In this document: piece by piece, positions 1 through 34,827 of the stretch
How positions within the stretch are numbered: the first letter of the stretch is position 1
How the letters are laid out: each line of letters starts with the position of its first letter
NCBI GenBank assembly: GCA_944326555.1
Contig: CALVEK010000021.1
Coordinates: 1 to 34,827 of the forward strand
Length of the DNA: 34,827 nt
Direction of reading: 5' to 3'
DNA from: Candidatus Gastranaerophilales bacterium
Lineage (GTDB): Bacteria > Cyanobacteriota > Vampirovibrionia > Gastranaerophilales > Gastranaerophilaceae
Translations under genes and position numbers: made by a program
Notes under the pieces: model-generated
The model's input: only the letters and a program-made list of their open reading frames with translations
Databases searched by the model: none
What the model was told of the DNA's origin: nothing

Positions 1-119
1 TGAGTTGCGTAGGCAAAAGAAAAGAAACGAAGCAAAGAAAAGAAAACCGACGCAAGGATTACAACAGGGGCATACTGACCCATTGTTTTTTAACCTGTTT
101 GGAATAGAGTTTCTGCTTA

Positions 120-1433
120 TTATGACGAAAATTTTTCGGATAATTTAAACATATATCCGTAGTTTGTTTCATAAAAATTTAGCGCATATCTTGTTTCATC
201 CATTGTGTCATCGTTTTCTTTGAGTGGCGTGTCAGGGTCAGAAATAATATGTGTATCTTCATCAGTTTGAGGATATCTGTATAGCCCGAATTCTCTAATT
301 GTGTTTTTGCATCTGTCTTTGTTTATAATCAGTCGGTCGTAGTTGATTATGGAACGAACTATTCCTATACTGTCCACAACTTTGGGCTTTTTTTCGTGTA
401 CGATGATTCCGTTTAGTGCTTCTCTAAGTTTATGGTTTTGTTCAGGTCTAGCGTTGTCGCAGTTTATAAATCTGAAGTAGCGCTTATATTCTTTTTGTTT
501 GTCCAAAATCCATTTTATGACTTTATCTTCACTGATTTTTGAACCGTATAGTTCATCAATTTTGTAGTATTTTCCGCTTTTTGTTACTCCATAAAGACCG
601 CAAGACAAGGGGTGAATCCATCCCCAATCAAGCCCCAAGAAGTATTCGAAAAATTCGTTATTCTGAATTTTTTCGAGTATATTTTTGTGCGAACAGGTAT
701 GCTTTTCGATGGAAAATGTGTCATATACAAGGCCTTGGGCAACAATCCATAATCCTTTAATTTTTCGTGCTTCAAATACACCTCTGTATAATTTTTTTTG
801 ATTTTCTATAAAAGATTTGGAAAGATTGGCATTGTCCTCCATTGTAAAATGCCAGTAGTCAAAAATACTTCTTATATTTTCATCATTTTCAAGATAAGGC
901 TTTATTCTTTCTCTATACAACCAGTGGTTAGAACTTTCAGGGTTGCTGTCGGCAATAGCTCGTGCATTCTCAGGTGTCAGTCTGGATAAGGCCATGTTAT
1001 AAAACCCGTAATGATGTTTTGGCAGCTCATTTGCATACCAAAAATCCCAGGTGGCGCCTTGAATATTGGAATCGCTGTCAGATTTCCCGCCGCCGACGAC
1101 TAAGCAGTTATAAAGTTTGCCCCACAAGTTTATGTCTAGTTCTCCGCTTGCAGAATTGAATTTAACTTTTGCTCCATGGTAGTTCTTTAGATAAGGTAAA
1201 AGCTCGACAAGGACATTGTTTCTTACCGTGTTTTTTGAATACCCTGAAAAAACTTTTAAGTATTCATTACCCACAAAATTAAAGATTTGAGGGATTTTAT
1301 AAATTATTGAAAGAGTTTTTGCTGATCTTACCGCTCCATCACAAAGAGTGAAAAATTTCATGTCTTCCGGCTTTTTGCTCAAAAAAAGACGGTGCTTTTT
1401 ACTGTATTTAGATTTTGTCCAGTCAATCGGCAT
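120..1433 (-). CDS. terL: Phage terminase large subunit (PBSX/Terminase_3 type)
   Basis: This is the ATPase-nuclease motor that packages phage DNA into the prohead. Numbering from a GTG at 1448, there is a Walker A-like GAVRSAKT at about residues 38-45, a Walker B/catalytic segment WYANE at about 137-141, a coupling segment ADSNPES near 166-172, and the start of the RNase H-like nuclease, GLDWGWIHP, with a metal-binding Asp near 274. A length of about 437-442 aa is normal for the family. I prefer the ATG at 1433, which has GAGGG eight bases upstream; a GTG at 1448 is the in-frame alternative. The start overlaps the end of the small-subunit gene, so the two are translationally coupled. It is the last complete gene of the minus-strand phage operon in this window. 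Identification is strong; only the start is uncertain. Confidence 0.9.
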   Translation of the reverse strand: MPIDWTKSKYSKKHRLFLSKKPEDMKFFTLCDGAVRSAKTLSIIYKIPQIFNFVGNEYLKVFSGYSKNTVRNNVLVELLPYLKNYHGAKVKFNSASGELDINLWGKLYNCLVVGGGKSDSDSNIQGATWDFWYANELPKHHYGFYNMALSRLTPENARAIADSNPESSNHWLYRERIKPYLENDENIRSIFDYWHFTMEDNANLSKSFIENQKKLYRGVFEARKIKGLWIVAQGLVYDTFSIEKHTCSHKNILEKIQNNEFFEYFLGLDWGWIHPLSCGLYGVTKSGKYYKIDELYGSKISEDKVIKWILDKQKEYKRYFRFINCDNARPEQNHKLREALNGIIVHEKKPKVVDSIGIVRSIINYDRLIINKDRCKNTIREFGLYRYPQTDEDTHIISDPDTPLKENDDTMDETRYALNFYETNYGYMFKLSEKFSS

Positions 1434-1827
1434 TCTCCAATCCCTCACTCATTTCTTTTAGACTTTTTAAATATTCTTCCTGTGTACATATTTCATTTTG
1501 CTGTGCGTTTTTGTTTGTGCTCGAGGATGAAAGCGCTCTTTTTTCTTCTTCTGTACATACAAGTTTGTACAATGCCGCATTTAGTGTTGCGTTTGTGCTT
1601 TCAAACCATTTTGCTCTTAATTCTCTTTTTAGTTTTGCTCTGTTTATCTCTATTGCGTTTTTTATAACTTCTGATTCTTCCAATTTGTATTCATAAAAAT
1701 CAGATGGTGCTATATCCAAAAATGCAAATATTTCATCAACAAACGTAATATCGTTTTGAGTGATTATGTCTGCACAATCACTTGCTAACTTGTTGTATTT
1801 CGTTTTTGTGATTTTTTTCTTTTTCAT
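1423..1827 (-). CDS. terS: Probable phage terminase small subunit
   Basis: A 134-aa, Lys- and Asn-rich protein directly upstream of, and overlapping, the large terminase gene. Residues about 30-65 read like the DNA-binding helices of small terminases: a short helix, then PSDFYEYKLEESEVIKNA, resembling the 'Phe-Tyr-x-Tyr, then Glu/Lys-rich helix' pattern. A helix containing WFESTNATLNAALYKLV follows, similar to the oligomerisation helix. The C-terminal 40 residues are Ser/Asn/Gln-rich and may be disordered. Small terminases recognise the packaging site and stimulate the large subunit. The call rests mainly on position and size, with weak sequence resemblance. The start lies three bases after the upstream stop codon. 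Confidence 0.65.
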   Translation of the reverse strand: MKKKKITKTKYNKLASDCADIITQNDITFVDEIFAFLDIAPSDFYEYKLEESEVIKNAIEINRAKLKRELRAKWFESTNATLNAALYKLVCTEEEKRALSSSSTNKNAQQNEICTQEEYLKSLKEMSEGLENAD

Positions 1828-1830
1828 TTA

Positions 1831-2757
1831 TTATCTCGATCTGTAGTAGCTTTTTACTTTTGTTCCGTCTGAACGAGTGTAAGAGGCAACATGTACCATC
1901 CCGCCGCTTTTAACTGCTTTGTCAGCCTGTTCTCTTGTCGGGACACCTATTGTCCTTTTTTGATAGGCTATGGCATCTTTGTTCTTTTCTCTTTCTTCGT
2001 CGGACATTTCTTCTATATCTTCTTTTGTGAAAATTTTATTATCATTGCTTTTTTTATTTTCATAAGCACTTAAGTCGATATTTTCATCAAACTCAACTGT
2101 ACCGTTAATAATGTCCTTAACTCTTTTCTTTTTTGCTTCTTGCGGAGCTTTGAGTTCTTCTAATGTTACGTGTTTTGATTCTTTTTCCTGTATCTTTTGA
2201 GGTGATTCAGCGAGCCTTTGTGTGTACTTGGCAAGTTTTTCCTCTCTCATTCTTATTAATCTGTCTTTTAAACTTTCTGTGGTGTTTTCTGTTGCATTTT
2301 TTACCGCAGTCAATTTGAAAAGTGGATTGTTTAGCTTTGGGTCTGATGTTGATGTTGCTATTTCATTTTGAGATATTTTTTCAAATGCTTTTTGTGCTAT
2401 CAAATCTTCTATGCTCGACCAATTAATATTTTGGTCTATATCTTTGTATTCTGCCTTTATATTTTTGGCTATTTCTCTTCCGATTGCGTTATTCCATTCA
2501 TCCATGGATTTTTCTTCTTTTGGTTGGTATGTTTCTAATAATTCGTGTCCGGAAGTTGCAGCGTGTGATAGCAAATCACCATATTTCATAGCAAGATAAG
2601 CCGAGCCCCAGGCATGTCTAAATCCGTCTGTTGTGTCGTTCCAGCCACCGCTTGTGTTTTCAATACCCAATTCTTTTTGGTATTCAAGAGCTTTTTCTAA
2701 AATGTAGCGTTCTTCTTCCTGTTGCAGAAGCTCAAGTTTCTTTTTATAGTTTTTCAT
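1831..2757 (-). CDS. Phage-operon protein with DUF6973-like N-terminal domain
   Basis: A 308-aa protein. The first ~100 residues contain FRHAWGSAYLA and, further on, SHAATSGHELLE. These spaced His-Ala-Trp and His-Glu segments look like the DUF6973 family, whose function is not known. The centre (about 140-250) is charged and probably coiled-coil or disordered. The extreme C-terminus reads VHVASYTRSDGTKVKSYYRS, the short 'HVxxYTRxDGTxVxxYxR' tail found on many secreted or effector-like bacterial proteins. A good AGGAG site precedes the ATG. It sits between the metallophosphoesterase and the terminase genes, so it could be a minor virion protein, an injected protein or a cargo gene. The function is not assigned. 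Confidence 0.6.
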   Translation of the reverse strand: MKNYKKKLELLQQEEERYILEKALEYQKELGIENTSGGWNDTTDGFRHAWGSAYLAMKYGDLLSHAATSGHELLETYQPKEEKSMDEWNNAIGREIAKNIKAEYKDIDQNINWSSIEDLIAQKAFEKISQNEIATSTSDPKLNNPLFKLTAVKNATENTTESLKDRLIRMREEKLAKYTQRLAESPQKIQEKESKHVTLEELKAPQEAKKKRVKDIINGTVEFDENIDLSAYENKKSNDNKIFTKEDIEEMSDEEREKNKDAIAYQKRTIGVPTREQADKAVKSGGMVHVASYTRSDGTKVKSYYRSR

Positions 2758-2787
2758 TATTTACTCCTGTTTTATTTATAAAAAAAC

Positions 2788-2813
2788 GACTTCTTTTTTA
2801 AGAAGTCATTTTT
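2788..2813 (-). terminator. Rho-independent terminator after the metallophosphoesterase
   Basis: GACTTCTT (2788-2795), a four-base T loop, then AAGAAGTC (2800-2807). On the minus strand the hairpin is followed by a run of T (2781-2787 region), and it is T-rich on the plus side too, so it may work both ways. It separates the metallophosphoesterase from the DUF6973-like gene. Confidence 0.7.
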
Positions 2814-2858
2814 TATCAGATGTTTATCAAAATTTTGAGGTTATTTTTTCAATAATAC

Positions 2859-3686
2859 TTATTTATAGAAATCTACAACAATAATCTCAGGCAGGCAGTT
2901 AAATCTTACTGGTATTATGCTTGTACCTATCCCTTTTGAGACAATCATCTTTTTTTTGTTTTCTTCAATATATCCAAATGCATACTTTTTGTCGTAATCA
3001 GACGGAACTATTAAAGAGCCTAAAAAAGGAATGATGACTTGTCCTCCGTGAGTATGTCCTGCAAGCGTCAGAGTTACATTATTGGGTATGCTTGGGAATG
3101 TGTCAGGAGAGTGTGTTAAGAGTATAATAGGAGAATCTGTTTTGGGTAAAGTTTTTTTTACATCAGGTTCTCTTGTCATATAATCCTCGAGACCTGCAAT
3201 GAATAGGTTGCTGTTGTTGTATTTTAGTTTTATGTTTTCATTTAGCAGAACTTCGATTCCATTCTTTTCAAGTTCGGTTTTAACCAATTCTCCATTAAGC
3301 CACCAATCGTGGTTGCCAAGTATTGATATTGTTTTGTTTTTTGCTTTTATAAGCGATAATTTTTTTGCGATTTTATCGACAGGAAGAGTGTTTTCAAAAT
3401 TGTGCCCGTTTACAAAATCTCCGCCTAAAAGTACGATGTCTGCATTTTGGGAATTTATTTTTTTTATTATTCTATCTAGTTTTTTATCATCATTCATTTT
3501 TAGATGAAAGTCTGAGGCAAAAACAATTCTTAGCCCGCAAAGTTTTTCGTCTTTTATTTTGTAATGTTTAACAATCATTAATTGCGGTTCAACAAAAAAT
3601 GACCATAAACAGATAACAATGATTGTTATCGCAGCTAGGTTTATAGATTTTAAAATATATTTTTTAATTTTATTTGAATTGTTCAT
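2859..3686 (-). CDS. Membrane-anchored metallophosphoesterase (YkuE/YaeI-like)
   Basis: A calcineurin-like phosphoesterase with every signature block: ASDFHL, GGDFV, GNHDWW, LTHSPD and AGHTHGG. These supply the two-metal site. Near the N-terminus there is one hydrophobic segment (INLAAITIIVICLWSFFV) followed by EPQL, the usual layout of YkuE/YaeI enzymes that face the envelope; their substrates are lipid- or nucleotide-linked phosphodiesters. I chose the ATG at 3686 because it gives the usual family N-terminus. A longer in-frame GTG start at 3761 has AGAGG upstream and cannot be excluded. It is an unexpected enzyme inside a phage structural operon and has its own downstream terminator, so it is probably a cargo ('moron') gene. 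Fold certain, substrate unknown. Confidence 0.85.
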   Translation of the reverse strand: MNNSNKIKKYILKSINLAAITIIVICLWSFFVEPQLMIVKHYKIKDEKLCGLRIVFASDFHLKMNDDKKLDRIIKKINSQNADIVLLGGDFVNGHNFENTLPVDKIAKKLSLIKAKNKTISILGNHDWWLNGELVKTELEKNGIEVLLNENIKLKYNNSNLFIAGLEDYMTREPDVKKTLPKTDSPIILLTHSPDTFPSIPNNVTLTLAGHTHGGQVIIPFLGSLIVPSDYDKKYAFGYIEENKKKMIVSKGIGTSIIPVRFNCLPEIIVVDFYK

Positions 3687-3793
3687 ATAAATATTAATAT
3701 TACATTTATGGAACAGATAATTTATTATATTTGCTGTTTTGTTTTTTGATTTTGCCACCACCTCTTTCTTATTGTGTAAAAATCTTACCCTGT

Positions 3794-3826
3794 ATCCGAA
3801 AAGACATCCAATGTGCCTTTTCGGAT
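3794..3826 (-). terminator. Hairpin downstream of the tail-tube gene
   Basis: ATCCGAAAAG (3794-3803) pairs with CTTTTCGGAT (3817-3826) across a 13-base loop. It lies 22 bases after the tail-tube stop codon. The T run after it is poor, so it may be a weak terminator or an mRNA-stabilising hairpin. Confidence 0.5.
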
Positions 3827-3847
3827 TATATCGGGCGCTGTTTAAAG

Positions 3848-4444
3848 CTAAGCGGTTTCGTCTGTAGTTGCTGCTAAATCGGTAGCTTTAGAGTGTATTT
3901 CTATGTCAATTAATTTTGTTTGTTTGCTGCCTTCTGCACCGAATTCGTGTTCAGTGTATACGCCTTTTCCGTCAAAAGTGAAAGTTGCAAAATCATCTTG
4001 TACACCGTTTATTGGGATAGCTGTAGCTTTTGCTTTATAAATGCAAAAATGCACATCTCCACCATCGTTACTTGTATCAAGAATTTGGGCTTTTAATTGG
4101 AAGTAGTTTGGTAAATCGCCGCCGCCAAAACTAAATGTACCTACAGCACTATCATCTTCACCGGAAGTTGTATAGCTGCCGCCTGTGAGTTGAGCAAGTA
4201 CTTCCAAGCTGAGTTTTGCGTATTCCATATTGAATGTTACTGATTTGATTTTGTTTGATACTTCCAAAACCTTTTCATCACCTGTTAGTGATTTTTCTTC
4301 CATTTCGTAAGTTAATGAAATCTGTCTTACGCCCGGAAGATCAATCCCTTCTGCACATGTGAATCTTTCTGCAGAATCTTCTGTAACAGGGAATAATTTT
4401 GCATCATCTACACCGAAAAGTTTTGTTACTGTTTTGAGTGCCAT
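3848..4444 (-). CDS. Phage major tail (tube) protein
   Basis: A 198-aa, acidic, beta-rich protein that follows the head-tail completion genes, the normal place for the tube subunit of a long-tailed phage. It begins MALKTVTKLFGVDDAKLFPV. The middle holds beta strands with TFSFGGGDLPNYFQLKAQIL, and the end has the alternating pattern of tube proteins (FATFTFDGKGVY). Tube subunits form stacked hexameric rings on the tape-measure core, but no tape-measure gene is seen downstream here. AGGAG lies before the ATG. The call is by size, composition and context. Confidence 0.7.
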   Translation of the reverse strand: MALKTVTKLFGVDDAKLFPVTEDSAERFTCAEGIDLPGVRQISLTYEMEEKSLTGDEKVLEVSNKIKSVTFNMEYAKLSLEVLAQLTGGSYTTSGEDDSAVGTFSFGGGDLPNYFQLKAQILDTSNDGGDVHFCIYKAKATAIPINGVQDDFATFTFDGKGVYTEHEFGAEGSKQTKLIDIEIHSKATDLAATTDETA

Positions 4445-4453
4445 TTTTTTCTC

Positions 4454-4825
4454 CTATCTGTTATAAATAACGGTTACGTCCAGTTGATAAGCGTGTCTTT
4501 GTGAAAGGTCTTTTTCTTGATAAGACGGCCCGCTGTTCAAAATTATGTGTACTAATTTCCCGTTAATGGATAATGCTTTTTGAAAATTGTCCTCAGGAAA
4601 AAGAATATCGTGTATTGCAAAACAAGTGTTTCTTGCATCTTCAAGGCTGTTATATTTGACCGCAATATTTATTGATGCTTTTCTTGCCAGATCACAGGGG
4701 TTATGATTGTAAAGTTTTAGGATAATAACGTCTTCACCTGTATTTGAGTCAAAGTCAAATTTTATTTTTTCTTCTTTTGCAATGTTGTTATTTACTATGA
4801 GACTTTTTAAATCGTCTAAAATCAT
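4454..4825 (-). CDS. Phage tail terminator / minor capsid-type completion protein
   Basis: A 123-aa protein between the head-closure and tail-tube genes. The pattern (short N-terminal helix, beta strands with VIILKLYNHNPCDLARKA and INIAVKYNSLEDARNTCFAI, then a final strand ending LDVTVIYNR) fits the small alpha/beta tail-completion proteins called minor capsid proteins in Gram-positive phages. It would cap the tail tube and join it to the head. AGGAG precedes the ATG and the next gene begins about 10 bases downstream. Sequence signal is weak and the order supports it. Confidence 0.6.
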   Translation of the reverse strand: MILDDLKSLIVNNNIAKEEKIKFDFDSNTGEDVIILKLYNHNPCDLARKASINIAVKYNSLEDARNTCFAIHDILFPEDNFQKALSINGKLVHIILNSGPSYQEKDLSQRHAYQLDVTVIYNR

Positions 4826-4881
4826 TTTTACTCCTAATATTTGGAATTATGTTATAGTTTGCTTTGAATTGGTTTAAAATT

Positions 4882-5190
4882 TTATGCAAAATAGACTTCA
4901 TTTATGGCGCAGAATGTTTCTGTAAGTGGATAATAGGGTGTTACATTAACTACTTTAAATGCTTTACTTTTTGTTTCTATTATGTCGTCAACTTTAACTA
5001 CGGATTCCGTAAATAGCCTTCCTGATGAAGTTATTTCTTGTCCATAAGAATTGACCGTAAGAGCATTTTTGAATTCTATTTTGCAATCAATTTCATCAAG
5101 TGCAATGATATTTGGGCGTCCGTTTTCGTCTGTGCCGTCTACTGTCTTTAAGACAGCTGTATCTGTTAGCATATTGCTGTAATATCCCAT
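4882..5190 (-). CDS. Phage head-closure / head-tail joining protein
   Basis: A 102-aa, beta-rich protein in the third position after the capsid gene, matching the stopper (SPP1 gp16-like) family in size and place. Features include LKTVDGTDENGRPNI near the N-terminus and KSKAFKVVNVTPYYPL near the end. This is the usual 'x-D-x-x-Gly-x-x-x' then 'V-x-x-V-x-P' layout of head-tail joining proteins. Such proteins plug the portal/adaptor and dock the tail. AAGGAG lies eight bases before the ATG. Confidence 0.6.
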   Translation of the reverse strand: MGYYSNMLTDTAVLKTVDGTDENGRPNIIALDEIDCKIEFKNALTVNSYGQEITSSGRLFTESVVKVDDIIETKSKAFKVVNVTPYYPLTETFCAINEVYFA

Positions 5191-5248
5191 ACTTCTCTCC
5201 TTAATTTGTTGAGTGATATGTTAGTTGATTGCAGTTTGGGATTTTGTT

Positions 5249-5692
5249 TTAGCCTAAAACAAATCCTTTCTTGAGCCATTTATTAATAAGATATTTTGCA
5301 GTTGAAGAAAATAATTTTCTTTCTTCGTGAGATAAACTCTGATTTGCATAAGATATTGAACCTACGCCAAGACTTATCGATGAGATGTTGTTGGATTGAT
5401 TTTTTATGTGTATGTCATTTGATTTGTTTATTAATTCGATAGCTTCTTCGCAAACAGCATCTTTGATATCTTGCGGCAAATCGTAATCTCTTGGGAAAAC
5501 CATTGGTTGGTTTTCTGTAAGAGGATTTCCGACAAAGTCAAAAGCATTCATTTTTTTACTGGCAGTAATCAATAGTTTTTGCTTGTTTGCTTCATCAAGT
5601 TCAAACCATTTGTCGGAATCATATCTTTCTTCAAAATACAATTCTGCATCTTCGAGAGTAATGAGACTGTTTTTGTATAGTTCGATAGTCAT
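5249..5692 (-). CDS. Phage head-tail connector (adaptor) protein
   Basis: A 147-aa, mostly helical protein directly after the major capsid gene. It starts MTIELYKNSLITLEDAELYF and contains KWFELDEANKQKLLITAS, then FPRDYDLPQDIKDAVCEEA. This 'a.a/aY..R..s..W..a.....a.L..A...ld' layout is typical of gp6/gp15-like connectors, which form the ring under the portal. GGAG precedes the ATG at normal spacing. Confident as to class because of motif and position. Confidence 0.75.
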   Translation of the reverse strand: MTIELYKNSLITLEDAELYFEERYDSDKWFELDEANKQKLLITASKKMNAFDFVGNPLTENQPMVFPRDYDLPQDIKDAVCEEAIELINKSNDIHIKNQSNNISSISLGVGSISYANQSLSHEERKLFSSTAKYLINKWLKKGFVLG

Positions 5693-5755
5693 AGTGTTTC
5701 TCCATAAAGAACAGATAGGGCATTTGCCCTATCTGTATAAGATAAAATGTAATAT

Positions 5756-6715
5756 TTATCCGCCCATTTCTTCTGCAGCAGGTGCTAAAATTGCGAAAGG
5801 ATAACGATTTTCTGCTCCTTTTCTGCTTACTGGGTTCGCTATTTGAACACCTAATCTCATCACGCAGCGCAAAGCAACCATATCTTGTTGAGCAAGGTTG
5901 TAGGCGATAGAACCGTCTGTGTTTTGAATAATAGCCTGATCAAGAACTTTGTAAGTGATATCTTGGCGTATTGAGTAAACTGCTTTTGTGAAATCACCTG
6001 CGATAAGCAGCGCTTTAGAAGGGTCAAAAATACCTGTTTCATCGTATTTCATAGGTCTTCCAACAAGGCTTACAGGCATTTCGGAAGTCAGCCCAGGTGT
6101 GTATAAAAGCTGATTGTTTTTGTCTCTGAGGTTTCTGAATTTTGCTTCTAATTTGCTGTCGGCATAGAATCCTGTAACTTTGTATCCGCAATCTTCAACT
6201 TTTGACATTACACCGCCTTCACCAATGATATCACCCGCAATATCTTCATTTGTTCCGAGTTCTACAGTGTTACCTTTGGAAATTGCCTCTGTAACAATTG
6301 CTTCAGGATAAGTTGACGGCTTATTTACTCCAAAGAATACGGCTTCGTCGATTGCTACACCGAATGCTTCAACAATTTGCGGTTGAATTTCATCCCACAT
6401 GCTGTATTGTGCATCTTCAAAAACAGCTTCGGGAATGGGTACAATTACTGCAATTTCTTCTGCAGTAAGAGTTAATTTATCCCATTCTGCATTAGTTGTC
6501 TTTTTCATATCAGTATCGCCGTTTAAGAAATACGCAGTCGGTAAAGTGGAAGCAATTGGTAATGTTTTTTGTTTAGCACTCATGTTTGGCAATTGTTTAA
6601 ACAATGATAATGCTGCAGAAGCCTGTGGTACATTTTTTATAATTTCTGAAGAAGTTTCTACGGGAATAAGAGCTTCTGCATTAGAACGAGAAATAATTTT
6701 TGCATCTAGTGTCAT
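5756..6715 (-). CDS. HK97-fold phage major capsid protein
   Basis: A 319-aa protein with the hallmarks of the HK97 family. The N-terminal arm segment reads IISRSNAEALIPVETSSEII, then come E-loop-like strands (PIASTLPTAYFLNGDTD), the spine-helix region (VPIPEAVFEDAQYSMWDEIQ) with AIDEAVFFG, and late strands of the A domain (LIAGDFTKAVY, ALRCVMRLGVQI). There is no long N-terminal delta domain, so scaffolding is probably supplied by the separate gene just upstream. A strong AAAGGA site precedes the ATG. It would form the icosahedral shell. Confidence 0.88.
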   Translation of the reverse strand: MTLDAKIISRSNAEALIPVETSSEIIKNVPQASAALSLFKQLPNMSAKQKTLPIASTLPTAYFLNGDTDMKKTTNAEWDKLTLTAEEIAVIVPIPEAVFEDAQYSMWDEIQPQIVEAFGVAIDEAVFFGVNKPSTYPEAIVTEAISKGNTVELGTNEDIAGDIIGEGGVMSKVEDCGYKVTGFYADSKLEAKFRNLRDKNNQLLYTPGLTSEMPVSLVGRPMKYDETGIFDPSKALLIAGDFTKAVYSIRQDITYKVLDQAIIQNTDGSIAYNLAQQDMVALRCVMRLGVQIANPVSRKGAENRYPFAILAPAAEEMGG

Positions 6716-6750
6716 TATTTTTTCCTTTCTGTTTAGTAAATTTTATCTTT

Positions 6751-7344
6751 CTATCTGCCGAGGGCTGCTCTAATATAGGCATCCATTCTTTGTGATGGCG
6801 AAAGATTTTTTCTTCCGGAGCTTTTGAATGTTCCTCCGAAATTTTGTTTAGGGGTTTTAAAAAGAAATTTGTTTTCTTCTTTGTACTTTTCGATAAAAGA
6901 ATCAAGATTTTCACATTCTTGGGGAATATCTTTTGCAACAAGCTCACTTTTTATGCAACCGGCTTTATCCAGCTTGCGCATAATAATCAGATTTCTGTTG
7001 TTTGCTCTTAATTCTTCCAACTCTTTTTGAATCTCTTTTGCTTTTTGAGTTATTGCCAGTTTCTGAGATTCTTCTGTTTTTGAAGCAACACGGTATTTTG
7101 CAGCTTCTTTTCGAAGTTTTTCAATTTCCTTTTTCATAACCTCTGTGTTAGAGCCTCTGAGAAGCATATCCATTTTTTGTGATGGAGAGAGCTTTTTGCC
7201 AAGCTCATGTGATTCTAGCTCAGAGACTTTTTGTGAATCAGAATCTTCTTTTTCAATACCTGATTGTTTTAAGGATTCTGTTTTTTCTGTAGTGCTAAAT
7301 TGGGCATTTTTTGCACTAAGATTTTCTTCCTGTGTACCTGACAT
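6751..7344 (-). CDS. Phage capsid scaffolding protein
   Basis: A 197-aa, highly charged, helical protein immediately upstream of the capsid gene, as expected of a DUF4355-like scaffold. Residues about 65-120 form a Lys/Glu-rich coiled coil. A motif LSPSQxMDxxxR occurs twice: at about 52-63 (LSPSQKMDMLLR) and at the C-terminus, 181-192 (LSPSQRMDAYIR). The C-terminal copy is where scaffolds usually bind the capsid protein, so the second copy suggests two contact points. AAAGGAG lies before the ATG. Assignment is by composition, motif and position. Confidence 0.75.
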   Translation of the reverse strand: MSGTQEENLSAKNAQFSTTEKTESLKQSGIEKEDSDSQKVSELESHELGKKLSPSQKMDMLLRGSNTEVMKKEIEKLRKEAAKYRVASKTEESQKLAITQKAKEIQKELEELRANNRNLIIMRKLDKAGCIKSELVAKDIPQECENLDSFIEKYKEENKFLFKTPKQNFGGTFKSSGRKNLSPSQRMDAYIRAALGR

Positions 7345-7421
7345 AGGAACTCCTTTCTTTTGTTGACCTGTTGGTGCTCAGGTCTTTTATAGCGTGTAAA
7401 TAGGTAGAAATATTTGCAAAA

Positions 7422-7445
7422 GAAAACGGCACTTAAAAGTGCCGT
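7422..7445 (-). terminator. Rho-independent terminator ending the LprI cassette
   Basis: ACGGCACTT (7426-7434), a two-base AA centre, then AAGTGCCGT (7437-7445): a perfect inverted repeat. On the minus strand it is followed by TTTTCTTTTG. It separates the secreted-protein cassette from the scaffold gene. Confidence 0.75.
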
Positions 7446-7551
7446 GTATAATAGCTGGATTAAATCAGAAGGATTGTATCATCTGATTTTGCTATTTTTG
7501 CATGTACTTTCTGAAAAAAATTAATGTATTTTCCGTTTTAATAATTTTTAA

Positions 7552-8091
7552 TTATCTTTTTTCGACATAAGATTTTTTACTCTTATCATAAGTAAGAACT
7601 ATAGGTTTTTCGGAGTTTATAGAGGAAACCATTATATTGTGGTAACCGTCTGTTTTTTCTTGCAATATATTTATATTGTTTTGGGCATCAAAATATAAGT
7701 CTTTTGAGATTAGAGAATATTTTTTATTTTCTTTAGGGTTGAATTTTAGGATATACAATAAACAATCCCCCATTCCTGATAGTGAGGTTGCATAATGTGT
7801 TCCAATGATTTCTCTTGTTCCGTCTTCATTCAAATCATAGAAAAAGCCTGCTGTATCGTTTTGGTAAATTTTGTGAATTGCTGCATTTTTAGAACACAAC
7901 TTTATATGTTTTAAAATCCAATTCCACAAAAGAACTGATGCTTCATCACCGTTTTTAACCGATTTTAGACAAAAAGATGTAGCAATTAAAGTATCATCTT
8001 TTTTTAAATCAAAAGCCGATGTAGCGTAGACCACGAATAATAATATTGTCAGGATTGTAATCGCTGTTAACTTTAATTTTTTCTTTGTCAT
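7552..8091 (-). CDS. Secreted protein of unknown function with Asp-rich loop
   Basis: A 179-aa protein starting with a clear export signal: MTKKKLKL, then a hydrophobic stretch (TAITILTILLFVVYATSA). The mature part has YDLNEDGTREIIG, a DxNxDGxxE loop like those binding calcium in FG-GAP/EF-hand-like proteins, followed by beta-type segments. The start codon lies inside the preceding LprI-like gene, giving an 83-base out-of-frame overlap. I keep this start because the signal peptide begins exactly there. The gene shares promoter and terminator with its neighbour, so the two probably act together in the periplasm or at the envelope. The family is not recognised. Confidence 0.6.
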   Translation of the reverse strand: MTKKKLKLTAITILTILLFVVYATSAFDLKKDDTLIATSFCLKSVKNGDEASVLLWNWILKHIKLCSKNAAIHKIYQNDTAGFFYDLNEDGTREIIGTHYATSLSGMGDCLLYILKFNPKENKKYSLISKDLYFDAQNNINILQEKTDGYHNIMVSSINSEKPIVLTYDKSKKSYVEKR

Positions 8092-8509
8092 CGTCGGAGA
8101 AAGTTTGGATATAATACAATCTTAATGCTTCAGCTCTGCTTTTTGCGAGATTCTTCTTTTGGTCTGCTCGAAAAATCAGTCTGTCCTTTGTTTCATAGTT
8201 TTCGTTGTACAAAGAATTTATGACTTTGATTTCATTATTCTTGTACATTGTCCAGTATTTTTGGTCTTCAAAAAGAGCTGTCTTTGCATCACCTGTTAAC
8301 TTTTTGTACAAAAGAGAGTAATATTTATCTACTTCTCTGTTCCACGCTTTGGATGCGTTATATGTACATTTTGACCATTCTTCAAGGGTTTTTGCTTTTT
8401 CTTTGCAAACACTTTCGTCTTTGTCAATCGGATGCACAAAAACTTGTTCGCATTTTACGAAACTTGATGTTAAACAAAGTATTAAGCAGGTAAGTAAAAA
8501 TTTTTTCAT
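8009..8509 (-). CDS. Secreted LprI-like (DUF1311) protein
   Basis: A 166-aa protein with a signal peptide (MKKFLLTCLILCLTSSFVKC) that has a Cys at its end, so it may be a lipoprotein. The region after it resembles the DUF1311/LprI domain: C-x19-C spacing (SVCKEKAK...WSKCTYNAS), WNREVDKYYSLLYKKL in place of the family's 'ad.eLN.vY..l', and ALFEDQKYWTMYKNN in place of 'L..aQraWi.fRd'. In Mycobacterium, LprI inhibits lysozyme; here that activity is only an inference. There is no Shine-Dalgarno site, and a promoter at 8516-8544 would start the transcript at the ATG itself. It lies between portal and scaffold and looks like a self-contained cargo gene. Confidence 0.7.
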   Translation of the reverse strand: MKKFLLTCLILCLTSSFVKCEQVFVHPIDKDESVCKEKAKTLEEWSKCTYNASKAWNREVDKYYSLLYKKLTGDAKTALFEDQKYWTMYKNNEIKVINSLYNENYETKDRLIFRADQKKNLAKSRAEALRLYYIQTFSDDDKEKIKVNSDYNPDNIIIRGLRYIGF

Positions 8510-8515
8510 GTCTAA

Positions 8516-8544
8516 ATGATACAGTATTGTATTTTATATCGCAA
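8516..8544 (-). promoter_or_regulatory. Promoter for the LprI cassette, with internal dyad
   Basis: On the minus strand a TTGCGA -35 (8539-8544), a 17-base spacer and a TATCAT -10 (8516-8521) place the transcription start at about 8509, the A of the ATG. The spacer carries ATACA-N4-TGTAT (8519-8532), a possible repressor site. Confidence 0.5.
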
Positions 8545-8587
8545 GTAATCCTATTACCTATTTTGCGGTGTATGATTTTTCTCTGCA

Positions 8588-10018
8588 TTAATTTATTGTT
8601 TCATTTTTATTTTTATTTTCTTTTTCTTTTTCTTTTTCTTTTTCTGGAAAGTCCTTTGTTTGCTCTGATAATGCATTTTCATTATTAATTCTTGCAAGTT
8701 CTTTTAGTGCGTCTTCTTCCGATACTTTGTCGAGAGTAACAATCGTTGTCAATTTACTTTGTGTGCCTGCTGCGACTCGGCTGTTTTCTGTTGCAACAAG
8801 CTCTGAGTAATCTGCAGGTATAGGTTCACCCCAAGCAACGTTTACACTTTTTACTGGCGTTGAGTTGAATGCCATTGCACAATTGACAACATTTTGGATT
8901 GCAGAGGTAAAAGATACCTGTTTTATATCATCAACTTTTGATAGGGCTGCAATAAATATTTTTCTTAGACTTTCTCCTGACATATTACCGGCTATGTTTA
9001 GTCCGTAGGCTTGAGGCGGAGTTTTTGTAAGTATATAGAAAAAGTTTAATAATGTATCAACGTGTTTTTGTATCGCTTCGGCTTGCAAATCTGCTGTGAG
9101 GTATTCGGGTTTGATTCCATCAGTACCTATTTTTATAAAATCTTTGTCAGGGAATTTTCTCGTGTTTGTAACAGGATCAAATTCCAGATTTTGCTCGCTT
9201 CCTGAAAGTTTCGGGTTAGCGTGTCTGTTTATAATTTTGGAGTTTTGGCTGATAGTCAGCATAATTTCTTCTACAATGGATTTGCATCTTTTATAATCGC
9301 TTTCACCAAAGTATGAATCACTTTCTGTTGTGTTTTTTACAGGGAATACAAGAAAATCATTCCATAAATGAGAAAAATCCTCGTAAGGTACGGTATTGAA
9401 TTGTTCAAGTTCATTTTCATCCAGTTGTCTGTTTAATGTATTGTTTGTACAAGTCCAGATTTCGTTTTCGACATAGCCTTTATAGTGTTTTTCGATTTTT
9501 TTAAACTCTTTTTTTACTCCGTTTTCTATTATTTCCAAAGGGTAGACTAGAATGTGTCCGAGAATATTATTAAGATTGCCTTGGTTGAATACAGGAATCC
9601 AGCATTCCGGGCTTACGGAAAATATTTTTACTTCATTTTCTTCTAAGGCTACTTTAAATATACCGTTTCCAAAACGTGAGTTATCAATGTATACTTCTTT
9701 TAACACTGATATGAAATTATTCTTCTTTGCAATTTCATCCCAGATTTTCTGTTTTGAATCGTCAACATTTACGGTTATTCCTTGATTTGTCAAGAAACCT
9801 TTGAAAAAGTCTGTTAGTGCCCAGAATAGGTTAATATTTATGAGTGATTGTGCGGTAGTGTTATCAAGAGGATAACGTTTTCTGATTTTTAACACAGTCG
9901 AATTAAAGGCTCTGTTAAAGTTTCCGTCATATAAATCTTTGTATTTATTGTATTTTCCCAGTCTTTCAATGGTGTCAGAATCATATCTGATATTTTTTAT
10001 ATCGAAGTTTGTGAACAT
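8588..10018 (-). CDS. Phage portal protein (SPP1 gp6-like)
   Basis: A 476-aa portal subunit; twelve copies form the DNA gateway at one capsid vertex. The N-terminal part has YKDLYDGNFNRAFN and, later, NLFWALTDFFKGFLTNQGI (wing). The middle contains YFGESDYKRCKSIVEEIMLT and the stem/clip-type segment INRHANPKLSG. Near the C-terminus LNIAGNMSGESLRKIFIAAL matches the conserved portal helix. The tail is a run of alternating Lys/Glu and Lys/Asn encoded by a hexanucleotide repeat. I chose the ATG at 10018, which has GAGG five bases upstream; a TTG start eight codons earlier is the alternative. Confidence 0.85.
   Translation of the reverse strand: MFTNFDIKNIRYDSDTIERLGKYNKYKDLYDGNFNRAFNSTVLKIRKRYPLDNTTAQSLININLFWALTDFFKGFLTNQGITVNVDDSKQKIWDEIAKKNNFISVLKEVYIDNSRFGNGIFKVALEENEVKIFSVSPECWIPVFNQGNLNNILGHILVYPLEIIENGVKKEFKKIEKHYKGYVENEIWTCTNNTLNRQLDENELEQFNTVPYEDFSHLWNDFLVFPVKNTTESDSYFGESDYKRCKSIVEEIMLTISQNSKIINRHANPKLSGSEQNLEFDPVTNTRKFPDKDFIKIGTDGIKPEYLTADLQAEAIQKHVDTLLNFFYILTKTPPQAYGLNIAGNMSGESLRKIFIAALSKVDDIKQVSFTSAIQNVVNCAMAFNSTPVKSVNVAWGEPIPADYSELVATENSRVAAGTQSKLTTIVTLDKVSEEDALKELARINNENALSEQTKDFPEKEKEKEKENKNKNETIN
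8615..8644. repeat. Hexanucleotide microsatellite in the portal C-terminus
   Basis: Four perfect TTTTTC units (8621-8644) preceded by a near copy. On the coding strand the unit is GAAAAA, which encodes the Glu-Lys tail of the portal protein. Slippage by whole units would keep the frame. Confidence 0.8.
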
Positions 10019-10084
10019 TTTTACCTCATTTTCTTTTGTCAAATGTGAAATATTTTGTTTTTTTATGGGGATAGAAAAGAATAA

Positions 10085-11416
10085 TTAAACTTTTATAACA
10101 AGTTCATTGTACATTTGAGGGAATCCTCTAAAGTTTTGCTCATTGCCCAGTTCTTTGCACCTGTCAAAAGTTCTGTCGCATTCTGTTTCTTCTCCTGTAT
10201 AACCACATCTGCAATCTTTAAATCTTCTTACTTGGCAGGTTGTCCGATATTTCATAACAGGAGCTTGCACTTCGTATCCGCCCAGTGATGTTTCTATGTC
10301 CATGGATGCATTTTCGTAATCCAGTTTTAGATTATTGCATCTGCCTGCATAAAGTATTTTTTTGTAATCAGGAATTAACTCATTAGTGTTTAAATCGAGG
10401 AAAACCAGCGTTAAGACTGCAGGTGCATTTGTTATTACATCTCCTCGTTGACCTATAATTCCTGAGATTGCAAGTCCGACATTGGATAAATTAATGTTGA
10501 GCTTTGAGACACTTGAATTGTCATCTTTTTTTATTTCATCAAAGGTCAACGGTGCTCCTATATAGTTCTCTCCATTGTATTGAAGTGAATCAAGAGTTTC
10601 ATTGTCTAAAACATAGATAGAACCGCCGCTTAGTTCTATTTTTAATAGTTTCCTAGGTATTATTTCATCTTTTTCCAGCTCATTAAAAGGACTAACGGTT
10701 GGAAATACCTCTTTGAGTTCAATTTCCATTGCTCCAAATCCGTATGAATCCACGTTTACATCCAAGATATCGGAATCAAATCTTACATTGTATGTTTTAC
10801 CGTCTCCGCCAAGTTCTTTTTTCCATTCCCATTCAAAAGAACGGAAGCGTCCCCTTTTTGCTATAAAGAAATTTTCAAGCTGTTGTCTTGTTTTTGCGTT
10901 TTTTTCAAATTTTAATTTCCAGCTTTTTTTAGGTAAATCCCAGTAGGATTTCCTTTCATTTCTGGACGTAAAAACCTTGTCGACTATCGTATAAAAATTT
11001 ATGGAGGAATCACATTCAACATTGTGATAAAAATCAAGAGAAGCAACTTGTTCAACCGGAGAATCATCAATACAAACAAGTTCAAGTTCAGAATCGGAAA
11101 AACCAAAGTCTTTAATGTTTTGTTTAAAGCTATCGGCATTAAATGTGCAAAGATAGGTTTTGCCGTTTCCTCCTTTATTTTTATTCCATAAAAATTCAAA
11201 TTTTCCTGATTGCCCCATTACACTTATAAAAAAATCTTCAAGCTGTTGTCTTTGCTTGAAGTTTTTGTCGAATTTCAGCTTAAAGGTTCTTTTAGGGTAT
11301 GTCCAAACAGGGTAGCGTTGCTCATGACCTTTCATTTTTTCATTTATTTGCGTATTAAACTCTATAGAAGTTGTATAGGCCTCTTTGTAAGGTATGTCAA
11401 AAATAGGATATTCCAT
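10085..11416 (-). CDS. Fused phage tail-tip protein: two Dit-like domains plus gpL/BR0599-type hub domain
   Basis: A 443-aa protein with an obvious internal duplication. Residues about 17-116 and 137-236 align with each other: KRTFKLKFDKNFKQRQQLEDFF against KKSWKLKFEKNAKTRQQLENFF, then GGNGKTY against GGDGKTY, then FGFSDSELELV against YGFGAMEIELK. Each copy resembles a DUF2460 (distal tail) domain. From about 255 on, the sequence resembles the DUF2163/BR0599 hub, ending in a Cys cluster (Cys394, 402, 404, 413, 420) and NFRGFPQM, as in lambda gpL and gene-transfer-agent hubs that carry an iron-sulphur cluster. AAGGA precedes the ATG. It should sit at the tail tip. The fusion of domains that are usually separate genes is unusual. 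Confidence 0.75.
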   Translation of the reverse strand: MEYPIFDIPYKEAYTTSIEFNTQINEKMKGHEQRYPVWTYPKRTFKLKFDKNFKQRQQLEDFFISVMGQSGKFEFLWNKNKGGNGKTYLCTFNADSFKQNIKDFGFSDSELELVCIDDSPVEQVASLDFYHNVECDSSINFYTIVDKVFTSRNERKSYWDLPKKSWKLKFEKNAKTRQQLENFFIAKRGRFRSFEWEWKKELGGDGKTYNVRFDSDILDVNVDSYGFGAMEIELKEVFPTVSPFNELEKDEIIPRKLLKIELSGGSIYVLDNETLDSLQYNGENYIGAPLTFDEIKKDDNSSVSKLNINLSNVGLAISGIIGQRGDVITNAPAVLTLVFLDLNTNELIPDYKKILYAGRCNNLKLDYENASMDIETSLGGYEVQAPVMKYRTTCQVRRFKDCRCGYTGEETECDRTFDRCKELGNEQNFRGFPQMYNELVIKV

Positions 11417-11459
11417 ATAAATCCTTTCTAAGTGTTTTAAAAATTTAACTTTTGCCCAT

Positions 11460-11488
11460 AAAAAAATGGGAGGCGGGAGGGCCTCCCT
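11460..11488 (-). terminator. Rho-independent terminator after the Cys-rich phage gene
   Basis: On the minus strand GGGAGG (11482-11487) pairs with CCTCCC (11468-11473), followed by a run of seven T (11460-11466). It lies 21 bases after the stop codon of the upstream gene and before the tail-tip gene. Confidence 0.8.
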
Positions 11489-11508
11489 TGGAAGGCTAAA
11501 TAAGAGAG

Positions 11509-11982
11509 TTAAATATTGTATGTTTTAATGGTTGATTTAATTATTTCTGATTGCCAAATTTGGTCTTTAAAAATATTTCTGTTCCCTGATTCGTCCAAGT
11601 ATCTTGCTACTTGTGTTTCTCCGTCTAACGCTTTTCCGTAGACCCACGGGATATTTTTAGCATTTTGTACTTTTTTTATAGGACAGCATTGTGGTTGTCT
11701 GATTCTCATTGTTTTGGTTCTTTCCAAGAATTTTTTTGCATTTTCTTTACTTAAATTTTTGATTTTTAACGGTTTTACTATCCCGTTATCTTCGTAATAA
11801 CGCAATATCTTGACTTTGCAGCAATCATTCTTTTTGCAAAAAAGAGCGTATACGATTTCTTTTGTTATTTTTTTCCCATCAAAGTATTTCAGCGAAGGTC
11901 TTTTCATTAAATATTTTTCTATGCACCAGTAAGTTTCAGGATCATCAGTGCTGTATAAAAGACCACAGCAGTAGAATCTCAA
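11509..11982 (-). CDS. Cys-rich phage-region protein of unknown function
   Basis: A 157-aa protein at the upstream end of the phage operon. Cysteines come in pairs (FYCCGLL near the start, KKNDCCKVK and QPQCCPIKK further on) plus two singles, which suggests metal binding or disulphides. No family is recognised. I place the start at a TTG at 11982, eight bases after AAGGAG; a GTG at 11991 would overlap that site. It is bounded downstream by a strong terminator, so it may be an independently transcribed early or regulatory gene rather than a structural one. Confidence 0.55.
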   Translation of the reverse strand: MRFYCCGLLYSTDDPETYWCIEKYLMKRPSLKYFDGKKITKEIVYALFCKKNDCCKVKILRYYEDNGIVKPLKIKNLSKENAKKFLERTKTMRIRQPQCCPIKKVQNAKNIPWVYGKALDGETQVARYLDESGNRNIFKDQIWQSEIIKSTIKTYNI

Positions 11983-12125
11983 TTTCCTCACTCCTTAAAT
12001 TTTTTGAAGTATATATCAATTTTGGGTAAAAGACATAATTCACCCTTTTGTGCAAGGTGGGCGGAAATGTAAAAATAATTTGTGAATATTTCAACCTCTT
12101 GCACTCTTATATATAGCACATAAAT

Positions 12126-12150
12126 TGTACCCTGTCGGGTACATTTTTTT
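12126..12150 (+). terminator. Strong plus-strand terminator or operator-like hairpin
   Basis: TGTACCC (12126-12132), loop TGTC, GGGTACA (12137-12143), then seven T. It has the form of a rho-independent terminator on the plus strand, yet no plus-strand gene precedes it. It also lies just upstream of the phage operon on the other strand, where it could be an operator. Confidence 0.55.
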
Positions 12151-12151
12151 C

Positions 12152-12181
12152 TTGACTTTTTGCAAAAAATGTCTGTATGAC
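12152..12181 (+). promoter_or_regulatory. Possible promoter for the HdeD-like gene
   Basis: TTGACT (12152-12157), an 18-base spacer, then TATGAC (12176-12181). The -10 is imperfect. It is the best candidate between the plus-strand terminator and the gene at 12288. Confidence 0.3.
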
Positions 12182-12287
12182 CGAAAAATAAGACAAAAGC
12201 CTATATTAAAATTACCTTTTTAGTCAATGTTATGAGGTAAAAAGATATTTAATATTAAGGAGTGTAAATAAAAAGGAGTTGTTTTGT

Positions 12288-12839
12288 ATGGCAGATATGG
12301 TAAAAAGATTCTGTAACACTTTTCTTATTGAGGGTGTATTTTTGCTAATAATAGGTATGATGTTGCTCATCTTGCCTCAAATGTCTACTTTGGCTTTGAG
12401 TCTTATGATTAGTGTTGCTTTGATTTTTGTAGGTATTTATAAGTTTATAAGTTCTATAATAAGACGAAACGAAATTGAAAAATCATGGCTAAGTGTCCTT
12501 ATAGCAACACTGATGATAGTAACAGGTGCCTATATGACAGTGAGACCTTTGTTTAACCTTTTTGTACTAACTCTTGGTGTTGGTGTGTACTTTGTGTTGG
12601 AGGGTATAAACTCCATGGTTATGGCATTTGAAAGTAAAGGAATATTAAAACATTGGTGGGTTGGTATAGTATCAGGGCTCTTACAGTTTGCACTTGCTTT
12701 TATAATATTCTTTGGTCTACCTGGTAGTGCATTGTATGCAATAGGTATTTTGCTTGGTGTTAATCTCTTATTGTCAGGTATTGCTTTGATTTCTGTATAC
12801 ACAGGTGCCGGATGCCCAAGATTATTGAAGGCGGATTAG
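12288..12839 (+). CDS. HdeD-family (DUF308) integral membrane protein
   Basis: A 183-aa protein made almost entirely of membrane segments, about six in three pairs, with the DUF308 style: LLIIGMMLLILPQMSTLALSL, then SVLIATLMIVTGAYMTVRPL, then a third pair ending in GVNLLLSGIALISVYTG. E. coli HdeD helps in acid resistance at high density; for this branch the role is unknown. AAGGAG (12273-12278) lies nine bases before the ATG at 12288, so a TTG three codons earlier is rejected as the start. It is a single-gene transcript closed by two hairpins, and is likely a host gene flanking the phage. Confidence 0.8.
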   Translation: MADMVKRFCNTFLIEGVFLLIIGMMLLILPQMSTLALSLMISVALIFVGIYKFISSIIRRNEIEKSWLSVLIATLMIVTGAYMTVRPLFNLFVLTLGVGVYFVLEGINSMVMAFESKGILKHWWVGIVSGLLQFALAFIIFFGLPGSALYAIGILLGVNLLLSGIALISVYTGAGCPRLLKAD

Positions 12840-12867
12840 TTTGCCTTTGAATAAAAAATGGAGTTAA

Positions 12868-12935
12868 CAGCAGAAGACACATTATTGATAAATATTCTGC
12901 TGTGAGCCGAAGAAAGAATTCTTCGGCTCTTCTTA
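12868..12935. terminator. Tandem hairpins between convergent genes
   Basis: CAGCAGAA (12868-12875) pairs with TTCTGCTG (12895-12902). Immediately after, GAGCCGAAGAA (12904-12914) pairs with TTCTTCGGCTC (12919-12929), followed by TTCTT. The second is a strong terminator that can serve both the HdeD-like gene and the U32 gene on the other strand. Confidence 0.75.
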
Positions 12936-12950
12936 AAGTCGATTTGTTCA

Positions 12951-14691
12951 CTATTTTAAAGATGTTATCAAATATTCATCTTGTATTGTATCAATATTTT
13001 TTTCGATTCCTGCAAGTGAATTAAACAGGTGCGTTAGTAGTATTGAAACGTATTTTGCAGGTAGATCCGATAAATCTATAACAAACTCATTTATCCCTAT
13101 CTTTTCAAGACGAGGAATATATTCATAAAGGTGTAAGATATAATCTTGAAACATGTGCATTCTGCAGAATCCATCAACAACAAATGGCAATACTTTTTTT
13201 AAAGACGGGTCTTTTAATGCGTAATTACCATTATGACATGGAGCTTTGCACGATAATCTTGATACAATAGCCGAATCATTGTTCAGAGGACATAAGCCCA
13301 AAGAGGGAACTCTTACATTACCGGCAATCGTTAATTTTTTGTTGGGGATAATGTTTTTTATTTTTCTTATACAACTTTTAATATTGTTAATGTCATTAAA
13401 GGTGCTGAAGTCAACCGTATCTATAGGATGCAAGTTGTTAAGACACTTTATGGACATACTGTTTAAAAGATTTATTCCCTGTCCTATTTCAACAGGTATT
13501 CTGTGCAATTCATCATCATTGATGAATGCCCAAAGGTATCCGATATTATTTATTATTATGGAAGATGGAATTGGTTCTGTTAAGCAAAGGTTCTTTACAT
13601 ATTCATACACCCTGTCAAAATCTCTTTCTATTAGGATTCTTGGGGTGCTAAGTTGTAGTTTTATTCCATAATTAAAACAGAACTTTTTTACTTTCGTTAT
13701 TATTTGATTAAAACTGCTTTTGGAAAGATCTGCAGTATTTAAAATTTCTCCGTATTCAATACTATATACAGGGTTAAAACCTATTTTTGTTATAAATTTT
13801 TTTATGTCATCGAGTTGAGAAATAGATGAAAGACGCAAGTTTATCCTAGGGTATGTGATTTTTTTGTAATCGATGTCTTTTTTGAGTCTTGGGCGTTTGT
13901 TTTCCCACTCAAATTTTTGTATATTACGAGAAAATTTAAAATCAGAACCTTGTGCGCTCATCATTTCTCCCGAGAAATGATTTGTTTGATAAATGCTTTT
14001 TCTAACGTGTTTAAATGGTAATTTTTGGTTTTTAAAAACTTTTGGTTTAGCAAGGATTTTTTCAACAAGTTCGATACCTTCAAGTATTTCTTCAGATGAT
14101 GCAAATTTCCCCTTTATTATTACAGAATCAATAGCATGCAATTTTTTAATGTCTTCCGCGCACCAAGGAAGATTGTCAGAATCAATTGCCAGTGAGATAT
14201 TTTTGTATTTTTTTATTTTTGCAATATTTTTTAGATAAATTTCTTCGGTAATAATAACTTGATCAGCTTTATGGAACATGTTGACAAAATCAATACCGGC
14301 AAGATTGTGTATATCAAAATAAGAATCTATAATTACCTTGAATGGTAAAGAATGTGTTTTTATTGCTTCAAGTATTGCAAAACTGTTTATGAATATTCCG
14401 TCAATTTGTGTTTGTTTCAAAAAAGTAATGAATTTTTTGATTTCCACCAAATCTTCTTCTGTAATATTATGCTTAAAATTTACATATATTTTGCAATCAT
14501 TTTCGTGCGCTTTTTTTATAAATTCATTTACGTATTCGAAATTAGAACCATTTTCACCTAAAAATTTGTGATGATAAACGTAAAAACTTCTGCACTTAAT
14601 CTTGTTTATAAAATTTGTAACATCTTCAGGCTTTTTTATTGGCGCTGTAATTCTTATATCTTCCATGCGATTATTATAAAGTTTTAACATC
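12951..14691 (-). CDS. U32 peptidase-family protein
   Basis: A protein of about 579 aa of the U32 'collagenase-like' family. The N-terminal half is a TIM-barrel-like series of beta/alpha units (IRITAPIKKPEDVTNFI at the start; KIYVNFKHNI; DGIFINSFAILEAI; VIIDSYFDIHN). The C-terminal part has LGLCPLNND, then RLSCKAPCHNG and DGFCRMHMF. That spacing of four cysteines is expected to hold a 4Fe-4S cluster, as in the UbiU/UbiV and RlhA members. Known members act in hydroxylation of ubiquinone or rRNA, or are called proteases; the substrate here is not known. The start is uncertain: ATG at 14691 or ATG at 14666 (MEDIRITAP), neither with a clear ribosome site. Confidence 0.8.
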
Positions 14692-14791
14692 AATTATAAA
14701 AGAAATGTTAAATAATGTGAACGAATAAATCCACTAATATTACTAGATTAATTCAAAATATACTCCAATCAACTGATTCCGCTAAAAAAAT

Positions 14792-14820
14792 TTGCCATAA
14801 TTTTAATCCTGTAATAGAAT
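14792..14820 (+). promoter_or_regulatory. Probable promoter of the pilus/secretion operon
   Basis: TTGCCA (14792-14797), a 17-base spacer and TAGAAT (14815-14820). A second TATAAT follows at once. It lies about 85 bases before the first gene of the operon. Confidence 0.5.
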
Positions 14821-14904
14821 TATAATAGAATCGGCTGTTTGTATGTTATGCCATCAGCAAGATTTGTTTATTATGTTAACAGAAGAAGTATGAAGAGAGT
14901 GTAA

Positions 14905-16023
14905 ATGTTTGGAGAATTAGGCGATTCGGATATATATGAAAATAACCGCGGAAGTAACTTTGATGATACCTCCGATGGGAATTTTTCATTTGACACCCAG
15001 AATGATTCAGATGCAGGTGTTTCAGATGATTTTTTAGATACATTTGACAGTGATTCTTTGTCTGCGTCTTCGTCGTCAGAAGCTGATTATAATGGTAGTG
15101 TTCCACCACAATTTGCTTCTGATACGGTTAGTGTAAATGCGGAAACCGATGTTTCTGGAGATGATCTTTCGGGTAATGTTCCCTCATATGCTCAGCAAAA
15201 GAGTAAAAGTTCATCTTTTGTTTTTATTGCTTTGCTTTTAGTTTTGGCTATTTGTGCTGTTGGTTTGTTTTTTTATAAAAAACATACAGAGCAAGTATCC
15301 TCGGAGGCTGGGCAAGCTGCTGCAGATTATTTTTACGATCAGTCAGCACCAGCTGTGAATACTGAAGGTGTTGCGCAACCGAGTGGAAATCCGTCTGCTG
15401 ATATGGCGACGGTGGATGTAGATTTGGCAACAGCTGAAGGAGTTCCTGCTGAAGCCAATGCTGATGTAAAAAATAATTCGTCGATTGGTGAGACAAAGAA
15501 GCTTTCTGCATTGGAAAAGGCTATGCAAAAGAAAAAGGCTGATGAGGAAAAAGAAAATCAAGTCGGTCTTCATACCTCCATCGGTTCAGTTGTTATACCT
15601 GTCTCTGCAGGGGGCAGGCCTGATCCATTTTTGCCTCATGCTCAGCAGGTTGCATCGGCCGATAAGCCAAAATTTGACTTAGTTGCTCCTCCTGTTCAAG
15701 TTCCTGATAGTTATGTAGCGACAGAGCAACTAATGAATATAAAGATTAACGGTATTATGTATGATGAAGTCCGTCCTTCAGCATTGATTGTGGTCAATGA
15801 TTCAGAACAGTTGGTACATAAAGGCGATGTGGTTATGGGCAACAAGATACTTAATATTACCAGAAAGTCTGTTGTTGTTAAGTGTGGGACTAACGTATAT
15901 GAGATTAGTGCCGGACAGTCTTTGCACACCGATGTTAATTTGAATCCGGTGTCATCTGTTTCAAGACAGTTTGGAGGAGCATATTCTCCAAAGGCTAAGA
16001 ATTTATTAGAGTTTAACAAATAA
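14905..16023 (+). CDS. PilP/GspC-like inner-membrane protein
   Basis: A 372-aa protein, first in the pilus/secretion operon. Residues 1-100 are an Asp/Ser-rich, probably disordered cytoplasmic tail. One membrane helix spans about 104-124 (SFVFIALLLVLAICAVGLFF). A Ser/Ala-rich periplasmic linker follows, then GGRPDPFLP at about 236-244, the PilP signature. A small beta domain runs from about 277 to 340 (INGIMYDEVRPSALIVVND ... VHKGDVV ... VVVKCGTNVYEI), like the HR domain of PilP/GspC that binds the secretin. It would connect the inner-membrane machinery to the secretin encoded 20 bases downstream. The long acidic N-terminal tail is not standard for PilP, which is a short lipoprotein. Confidence 0.75.
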   Translation: MFGELGDSDIYENNRGSNFDDTSDGNFSFDTQNDSDAGVSDDFLDTFDSDSLSASSSSEADYNGSVPPQFASDTVSVNAETDVSGDDLSGNVPSYAQQKSKSSSFVFIALLLVLAICAVGLFFYKKHTEQVSSEAGQAAADYFYDQSAPAVNTEGVAQPSGNPSADMATVDVDLATAEGVPAEANADVKNNSSIGETKKLSALEKAMQKKKADEEKENQVGLHTSIGSVVIPVSAGGRPDPFLPHAQQVASADKPKFDLVAPPVQVPDSYVATEQLMNIKINGIMYDEVRPSALIVVNDSEQLVHKGDVVMGNKILNITRKSVVVKCGTNVYEISAGQSLHTDVNLNPVSSVSRQFGGAYSPKAKNLLEFNK

Positions 16024-16043
16024 TTTATAGGAGTCATAAATAA

Positions 16044-18023
16044 ATGTTTAATGGCAAAACAAACAAAAAGAAGAAGATTTCGGTAGCAATGTCTGGTGTT
16101 ACGCTTATTGCATTGGCTGCTACATTGGGGTATGCCTTAGATGCTAATGCTGAAATTAAGGCGTCTGTCGCAAAACCGGTTTTAAGATCCGAATATAAAA
16201 GCTCGGACATTATCAATCTTGATGGTGATGTAAGCTTAAGAAATGGTAATCAAAAAATCAGTATAAGTCTTAGAGATACTGATTTGAGAGCTGCTTTAAG
16301 AATGATTGCCGATAAAGCTGGTTTGAATATCATATTTCATAACTCTGTAGAAGGACAGATTGCATTGGATTTGGTTAATGTATCCTTAAATGATGCATTC
16401 AAAATGATAATGCAGGCTAATGATTTAACTTATCTTGTTGAAAATGGTACTCTTATAATAATGTCAAAAGATGCCAGCCAAGGTTCAGACATAAGCAAAC
16501 AAAATATGATGACACTGCCTGTAAAATATGCTGATTCAGCAAAAGTGGCAGATTTTTTGAATAGCAATATTTTTTCGACTAATAGACCAGGCTTGTCAAA
16601 TAACAAGATAGTCGTTACTAATCCCGTAACGAACGAGTTAATTATTTTTGGTACGCCAAACGATTATAAGATGGCTCAGAAAGTTTTATCTAAATTGGAT
16701 GTGCCTCCAAAAACTATTTCTTATAGGGTGAATCATACTACGCCTAAAGAAATGGCAACTCTTATTTGTCAGTCATTGTTCCCAAATGCGTCGACTGGTT
16801 CATCTGGTTCCGGTTCTACCGGCTCCTCTGATTTAGGATCATCAGGAGCTTCTGCCTTACCAACAGGTTCTTTGACTGGTGGTGCTGCTTCTTCTGGTGG
16901 TGATAGCTCAGGTGGTTCTTCTGGTGGTACTTCTGGTGGTACTTCTGCAGCTGGAGGCGCAGCTACTGGTTCCTCAGGAGGAAGTTCTTCCGGTGATATT
17001 ACATTAGGTGAAGGTAAAGTTGCTTGTTCTGTTAAAGCAGATTTAGAAAGTGGTAACTTGAAGTCTCTTGGCGGTGCTTCATTGACTGTTACTTATTTCC
17101 CTCAGAAAGGTACAATTAATATCACAGGTGGCTCTGAATCTCAGGCTGAAATGATAAAACAATTTATTCAGGCTAATGATAAAAAGCAACCTCAGGCATA
17201 TATGGAGGTGCAAATTGTAGAGCTTACTGAAGATGGCTCTAAGGAGTTTAGCAACACTTGGAATATTATGACTCCGTTCTTCTCAGGAAGTTTCTCTTCT
17301 GAAGGCCTTTCAAACCCGACAAATACACCAATGTTCTTTTCCGGTGGTCCATATTATACATATGCGACAGATAAGGATGGTAATGTAACACCTACTAAGG
17401 TTTTTGATCGTTATCATGGCAAGAACATGATTGGTTGGAATATTAACTATCTGATACAAAATAAAAAGGCCAGAATGTTGGCAAATCCAAAAGTAGTTGT
17501 TACTAACGGCAAGAAATCTGTAATTGATTTGACTTCAGATTATGTTAAATCAGTAGAAGAAGAAATTATGTCAAGTAGTTTTGGTGCTAACGCCGGTGTG
17601 TCAAGAACATACGAAATTGGTGATGATATGGGTATATCTGTTGAGCTTACCCCATTCATTAGTCCTGACGGTTATGTTACATTGAACTTGAAGCCAAGTT
17701 ATTCTACTGAAAAAGGAAAAGAGTATTCTGTTTCTCAAGCAGGCGGTTCTGAGTACGTTGCTGCTACATTATTGCAAAGACGTAATTTAGAGCTTTCCAA
17801 CGTTCGTATTAAAGATGGGGAAACACTTGTTCTTGGTGGTATGGTTCAAGAGCAAGAAAATAAAGATGTTACTAAATTCCCATTCTTAGGCGATCTTCCT
17901 ATTATAGGAAGTGCTTTCAGAAGTACTAAGACAACCAATGTAAAAACAGAGTTGGTAATAATGGTTACTCCTCGTATTATAAAAGATACCGAGGATGCTG
18001 TTGCTGAGTCTGAAAACCTATAA
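16044..18023 (+). CDS. Secretin (PilQ/GspD family)
   Basis: A 659-aa outer-membrane channel of a type IV pilus or type II secretion system. A signal peptide covers about 1-36. An STN/N0-like domain runs from about 70 to 140 (ISISLRDTDLRAALRMIADK), with a secretin N domain at about 150-245. A 70-residue Gly/Ser linker (249-318) splits the next N domain, which resumes with LTVTYFPQKGTINITGGSES. The beta-barrel secretin domain ends with GETLVLGGMVQEQ, FPFLGDLPIIG and ELVIMVTPRII, the classical signature. AGGAG precedes the ATG. It assembles as a multimer around the pilus or substrate path. A hairpin in the following gap may lower expression of the genes downstream. Confidence 0.93.
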   Translation: MFNGKTNKKKKISVAMSGVTLIALAATLGYALDANAEIKASVAKPVLRSEYKSSDIINLDGDVSLRNGNQKISISLRDTDLRAALRMIADKAGLNIIFHNSVEGQIALDLVNVSLNDAFKMIMQANDLTYLVENGTLIIMSKDASQGSDISKQNMMTLPVKYADSAKVADFLNSNIFSTNRPGLSNNKIVVTNPVTNELIIFGTPNDYKMAQKVLSKLDVPPKTISYRVNHTTPKEMATLICQSLFPNASTGSSGSGSTGSSDLGSSGASALPTGSLTGGAASSGGDSSGGSSGGTSGGTSAAGGAATGSSGGSSSGDITLGEGKVACSVKADLESGNLKSLGGASLTVTYFPQKGTINITGGSESQAEMIKQFIQANDKKQPQAYMEVQIVELTEDGSKEFSNTWNIMTPFFSGSFSSEGLSNPTNTPMFFSGGPYYTYATDKDGNVTPTKVFDRYHGKNMIGWNINYLIQNKKARMLANPKVVVTNGKKSVIDLTSDYVKSVEEEIMSSSFGANAGVSRTYEIGDDMGISVELTPFISPDGYVTLNLKPSYSTEKGKEYSVSQAGGSEYVAATLLQRRNLELSNVRIKDGETLVLGGMVQEQENKDVTKFPFLGDLPIIGSAFRSTKTTNVKTELVIMVTPRIIKDTEDAVAESENL

Positions 18024-18033
18024 TTTGTTAAAT

Positions 18034-18060
18034 AGACCGGCTTTTGTGGTCGGTCTTTTC
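18034..18060 (+). terminator. Intra-operon hairpin between secretin and ATPase genes
   Basis: AGACCG (18034-18039) pairs with CGGTCT (18051-18056), followed by TTTTC. It looks like a weak terminator inside the operon. Confidence 0.5.
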
Positions 18061-18086
18061 TTCAAATAAAATGTAAAGATGCAATT

Positions 18087-20174
18087 ATGAGTACTGAAAC
18101 AGTTAATAAAATAAAAAGTAATATAAATTCGAAATTTTCCGAATTTTTTTCAAAGGAAGATCTTATTTCGTTGTCCTTTGTTCCTATTAACAAACAAGGT
18201 GGTTTTTTTTATGTTGTTATAAAAGAGGGTGTTGTTAAAGGCACAGTTTCTGAGTTTATTGCTCAAAAAGATTCAGATGTTGTAAAATTTATTACACTTT
18301 CTTCTGATGATTTTTCGGATTTGTTAGCTTATTATATTGATAATTTTTTCTCTAGCTCAATAGAAAAAGAAGAAACTGTGGACAGTACCGGCTCTGGTGT
18401 TAGTAAAAATGCTGAAGTATCTCAAAATAATAATGATGATGCAGGTGTGCCACACAAGAAGAAGATTGGTGAAATACTTATTGAACAAGGCATTTTAACT
18501 GAAGAACAATTGGTGGAAGCTCTTGCTCAGTGCAAAAAGTCTGACACTCCAATTGGTTCTACTCTCGTTACTATGGGCTTTATAACTGTTGATCAGTTAA
18601 AAGATGCATTGTCTTATCAGCAGGGTTTTTCACATGTTACAGCTGCTCAATTAAATATTTCTGAAGGTGTTGTTAAGATATTGCCAGAGGATTTTATTAA
18701 AGAAAATCAATTATTTCCTCTTTCTTCTGATGGTCGTTTCTTAGACATTGGTATGGTTAATCCTAATAATAAAAAAGCACTGAATGAGGTTGTTTATCTT
18801 ACTGGTTTAAGACCAAGAGTTTTATTGATGAGCTATATGGAATATAAGAACTGCATCAATAAGTTTTTTGGTCGTGCGAGAAAAGAAACTAATGAGATAA
18901 TAAGAAAAATTGAACAAGAGGCTTTAGAGTTTGAGGTTGAAGAGTCTCTTTGGGAACAGGTAGAAAGGGAATTAGAAGACACGTCAGGTACTGTAGCAAA
19001 TTTTGCTACTAAGATTATTACTGATGGTATTGATATGAAGGCATCAGATATTCATATTGAGCCCAGATTAGATTGCTATACTGTAAGATACAGAATTGAT
19101 GGTATATTAAGACGTGTATTGGATTTGCCTAATAAAGTAGAATCTTCTTTAATTGCTCGTTTCAAGGTTCTTGCTAGGATGAACATTGCTGAGCACAGAA
19201 GAACTCAGGATGGTACTTTTACAGTTAAATATAAAGGTATTTCTTACGATTTTCGTATTAACACACTTCCTGTTGCGGGTAAAGAAAAAATGGTTATCCG
19301 TATTTTGGCTCCTGCAGCCAGTATTAAGACTGAGGACAAAATTATTAAACTATCTGGAGGAACAGAAGAGGATCTTGAAAGAATTAATAAGATGGTTGCC
19401 GCTCCAAATGGTATTATATTGGCGGTAGGTCCTACAGGTTCGGGTAAAACAACCACTTTGTATTCAATATTGAAAAGTCTTAATGATGAGGGTGTTAATA
19501 TAACTACGTTAGAAGACCCTGTCGAAATTAAGATTGATGGTTTAAACCAATCTCAGATAAATCCAAAAGCAGGTATCACTTTTGCTTCTTGTATGAAAGC
19601 TATTTTAAGACAAGACCCTGATATCATATTGATAGGTGAGATTCGTGACTTTGAAACTTTAGAAACAGCTATTGCAGCTGCTTTGACAGGTCACTTGGTT
19701 TTAAGTACTTTGCACACGAACTCTGCTGCCGCTACAATTACTCGTTTGATTCAAATGGGTGCAGCTGATTATTTGATATCTTCTACATTGACAGGTATTG
19801 TTGCTCAACGTTTGGTAAGAAGACTTTGTCCAAAATGTAAAGAGGCATATCATCCGACAGAAGAAGAAGCAAAATTGGTTATAGCAACACCTGAAGAACA
19901 ACAAGAATTTATGAAACGAACTATTTACAGACCTAAAGGTTGTTTTGATTGCAACAATGAAGGTTATAAAGGTCGTATTGGTGTTTATGAGGTAATGTTA
20001 ATAAATAAAGAAATTAAAAAAATGATTGCGCATAGTGCACACGATGTAGAAATTGAAGAGGCAGCTGTTGGAATGGGCATGAAAACGCTACAAGCATCTT
20101 GTCTTGGTCATATTCTAAGAGGTGAGACAACGATTAGTGAGTTTGTTCGTGTACTTGGTCCTGTAACGGAATAG
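18087..20174 (+). CDS. Type IV pilus/type II secretion assembly ATPase (PilB/GspE)
   Basis: A 695-aa hexameric ATPase that powers pilus or pseudopilus assembly. An N-terminal MshEN-type domain (about 125-260) contains KIGEILIEQGILTEEQLVEA and a second similar unit; MshEN domains can bind c-di-GMP in other proteins. The ATPase core has Walker A GPTGSGKTT (448-456), the Asp box around LEDPVE (475-480), Walker B DPDIILIGE (510-518) and the His box TGHLVLSTLHTNS (534-546). Four cysteines (581, 584, 619, 622) make the zinc knuckle. An extra ~100-residue segment precedes the MshEN domain. It follows the secretin by 63 bases, and the platform gene starts 24 bases after it. Confidence 0.95.
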   Translation: MSTETVNKIKSNINSKFSEFFSKEDLISLSFVPINKQGGFFYVVIKEGVVKGTVSEFIAQKDSDVVKFITLSSDDFSDLLAYYIDNFFSSSIEKEETVDSTGSGVSKNAEVSQNNNDDAGVPHKKKIGEILIEQGILTEEQLVEALAQCKKSDTPIGSTLVTMGFITVDQLKDALSYQQGFSHVTAAQLNISEGVVKILPEDFIKENQLFPLSSDGRFLDIGMVNPNNKKALNEVVYLTGLRPRVLLMSYMEYKNCINKFFGRARKETNEIIRKIEQEALEFEVEESLWEQVERELEDTSGTVANFATKIITDGIDMKASDIHIEPRLDCYTVRYRIDGILRRVLDLPNKVESSLIARFKVLARMNIAEHRRTQDGTFTVKYKGISYDFRINTLPVAGKEKMVIRILAPAASIKTEDKIIKLSGGTEEDLERINKMVAAPNGIILAVGPTGSGKTTTLYSILKSLNDEGVNITTLEDPVEIKIDGLNQSQINPKAGITFASCMKAILRQDPDIILIGEIRDFETLETAIAAALTGHLVLSTLHTNSAAATITRLIQMGAADYLISSTLTGIVAQRLVRRLCPKCKEAYHPTEEEAKLVIATPEEQQEFMKRTIYRPKGCFDCNNEGYKGRIGVYEVMLINKEIKKMIAHSAHDVEIEEAAVGMGMKTLQASCLGHILRGETTISEFVRVLGPVTE

Positions 20175-20198
20175 TATATGATTATAGGTGTATAAATA

Positions 20199-21401
20199 AT
20201 GACAATTTTTAATTATATAGCTTTAAGAAATCAATCAGAAATAGTAAATGGTAAAATAGATGCAGAGGATGTAAAGTCTGCTCGTGAGGCAATAAGAAAT
20301 CTTGGATTAGTACCTACAAAGGTTTTTGAAGATTCTAAAAAAGTTTCTGCGCCCAAAGTCAGATTGAGTCCGCTGTCATTACAAGAATTGATTGACTTTA
20401 CTGGAACATTCAAAACACTTATATCTACAGGTGTTCCTATTATTGAAGGTTTGGTATTCTTAGAAAAAGATGCTGTGTCTTCACGTATTAGGTTACTTGC
20501 CAGAGAAATTCGTAAACAAGTAATTGCAGGTGCTACTTTTGCTGATACTGTTGCGAAATATCAAGAAATTTTTGGAAGCATATATGTAGGTTTGACAAAA
20601 GCCGGTGAAGATTCAGGGGAGATGGAAAAAACCCTTGAAAGACTTGCTGATTTGTTGAAAAAACAAGCTGCTATTAAAGGTAGAGTTATCGGTACTTTAA
20701 TTTACCCTTGTTTTGTAATTGCGCTTGCAGCTATAGTTGTTGTAGTTATGCTTATGTTTGTATTTCCTGCGTTTAAGGAAATGTTCGATCAATCAGGTGC
20801 AAAATTACCAATCTTTACACAAATATGTATTGATTTAGGAGAATTTCTTAAAAAATATTGGGCCTTAACTTTGATTTCACCGTTTTTGATTGGCGGCCTT
20901 ATTTATACGGCTTTTAAAAATCCAACCTCAAGAAGAATTTTAGATGATTTCTTTTTAAAAGTGCCATTAATTGGTGATATGTTAAGGTATGCAAACTTTT
21001 CAAACTTTATTACAGTTATGTTTGTAGCATATGAAGCAGGTATTCCTATTGTTGATTGCTTACATTTGGGTAATTTGACTATTGATAATAAAACTATTAA
21101 AAACAAGATTACGGATGCTATTAATAAAGTACAACAGGGTACTCACCTGTCTACGGCGTTGCGTTCTGCTAATATAATGCCATCTATGGTTTTATTTATG
21201 ATCGCAACAGGTGAGCAAACAGGTAAATTGGGTGAATTGTTACACCAGTCTGTAATGTTTCTTGATAAAAAATTGGATGATATTATTGATGCATTGACTA
21301 AAATGATAGAACCATTAATGCTTATTGTAATTGGTAGTATAGTAATGTTCCTTGCACTTGCTTTGTACTTACCATTGTTCCAATCTTATCAATTGTCATA
21401 A
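20199..21401 (+). CDS. Inner-membrane platform protein (PilC/GspF)
   Basis: A 400-aa polytopic protein with two T2SSF domains. A short N-terminal cytoplasmic segment begins MTIFNYIALRNQSEIVNGKI, where PilC proteins usually have 'F.Y.a.d..G....G.i.a'. The first domain includes FTGTFKTLISTGVPIIEGL and GEDSGEMEKTLERLADLLKKQ; the second has ANFSNFITVMFVAYEAGIPI and IATGEQTGKLGELL. Membrane helices lie near 165-195, 220-240 and at the C-terminus (LMLIVIGSIVMFLALALYLP). It anchors the ATPase and is thought to rotate or gate pilin addition. No pilin gene lies next to it, so pilins must be encoded elsewhere. Confidence 0.95.
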   Translation: MTIFNYIALRNQSEIVNGKIDAEDVKSAREAIRNLGLVPTKVFEDSKKVSAPKVRLSPLSLQELIDFTGTFKTLISTGVPIIEGLVFLEKDAVSSRIRLLAREIRKQVIAGATFADTVAKYQEIFGSIYVGLTKAGEDSGEMEKTLERLADLLKKQAAIKGRVIGTLIYPCFVIALAAIVVVVMLMFVFPAFKEMFDQSGAKLPIFTQICIDLGEFLKKYWALTLISPFLIGGLIYTAFKNPTSRRILDDFFLKVPLIGDMLRYANFSNFITVMFVAYEAGIPIVDCLHLGNLTIDNKTIKNKITDAINKVQQGTHLSTALRSANIMPSMVLFMIATGEQTGKLGELLHQSVMFLDKKLDDIIDALTKMIEPLMLIVIGSIVMFLALALYLPLFQSYQLS

Positions 21402-21425
21402 CTATAGAAAATATGAGGAATAAAA

Positions 21426-21737
21426 ATGTCAGAAGATTTTGAAATGTTCGAAGTAGAAGAATTGGGCGATAATGATTTTACAAATGGTGTATGGTCAGAA
21501 AGAGTTTTAGTAATCACGCAAGACTACGAAATTAAGGGTTATGTTTTTATGCCCAAAATTGGTAAAAGAAGTCGTGTATTATCAGATATTTTGAATGGAA
21601 AGAAACGCTTTGTTGCTATCAAGGATTGCGAAATATCATATAGACAAATGCCTAATAGAAGAACAGAGTTTCATGACTTTGTTCAATTAAATATAAATTC
21701 TATAATAATATTGCGTCCGACATGTAACGAAGAATAG
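21426..21737 (+). CDS. Small conserved protein at the end of the pilus operon
   Basis: A 103-aa acidic-then-basic protein. The core ERVLVITQDYEIKGYVFMPK, followed by RSRVLSDILNGKKRFVAIKD, is a small beta-barrel-like pattern that recalls DUF6812. Proteins of this shape bind nothing known, and I assign no function. GAGGA lies before the ATG, and the gene follows the platform gene by only 24 bases, so it belongs to the same transcript. A role in regulating or assembling the pilus system is guilt by association only. A weak inverted repeat (ATTTGAA at 21751, TTCAAAT at 21771) may end the transcript. Confidence 0.65.
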   Translation: MSEDFEMFEVEELGDNDFTNGVWSERVLVITQDYEIKGYVFMPKIGKRSRVLSDILNGKKRFVAIKDCEISYRQMPNRRTEFHDFVQLNINSIIILRPTCNEE

Positions 21738-21765
21738 TAGCAAACTTTTAATTTGAAGAAAATGC

Positions 21766-21794
21766 TTGATTTCAAATTTTGTCCATGGTGTAAT
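21766..21794 (+). promoter_or_regulatory. Promoter of tRNA-Ile
   Basis: TTGATT (21766-21771), a 17-base spacer, then TGTAAT (21789-21794). The predicted start is about 15-18 bases before the tRNA. Confidence 0.55.
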
Positions 21795-21817
21795 ATATAT
21801 ACTAGCTGATTAGCTAT

Positions 21818-23475
<1,658 letters not shown>

Positions 23476-23877
23476 AGTAAAAAAATCCTTTGATATTTCT
23501 GTAATTAACCTTTTTATTTTTACTTATTTTTCAAAAATTACAAGTAAGTTCAGTGGATTATTTTCCGTAAGATTTCAGCCAAAATACCATAGTATAAAGT
23601 CTTTTTGTCTAATATATTTCAAATCAAAAACTAAATAAAAATTATAAAATCTAGTTCAAATCACTATAAATAAAAATTCTTCAAAAATATGTATATATAT
23701 ATTCTAAAAAGCGTCGTAAACGTAGTCGGCTCTTGAAAGCCTTGTCTAACAAGGGTTTTGCCATGCTTTGAAACGTAAGATTTTTGTTTTGTAGGTGTGG
23801 TTTTTGATGTAGTCTCAAAAAATAAAGCCGCATTTTTGCGGCTTTTATGTCAATATATATATCAAATCTGAAATTTC
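23476..23877. other. Intergenic region between the two recombinase genes
   Basis: About 400 bases, very AT-rich in the first half and without a credible gene. At 23740-23754 is the inverted repeat CCTTGT-CTA-ACAAGG inside a stretch of higher GC (about 23711-23775). This could be a recombination site or the junction of two nested elements. A terminator closes the right side. The promoter of recombinase 1 must lie in the left half but is not clear. Confidence 0.5.
23824..23848 (-). terminator. Terminator of recombinase 2
   Basis: AAAGCCGC pairs with GCGGCTTT over a seven-base loop (23824-23846). On the minus strand it is followed by TTTATTTTTTG; the plus side also has a short T run, so it may act both ways. 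Confidence 0.8.
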
Positions 23878-25353
23878 TTATCTTTTTCTAATTTTTCTAA
23901 ATGCTGATTTGAATGTCATCTTTAATCTGTTACCATCGCTTTTAAATACGTTAGATACTAAACTAAGAATTTTTTGCTTAGTAATAGTATCAAAACTCTC
24001 AAAAACGTCATAAAGACTGTTCTCAAAGGCTTCACTGACTTTTGCATTTACTGTTTCTAATTGCTTTTCTGCTACATAGATTTTTGAGTCTAAATCTCCA
24101 TATTTTTCATTTATATTGGCTAGTTTACCTCTAATATATTGTTCATCTGTAATATTTTTTCTAGTTATATCTTCCCAAGCTTGCCTTTCTGCATTGTATT
24201 TATGGCTTTTGCTTCTTTTTAGAATTGCTAATTTTTGTGTGTGGGAATATAGTTCATTTTTTAAGACATTTTTCACAATTTTGTTAGGAATAAGTCCCAA
24301 ACGAATCTCTTTAAGATATGTTTTTAAGTCATTATCAAGTATCGTTTCACTAATACAAACACGATCATTGCATTTAGGATTTGTACAGCGATAGTATACA
24401 TATTGTTTGCCATTATGTTTCTTCTTGACATCAGCTGTCATGCAGTGTCCACAGGTTATACAAGTTAGAAGTTTTGAATATTTAAAGTTGTATTTACGAG
24501 GGGCTTTGGGAGCTGAATCAAGAAAATTTTGAACTTTTTCAAAAAGTTCTTCCGTAATAATTGGTTTATGATTACCAGCTTTATATTCATCAACTTGTTT
24601 TATGTGGTATTTACCTGTATAGAAAGGATTTTTCAATATAGATATAAGAGATTGCTTTGGAATGATTTGGGATTCTTGTAGTTCGTACATAAAACCCTGA
24701 CGATATAATTCATTTGCCAGTTCAGAAATTGTGTAGTTTCCTGTTGCGTATAGTTCGAATGCTTTTTTTACAAAATTTGCTCTTTTTTCATTAATTACGG
24801 CAGTTCTTTTATCTCGTGGCCCATCATTTTCGTATCCATAAGGCGGTCGGCATGGGCGAAAACCTTTCAGTGCTTTTGCAAGAATTCCTGCTTTGCACTT
24901 TTCGTTGTCTTGTCGAACTCTGTAATTTGAAACACCGAGAATTGTATCTAACATTAGCATTTCATGTGCCCTAATTGGTGTTTGTAAAATAAGATTTTCT
25001 TGAACAAATACAGCTGTCAATCCTTCTTCTTGTACAAGTTGTAAGATTTTGTAAGCATCTATAGGGTTTCTTGACATTCTATCTATAAATGCAAAAATAG
25101 CTACGTCTGCAACTCCATTTTTGAGCTTTTTTATTACCTCATTGAACATAGGTCTGGTCTCAGGCTTCATAGCACTTCCGTCTTCTTTGTATATTGATTC
25201 GATATTCATATTGCATTTTTTTGCAAAATTTATACATAATATTTCTTGGTCATTCAAAGACGTATTTTCAGTTTGCTCTTTGCTTGAAACTCTACAATAA
25301 ATTATACAAGTAGCATTTTTTATATTATTTAGTTTGTTATTGTTTTGATTCAT
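23878..25353 (-). CDS. Large serine recombinase 2
   Basis: A 491-aa serine recombinase, distinct from its neighbour. The resolvase domain carries the Ser nucleophile in YCRVSSKEQTEN and FIDRMSRNPIDA. The recombinase domain has CRPPYGYEN and an Arg/Lys-rich hinge. The zinc ribbon has CITCGHC and CTNPKCNDRVC. A coiled-coil C-terminus ends in a basic tail (FKSAFRKIRKR). AAGGA precedes the ATG. The ATPase gene stops 63 bases upstream on the same strand, so they may share a transcript. Two full-length recombinases in tandem suggest nested insertion or a two-recombinase element; which one moves the island cannot be decided here. Confidence 0.9.
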   Translation of the reverse strand: MNQNNNKLNNIKNATCIIYCRVSSKEQTENTSLNDQEILCINFAKKCNMNIESIYKEDGSAMKPETRPMFNEVIKKLKNGVADVAIFAFIDRMSRNPIDAYKILQLVQEEGLTAVFVQENLILQTPIRAHEMLMLDTILGVSNYRVRQDNEKCKAGILAKALKGFRPCRPPYGYENDGPRDKRTAVINEKRANFVKKAFELYATGNYTISELANELYRQGFMYELQESQIIPKQSLISILKNPFYTGKYHIKQVDEYKAGNHKPIITEELFEKVQNFLDSAPKAPRKYNFKYSKLLTCITCGHCMTADVKKKHNGKQYVYYRCTNPKCNDRVCISETILDNDLKTYLKEIRLGLIPNKIVKNVLKNELYSHTQKLAILKRSKSHKYNAERQAWEDITRKNITDEQYIRGKLANINEKYGDLDSKIYVAEKQLETVNAKVSEAFENSLYDVFESFDTITKQKILSLVSNVFKSDGNRLKMTFKSAFRKIRKR

Positions 25354-25416
25354 TGTTTTTTCCTTTTTATTTTATATATTTGACATCTTTCACTATGTTT
25401 TATAGGCATAGTCTAA

Positions 25417-27114
25417 CTAAACTTCACTGTAGTCTTCAAAATTTCCGTTGAAGGGTTGCTGATGTTTAGCTTTTTTTACAATTTCTAGCAAATATTCTTC
25501 TTTTGCTATATTGATAGATATTGTTTTTCCAATATCCATTGTTTTCCTTTTTGTATCAAAGCGACTATCTGCTTCAACATAGTTACAGAAGTCTGCCATT
25601 GTCAGCATTTTAGTGTCATCATTAGCAAACAAAATATTGAATTTATCAATGAATTTTCTTAAGTTGAGACGCAATATGCTATCTTGGATTAGTTTATAGT
25701 GTACATTATAGTTGAGTTCACCATTGTCTATAAGTTTTGATATATGTCTCAACATCAGGTCTGAATTTTTGACTTTAGATTCTAAATATTCTTCATAGCT
25801 ATTGCTGTAGGAAATAGCCATTTCTTTCCAGTCAAAGAGTTCTTCTCCCAAAATATGATTAACTAAAAACCAAGTAGAACAGGAGATAGCTACGCTTTTT
25901 AAATATCGATCTTCACTGTAATTTTGTATTTTTTGGCTTAAAATTTCATAAACCTTTTTGTATATTTGAATGATATGACCTTTATAGCTAAGTAAAAGGG
26001 GCAAAATAAGCGATAACTCTTTTCGTGTATTTTCTGTAAAATATTTGAATTTTTTCGAGTTAAAATTTGCCTTTTTCATATTTACAAATAAAGTACGTGA
26101 TAATAATGCTTCACTTGGGTTTACAAACTTGTAATTAGATGTGAAAACACAGGTTGTACATATAGAAATTTTTTCTATATTTGTTTTTGTCCCTCTTTCT
26201 CGTGGTATAGCACTATATAAATTTTTGACTAATTCTTCAACATCTTTTTTGAAAAAAGTTTGAGATAATTCCTCAATAAATACTGGTACGCTAATTCTTT
26301 TATTTAGTTCTGTTGATATAGCAAAAGGAGTCGATGTGCCCGATAATATACAACTATCTGACAGACCAAAAATTGAGGATAAACAGTACATTAGTGTACT
26401 TTTACCTGAGTGAGATTCTCCTAAAAAGAAAATTGCAGGGAAACCTTTGATTTCTTCTTGAAACGTATTCCAATAAATTACACTAAGAGCTGCACCAAAG
26501 CATAAAAGAGCTTTTTCATCACAGAAACATTCTTTTATGTTCTTGAAAAAATCACTTGCAATCTGTTTAATATTTTTTTCTGTGACATAAAGTTCTGGGC
26601 GACAGTTGTTGTTTATATCTATTAGGCTATTTTGTATATCATCATAATTTTTGCTTTGATCTAATTTTTGTAAATAATGAATTTTAGAACTATTGTAATC
26701 AAATGTAGCATTTTTCCAAACATAAGTATCCGATTGGTCCCCTCCGCAAGCAAATATGCTTCTAATGGGTGCATTTTCATTCAGTTTTTGCCTAAAGCTC
26801 TGAAATTGTTTATGCATAATACCCATATTCAGGTTTGTTGTATATTTGCTTAGTGCTGTAATAAATGTACGATAATCTATCAATTCTGAACCTGAAAATA
26901 AAGCAAGTATAGGTAATTGCTGTCGTGAACTATATAGTCTTAGTAGGAGTTGTTCTTTATTTTGGTTTAATGGAAATCTATTGTCTTTCTTGATTATTTT
27001 GGCAACAGGTTCAATTTTTAACGTTTCATCGTAGTTTTCAGGTTGTTCGGTTTTTTCTTCATTTGTTGTTTTAACTACAACAGGTAATAGCAGTTTATTT
27101 TGAGCGTCTTTCAT
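25417..27114 (-). CDS. SF3/DUF927-like replication ATPase of the mobile element
   Basis: A 565-aa protein whose centre is a P-loop ATPase: Walker A GESHSGKST (232-240), Walker B SVPVFIEELS (275-284), a polar sensor stretch VFTSN (323-327) and a candidate Arg finger in SEALLSRTLF (about 335-345). This layout resembles the DUF927/superfamily 3 helicases that replicate plasmids, phage satellites and integrative elements. The N-terminal 200 residues have no clear primase motif. A strong AGGAGG (27121-27126) lies six bases before the ATG, and the gene overlaps a 43-aa gene upstream. The likely job is to unwind or replicate the excised island. Helicase activity is inferred, not shown. Confidence 0.65.
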   Translation of the reverse strand: MKDAQNKLLLPVVVKTTNEEKTEQPENYDETLKIEPVAKIIKKDNRFPLNQNKEQLLLRLYSSRQQLPILALFSGSELIDYRTFITALSKYTTNLNMGIMHKQFQSFRQKLNENAPIRSIFACGGDQSDTYVWKNATFDYNSSKIHYLQKLDQSKNYDDIQNSLIDINNNCRPELYVTEKNIKQIASDFFKNIKECFCDEKALLCFGAALSVIYWNTFQEEIKGFPAIFFLGESHSGKSTLMYCLSSIFGLSDSCILSGTSTPFAISTELNKRISVPVFIEELSQTFFKKDVEELVKNLYSAIPRERGTKTNIEKISICTTCVFTSNYKFVNPSEALLSRTLFVNMKKANFNSKKFKYFTENTRKELSLILPLLLSYKGHIIQIYKKVYEILSQKIQNYSEDRYLKSVAISCSTWFLVNHILGEELFDWKEMAISYSNSYEEYLESKVKNSDLMLRHISKLIDNGELNYNVHYKLIQDSILRLNLRKFIDKFNILFANDDTKMLTMADFCNYVEADSRFDTKRKTMDIGKTISINIAKEEYLLEIVKKAKHQQPFNGNFEDYSEV

Positions 27115-27226
27115 CGACTACCTCCTCTACAATTTTTTGTGTAATTATCTGTATTAGTGCGACCAACATTTCTTTTTCATTTTCTGAGAAAGCTGTTTCT
27201 GATAGTCTGATTTTGTTCTTTTTCAT
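27095..27226 (-). CDS. Small 43-aa protein overlapping the element ATPase
   Basis: A short frame, MKKNKIRLSETAFS at the start and ending EEVVDERRSK. AGAAAGG lies seven bases before its ATG, which supports real translation. Its last seven codons overlap the ATPase start, and the ATPase ribosome site lies within it, so the two are translationally coupled. It could be a small DNA-binding or leader protein. No family is recognised. Confidence 0.5.
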   Translation of the reverse strand: MKKNKIRLSETAFSENEKEMLVALIQIITQKIVEEVVDERRSK

Positions 27227-27773
27227 AAAAAACCTTTCTATTGGCTTAAATTATGTTTATGTAAGTGTACACACATCCTAAAAAAGCCTTTTCAAGACTT
27301 TTTTATTTGTGCTCTTTGATTCCCCTGCTTTATAACAGCGGAACAAAATTGTACATAAGTACAAACTATGCAGAATATCCTCTAGATTCATGTTTTCAAT
27401 AGTTAGTCCGAACACTTTACAGGTAATTTGCGTTACAGTCTCGGTGTTTTACCCTAAGTGAGTAAGTTTCCTTTCTGTAGAGGCTTTACCCGACGTTTAT
27501 ATCTATCTTTTTCATAAGAGCCAATTTATTTGTATAATTACACTTCGACCTCAATAATCTGCATCGACTCAACGGAGCTCGATCGACTGAATGAATAAAA
27601 GCTTTTAGCAGATAAATTAGCTCATCTAAAATTTATTCTGTTTTTATTTTGAAACCTAAAGGTTTCAATTTAAGATTAAAGTAAGAAAAGCCATGCTGTC
27701 AAGCTGATTTTAGAAAATGTTGATTAAAAAGGATCTTACGCTTATTTTATTTTCTTTTTTTTATCTTAAATTT
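27227..27773. other. Intergenic control region upstream of the ATPase genes
   Basis: About 550 bases with no convincing gene. It holds three dyads: GTGTACAC (27265-27272), TTGTAC-ATAA-GTACAA (27349-27364) and TTGAAACC-TAAA-GGTTTCAA (27649-27668). The first two share the core GTAC and lie just upstream of the 43-aa gene, so they may be repressor sites. The region is more GC-balanced near 27430-27600 than its surroundings and could hold a replication origin or a structured RNA; nothing known was recognised. Confidence 0.45.
27349..27364. promoter_or_regulatory. Operator-like dyad
   Basis: A perfect inverted repeat TTGTAC-ATAA-GTACAA, with a related GTGTACAC about 80 bases nearer the gene. This is the usual arrangement of a repressor pair ahead of a mobile-element replication gene. 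Confidence 0.45.
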
Positions 27774-28316
27774 TTATTTTTCTTGTGAAATAGCTTTTAA
27801 AATAATGTTTTTGACATGCTTTTCAAAATTTTTTTTATAATTTTTAGCAGTTGGTAAGAATTGGACAAATTTTTTAGGTATGATGTAGGCTATTTTCTTT
27901 TCAAGATTTTTATCAAGAAAATGTTGGTGTGAAAAGGAATCTAAACAAAATATTTTTAGATGTATATTCCTATATAAAGTTAACTCAAATAAAGAATTTA
28001 GTAGCAATAAGTATGAGAATGTAAAACCATCACACAAAAATAGAATTTTTTCATATTTTTGTGCTTTTAAAATAAGACTTATTTCAGATTTTGAAAAATC
28101 TATACTATTTTTGAGATTAAGACAGTTTCTATTTTGAATTGATGGTAAGTGAAATTTTGTATTTTCAGGCATGTTTAGTCTCTTTAAAAAAGATTTTTCA
28201 GTTGATACAAATAAAAAATCATATTGGTCTAATAAAATATCTTTAAAAAGACTCTCAAAAAGTTCTGCTCCGATTTTTATACTAACATTTCCAGTGAAAA
28301 ATAGTAACTGTTTCAT
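27774..28316 (-). CDS. Unknown island protein, alpha/beta type
   Basis: A 180-aa protein. I use the ATG at 28316, which has AGAAAGG nine bases upstream, rather than a TTG three codons earlier. It starts MKQLLFFTGNVSIKIGAELF, a strand-loop-helix that could be a nucleotide-binding-type beginning but lacks a Walker motif. Hydrophobic strands YDFLFVST, KILFLCDGFTFSYLLLLNS and LKIFCLDSF alternate with helices, as in Rossmann-like folds. The C-terminus is Lys-rich. No membrane anchor is certain. The function is not recognised. It stands alone between a 550-base control region and the zinc-ribbon genes. Confidence 0.55.
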   Translation of the reverse strand: MKQLLFFTGNVSIKIGAELFESLFKDILLDQYDFLFVSTEKSFLKRLNMPENTKFHLPSIQNRNCLNLKNSIDFSKSEISLILKAQKYEKILFLCDGFTFSYLLLLNSLFELTLYRNIHLKIFCLDSFSHQHFLDKNLEKKIAYIIPKKFVQFLPTAKNYKKNFEKHVKNIILKAISQEK

Positions 28317-28375
28317 AAAATACAACCTTTCTGAATTATAAATACATTTTTTATTTCATTTAGATGAATGTAAAC

Positions 28376-28409
28376 TGAAAATCCGAATTTTTGAAAATTC
28401 GGATTTTCA
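28376..28409 (-). terminator. Terminator of the zinc-ribbon gene pair
   Basis: TGAAAATCCGAATTTT pairs with AAAATTCGGATTTTCA over two bases, a nearly perfect 34-base dyad. It lies about 33 bases after the stop codon of the TM2-protein gene. Confidence 0.6.
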
Positions 28410-28441
28410 ATAGAAAGGTTTTCTAAAAAATGTAAAAGGTA

Positions 28442-29185
28442 TTAAAATCCTGTTACATCTTTAATTTTGTAATTTGTAACACTATCATCCATTATTGGTG
28501 CTTTAAATTTCCATTTACCATTTGGCTCAAGGTTATTAATATTATCTAATGTACTATCAACAAGGTTACCTGAGGCATCATATAAGTTAATTTCTACCTG
28601 AGCATATCCTTTTGTCCTGTTTGTATTATTTACAATAGTTCCACAAACCATTCTTGATCCAAAGTCGCCTGTGCACGGATGATGCTCAATTACTTCTAAA
28701 TCCTGTTTGGCCGTTTTTATTTGATTAGTGCTACTTTGTTGTTGGCTTGTTGCATTGGTTTTATTAGTGCCTGTATTATTCCATCCATCAAAGAAATTAT
28801 GTAGATTAAAGACAAGTGCTATTGTTATAATTATGCTCAAAACAATAGATAGAGTTTTGTTATATTCTTTCAAAGGCTTGTTGTTACGGTCTTTGTAGTT
28901 ACCCAAAGCAATACTATACATGTCAATTGTTGGCCAAATACCACAAAAGCCCCCAAAAGTTAAGATTTGAACAATACCTATACCGATATAACCTGTATAA
29001 AATCTGTGTATTCCTAGCCATCCTAAAAAGAAACATAATAAAGCTGTCGTTTTAAAGTCTTTTTGTGGTTTATTCAACCATTCACCACAGTACTTACACT
29101 TTTGTACTGAACTATCAATTAGTTCACCGCAGAAAGGGCATTTTTGCATTTGTACTTGATTTTGTTGAATACTTTCATTTGCCAT
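28442..29185 (-). CDS. Zinc-ribbon, TM2 and FxLYD domain membrane protein
   Basis: A 247-aa protein. The N-terminal zinc ribbon has CPFCGELI and CKYCGEWL (about 16-37). A TM2 domain follows (about 47-95): ALLCFFLGWLGIHRFYTGY, then GIGIVQILTFGG, with the Asp-containing turn WPTIDMYSIALG. A further membrane helix spans about 110-128, then a Ser/Thr/Asn linker. The C-terminal domain (about 160-247) has VCGTIVNNTNR and VEINLYDASGN, matching the FxLYD immunoglobulin-like fold. AAGGAG lies six bases before the ATG. The ribbon would be cytoplasmic and the FxLYD domain outside. It is followed by a terminator and paired with the next zinc-ribbon gene. Confidence 0.8.
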   Translation of the reverse strand: MANESIQQNQVQMQKCPFCGELIDSSVQKCKYCGEWLNKPQKDFKTTALLCFFLGWLGIHRFYTGYIGIGIVQILTFGGFCGIWPTIDMYSIALGNYKDRNNKPLKEYNKTLSIVLSIIITIALVFNLHNFFDGWNNTGTNKTNATSQQQSSTNQIKTAKQDLEVIEHHPCTGDFGSRMVCGTIVNNTNRTKGYAQVEINLYDASGNLVDSTLDNINNLEPNGKWKFKAPIMDDSVTNYKIKDVTGF

Positions 29186-29213
29186 AAATTTCTCCTTATG
29201 TTTTTAGTTTTTA

Positions 29214-30134
29214 TTAATAACAGTAATCTCCATATTCACATCTCAAGTTTGCTGCATAATCAAAAGCTTTTTGTGCTTGTTCTGCAGCAGTATTGTCTTT
29301 TAGTTTTTTGAATTTTGAAGTGGCTTCCCAAAAATTATCCATAGATTCTCTGTATTGCTTCTGTTCCAGATATAAATAGCCTAAAGCGTACTGTTTTTTT
29401 GCTTTTATTTTAGGATCATTTTTTAACTTGAGAATTTTTTCATAATCATTTACTGCATTTTTATACTCTTTTTTTTGTAGATATATATCTGCTCTGTATT
29501 GATATGCAGTAGTAAAATTTTTATTGATGAAGATTGCCTTATTAAAATCATTAATTGCTTCATTTAGTTTATTAAGACGTGATTTTGCATACCCTCTTTC
29601 ACTGTAAGCTTTATAATTATTCTTATTTAGAGCTATTAAAATATCAAAATAATTTATTGCTTTTTCATAATTTTTTTCTTTTATTGATTTTTCTCCTGCA
29701 TTAAAAAGCAAATTTATGTAATAGCTAGGAGCTTGTTTGTTGACAGAAATTGAAGTTCTTAATAAATTGAAAGTTCTATTTTTTTCTCCATTTGCAGCTT
29801 CATTTAAAATTGTATTTTCTATTAAATTGAAGTATTTGTTTTTTTCATTTTTATTTATACTTATACCACTTTGTATTAAGTAAACGGAACCTTTTATATT
29901 TCCGTTTTCAGATAGTTCAATACCTTTGTTGACAAAAAAATCTGCATATATATTTTTGAAAAAAAACAATATCAAAACCATCCAAACAGCAAACAAAACG
30001 AAAAAAAATTCTTTTCCAAGTGTATTTTCCTTAAGAAATTGTCCGCAAAACCTACATTTTATTGCAGTAATATTTATTTTGTTTCCGCAATGCATGCAAG
30101 TTTTTTTAGTCGATTGTATTTTGTCTTTATTCAT
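29214..30134 (-). CDS. Zinc-ribbon membrane protein with TPR repeats
   Basis: A 306-aa protein. I use the ATG at 30134 because AAGGA lies six bases upstream; a longer frame to 30197 lacks this. The N-terminal zinc ribbon has CMHCGNKI and CRFCGQFL, close to that of the next gene. One membrane helix follows (FFFVLFAVWMVLILFFF). From about 90 on, at least four TPR-like units appear, best in NYEKAINYFDILIALNKNNY, NKLNEAINDFNKAIFINKNF, EYKNAVNDYEKILKLK and QYRESMDNFWEATSKF. TPRs bind proteins, so it may recruit a partner at the membrane. It is 28 bases from the TM2-protein gene, so it is first in a two-gene operon. Confidence 0.75.
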   Translation of the reverse strand: MNKDKIQSTKKTCMHCGNKINITAIKCRFCGQFLKENTLGKEFFFVLFAVWMVLILFFFKNIYADFFVNKGIELSENGNIKGSVYLIQSGISINKNEKNKYFNLIENTILNEAANGEKNRTFNLLRTSISVNKQAPSYYINLLFNAGEKSIKEKNYEKAINYFDILIALNKNNYKAYSERGYAKSRLNKLNEAINDFNKAIFINKNFTTAYQYRADIYLQKKEYKNAVNDYEKILKLKNDPKIKAKKQYALGYLYLEQKQYRESMDNFWEATSKFKKLKDNTAAEQAQKAFDYAANLRCEYGDYCY

Positions 30135-30339
30135 GAAAAATCCTTTTGAATATATGTTTTTTGTTGCTGAATTTTTATAGTACTCAAACAACATCACATT
30201 TTAATAGATTTATTTTAAAAGTTAACCATATTTATGTAAATAGGCTTTTTAATGTATATAAAAATATGCTTAATTCCAACTTTAAACATAATAGTGTCCG
30301 TAAGTTACTAAACACGCTAACATATTAATAAGAGGTAGT

Positions 30340-30711
30340 ATGAAAAATTCAGATGATTTTGCAAAAGACAACCCTATATTAACAACTAGCGTTGTTGCAG
30401 GCATGTTAGGTATTACACCTGATCGCTTGAGAATGTATGACACAACAAAACTTATAAATGTATACAGAGTTAATACGGGAAACGTAAAAAAGCGTTTATA
30501 CAGCCAATATGATGTTGAATGGTTGAAAGGACTAAGAAGACTAATCAAAAATCACAAAATGAGCGTTGTTTTAGTGAAATATCTACTAAAACTAATACAA
30601 CAAAACCCAAAACTTCACTACCCCCAAAGTGAAGTGAGTGATATATTAAAAGAATTGGCTAAAAATCCAAATTTTAAGTCGGTAGTGACAAGGCTTGATA
30701 ACAAATCGTAG
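30340..30711 (+). CDS. MerR/HspR-like transcription regulator
   Basis: A 123-aa protein with one MerR-type winged helix-turn-helix. TTSVVAGMLGITPDRLRMYD is the HTH with the 'LRxY' signature, then a wing (VYRVNTGNVKKRLYSQYDV) and WLKGLRRLIKNHKMSVVLVK, as in HspR's 'YS..Dv..L..I..L....g....v'. The C-terminal part is short and has no metal-binding cysteines. AGAGG lies before the ATG. It is divergent from the zinc-ribbon operon, so it may control that operon or the DUF3800 gene that converges on it. Class assignment is good, target unknown. Confidence 0.75.
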   Translation: MKNSDDFAKDNPILTTSVVAGMLGITPDRLRMYDTTKLINVYRVNTGNVKKRLYSQYDVEWLKGLRRLIKNHKMSVVLVKYLLKLIQQNPKLHYPQSEVSDILKELAKNPNFKSVVTRLDNKS

Positions 30712-30751
30712 TACCAAACACATAACATGTCAGTTTGCAACATTAATCTTT

Positions 30752-31942
30752 TCATTTTTGATTATCTTTATCTTTGAATATGTCGCTAAATTTAACAATT
30801 GCCTTATTGTAGAAAGTAAAATTCTTTTCATCAGAATCCGCGATATTTTTAATTCCAACTTTGTTTAAAAAATGCCAAGCAAAATCTTTTTTGGCTTTTG
30901 CAGTAGGTGTTTCATCTGGTTTTTCAGAAAATATATTATTTAAAGAGCTTACATACAAATCAGATAATTGAATTAAGATATTATCTTTCGAATCTATCCA
31001 CTGTAGTTTATTTATATTAACGAAATACTTATATCTCTCATTCAAAGTATTTTGTAAACTATTTTCTTTGTCTTTTGCTTCGAGCAAATCAGGACTTTTA
31101 CCATCAATGTCAAGAAAAATATTTAAATCAACTAACGAATTTAGCAATGAATCCTTTGTTGCTTTTTGTATAACATCACTTAATACTTCTAACAGCAAGA
31201 ATTCTAATAATTTTTCGGATTTGATTTTTTTTGAATGTTGTTTTAACCCTTTGTTTTCTATTGAAATAGAGTAAAAGGTTGGTATTTGTTCGAGTTTAAA
31301 TATTTCATCAATAAAATCAATATAAAAACGATAGTTTGATGTTTTTATGTTTCCAAATTTTAGTTCTTCGTCTTTTACTTTATACTTTTGACATAGTTTT
31401 TCCTTCATTAAGGATATTTTTTGTTGATACATTTTTAAATTTGAGTCGTAAGAGTCAATTGCTATCCCTGCCAATATAAAATATGGTCCTTCTTTACCAC
31501 TTTCATCAAAAAACAAGCTATATTCTGCTGTTTTACATATTTCTTCTGCTTTTTCTTTTAAATAACAGTTTTTATATTCATCACTTCTGTCTTTTCTTCC
31601 GCGTTTAACCGAGTCATTTGCTTTAAAAAGTTTGTAATCATTTTGTATCTTTGCCCTATCTCTTTGTATGTCATACATTTTAGGTAATTTGTAGAAGTTT
31701 TGAAAAGAAATTGTCTCTCCTATGACCATATCAGGATGAAAAACACTATAATATCTTAAGGCTAAAGTTATATCACTATTTCTCGTTTCAGGATATTGCC
31801 ACAATATATAGCCAACTTTACTTAAATTTGAAGATTCAATAGTTTTTTGTAATGCAAAAGCTTCTTTTATTTTTGATATTTCAGCAATCCTCTTATAAAA
31901 TAAAGCGCTTGAAATTTTTTGTTTTTTGCTTTTTCTAGGCAA
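30752..31942 (-). CDS. DUF3800 protein with an extra N-terminal domain
   Basis: A 396-aa protein. The C-terminal ~250 residues match DUF3800: YSLFFDESGKEGPYFILAGI (the conserved Asp-Glu-Ser), a central Lys/Leu-rich helical part, DLNIFLDIDG, and IQLSDLYVSSLNNIF, as in the family's 'iQ.aD..ag'. This family is predicted to have an RNase H-like fold and often occurs near mobile elements and defence genes. The first ~130 residues (SDITLALRYYSVFHPDMV, then YDIQRDRAKIQNDYKLF) resemble a module seen in phage proteins that carry an 'RxRxKIQ' helix, perhaps for nucleic-acid binding. Both parts lie in one frame. It starts 187 bases from the divergent protease operon. Confidence 0.75.
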   Translation of the reverse strand: MPRKSKKQKISSALFYKRIAEISKIKEAFALQKTIESSNLSKVGYILWQYPETRNSDITLALRYYSVFHPDMVIGETISFQNFYKLPKMYDIQRDRAKIQNDYKLFKANDSVKRGRKDRSDEYKNCYLKEKAEEICKTAEYSLFFDESGKEGPYFILAGIAIDSYDSNLKMYQQKISLMKEKLCQKYKVKDEELKFGNIKTSNYRFYIDFIDEIFKLEQIPTFYSISIENKGLKQHSKKIKSEKLLEFLLLEVLSDVIQKATKDSLLNSLVDLNIFLDIDGKSPDLLEAKDKENSLQNTLNERYKYFVNINKLQWIDSKDNILIQLSDLYVSSLNNIFSEKPDETPTAKAKKDFAWHFLNKVGIKNIADSDEKNFTFYNKAIVKFSDIFKDKDNQK

Positions 31943-32057
31943 TTGCTTATCCTTTTTTATTTTGATGTTATTATTGTAGCAGAAACAAGCAAAATTGAAA
32001 TTTTTATACTTGAATAAACTGATGTAATTAAATAATACGTTTTTTGATGGTTTATGT

Positions 32058-32085
32058 TTGTAAAAAAAAGTAATATACTTATAAA
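32058..32085 (+). promoter_or_regulatory. Possible promoter of the 57-aa/protease operon
   Basis: TTGTAA (32058-32063), a 16-base spacer, TATAAA (32080-32085). It lies about 45 bases before the small gene in the gap shared with the divergent DUF3800 gene. Confidence 0.4.
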
Positions 32086-32129
32086 GAATTAATGATTTAT
32101 GATATCATCTTTATGGAAGCGGGTGTAAA

Positions 32130-32303
32130 ATGGAAGATCTTAGGTATAAAGAAATAACTACTGATATACTAAAATTTATGAAATCAGATGGAAAAAAAGA
32201 GTTTGTCCTTAATTCAAGTAAACAGGCAAGTGATGTTTCTCAAAATATGGTACAATCATTGTTAGTGTCACCTGAAGTTATGAAGTTACGTATAGGTGTT
32301 TAA
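32130..32303 (+). CDS. Small 57-aa protein coupled to the protease
   Basis: A short gene starting MEDLRYKEITTDILKFM and ending SPEVMKLRIGV. It is hydrophilic and probably helical, with no signal peptide and no cysteine. GGGTG lies before the ATG. Its stop codon abuts the TTG start of the protease gene with no gap, and that gene's ribosome site lies within its last codons, so the two are translationally coupled. Small partners next to proteases are often inhibitors, substrates or chaperones; which one applies here is unknown. Confidence 0.55.
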   Translation: MEDLRYKEITTDILKFMKSDGKKEFVLNSSKQASDVSQNMVQSLLVSPEVMKLRIGV

Positions 32304-33968
32304 TTGACTTTAGATATTGATTTAAAAGCAAGTGATAAAAATTTTATAATATTGCCGTATGATTTTGAAACTTTAAAGTCTGTCTTTTTAACATTCTCTC
32401 AAATAAACACCAATTATTTAGAACAAAAACTTGATAATAATTTCTATAAAGATTATTTGCAAACTTTAAATGTTAAAACTTTTGTTGTTGAAAAACAATA
32501 TATTGATAAAGATTTTTTGAATGATTATGCAAGTTATTATGTGAAGTGTTTTCACCCATATGAACGTTTTTGTACTAGATTGCATTTCTTTTCTTGTGAA
32601 ATAACGGAAGAAAATTTTAATAGCTTATTAACGGATTTTCAACTTTTTAAAGAAAATCATCAAAAGTTGCAAGATAATTATCTTGGTTATATGGTAATAA
32701 AAAATTTACCGCAGAGTATTATTGGCAAGACTTGTTTAAAAAGTTACCCCAAAGACGATAATCGTTATTTTCCAGCGACTGTTAAACATAAGGTTCATCT
32801 TGCCGGAATACCTTTGTATATAGAAACACTACCTTTTCAGGAACAAGATAGCGTAGTTGCGGCTTGTGCAACTAGTTCATTATGGAGTATGTTTTATGGA
32901 ACAGGTGAATTGTTTCATCATTCTATTCCATCACCGTATGAAATTACAAAAGCTGCAACACAGGATTTTCCTGTATCGAATAGAGCATTTCCAAATCATG
33001 GTTTGAGTTTAGAAATGATGGCTAAAGCTATAAATAAAGTTGGGTTAGAACCGTTATGTATAAATGCAGATAGTGAAGTCCTAACTAAAGCAACAATTTA
33101 CGCATATTTGAAAGCCCATTTACCTGTTATGATGGGTATAAAACTTATTAATAGAATTACTAATAGAGTAGATATGCATGCCGTAACTATTGTTGGCTAT
33201 AATTTTGATGAAAATAAAAAAATAGATTGCGTATACCAGCAGCCACATGAGGGATATCCCTTTAATTTAAGGGCATCTAATATTTCAAAAATATATGTAC
33301 ATGATGATCAAGTTGGACCATTTGCAAAAATGGAGTTTGGAAAAATTGGTTTTGATATTGATAAGTATGGGAAAGTAATGAAAAATGAAGATGGTTCTAC
33401 TTATGAAAGATGGATTTTAACTACATCTTATGGTATGGAAAATGGGAGAAAAATTTATCATGCAATTCCTAAAGCATTATTGATACCTACATATCATAAA
33501 ATAAGAATTCCTTTTGAATCTATATTAAGACAAGTATATGAGTTTAATCATTTGTTTGTCGATTTTTCAAATTTTTTAAATAATGAACATGTAAAGAAAA
33601 TGGCTTCTGGATTTTCTTGGGAAATATTTTTGACAGATATTAATGAGTTTAAATATTCAATTATTAGTGATGAAATATTGTCAAAAGATGAAAAATTACG
33701 ATTAACAAATTCTCGTTATCCTCGTTTTTTGTGGAGAGTAAAGGTTTATTCTTTTGCTGAAAATATATTTGATTTGATTTTTGATGCAACAGATATAGAG
33801 CAAAATGAATATATGAAAGAAACTGTTGTGTACAATCATGAGGCGATGGAAATGATGCAACAATTTTCATTGCTTTATTATGAACGAGGCATGACACAAA
33901 CAAGAAATAAAATAATAAATAGCCTTTCTGCTAAGGCGAAAAATATTGAATTGAGCAGAACGATATAA
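32304..33968 (+). CDS. Cytosolic papain-like (C39-like) cysteine protease
   Basis: A 554-aa protein with a TTG start fixed by its junction with the small gene and an AGGTG eight bases upstream. The core is a papain-like site: FQEQDSVVAACATSSLWS (nucleophile Cys188, with Gln179 or Gln181 as oxyanion residue), VDMHAVTIVGYN (His292) and KIYVHDDQVGPFAKM (Asp334 or Asp335). There is no signal peptide or membrane helix, unlike exported C39 peptidases. The N-terminal ~160 and C-terminal ~170 residues have no recognised domain and may bind a target. A weak hairpin and T run follow. It probably cleaves a protein inside the cell, but the target is unknown. Confidence 0.7.
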   Translation: MTLDIDLKASDKNFIILPYDFETLKSVFLTFSQINTNYLEQKLDNNFYKDYLQTLNVKTFVVEKQYIDKDFLNDYASYYVKCFHPYERFCTRLHFFSCEITEENFNSLLTDFQLFKENHQKLQDNYLGYMVIKNLPQSIIGKTCLKSYPKDDNRYFPATVKHKVHLAGIPLYIETLPFQEQDSVVAACATSSLWSMFYGTGELFHHSIPSPYEITKAATQDFPVSNRAFPNHGLSLEMMAKAINKVGLEPLCINADSEVLTKATIYAYLKAHLPVMMGIKLINRITNRVDMHAVTIVGYNFDENKKIDCVYQQPHEGYPFNLRASNISKIYVHDDQVGPFAKMEFGKIGFDIDKYGKVMKNEDGSTYERWILTTSYGMENGRKIYHAIPKALLIPTYHKIRIPFESILRQVYEFNHLFVDFSNFLNNEHVKKMASGFSWEIFLTDINEFKYSIISDEILSKDEKLRLTNSRYPRFLWRVKVYSFAENIFDLIFDATDIEQNEYMKETVVYNHEAMEMMQQFSLLYYERGMTQTRNKIINSLSAKAKNIELSRTI

Positions 33969-33976
33969 TCCTCGAT

Positions 33977-34008
33977 AACTAAATTTAGTATAGTTCTTTT
34001 TTTTTTTT
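33977..34008 (+). terminator. Weak terminator after the protease gene
   Basis: AACTA (33977-33981) pairs with TAGTT (33991-33995), followed by a long run of T. The stem is short, so efficiency is uncertain. Confidence 0.5.
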
Positions 34009-34503
34009 GTGTGTGTAGTTCTCTATTTTTATTGCAATTTAAACAAAATTTTAAATGGATTAGGGTATGTTTGTCTGTAGCAAACTGCATGCAGATACAA
34101 ATGTTTCAAATATATTGTAGTTTTTCAAAACTGTAGTTTTGTAGTTCTTGGTACAAACTAACTCAAAATCAGACAATAAAAGACTGGTGATCTCAAGTTT
34201 TGGTGTGTACTGTAGTAGTAGCTGTAAGAATTTTTTGTGAGTGCTAATGAGTAATAAGTACAATAGATTATATAAATTTTTCATGTACAGCGAATCCTTT
34301 TGTATTATGTTAGACTTGATATGCTAACGAGTCTTGCCCAAAAACCAGATAAAATCAGATAAATTTCAAAAAATGTTATACATTTTTTTGCGTAAAAGAT
34401 TTTTCAAAATCGTTATACAAAAATTGAGAATATATGGTGTCTGAAAACCTATATTATGCTGCGTTTTTGAAGATTTGGAGTGTTAAACCGTACGTCAACG
34501 TCC

Positions 34504-34543
34504 ACCATAAAAAAAGAAGTCTTAAGACTTCTTTTTTTATGGT
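34504..34543. terminator. Perfect 40-base palindrome, bidirectional terminator
   Basis: The arms read ACCATAAAAAAAGAAGTC and its reverse complement around a TTAA centre. Because A and T runs flank the GC part of the stem, it can terminate transcripts from either side. The GAAGTC/GACTTC core matches the terminator at 2788-2807. Confidence 0.75.
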
Positions 34544-34563
34544 CAAAATGGGGCTTTTGCGCT

Positions 34564-34622
34564 TAATAGGTTCCTGGGATAATAGGTTTCTGGGTTTAAA
34601 CCGCGTTTAAATATCGTTTAAA
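34564..34622. repeat. Cluster of short tandem repeats
   Basis: TAATAGGTTCCTGGG (34564-34578) is followed by a copy with one difference (34580-34594). Next come three GTTTAAA units at 34594, 34605 and 34616, spaced exactly 11 bases apart. Confidence 0.75.
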
Positions 34623-34734
34623 TAGCATTCAAAAACTACCACCTGCAAAAATCTATTTTATCCTACCTCTATACATTTACCCCCAAAATACAACACAACT
34701 TCATTTTGTTGCATTTTTCAATTTGTTAAATGTT

Positions 34735-34791
34735 GGATAATATATTATCTAAATATTGACTTTTTAGTAAAAATAGTATAATATATTATCC
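34735..34791 (+). promoter_or_regulatory. Paired palindromes over a promoter
   Basis: Two copies of the palindrome ATAATATATTAT (34737-34748 and 34778-34789), each in a 16-base near-dyad, with centres 41 bases apart. TTGACT (34756-34761) and TATAAT (34777-34782) lie between and under the second copy, with a 15-base spacer. This suggests cooperative repression of the gene starting at 34792. The two-box, near four-turn spacing recalls NrdR sites, but the outer bases do not match well. Confidence 0.5.
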
Positions 34792-34827
34792 ATGAATGGC
34801 TTTTTCTTTAATCCTAAAACTCCTAAT
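34792..34827 (+). CDS. Start of a gene cut by the window edge
   Basis: An ATG directly after the operator-like region opens a frame, MNGFFFNPKTPN, that stays open to the edge. Twelve codons are too few to name it. There is no ribosome site, and the -10 lies so close that the mRNA would be leaderless or nearly so. Confidence 0.4.
   Translation, partial: MNGFFFNPKTPN

Follow-up and report, generated by a model that had tools for sequence, protein, structure and literature searches.

The Dit-Dit-hub protein described here, encoded in a phage-derived element of a Gastranaerophilales bacterium, combines a duplicated distal tail (Dit) domain and a gpL-type hub in one chain, and it most likely acts as a trimer with a ring of alternating D1 and D2 domains. 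This reading is built on the order of the domains, their predicted folds, their conservation and a complementary retention of residues in the two Dit copies. The gene lies at 10085..11416 on the minus strand of the window, i.e. the whole stretch of DNA that was analysed (34,827 nucleotides), which is an entire contig that ends just past the gene of the large terminase (TerL). It is a single open frame of 443 amino acids without internal stops, its ATG is preceded by an AAAGGA-type ribosome site, and full-length homologues are found in many genomes. An assembly error as source of the fusion can be ruled out, as the fusion is seen in more than 30 assemblies.

All domains are encoded on the minus strand: the first Dit-like domain, D1, comprises residues 1-124 (11045..11416), the second, D2, residues 125-245 (10682..11044), and the gpL/BR0599-type hub residues 246-443 (10088..10681). 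The original prediction had placed two copies of about 100 residues at 17-116 and 137-236, which agrees closely with the alignment of residues 16-113 to 137-234, a gapless match with 42 of 98 positions identical (43%, BLASTP E 3e-27), and the repeated blocks RQQLEDFF/RQQLENFF and GGxGKTY that it had pointed out are indeed present. The Smith-Waterman score between D1 and D2 is 221, as compared to 31 +/- 5.4 with a maximum of 61 in 1,000 shuffles. Each copy alone exceeds the Pfam cut-off for DUF2460 of 30.4 bits (D1 31.7, D2 36.8), both align with the single Dits of Gastranaerophilales (hhalign 99.8-99.9%), and structure and residue retention further support their assignment. That D2 could be a portion of the hub is ruled out, as D2 matches single Dits and the hub has no similarity to D1 or D2. 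For the C-terminal 198 residues, the Pfam matches are weak and remain below the cut-offs (Phage_BR0599 with 20.2 of 22.9 bits, Phage_tail_L with 18.0 of 25 bits), and their assignment as hub draws also on fold matches and on the alignment with single hubs. The attachment part of the hub covers residues ~251-383, and four cysteines (C394, C404, C413 and C420; 10157..10237) are invariant across 30 fused and single hubs. From this invariance, and from a comparison of the pattern with JBD30 gp50 and the RcGTA hub, the motif is a probable metal or Fe-S site.

The alignment behind the full-length AlphaFold model was shallow, with 34 sequences that share 47-82% identity with the protein encoded in the window, and the model is of moderate confidence (mean pLDDT 75.6, pTM 0.72); the linker between D2 and the hub (residues 242-248) and the cysteine region are modelled with very low confidence. 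In this model, the order of strands and helices is identical in D1 and D2, and the fold is of the tail-tube type, with the distal tail proteins of JBD30 and Chi as matches (Z 16-17). As a single rigid body, D1 and D2 together can be superposed on the distal tail protein of JBD30 (8rk3_D; Z 16.7, 236 residues, 2.9 Å) and on that of Chi (8vjh_B; Z 16.4, 238 residues, 3.0 Å), the latter being also the only PDB match of D1 with E <0.001 in phmmer. The N-terminal repeats, whose predicted structure had been named in advance as a possible refutation, thus came out as Dit-like. The hub was predicted separately with a broader alignment (pLDDT 72.2, pTM 0.57), and its best 10 matches are all hub or baseplate proteins of the tail tips of siphophages and RcGTA (Z 10 to 12.8), namely from Sf11, RcGTA, T5 (two entries), lambda (gpL), T1, JBD30 (chain O, which judged by its size is probably gp50), R4C, Chi and DT57C. 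No protein in the PDB matches the whole Dit-Dit-hub chain, and in BFVD, where the best TM-score by query length is 0.44, none spans the full model.

The fusion is present at 34 loci of GTDB, including one that is clipped by a contig end; nearly all are named Gastranaerophilales or uncultured bacterium, and some IMG/VR contigs carry the fusion as well. The three-part form occurs in the genera g1, g18, g19, g21, g33 and g38, all of one family, and its frame is intact in 20 of the 23 genomes of the genus, the window genome counted. The search for this architecture that had been proposed as a check gave no match in 50,697 phage records (tblastn), and neither did a first scan of viral contigs with a single protein sequence as query; outside the phage-derived elements of gut Gastranaerophilales, the fusion was not found. 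One member of the same family (G041) and other families of the order have a single Dit gene of 117-124 amino acids followed by a separate hub gene, and the proposed order Dit, Dit, hub is therefore backed by these genes of relatives as well as by profiles and the predicted structure. One fusion (L074, 10001-11329) is located in a genome named Candidatus Onthoplasma (Bacillota), which is probably misnamed or a mixed assembly. In another family (L045, 9496-9711, G093:C5), 72 residues share 74% identity with the start of D1, and the surrounding 20 kb hold no further match to structural genes of the element. A 461-residue BR0599 hub of another lineage (L269, 1744-3126) carries an N-terminal extension of 200 residues that resembles the C-terminal part of PHROG 1082, and this may be an independent fusion of one Dit to a hub (1:1).

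A tree of 51 domains places all D1 domains in one clade and all D2 domains in another (support 100/100 and 100/99), so that one duplication plus fusion can explain all members; the sequences fit a single such event for all fused proteins. D2 is placed among the single Dits in this tree, and D1 is on a long branch. The 39 near-invariant Dit positions, defined from 23 single Dits, are distributed unevenly between the copies: 13 are retained in both, five only in D1 (F6, Y10, G30, E32, Q33), and eight only in D2 (D146, W166, W196, D205, V211, R212, L218, V237). D1 has kept the N-terminal segment and the GxEQR loop of single Dits, D2 their WxW, GGD and VRF positions. Judged by the alignment offset, the GxEQR loop of D1 may lie roughly at the place of the hub-contacting loop 193-214 of JBD30. 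As a sequence pattern, this complementary retention fits a specialisation of the two copies for odd and even positions in a ring.

The closest structural counterpart is found in JBD30, where gp49 is a trimer whose subunits each contribute two beta-sandwich domains side by side round the tail axis, which reduces the sixfold to a threefold symmetry, while gp50 is a separate protein in which Cys147, 156, 238 and 245 surround a putative metal ion (PMC11445458). In both systems (JBD30: PDB 8rk3), there are two tube-type domains per distal-tail chain and a gpL-like partner with four cysteines below. They differ in that JBD30 uses two proteins, and in that gp49, with ~9% identity to D1-D2, has large extra domains that are missing from D1-D2, whereas the hub of the fusion lacks the long insertion that gp50 has between its cysteine pairs and is part of the Dit chain. 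In effect, the fusion protein is the core of JBD30 gp49 joined to gp50. The distal tail protein of Chi (PDB 8vjh_B) shares the two-domain core, but of its 557 modelled residues none form a hub, and a hub-like chain (8vjh_D) is separate. D1-D2 is 9-14% identical to the JBD30 and Chi proteins, against 43% between D1 and D2, and this low sequence identity may point to a separate duplication for D1 and D2.

By the proposed mechanism, three chains would form a single assembly, in which six Dit domains, D1 alternating with D2, would make up a ring beneath the last sixfold disc of the tail tube. The three hub domains would lie below this ring and bind a J-like protein that is encoded by a separate gene, and the step from sixfold to threefold would be set by the covalent linkage together with the divergence of D1 and D2. 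We infer the trimer, the ring, its contacts and the Fe-S site for the Dit-Dit-hub protein, and a pseudo-hexameric ring built from a trimer is supported indirectly, by model and analogy, because D1 and D2 superpose as a unit on JBD30 gp49, which is a solved trimer. It is unlikely that cleavage between D2 and the hub follows the synthesis of the whole chain and leaves two working parts, the tandem Dit and the hub, like gp49 and gp50: the very low model confidence at residues 242-248 would be as expected for a flexible or cleavable stretch, and JBD30 does use two separate proteins, but the linker region at residues ~246-258 (E-KDEIIPR) is strongly conserved among fused proteins, no protease gene was recognised beside the fusion gene, and, given the separate genes of relatives, it is hard to see what would be gained from a fusion that is cleaved. 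Six chains with D1 and D2 as two stacked sixfold rings and the threefold step elsewhere are quite improbable; it is true that domains of the tail-tube type form stacks of successive rings in tails, but D1 and D2 are predicted to be arranged as in JBD30 and Chi (236-238 residues at ~3 Å), with the domains side by side round the axis, and six fused hubs would disagree with the known threefold hubs. The trimer with an alternating ring is preferred.

Also in other systems, the parts of the fusion are known in a different arrangement. In lambda, gpM and gpL are encoded by separate genes, with one Dit domain per chain; each copy of the fusion has a gpM-like fold, and its hub is gpL-like (8iyk_L, Z 10-11.6). 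The tail tube protein pb6 of T5 has a duplicated tube-type domain, and its trimeric ring imitates a hexamer, but it belongs to the tail tube rather than the tail tip and has no hub. In YuA, a gene of 556 amino acids overlaps a hub gene of 270 amino acids, and from its size and position the larger product may be a two-domain Dit. The gene transfer agent RcGTA meets the same mismatch with a hexamer of Dits, in which odd and even subunits differ in the conformation of loops that contact the hub and the megatron (PMC7296036). Its g12 and g13 resemble the fusion in the Dit fold, in a hub that combines an attachment domain with four cysteines (an Fe-S site in RcGTA), and also, by the present model, in a threefold baseplate below a sixfold tail, but the six Dits are identical single-domain proteins, and Dit (g12) and hub (g13) are encoded by separate genes (PMC7296036). 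The original prediction knew of no described example, and this stands for two Dits fused to a hub but not for two Dits per chain, which JBD30 and Chi have. Two Dit domains per chain and the pseudo-hexameric principle are already known, the latter because a trimer of two-domain chains has been published for JBD30 gp49, and it is the covalent Dit-Dit-hub chain that looks new.

Downstream of the fusion, the same strand encodes structural and terminase proteins. These are the portal protein (8588..10042; PHROG 533, E 2e-35), a scaffold-like protein (6751..7344; Pfam Phage_scaffold below the cut-off, E 1.8e-6), the HK97-type major capsid protein (5756..6715; Pfam Phage_capsid, E 3e-27), a head-tail adaptor (5249..5692; PHROG 477, E 7e-17), a probable head-tail connector (4882..5190; PHROG 793, weak with E 8e-4), a probable neck protein (4454..4825; PHROG 913, weak with E 0.003, position conserved), the major tail protein (3848..4444; PHROG 4971, E 3e-25), a small terminase candidate (1423..1827; conserved beside TerL, PHROG 309 only with E 0.1), and TerL (120..1448; Pfam Terminase_6N E 9e-8, PHROG 5653 E 1.5e-23). 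Between portal and scaffold, at 7552-8509, there are two overlapping small genes whose place is kept in many relatives, one of them LprI-like (lysozyme inhibitor family), and a calcineurin-like phosphoesterase is encoded within the structural cluster at 2859-3761, with a homologue on the opposite strand in G006 and G022. Farther away, at 21818-25353, two serine recombinase genes are found beside a tRNA-Ile (21818-21894), into which the end of the first frame runs, and with a DUF927 protein encoded at 25417-27114, the region resembles an integrated element of its own. The J, NlpC-like, tape-measure-like and lysozyme genes are on a different contig of the same genome; window positions 120-11416 and G000:C23 (L184) together hold a complete set of phage-like structural genes, and nearly every genome of the genus has such a set at a conserved site.

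DUF308 and host genes flank the cluster of G012, which is ~19 kb long, and inspection of its list of reading frames by eye recognised no integrase, repressor or replication gene. U32/pilus genes and DUF308 are located beside or around the cluster in G000, G012, G014 and G020, DUF308 adjoins it in G006 and G009, and the gene order within the cluster varies between species. Capsid, TerL and J genes are each present in 22 of the 23 genomes of the genus and in 18 of 18 high-quality ones, the genes of the element are single-copy in 22 of the 23, with flanking genes common to several, and median dN/dS values (fusion 0.08, TerL 0.03, J 0.07) indicate purifying selection. A decaying prophage whose gene builds nothing any more is very improbable, as the frame is intact in 20 of 23 genomes, selection is purifying and capsid, TerL and J persist, even though the order of the structural genes varies between species, other genes are interspersed among them, and integrase or replication genes were not recognised in G012. 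Distances of element genes correlate with those of RpoB (Mantel r 0.65-0.72), but only 4 of 10 splits overall, and 3 of 7 strong RpoB splits, are shared, and a strictly vertical inheritance of the element is not established. PilB was dropped as host marker in favour of RpoB, as in close pairs its synonymous distances greatly exceeded those of RpoB.

Gene transfer agents (GTAs) are characterized by genes that are resident in the genome of the host and frequently spread over several loci, by a mostly vertical inheritance with co-diversification with the host, and by a particle that is too small for the whole gene set and delivers host DNA to other cells (PMC9662315). The element resembles GTAs in its persistence, in its selection and in that no mobility genes were recognised. 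It is conceivable, if on balance doubtful, that the cluster is an undescribed host-domesticated GTA of the Gastranaerophilales, with an origin unrelated to the alphaproteobacterial and Brachyspira GTAs and with a short tail whose tip would consist of a single Dit-Dit-hub trimer and the J protein. Its tape-measure candidates have ~280-324 amino acids, and in G014 (L186/L187) and G001 (L192), two different ones of ~312-324 amino acids occur within one and the same element. The fusion as such is ruled out as a GTA trait, as it occurs also in elements with long tape measures (643 amino acids in L088, 924 in L188). The latter element has a reverse transcriptase gene (RVT_1, 4191-5327) beside a fibre gene, and a simple direct-repeat search found no pair of template and variable repeats. 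A search of the accessible literature yielded nothing relevant on GTAs or prophages of the Gastranaerophilales lineage.

The fusion represents a genetic answer to the mismatch between sixfold and threefold symmetry at the tail tip, in which the ring domain has been duplicated, the copies seem to have specialised, and the pair has been joined to the hub. Seen alongside JBD30 and Chi, it raises the possibility that the tandem-Dit solution arose more than once, and as a small, expressible candidate trimer it would allow a direct test of the mismatch. Should the element prove to be a GTA, domesticated particles for DNA transfer would extend to an uncultured gut lineage that is related to cyanobacteria.

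What the first reader, a model, noticed from the sequence alone, without database searches (positions are those of the whole stretch)
32130..33968. Possible new two-gene system: 57-aa protein and cytosolic cysteine protease
The genes abut with no gap, the protease has a full Cys-His-Asp set, it lacks any export signal, and it has large unique flanking domains. It lies in an accessory island next to a divergent DUF3800 gene. The layout fits a protease effector held in check by, or activated through, its small partner (defence or toxin-antitoxin). I recognise no described system with this pair.
Basis: inference. Interest (0 to 1): 0.65.

Follow-up and report, generated by a model that had tools for sequence, protein, structure and literature searches.

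The report
Cytosolic protease with small partner gene
A previously unnamed pair of genes, a tiny protein and a papain-like protein-cutting enzyme that stays inside the cell, is shared by very different bacteria and usually sits among virus-defence genes or in prophages; its layout suggests that the small protein is made in excess to keep a dangerous protease in check.

Summary
The two ORFs are real genes and the pair is conserved well beyond this genome. Relatives of the protease (P) turned up in 18 distinct loci from at least three phyla, E. coli included. In 17 of 18 a 52-67 aa ORF (S) lies directly upstream. P has a papain-like fold (staphopain Z 14.6). Cys188 and His292 are kept in 17 of 18, Asp335 and Gln181 in 18 of 18. 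One E. coli lineage has lost both Cys and His. S is under purifying selection, and its last 12 residues form a motif anchored at the C-terminus.

New here: where S and P are separated by more than 20 nt, 7 of 8 gaps hold an intrinsic-terminator-like hairpin just before P. Where they abut, P usually starts with TTG or GTG (7 of 9). Both layouts should keep S in excess over P, as the ToxIN terminator does for ToxI over ToxN. Neighbours are often defence genes (pAgo, E1/multiubiquitin, RmrA, ABC-3C). One copy sits in the known P2 gpA-gpQ defence hotspot.

Best reading: a two-gene, toxin-antitoxin-like conflict system with a cytosolic protease effector and a small inhibitor. Inhibition by S and phage defence are inferred, not shown. 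DUF3800 is not part of it.

The parts
32130..32303 (+). small partner gene S (57 aa)
   Evidence: ORF; omega 0.12 vs L002, 0.18 vs L018; a small ORF upstream of the protease in 17 of 18 loci; annotated as a hypothetical protein in 6 of 6 annotated records
32265..32300 (+). codons for the conserved C-terminal 12 residues of S (VSPEVMKLRIGV-COOH)
   Evidence: ungapped C-terminal alignment of 14 loci: score 521 vs shuffles -691 (sd 100), 0 of 1000 shuffles reach it; dN 0.000 / 0.072 / 0.000 in the last 16 codons
32301..32306 (+). S stop TAA directly followed by P start TTG (coupled junction)
   Evidence: sequence; same junction in L002 and L018
32304..33968 (+). protease gene P (554 aa)
   Evidence: ORF; relatives; alignment A3
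32754..33503 (+). papain-like core of P (residues about 151-400)
   Evidence: AlphaFold2 model pLDDT 74, pTM 0.77; staphopain C 8oig Z 14.6 over 173 residues, rmsd 3.4
32844..32846 (+). Gln181, presumed oxyanion-hole residue
   Evidence: 18 of 18; role by analogy with papain (recalled)
32865..32867 (+). Cys188, presumed nucleophile
   Evidence: 17 of 18; Tyr in E. coli L022
33177..33179 (+). His292, presumed base
   Evidence: 17 of 18; Tyr in E. coli L022
33306..33308 (+). Asp335, presumed third catalytic residue
   Evidence: 18 of 18; the preceding His333-Asp334 are kept in 17 of 18

Best explanation
S-P is a horizontally moving two-gene conflict system that works like a toxin-antitoxin or protease-inhibitor pair. 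P is a cytosolic papain-like cysteine protease and the effector. S is a small, mostly helical protein that binds P through a tail anchored at its free C-terminus and keeps it inactive. The locus is built to make S in excess of P: by a terminator placed between the genes in the spaced layout, and by a TTG or GTG start coupled to the S stop in the abutting layout. Invasion by a phage or other element would disturb S (loss of a short-lived protein after host shut-off, or direct displacement) and free P, which then cleaves a host or phage protein. Shown: the pair, the fold, the conserved catalytic residues, selection on S and its C-terminal motif, the terminators and the weak starts, and the patchy defence/prophage distribution. 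Inferred: proteolysis, binding of S to P, inhibition, the trigger, the target, and a defence phenotype.
For: Pairing: S upstream of P in 17 of 18 loci across Bacteroidota, Alpha- and Gammaproteobacteria and the window's own group. Catalysis: Q181/C188/H292/D335 in 18/17/17/18 of 18; papain-like fold with staphopains and C39 peptidases at Z 13-14.6; L005 just passes Pfam Peptidase_C39_2, 24.7 bits against a cut-off of 24. S as a trans-acting protein: omega 0.12-0.18; C-terminal motif 521 vs -691 +/- 100, with position -7 and position -3 hydrophobic in 14 of 14 each, present in both layouts. Excess of S: terminator-like hairpin in 7 of 8 gaps over 20 nt, each of the 7 beating 500 of 500 shuffles; in the same six annotated loci 5 of 6 S-P gaps but 0 of 17 other co-directional gaps of 30-130 nt have one, Fisher p 0.00018; P starts are TTG/GTG in 7 of 9 abutting loci but 1 of 8 spaced loci. 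The terminator lies so close to the P start that a promoter for P can hardly fit between them (inference). Setting: 4 of 23 genomes of the genus, 2 of 386 in a phylum sample, 20 of 5426 E. coli; P2-like gpA-gpQ position in L016, which PMC9122126 describes as a defence hotspot holding old and tin (passages read); prophage late regions in L018 and L025; defence-model neighbours. ToxIN precedent for a terminator setting antitoxin excess: PMC5772629, passages read.
Against: No activity, binding or protection has been tested. The fused S-P model gave no confident docking: the S tail has pLDDT 26-37. L017 has P without an S-like ORF. E. coli L022 and its kin, 19 of the 20 E. coli hits, have lost Cys and His yet keep S, so in that lineage the pair, if functional, does not work by proteolysis (only L022 and L024 were read). 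L006 has a 66-nt gap without a terminator, and its S tail (like that of L004) ends in Arg. In the window P may have a usable ribosome site (AGGTG before TTG), so low translation is assumed. Neighbour genes sent to PADLOC were picked by me, not at random, and PADLOC models are broad (control 2 of 10). P start codons were assigned by me.
Confidence: 0.5

Rival explanations
1. S is a cis-acting leader or arrest peptide: the conserved C-terminus acts at the ribosome at the stop codon and controls read-through of the terminator or re-initiation at P, as TnaC or other arrest peptides do (recalled). P is the only effector and is switched on by translation stress.
For: Conservation is anchored exactly at the S stop codon; a terminator lies between S and P in 7 of 8 spaced loci; abutting loci have weak starts coupled to the S stop.
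Against: S is 52-67 aa with purifying selection in its N-terminal part too (omega 0.11, 0.25, 0.20); the motif is the same in loci without any terminator; S stop codons vary (TAA 13, TAG 3, TGA 1); pairing of the terminator 5' arm with upstream RNA is no better than shuffles at p<0.05 in 7 of 7 tested loci.
Confidence: 0.15
2. S is an activator, substrate or adaptor of P: for example a sensor whose tail is inserted in, or cleaved by, P, or which brings the target to P.
For: A free, conserved C-terminal tail fits a peptide that enters a protease cleft; tight pairing (17 of 18 loci) fits any partner role.
Against: The layout that makes S in excess fits an inhibitor better than a stoichiometric activator, though an excess substrate is not excluded.
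Confidence: 0.22
3. The 57-aa ORF and P are one gene broken by TAA (or read through).
For: Same frame in the window, no other stop in between.
Against: TAA-TTG junction kept in L002 and L018; different frames in 8 of 17 loci; hairpins or other non-coding spacers of 46-84 nt in 8 loci; separate annotation in 6 of 6 records.
Confidence: 0.01
4. P is a component or accessory of bacterial ubiquitin-like systems (a de-conjugating protease for multiubiquitin), not a stand-alone system.
For: multiubiquitin and ThiF/E1 genes next to the pair in P. aeruginosa L005 and Mesorhizobium L006; ubiquitin-fold proteases UfSP2 and ZUFSP among the fold matches, Z 10.6-11.9.
Against: Only 2 of 18 loci have such genes nearby; the others that I looked at have unrelated neighbours. 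Staphopains and C39 peptidases match better.
Confidence: 0.07

Closest known systems
Staphopain-staphostatin and SpeB-Spi (papain-like protease with a small inhibitor encoded next to it; also Bacteroides C10 protease-bfi/bti pairs)
   Same: papain-like fold (staphopain C Z 14.6); small adjacent gene; PMC3462683 (passages read) says that these pairs are co-transcribed, that the inhibitors are thought to protect the cytoplasm and that co-transcription gives inhibitor stoichiometry
   Different: those proteases are secreted (recalled) and P shows no export signal; 12-13% identity in structural alignment; staphostatins resemble lipocalins (title in the reference list seen), whereas S is 52-67 aa and predicted helical at low confidence; P has extra N- and C-terminal regions; P lies in defence islands and prophages
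ToxIN, type III toxin-antitoxin (anti-phage)
   Same: terminator between antitoxin and toxin so that the antitoxin is in excess (PMC5772629, passages read; PMC8860590, passages read); phage-defence setting
   Different: antitoxin is an RNA repeat and toxin a ribonuclease; here S is a protein and P a protease
Type II toxin-antitoxin systems
   Same: small gene directly upstream of the effector, coupled, patchy and mobile
   Different: no DNA-binding domain recognised in S; effector is a large protease
Peptidase_C39_2 (PF13529)
   Same: one member, L005, scores 24.7 bits against a cut-off of 24; weak hits in L023 and L020
   Different: the window protein and most members score nothing in this family; long flanking regions; partner gene S

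Membership tests
Papain-like cysteine proteases (clan CA fold) | papain-like fold with Gln/Cys/His/Asp(Asn) in that order | tested here: met
   Z 14.6 to staphopain C over 173 residues; Q181 18/18, C188 17/18, H292 17/18, D335 18/18. Active-site geometry was not measured (no coordinates at hand).
Papain-like cysteine proteases (clan CA fold) | proteolytic activity | not testable with these tools
   none
Peptidase_C39_2 (PF13529) | whole-protein score at or above the Pfam cut-off of 24 bits | tested here: not met
   window P: no Pfam family at E<=1; of 10 relatives only L005 passes, 24.7 bits
Staphopain-staphostatin type pair | secreted protease (signal peptide) | tested here: not met
   no strongly hydrophobic N-terminal segment in 18 of 18 P proteins, simple hydropathy check
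Staphopain-staphostatin type pair | adjacent small gene that encodes an inhibitor of the protease | tested here: inconclusive
   adjacency met in 17 of 18 loci; inhibition not testable here
Toxin-antitoxin system | two co-expressed genes, effector toxic alone and neutralised by the partner | not testable with these tools
   layout only
Type III toxin-antitoxin (ToxIN) | RNA-repeat antitoxin and RNase toxin | tested here: not met
   S is protein-coding (omega 0.12-0.18); P is papain-like
Known anti-phage systems in PADLOC-DB 2.0.0 | match of S or P to a model | tested here: not met
   0 families for S and for P at E<=1
DUF3800 system / PDC-M04 | DUF3800 gene kept with the pair | tested here: not met
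   no such gene beside the pair in the closest relative L002 and none listed in the six annotated records

The most novel reading that the evidence does not exclude
A new class of bacterial immune or addiction system: a cytosolic papain-like protease whose activity is gated by a tiny protein that plugs it with its own C-terminus, with the inhibitor-to-protease ratio hard-wired by a terminator (or a weak coupled start) between the two genes, so that phage interference with host transcription or termination itself releases the protease. One E. coli lineage would carry a catalytically dead version that may act as a decoy, a regulator or a non-proteolytic binder.
Probability: 0.3. Interest if true: 0.82.

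Novelty: new variant of a known kind. Interest (0 to 1): 0.62.

Why it matters
Protease effectors in bacterial immunity are few next to nucleases and membrane toxins (general knowledge). A widespread cytosolic papain-like protease with a dedicated 52-67 aa partner would add an effector class and a compact protease-inhibitor module. The terminator between partner and effector, with unrelated stems in different phyla, gives a simple, testable idea of how infection could trip the system. The natural catalytically dead E. coli version offers a built-in control. The pair is present in E. coli, so the tests are easy.

Tried and rejected
Broken gene or stop read-through: rejected. DUF3800 or MerR as partners: rejected. 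L002 lacks DUF3800 beside the pair, and the MerR gene is in 3 of 23 genomes of the genus, one of which (G022) has no P match. Ubiquitin-like partner as the rule: rejected (2 of 18 loci). Classic attenuator with a competing antiterminator: no support in 7 loci by a simple duplex test. Docking of S on P by a fused model: uninformative. Sequence relatives in the PDB: none, by single sequence or profile. Phage isolates: no match with two queries. P. aeruginosa-type copy in E. coli: no match. Chance level of the terminators: shuffles and neighbouring gaps.

Literature: ten full-text searches brought up no paper that I could recognise as describing this pair, going by titles, abstract starts and the passages I opened. 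Accession numbers of the pair gave 0 papers. Mainly open-licence papers are held, no supplements were searched and few preprints are in the library, so this is weak evidence of absence. A resemblance to TnaC-type leaders and the papain catalytic order are recalled, from no call.

Rows dropped: L029 (truncated fragment), L026 (same protein as L025), L024 (near copy of L022), L030/L027/L028 (same records as L013/L015/L016). In the C-terminal statistic L002 and L018 (near window) and L023 (near L015) were left out and L017 has no S, so 14 loci were scored. The S of L016 was given two residues short (it probably starts at 5796).

Full report
WHAT IS THERE. S (32130-32303, 57 aa) and P (32304-33968, 554 aa, TTG start) are as described. 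They are in one frame, parted by TAA, so I first asked whether this is one broken gene. The 90% relative L002 and the 66% relative L018 keep the same TAA-TTG junction. Over 17 loci the two ORFs share a frame in 9 and differ in 8. S evolves as a protein: omega 0.12 (window/L002), 0.18 (window/L018), 0.15 (L002/L018), 0.12 (L015/L023). These are two genes.

HOW WIDE. P has no match in Pfam, PADLOC or NCBIfam at E<=1, one weak PHROG, and none in PDB sequences. tblastn found four plasmids (Hymenobacter, Shewanella, Pseudomonas aeruginosa, Mesorhizobium). Profile searches found 6 of 79 relatives' genomes, 4 of 23 in the genus, 2 of 386 in a phylum sample, and six distinct intact relatives in viral contigs. 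blastn found 20 of 5426 E. coli genomes. That makes 18 distinct loci. Within one genus copies differ down to 36% identity (window vs L011), as horizontal transfer would give.

S IS THE CONSTANT PARTNER. A 52-67 aa ORF lies directly upstream of P in 17 of 18 loci: from a 4-nt overlap to 12 nt away in nine, and 46-84 nt away in eight. The exception, L017, is the most diverged P (20-21%) and sits next to an Argonaute gene. S sequences hardly align over their length, but anchored at the C-terminus without gaps the last 12 residues of 14 loci score 521 against -691 +/- 100 for shuffles (0 of 1000). Position -7 and position -3 are hydrophobic in 14 of 14 and the last residue in 12 of 14, Ala counted. 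The motif reads roughly [VIM]-[STD]-x3-[LMFWV]-x3-hydrophobic-[GTS]-[LIV]-COOH. The last 16 codons show dN 0.000, 0.072 and 0.000. The motif is shared by abutting and spaced loci, so it is not a by-product of a ribosome site.

THE SPACER. Of 8 loci with a spacer over 20 nt, 7 hold a hairpin followed by a T-run (L003, L004, L005, L015, L016, L022, L023; not L006), with several unrelated stems. Each of these seven beat 500 of 500 dinucleotide shuffles. In the six annotated loci 5 of 6 S-P gaps have one against 0 of 17 other co-directional gaps of 30-130 nt (p 0.00018). A looser scan of 3-3.5 kb around two E. coli copies found such hairpins at about the shuffled rate overall, so it is the place and strength, not the mere presence, that counts. 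L015, L016 and L023 are related (53-84%), so these are not all independent. The hairpin lies about 10-40 nt before the P start, so a P transcript must pass it. In abutting loci there is no room for a hairpin and P starts with TTG (6) or GTG (1) in 7 of 9, against 1 of 8 in spaced loci (starts assigned by me). Both would make S in excess of P. ToxIN uses a terminator in this way (PMC5772629 and PMC8860590, passages read).

THE PROTEASE. An AlphaFold2 model from 8 sequences has pLDDT 74 and pTM 0.77. Its core matches staphopain C (Z 14.6, 173 residues, rmsd 3.4), other staphopain entries and C39 peptidases (Z about 13), and more weakly UfSP2/ZUFSP. Foldseek alone was weak (best E 1.8e-4) and the viral library gave only one match below E 0.001. 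Gln181, Cys188, His292 and Asp335 are kept in 18, 17, 17 and 18 of 18. The Asp-Asp pair 334/335 leaves some doubt which Asp acts, but 335 is the invariant one. In the E. coli W2-5 type (L022) Cys and His are both Tyr. L024, a near copy, also shows the His to Tyr change (the Cys was outside the stretch read there). Nineteen of the 20 E. coli hits are of this type by match pattern. The proteobacterial members from Shewanella, Pseudomonas and the enterobacteria carry about 150 further C-terminal residues.

SETTING. E. coli R2: island with TIR, FRG, CbtA and a restriction enzyme. E. coli W2-5: integrase element at tRNA-Pro with an ABC-three-component system. P. aeruginosa and Mesorhizobium: multiubiquitin and E1 genes. 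Hymenobacter: caspase and helicase. Shewanella: TrlF. L002 and L019: RmrA-like HTH-M78 proteins. L017: pAgo. L016: P2-like prophage between gpA and the portal gene, the hotspot with old and tin described in PMC9122126 (passages read). L018 between tape measure and Dit genes; L025 between terminase and portal. Of 20 neighbours that I chose, 14 match PADLOC at 1e-5; of 10 genes from the left part of the window 2 do. The choice was not blind, so I give this as support, not proof.

MECHANISM. A cytosolic protease that must be kept off, a small partner made in excess, a free conserved tail that could enter the protease cleft, and transfer with defence genes together point to an effector with a small inhibitor. 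Rivals are a cis-acting leader or arrest peptide, which would also explain conservation at the S stop, and an activator or substrate role. The fused model did not place S on P: its tail has pLDDT 26-37. The dead E. coli lineage and the S-less L017 are real exceptions. I put 0.5 on the inhibitor reading and above 0.9 on the pair being a genuine, conserved two-gene unit (my estimate).

NOVELTY. I found no model or paper that names the pair, within a largely open-access library and without supplements. It works like protease-inhibitor operons and like toxin-antitoxin pairs, but is no tested member of either.

Noticed in passing
L022 14004-16052 (E. coli W2-5) and kin: Naturally catalytically dead version: Cys188 and His292 are both Tyr while Gln181, Trp194 and Asp335 stay; its S tail ends in Ala where most others end in Leu/Ile/Val.
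   Followed up: partly
window 30752-31942 (-): DUF3800 gene matching PADLOC candidate PDC-M04A (E 1.5e-11) and phrog_3732; it lies between the MerR gene and the pair in the window but not in L002.
   Followed up: partly
window 21829-25353 (-): Two different large serine recombinases (Resolvase + Recombinase + zinc ribbon) lie almost side by side, next to a DUF927-type gene (25417-27114).
   Followed up: no
L003 4595-11596: Hymenobacter plasmid: the pair is flanked by a caspase-family gene and by a large protein with both caspase-like and DEAD-helicase matches.
   Followed up: no
L005 6839-9019, L023 14061-16139 and other proteobacterial P: About 150 extra C-terminal residues with a strongly conserved stretch (around GHPxLTG and SGRYS) and no Pfam family of their own.
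   Followed up: partly
window 28442-30197 (-): TM2/zinc-ribbon/FxLYD protein next to a zinc-ribbon TPR protein; similar zinc-ribbon genes lie upstream of the pair in L002.
   Followed up: no
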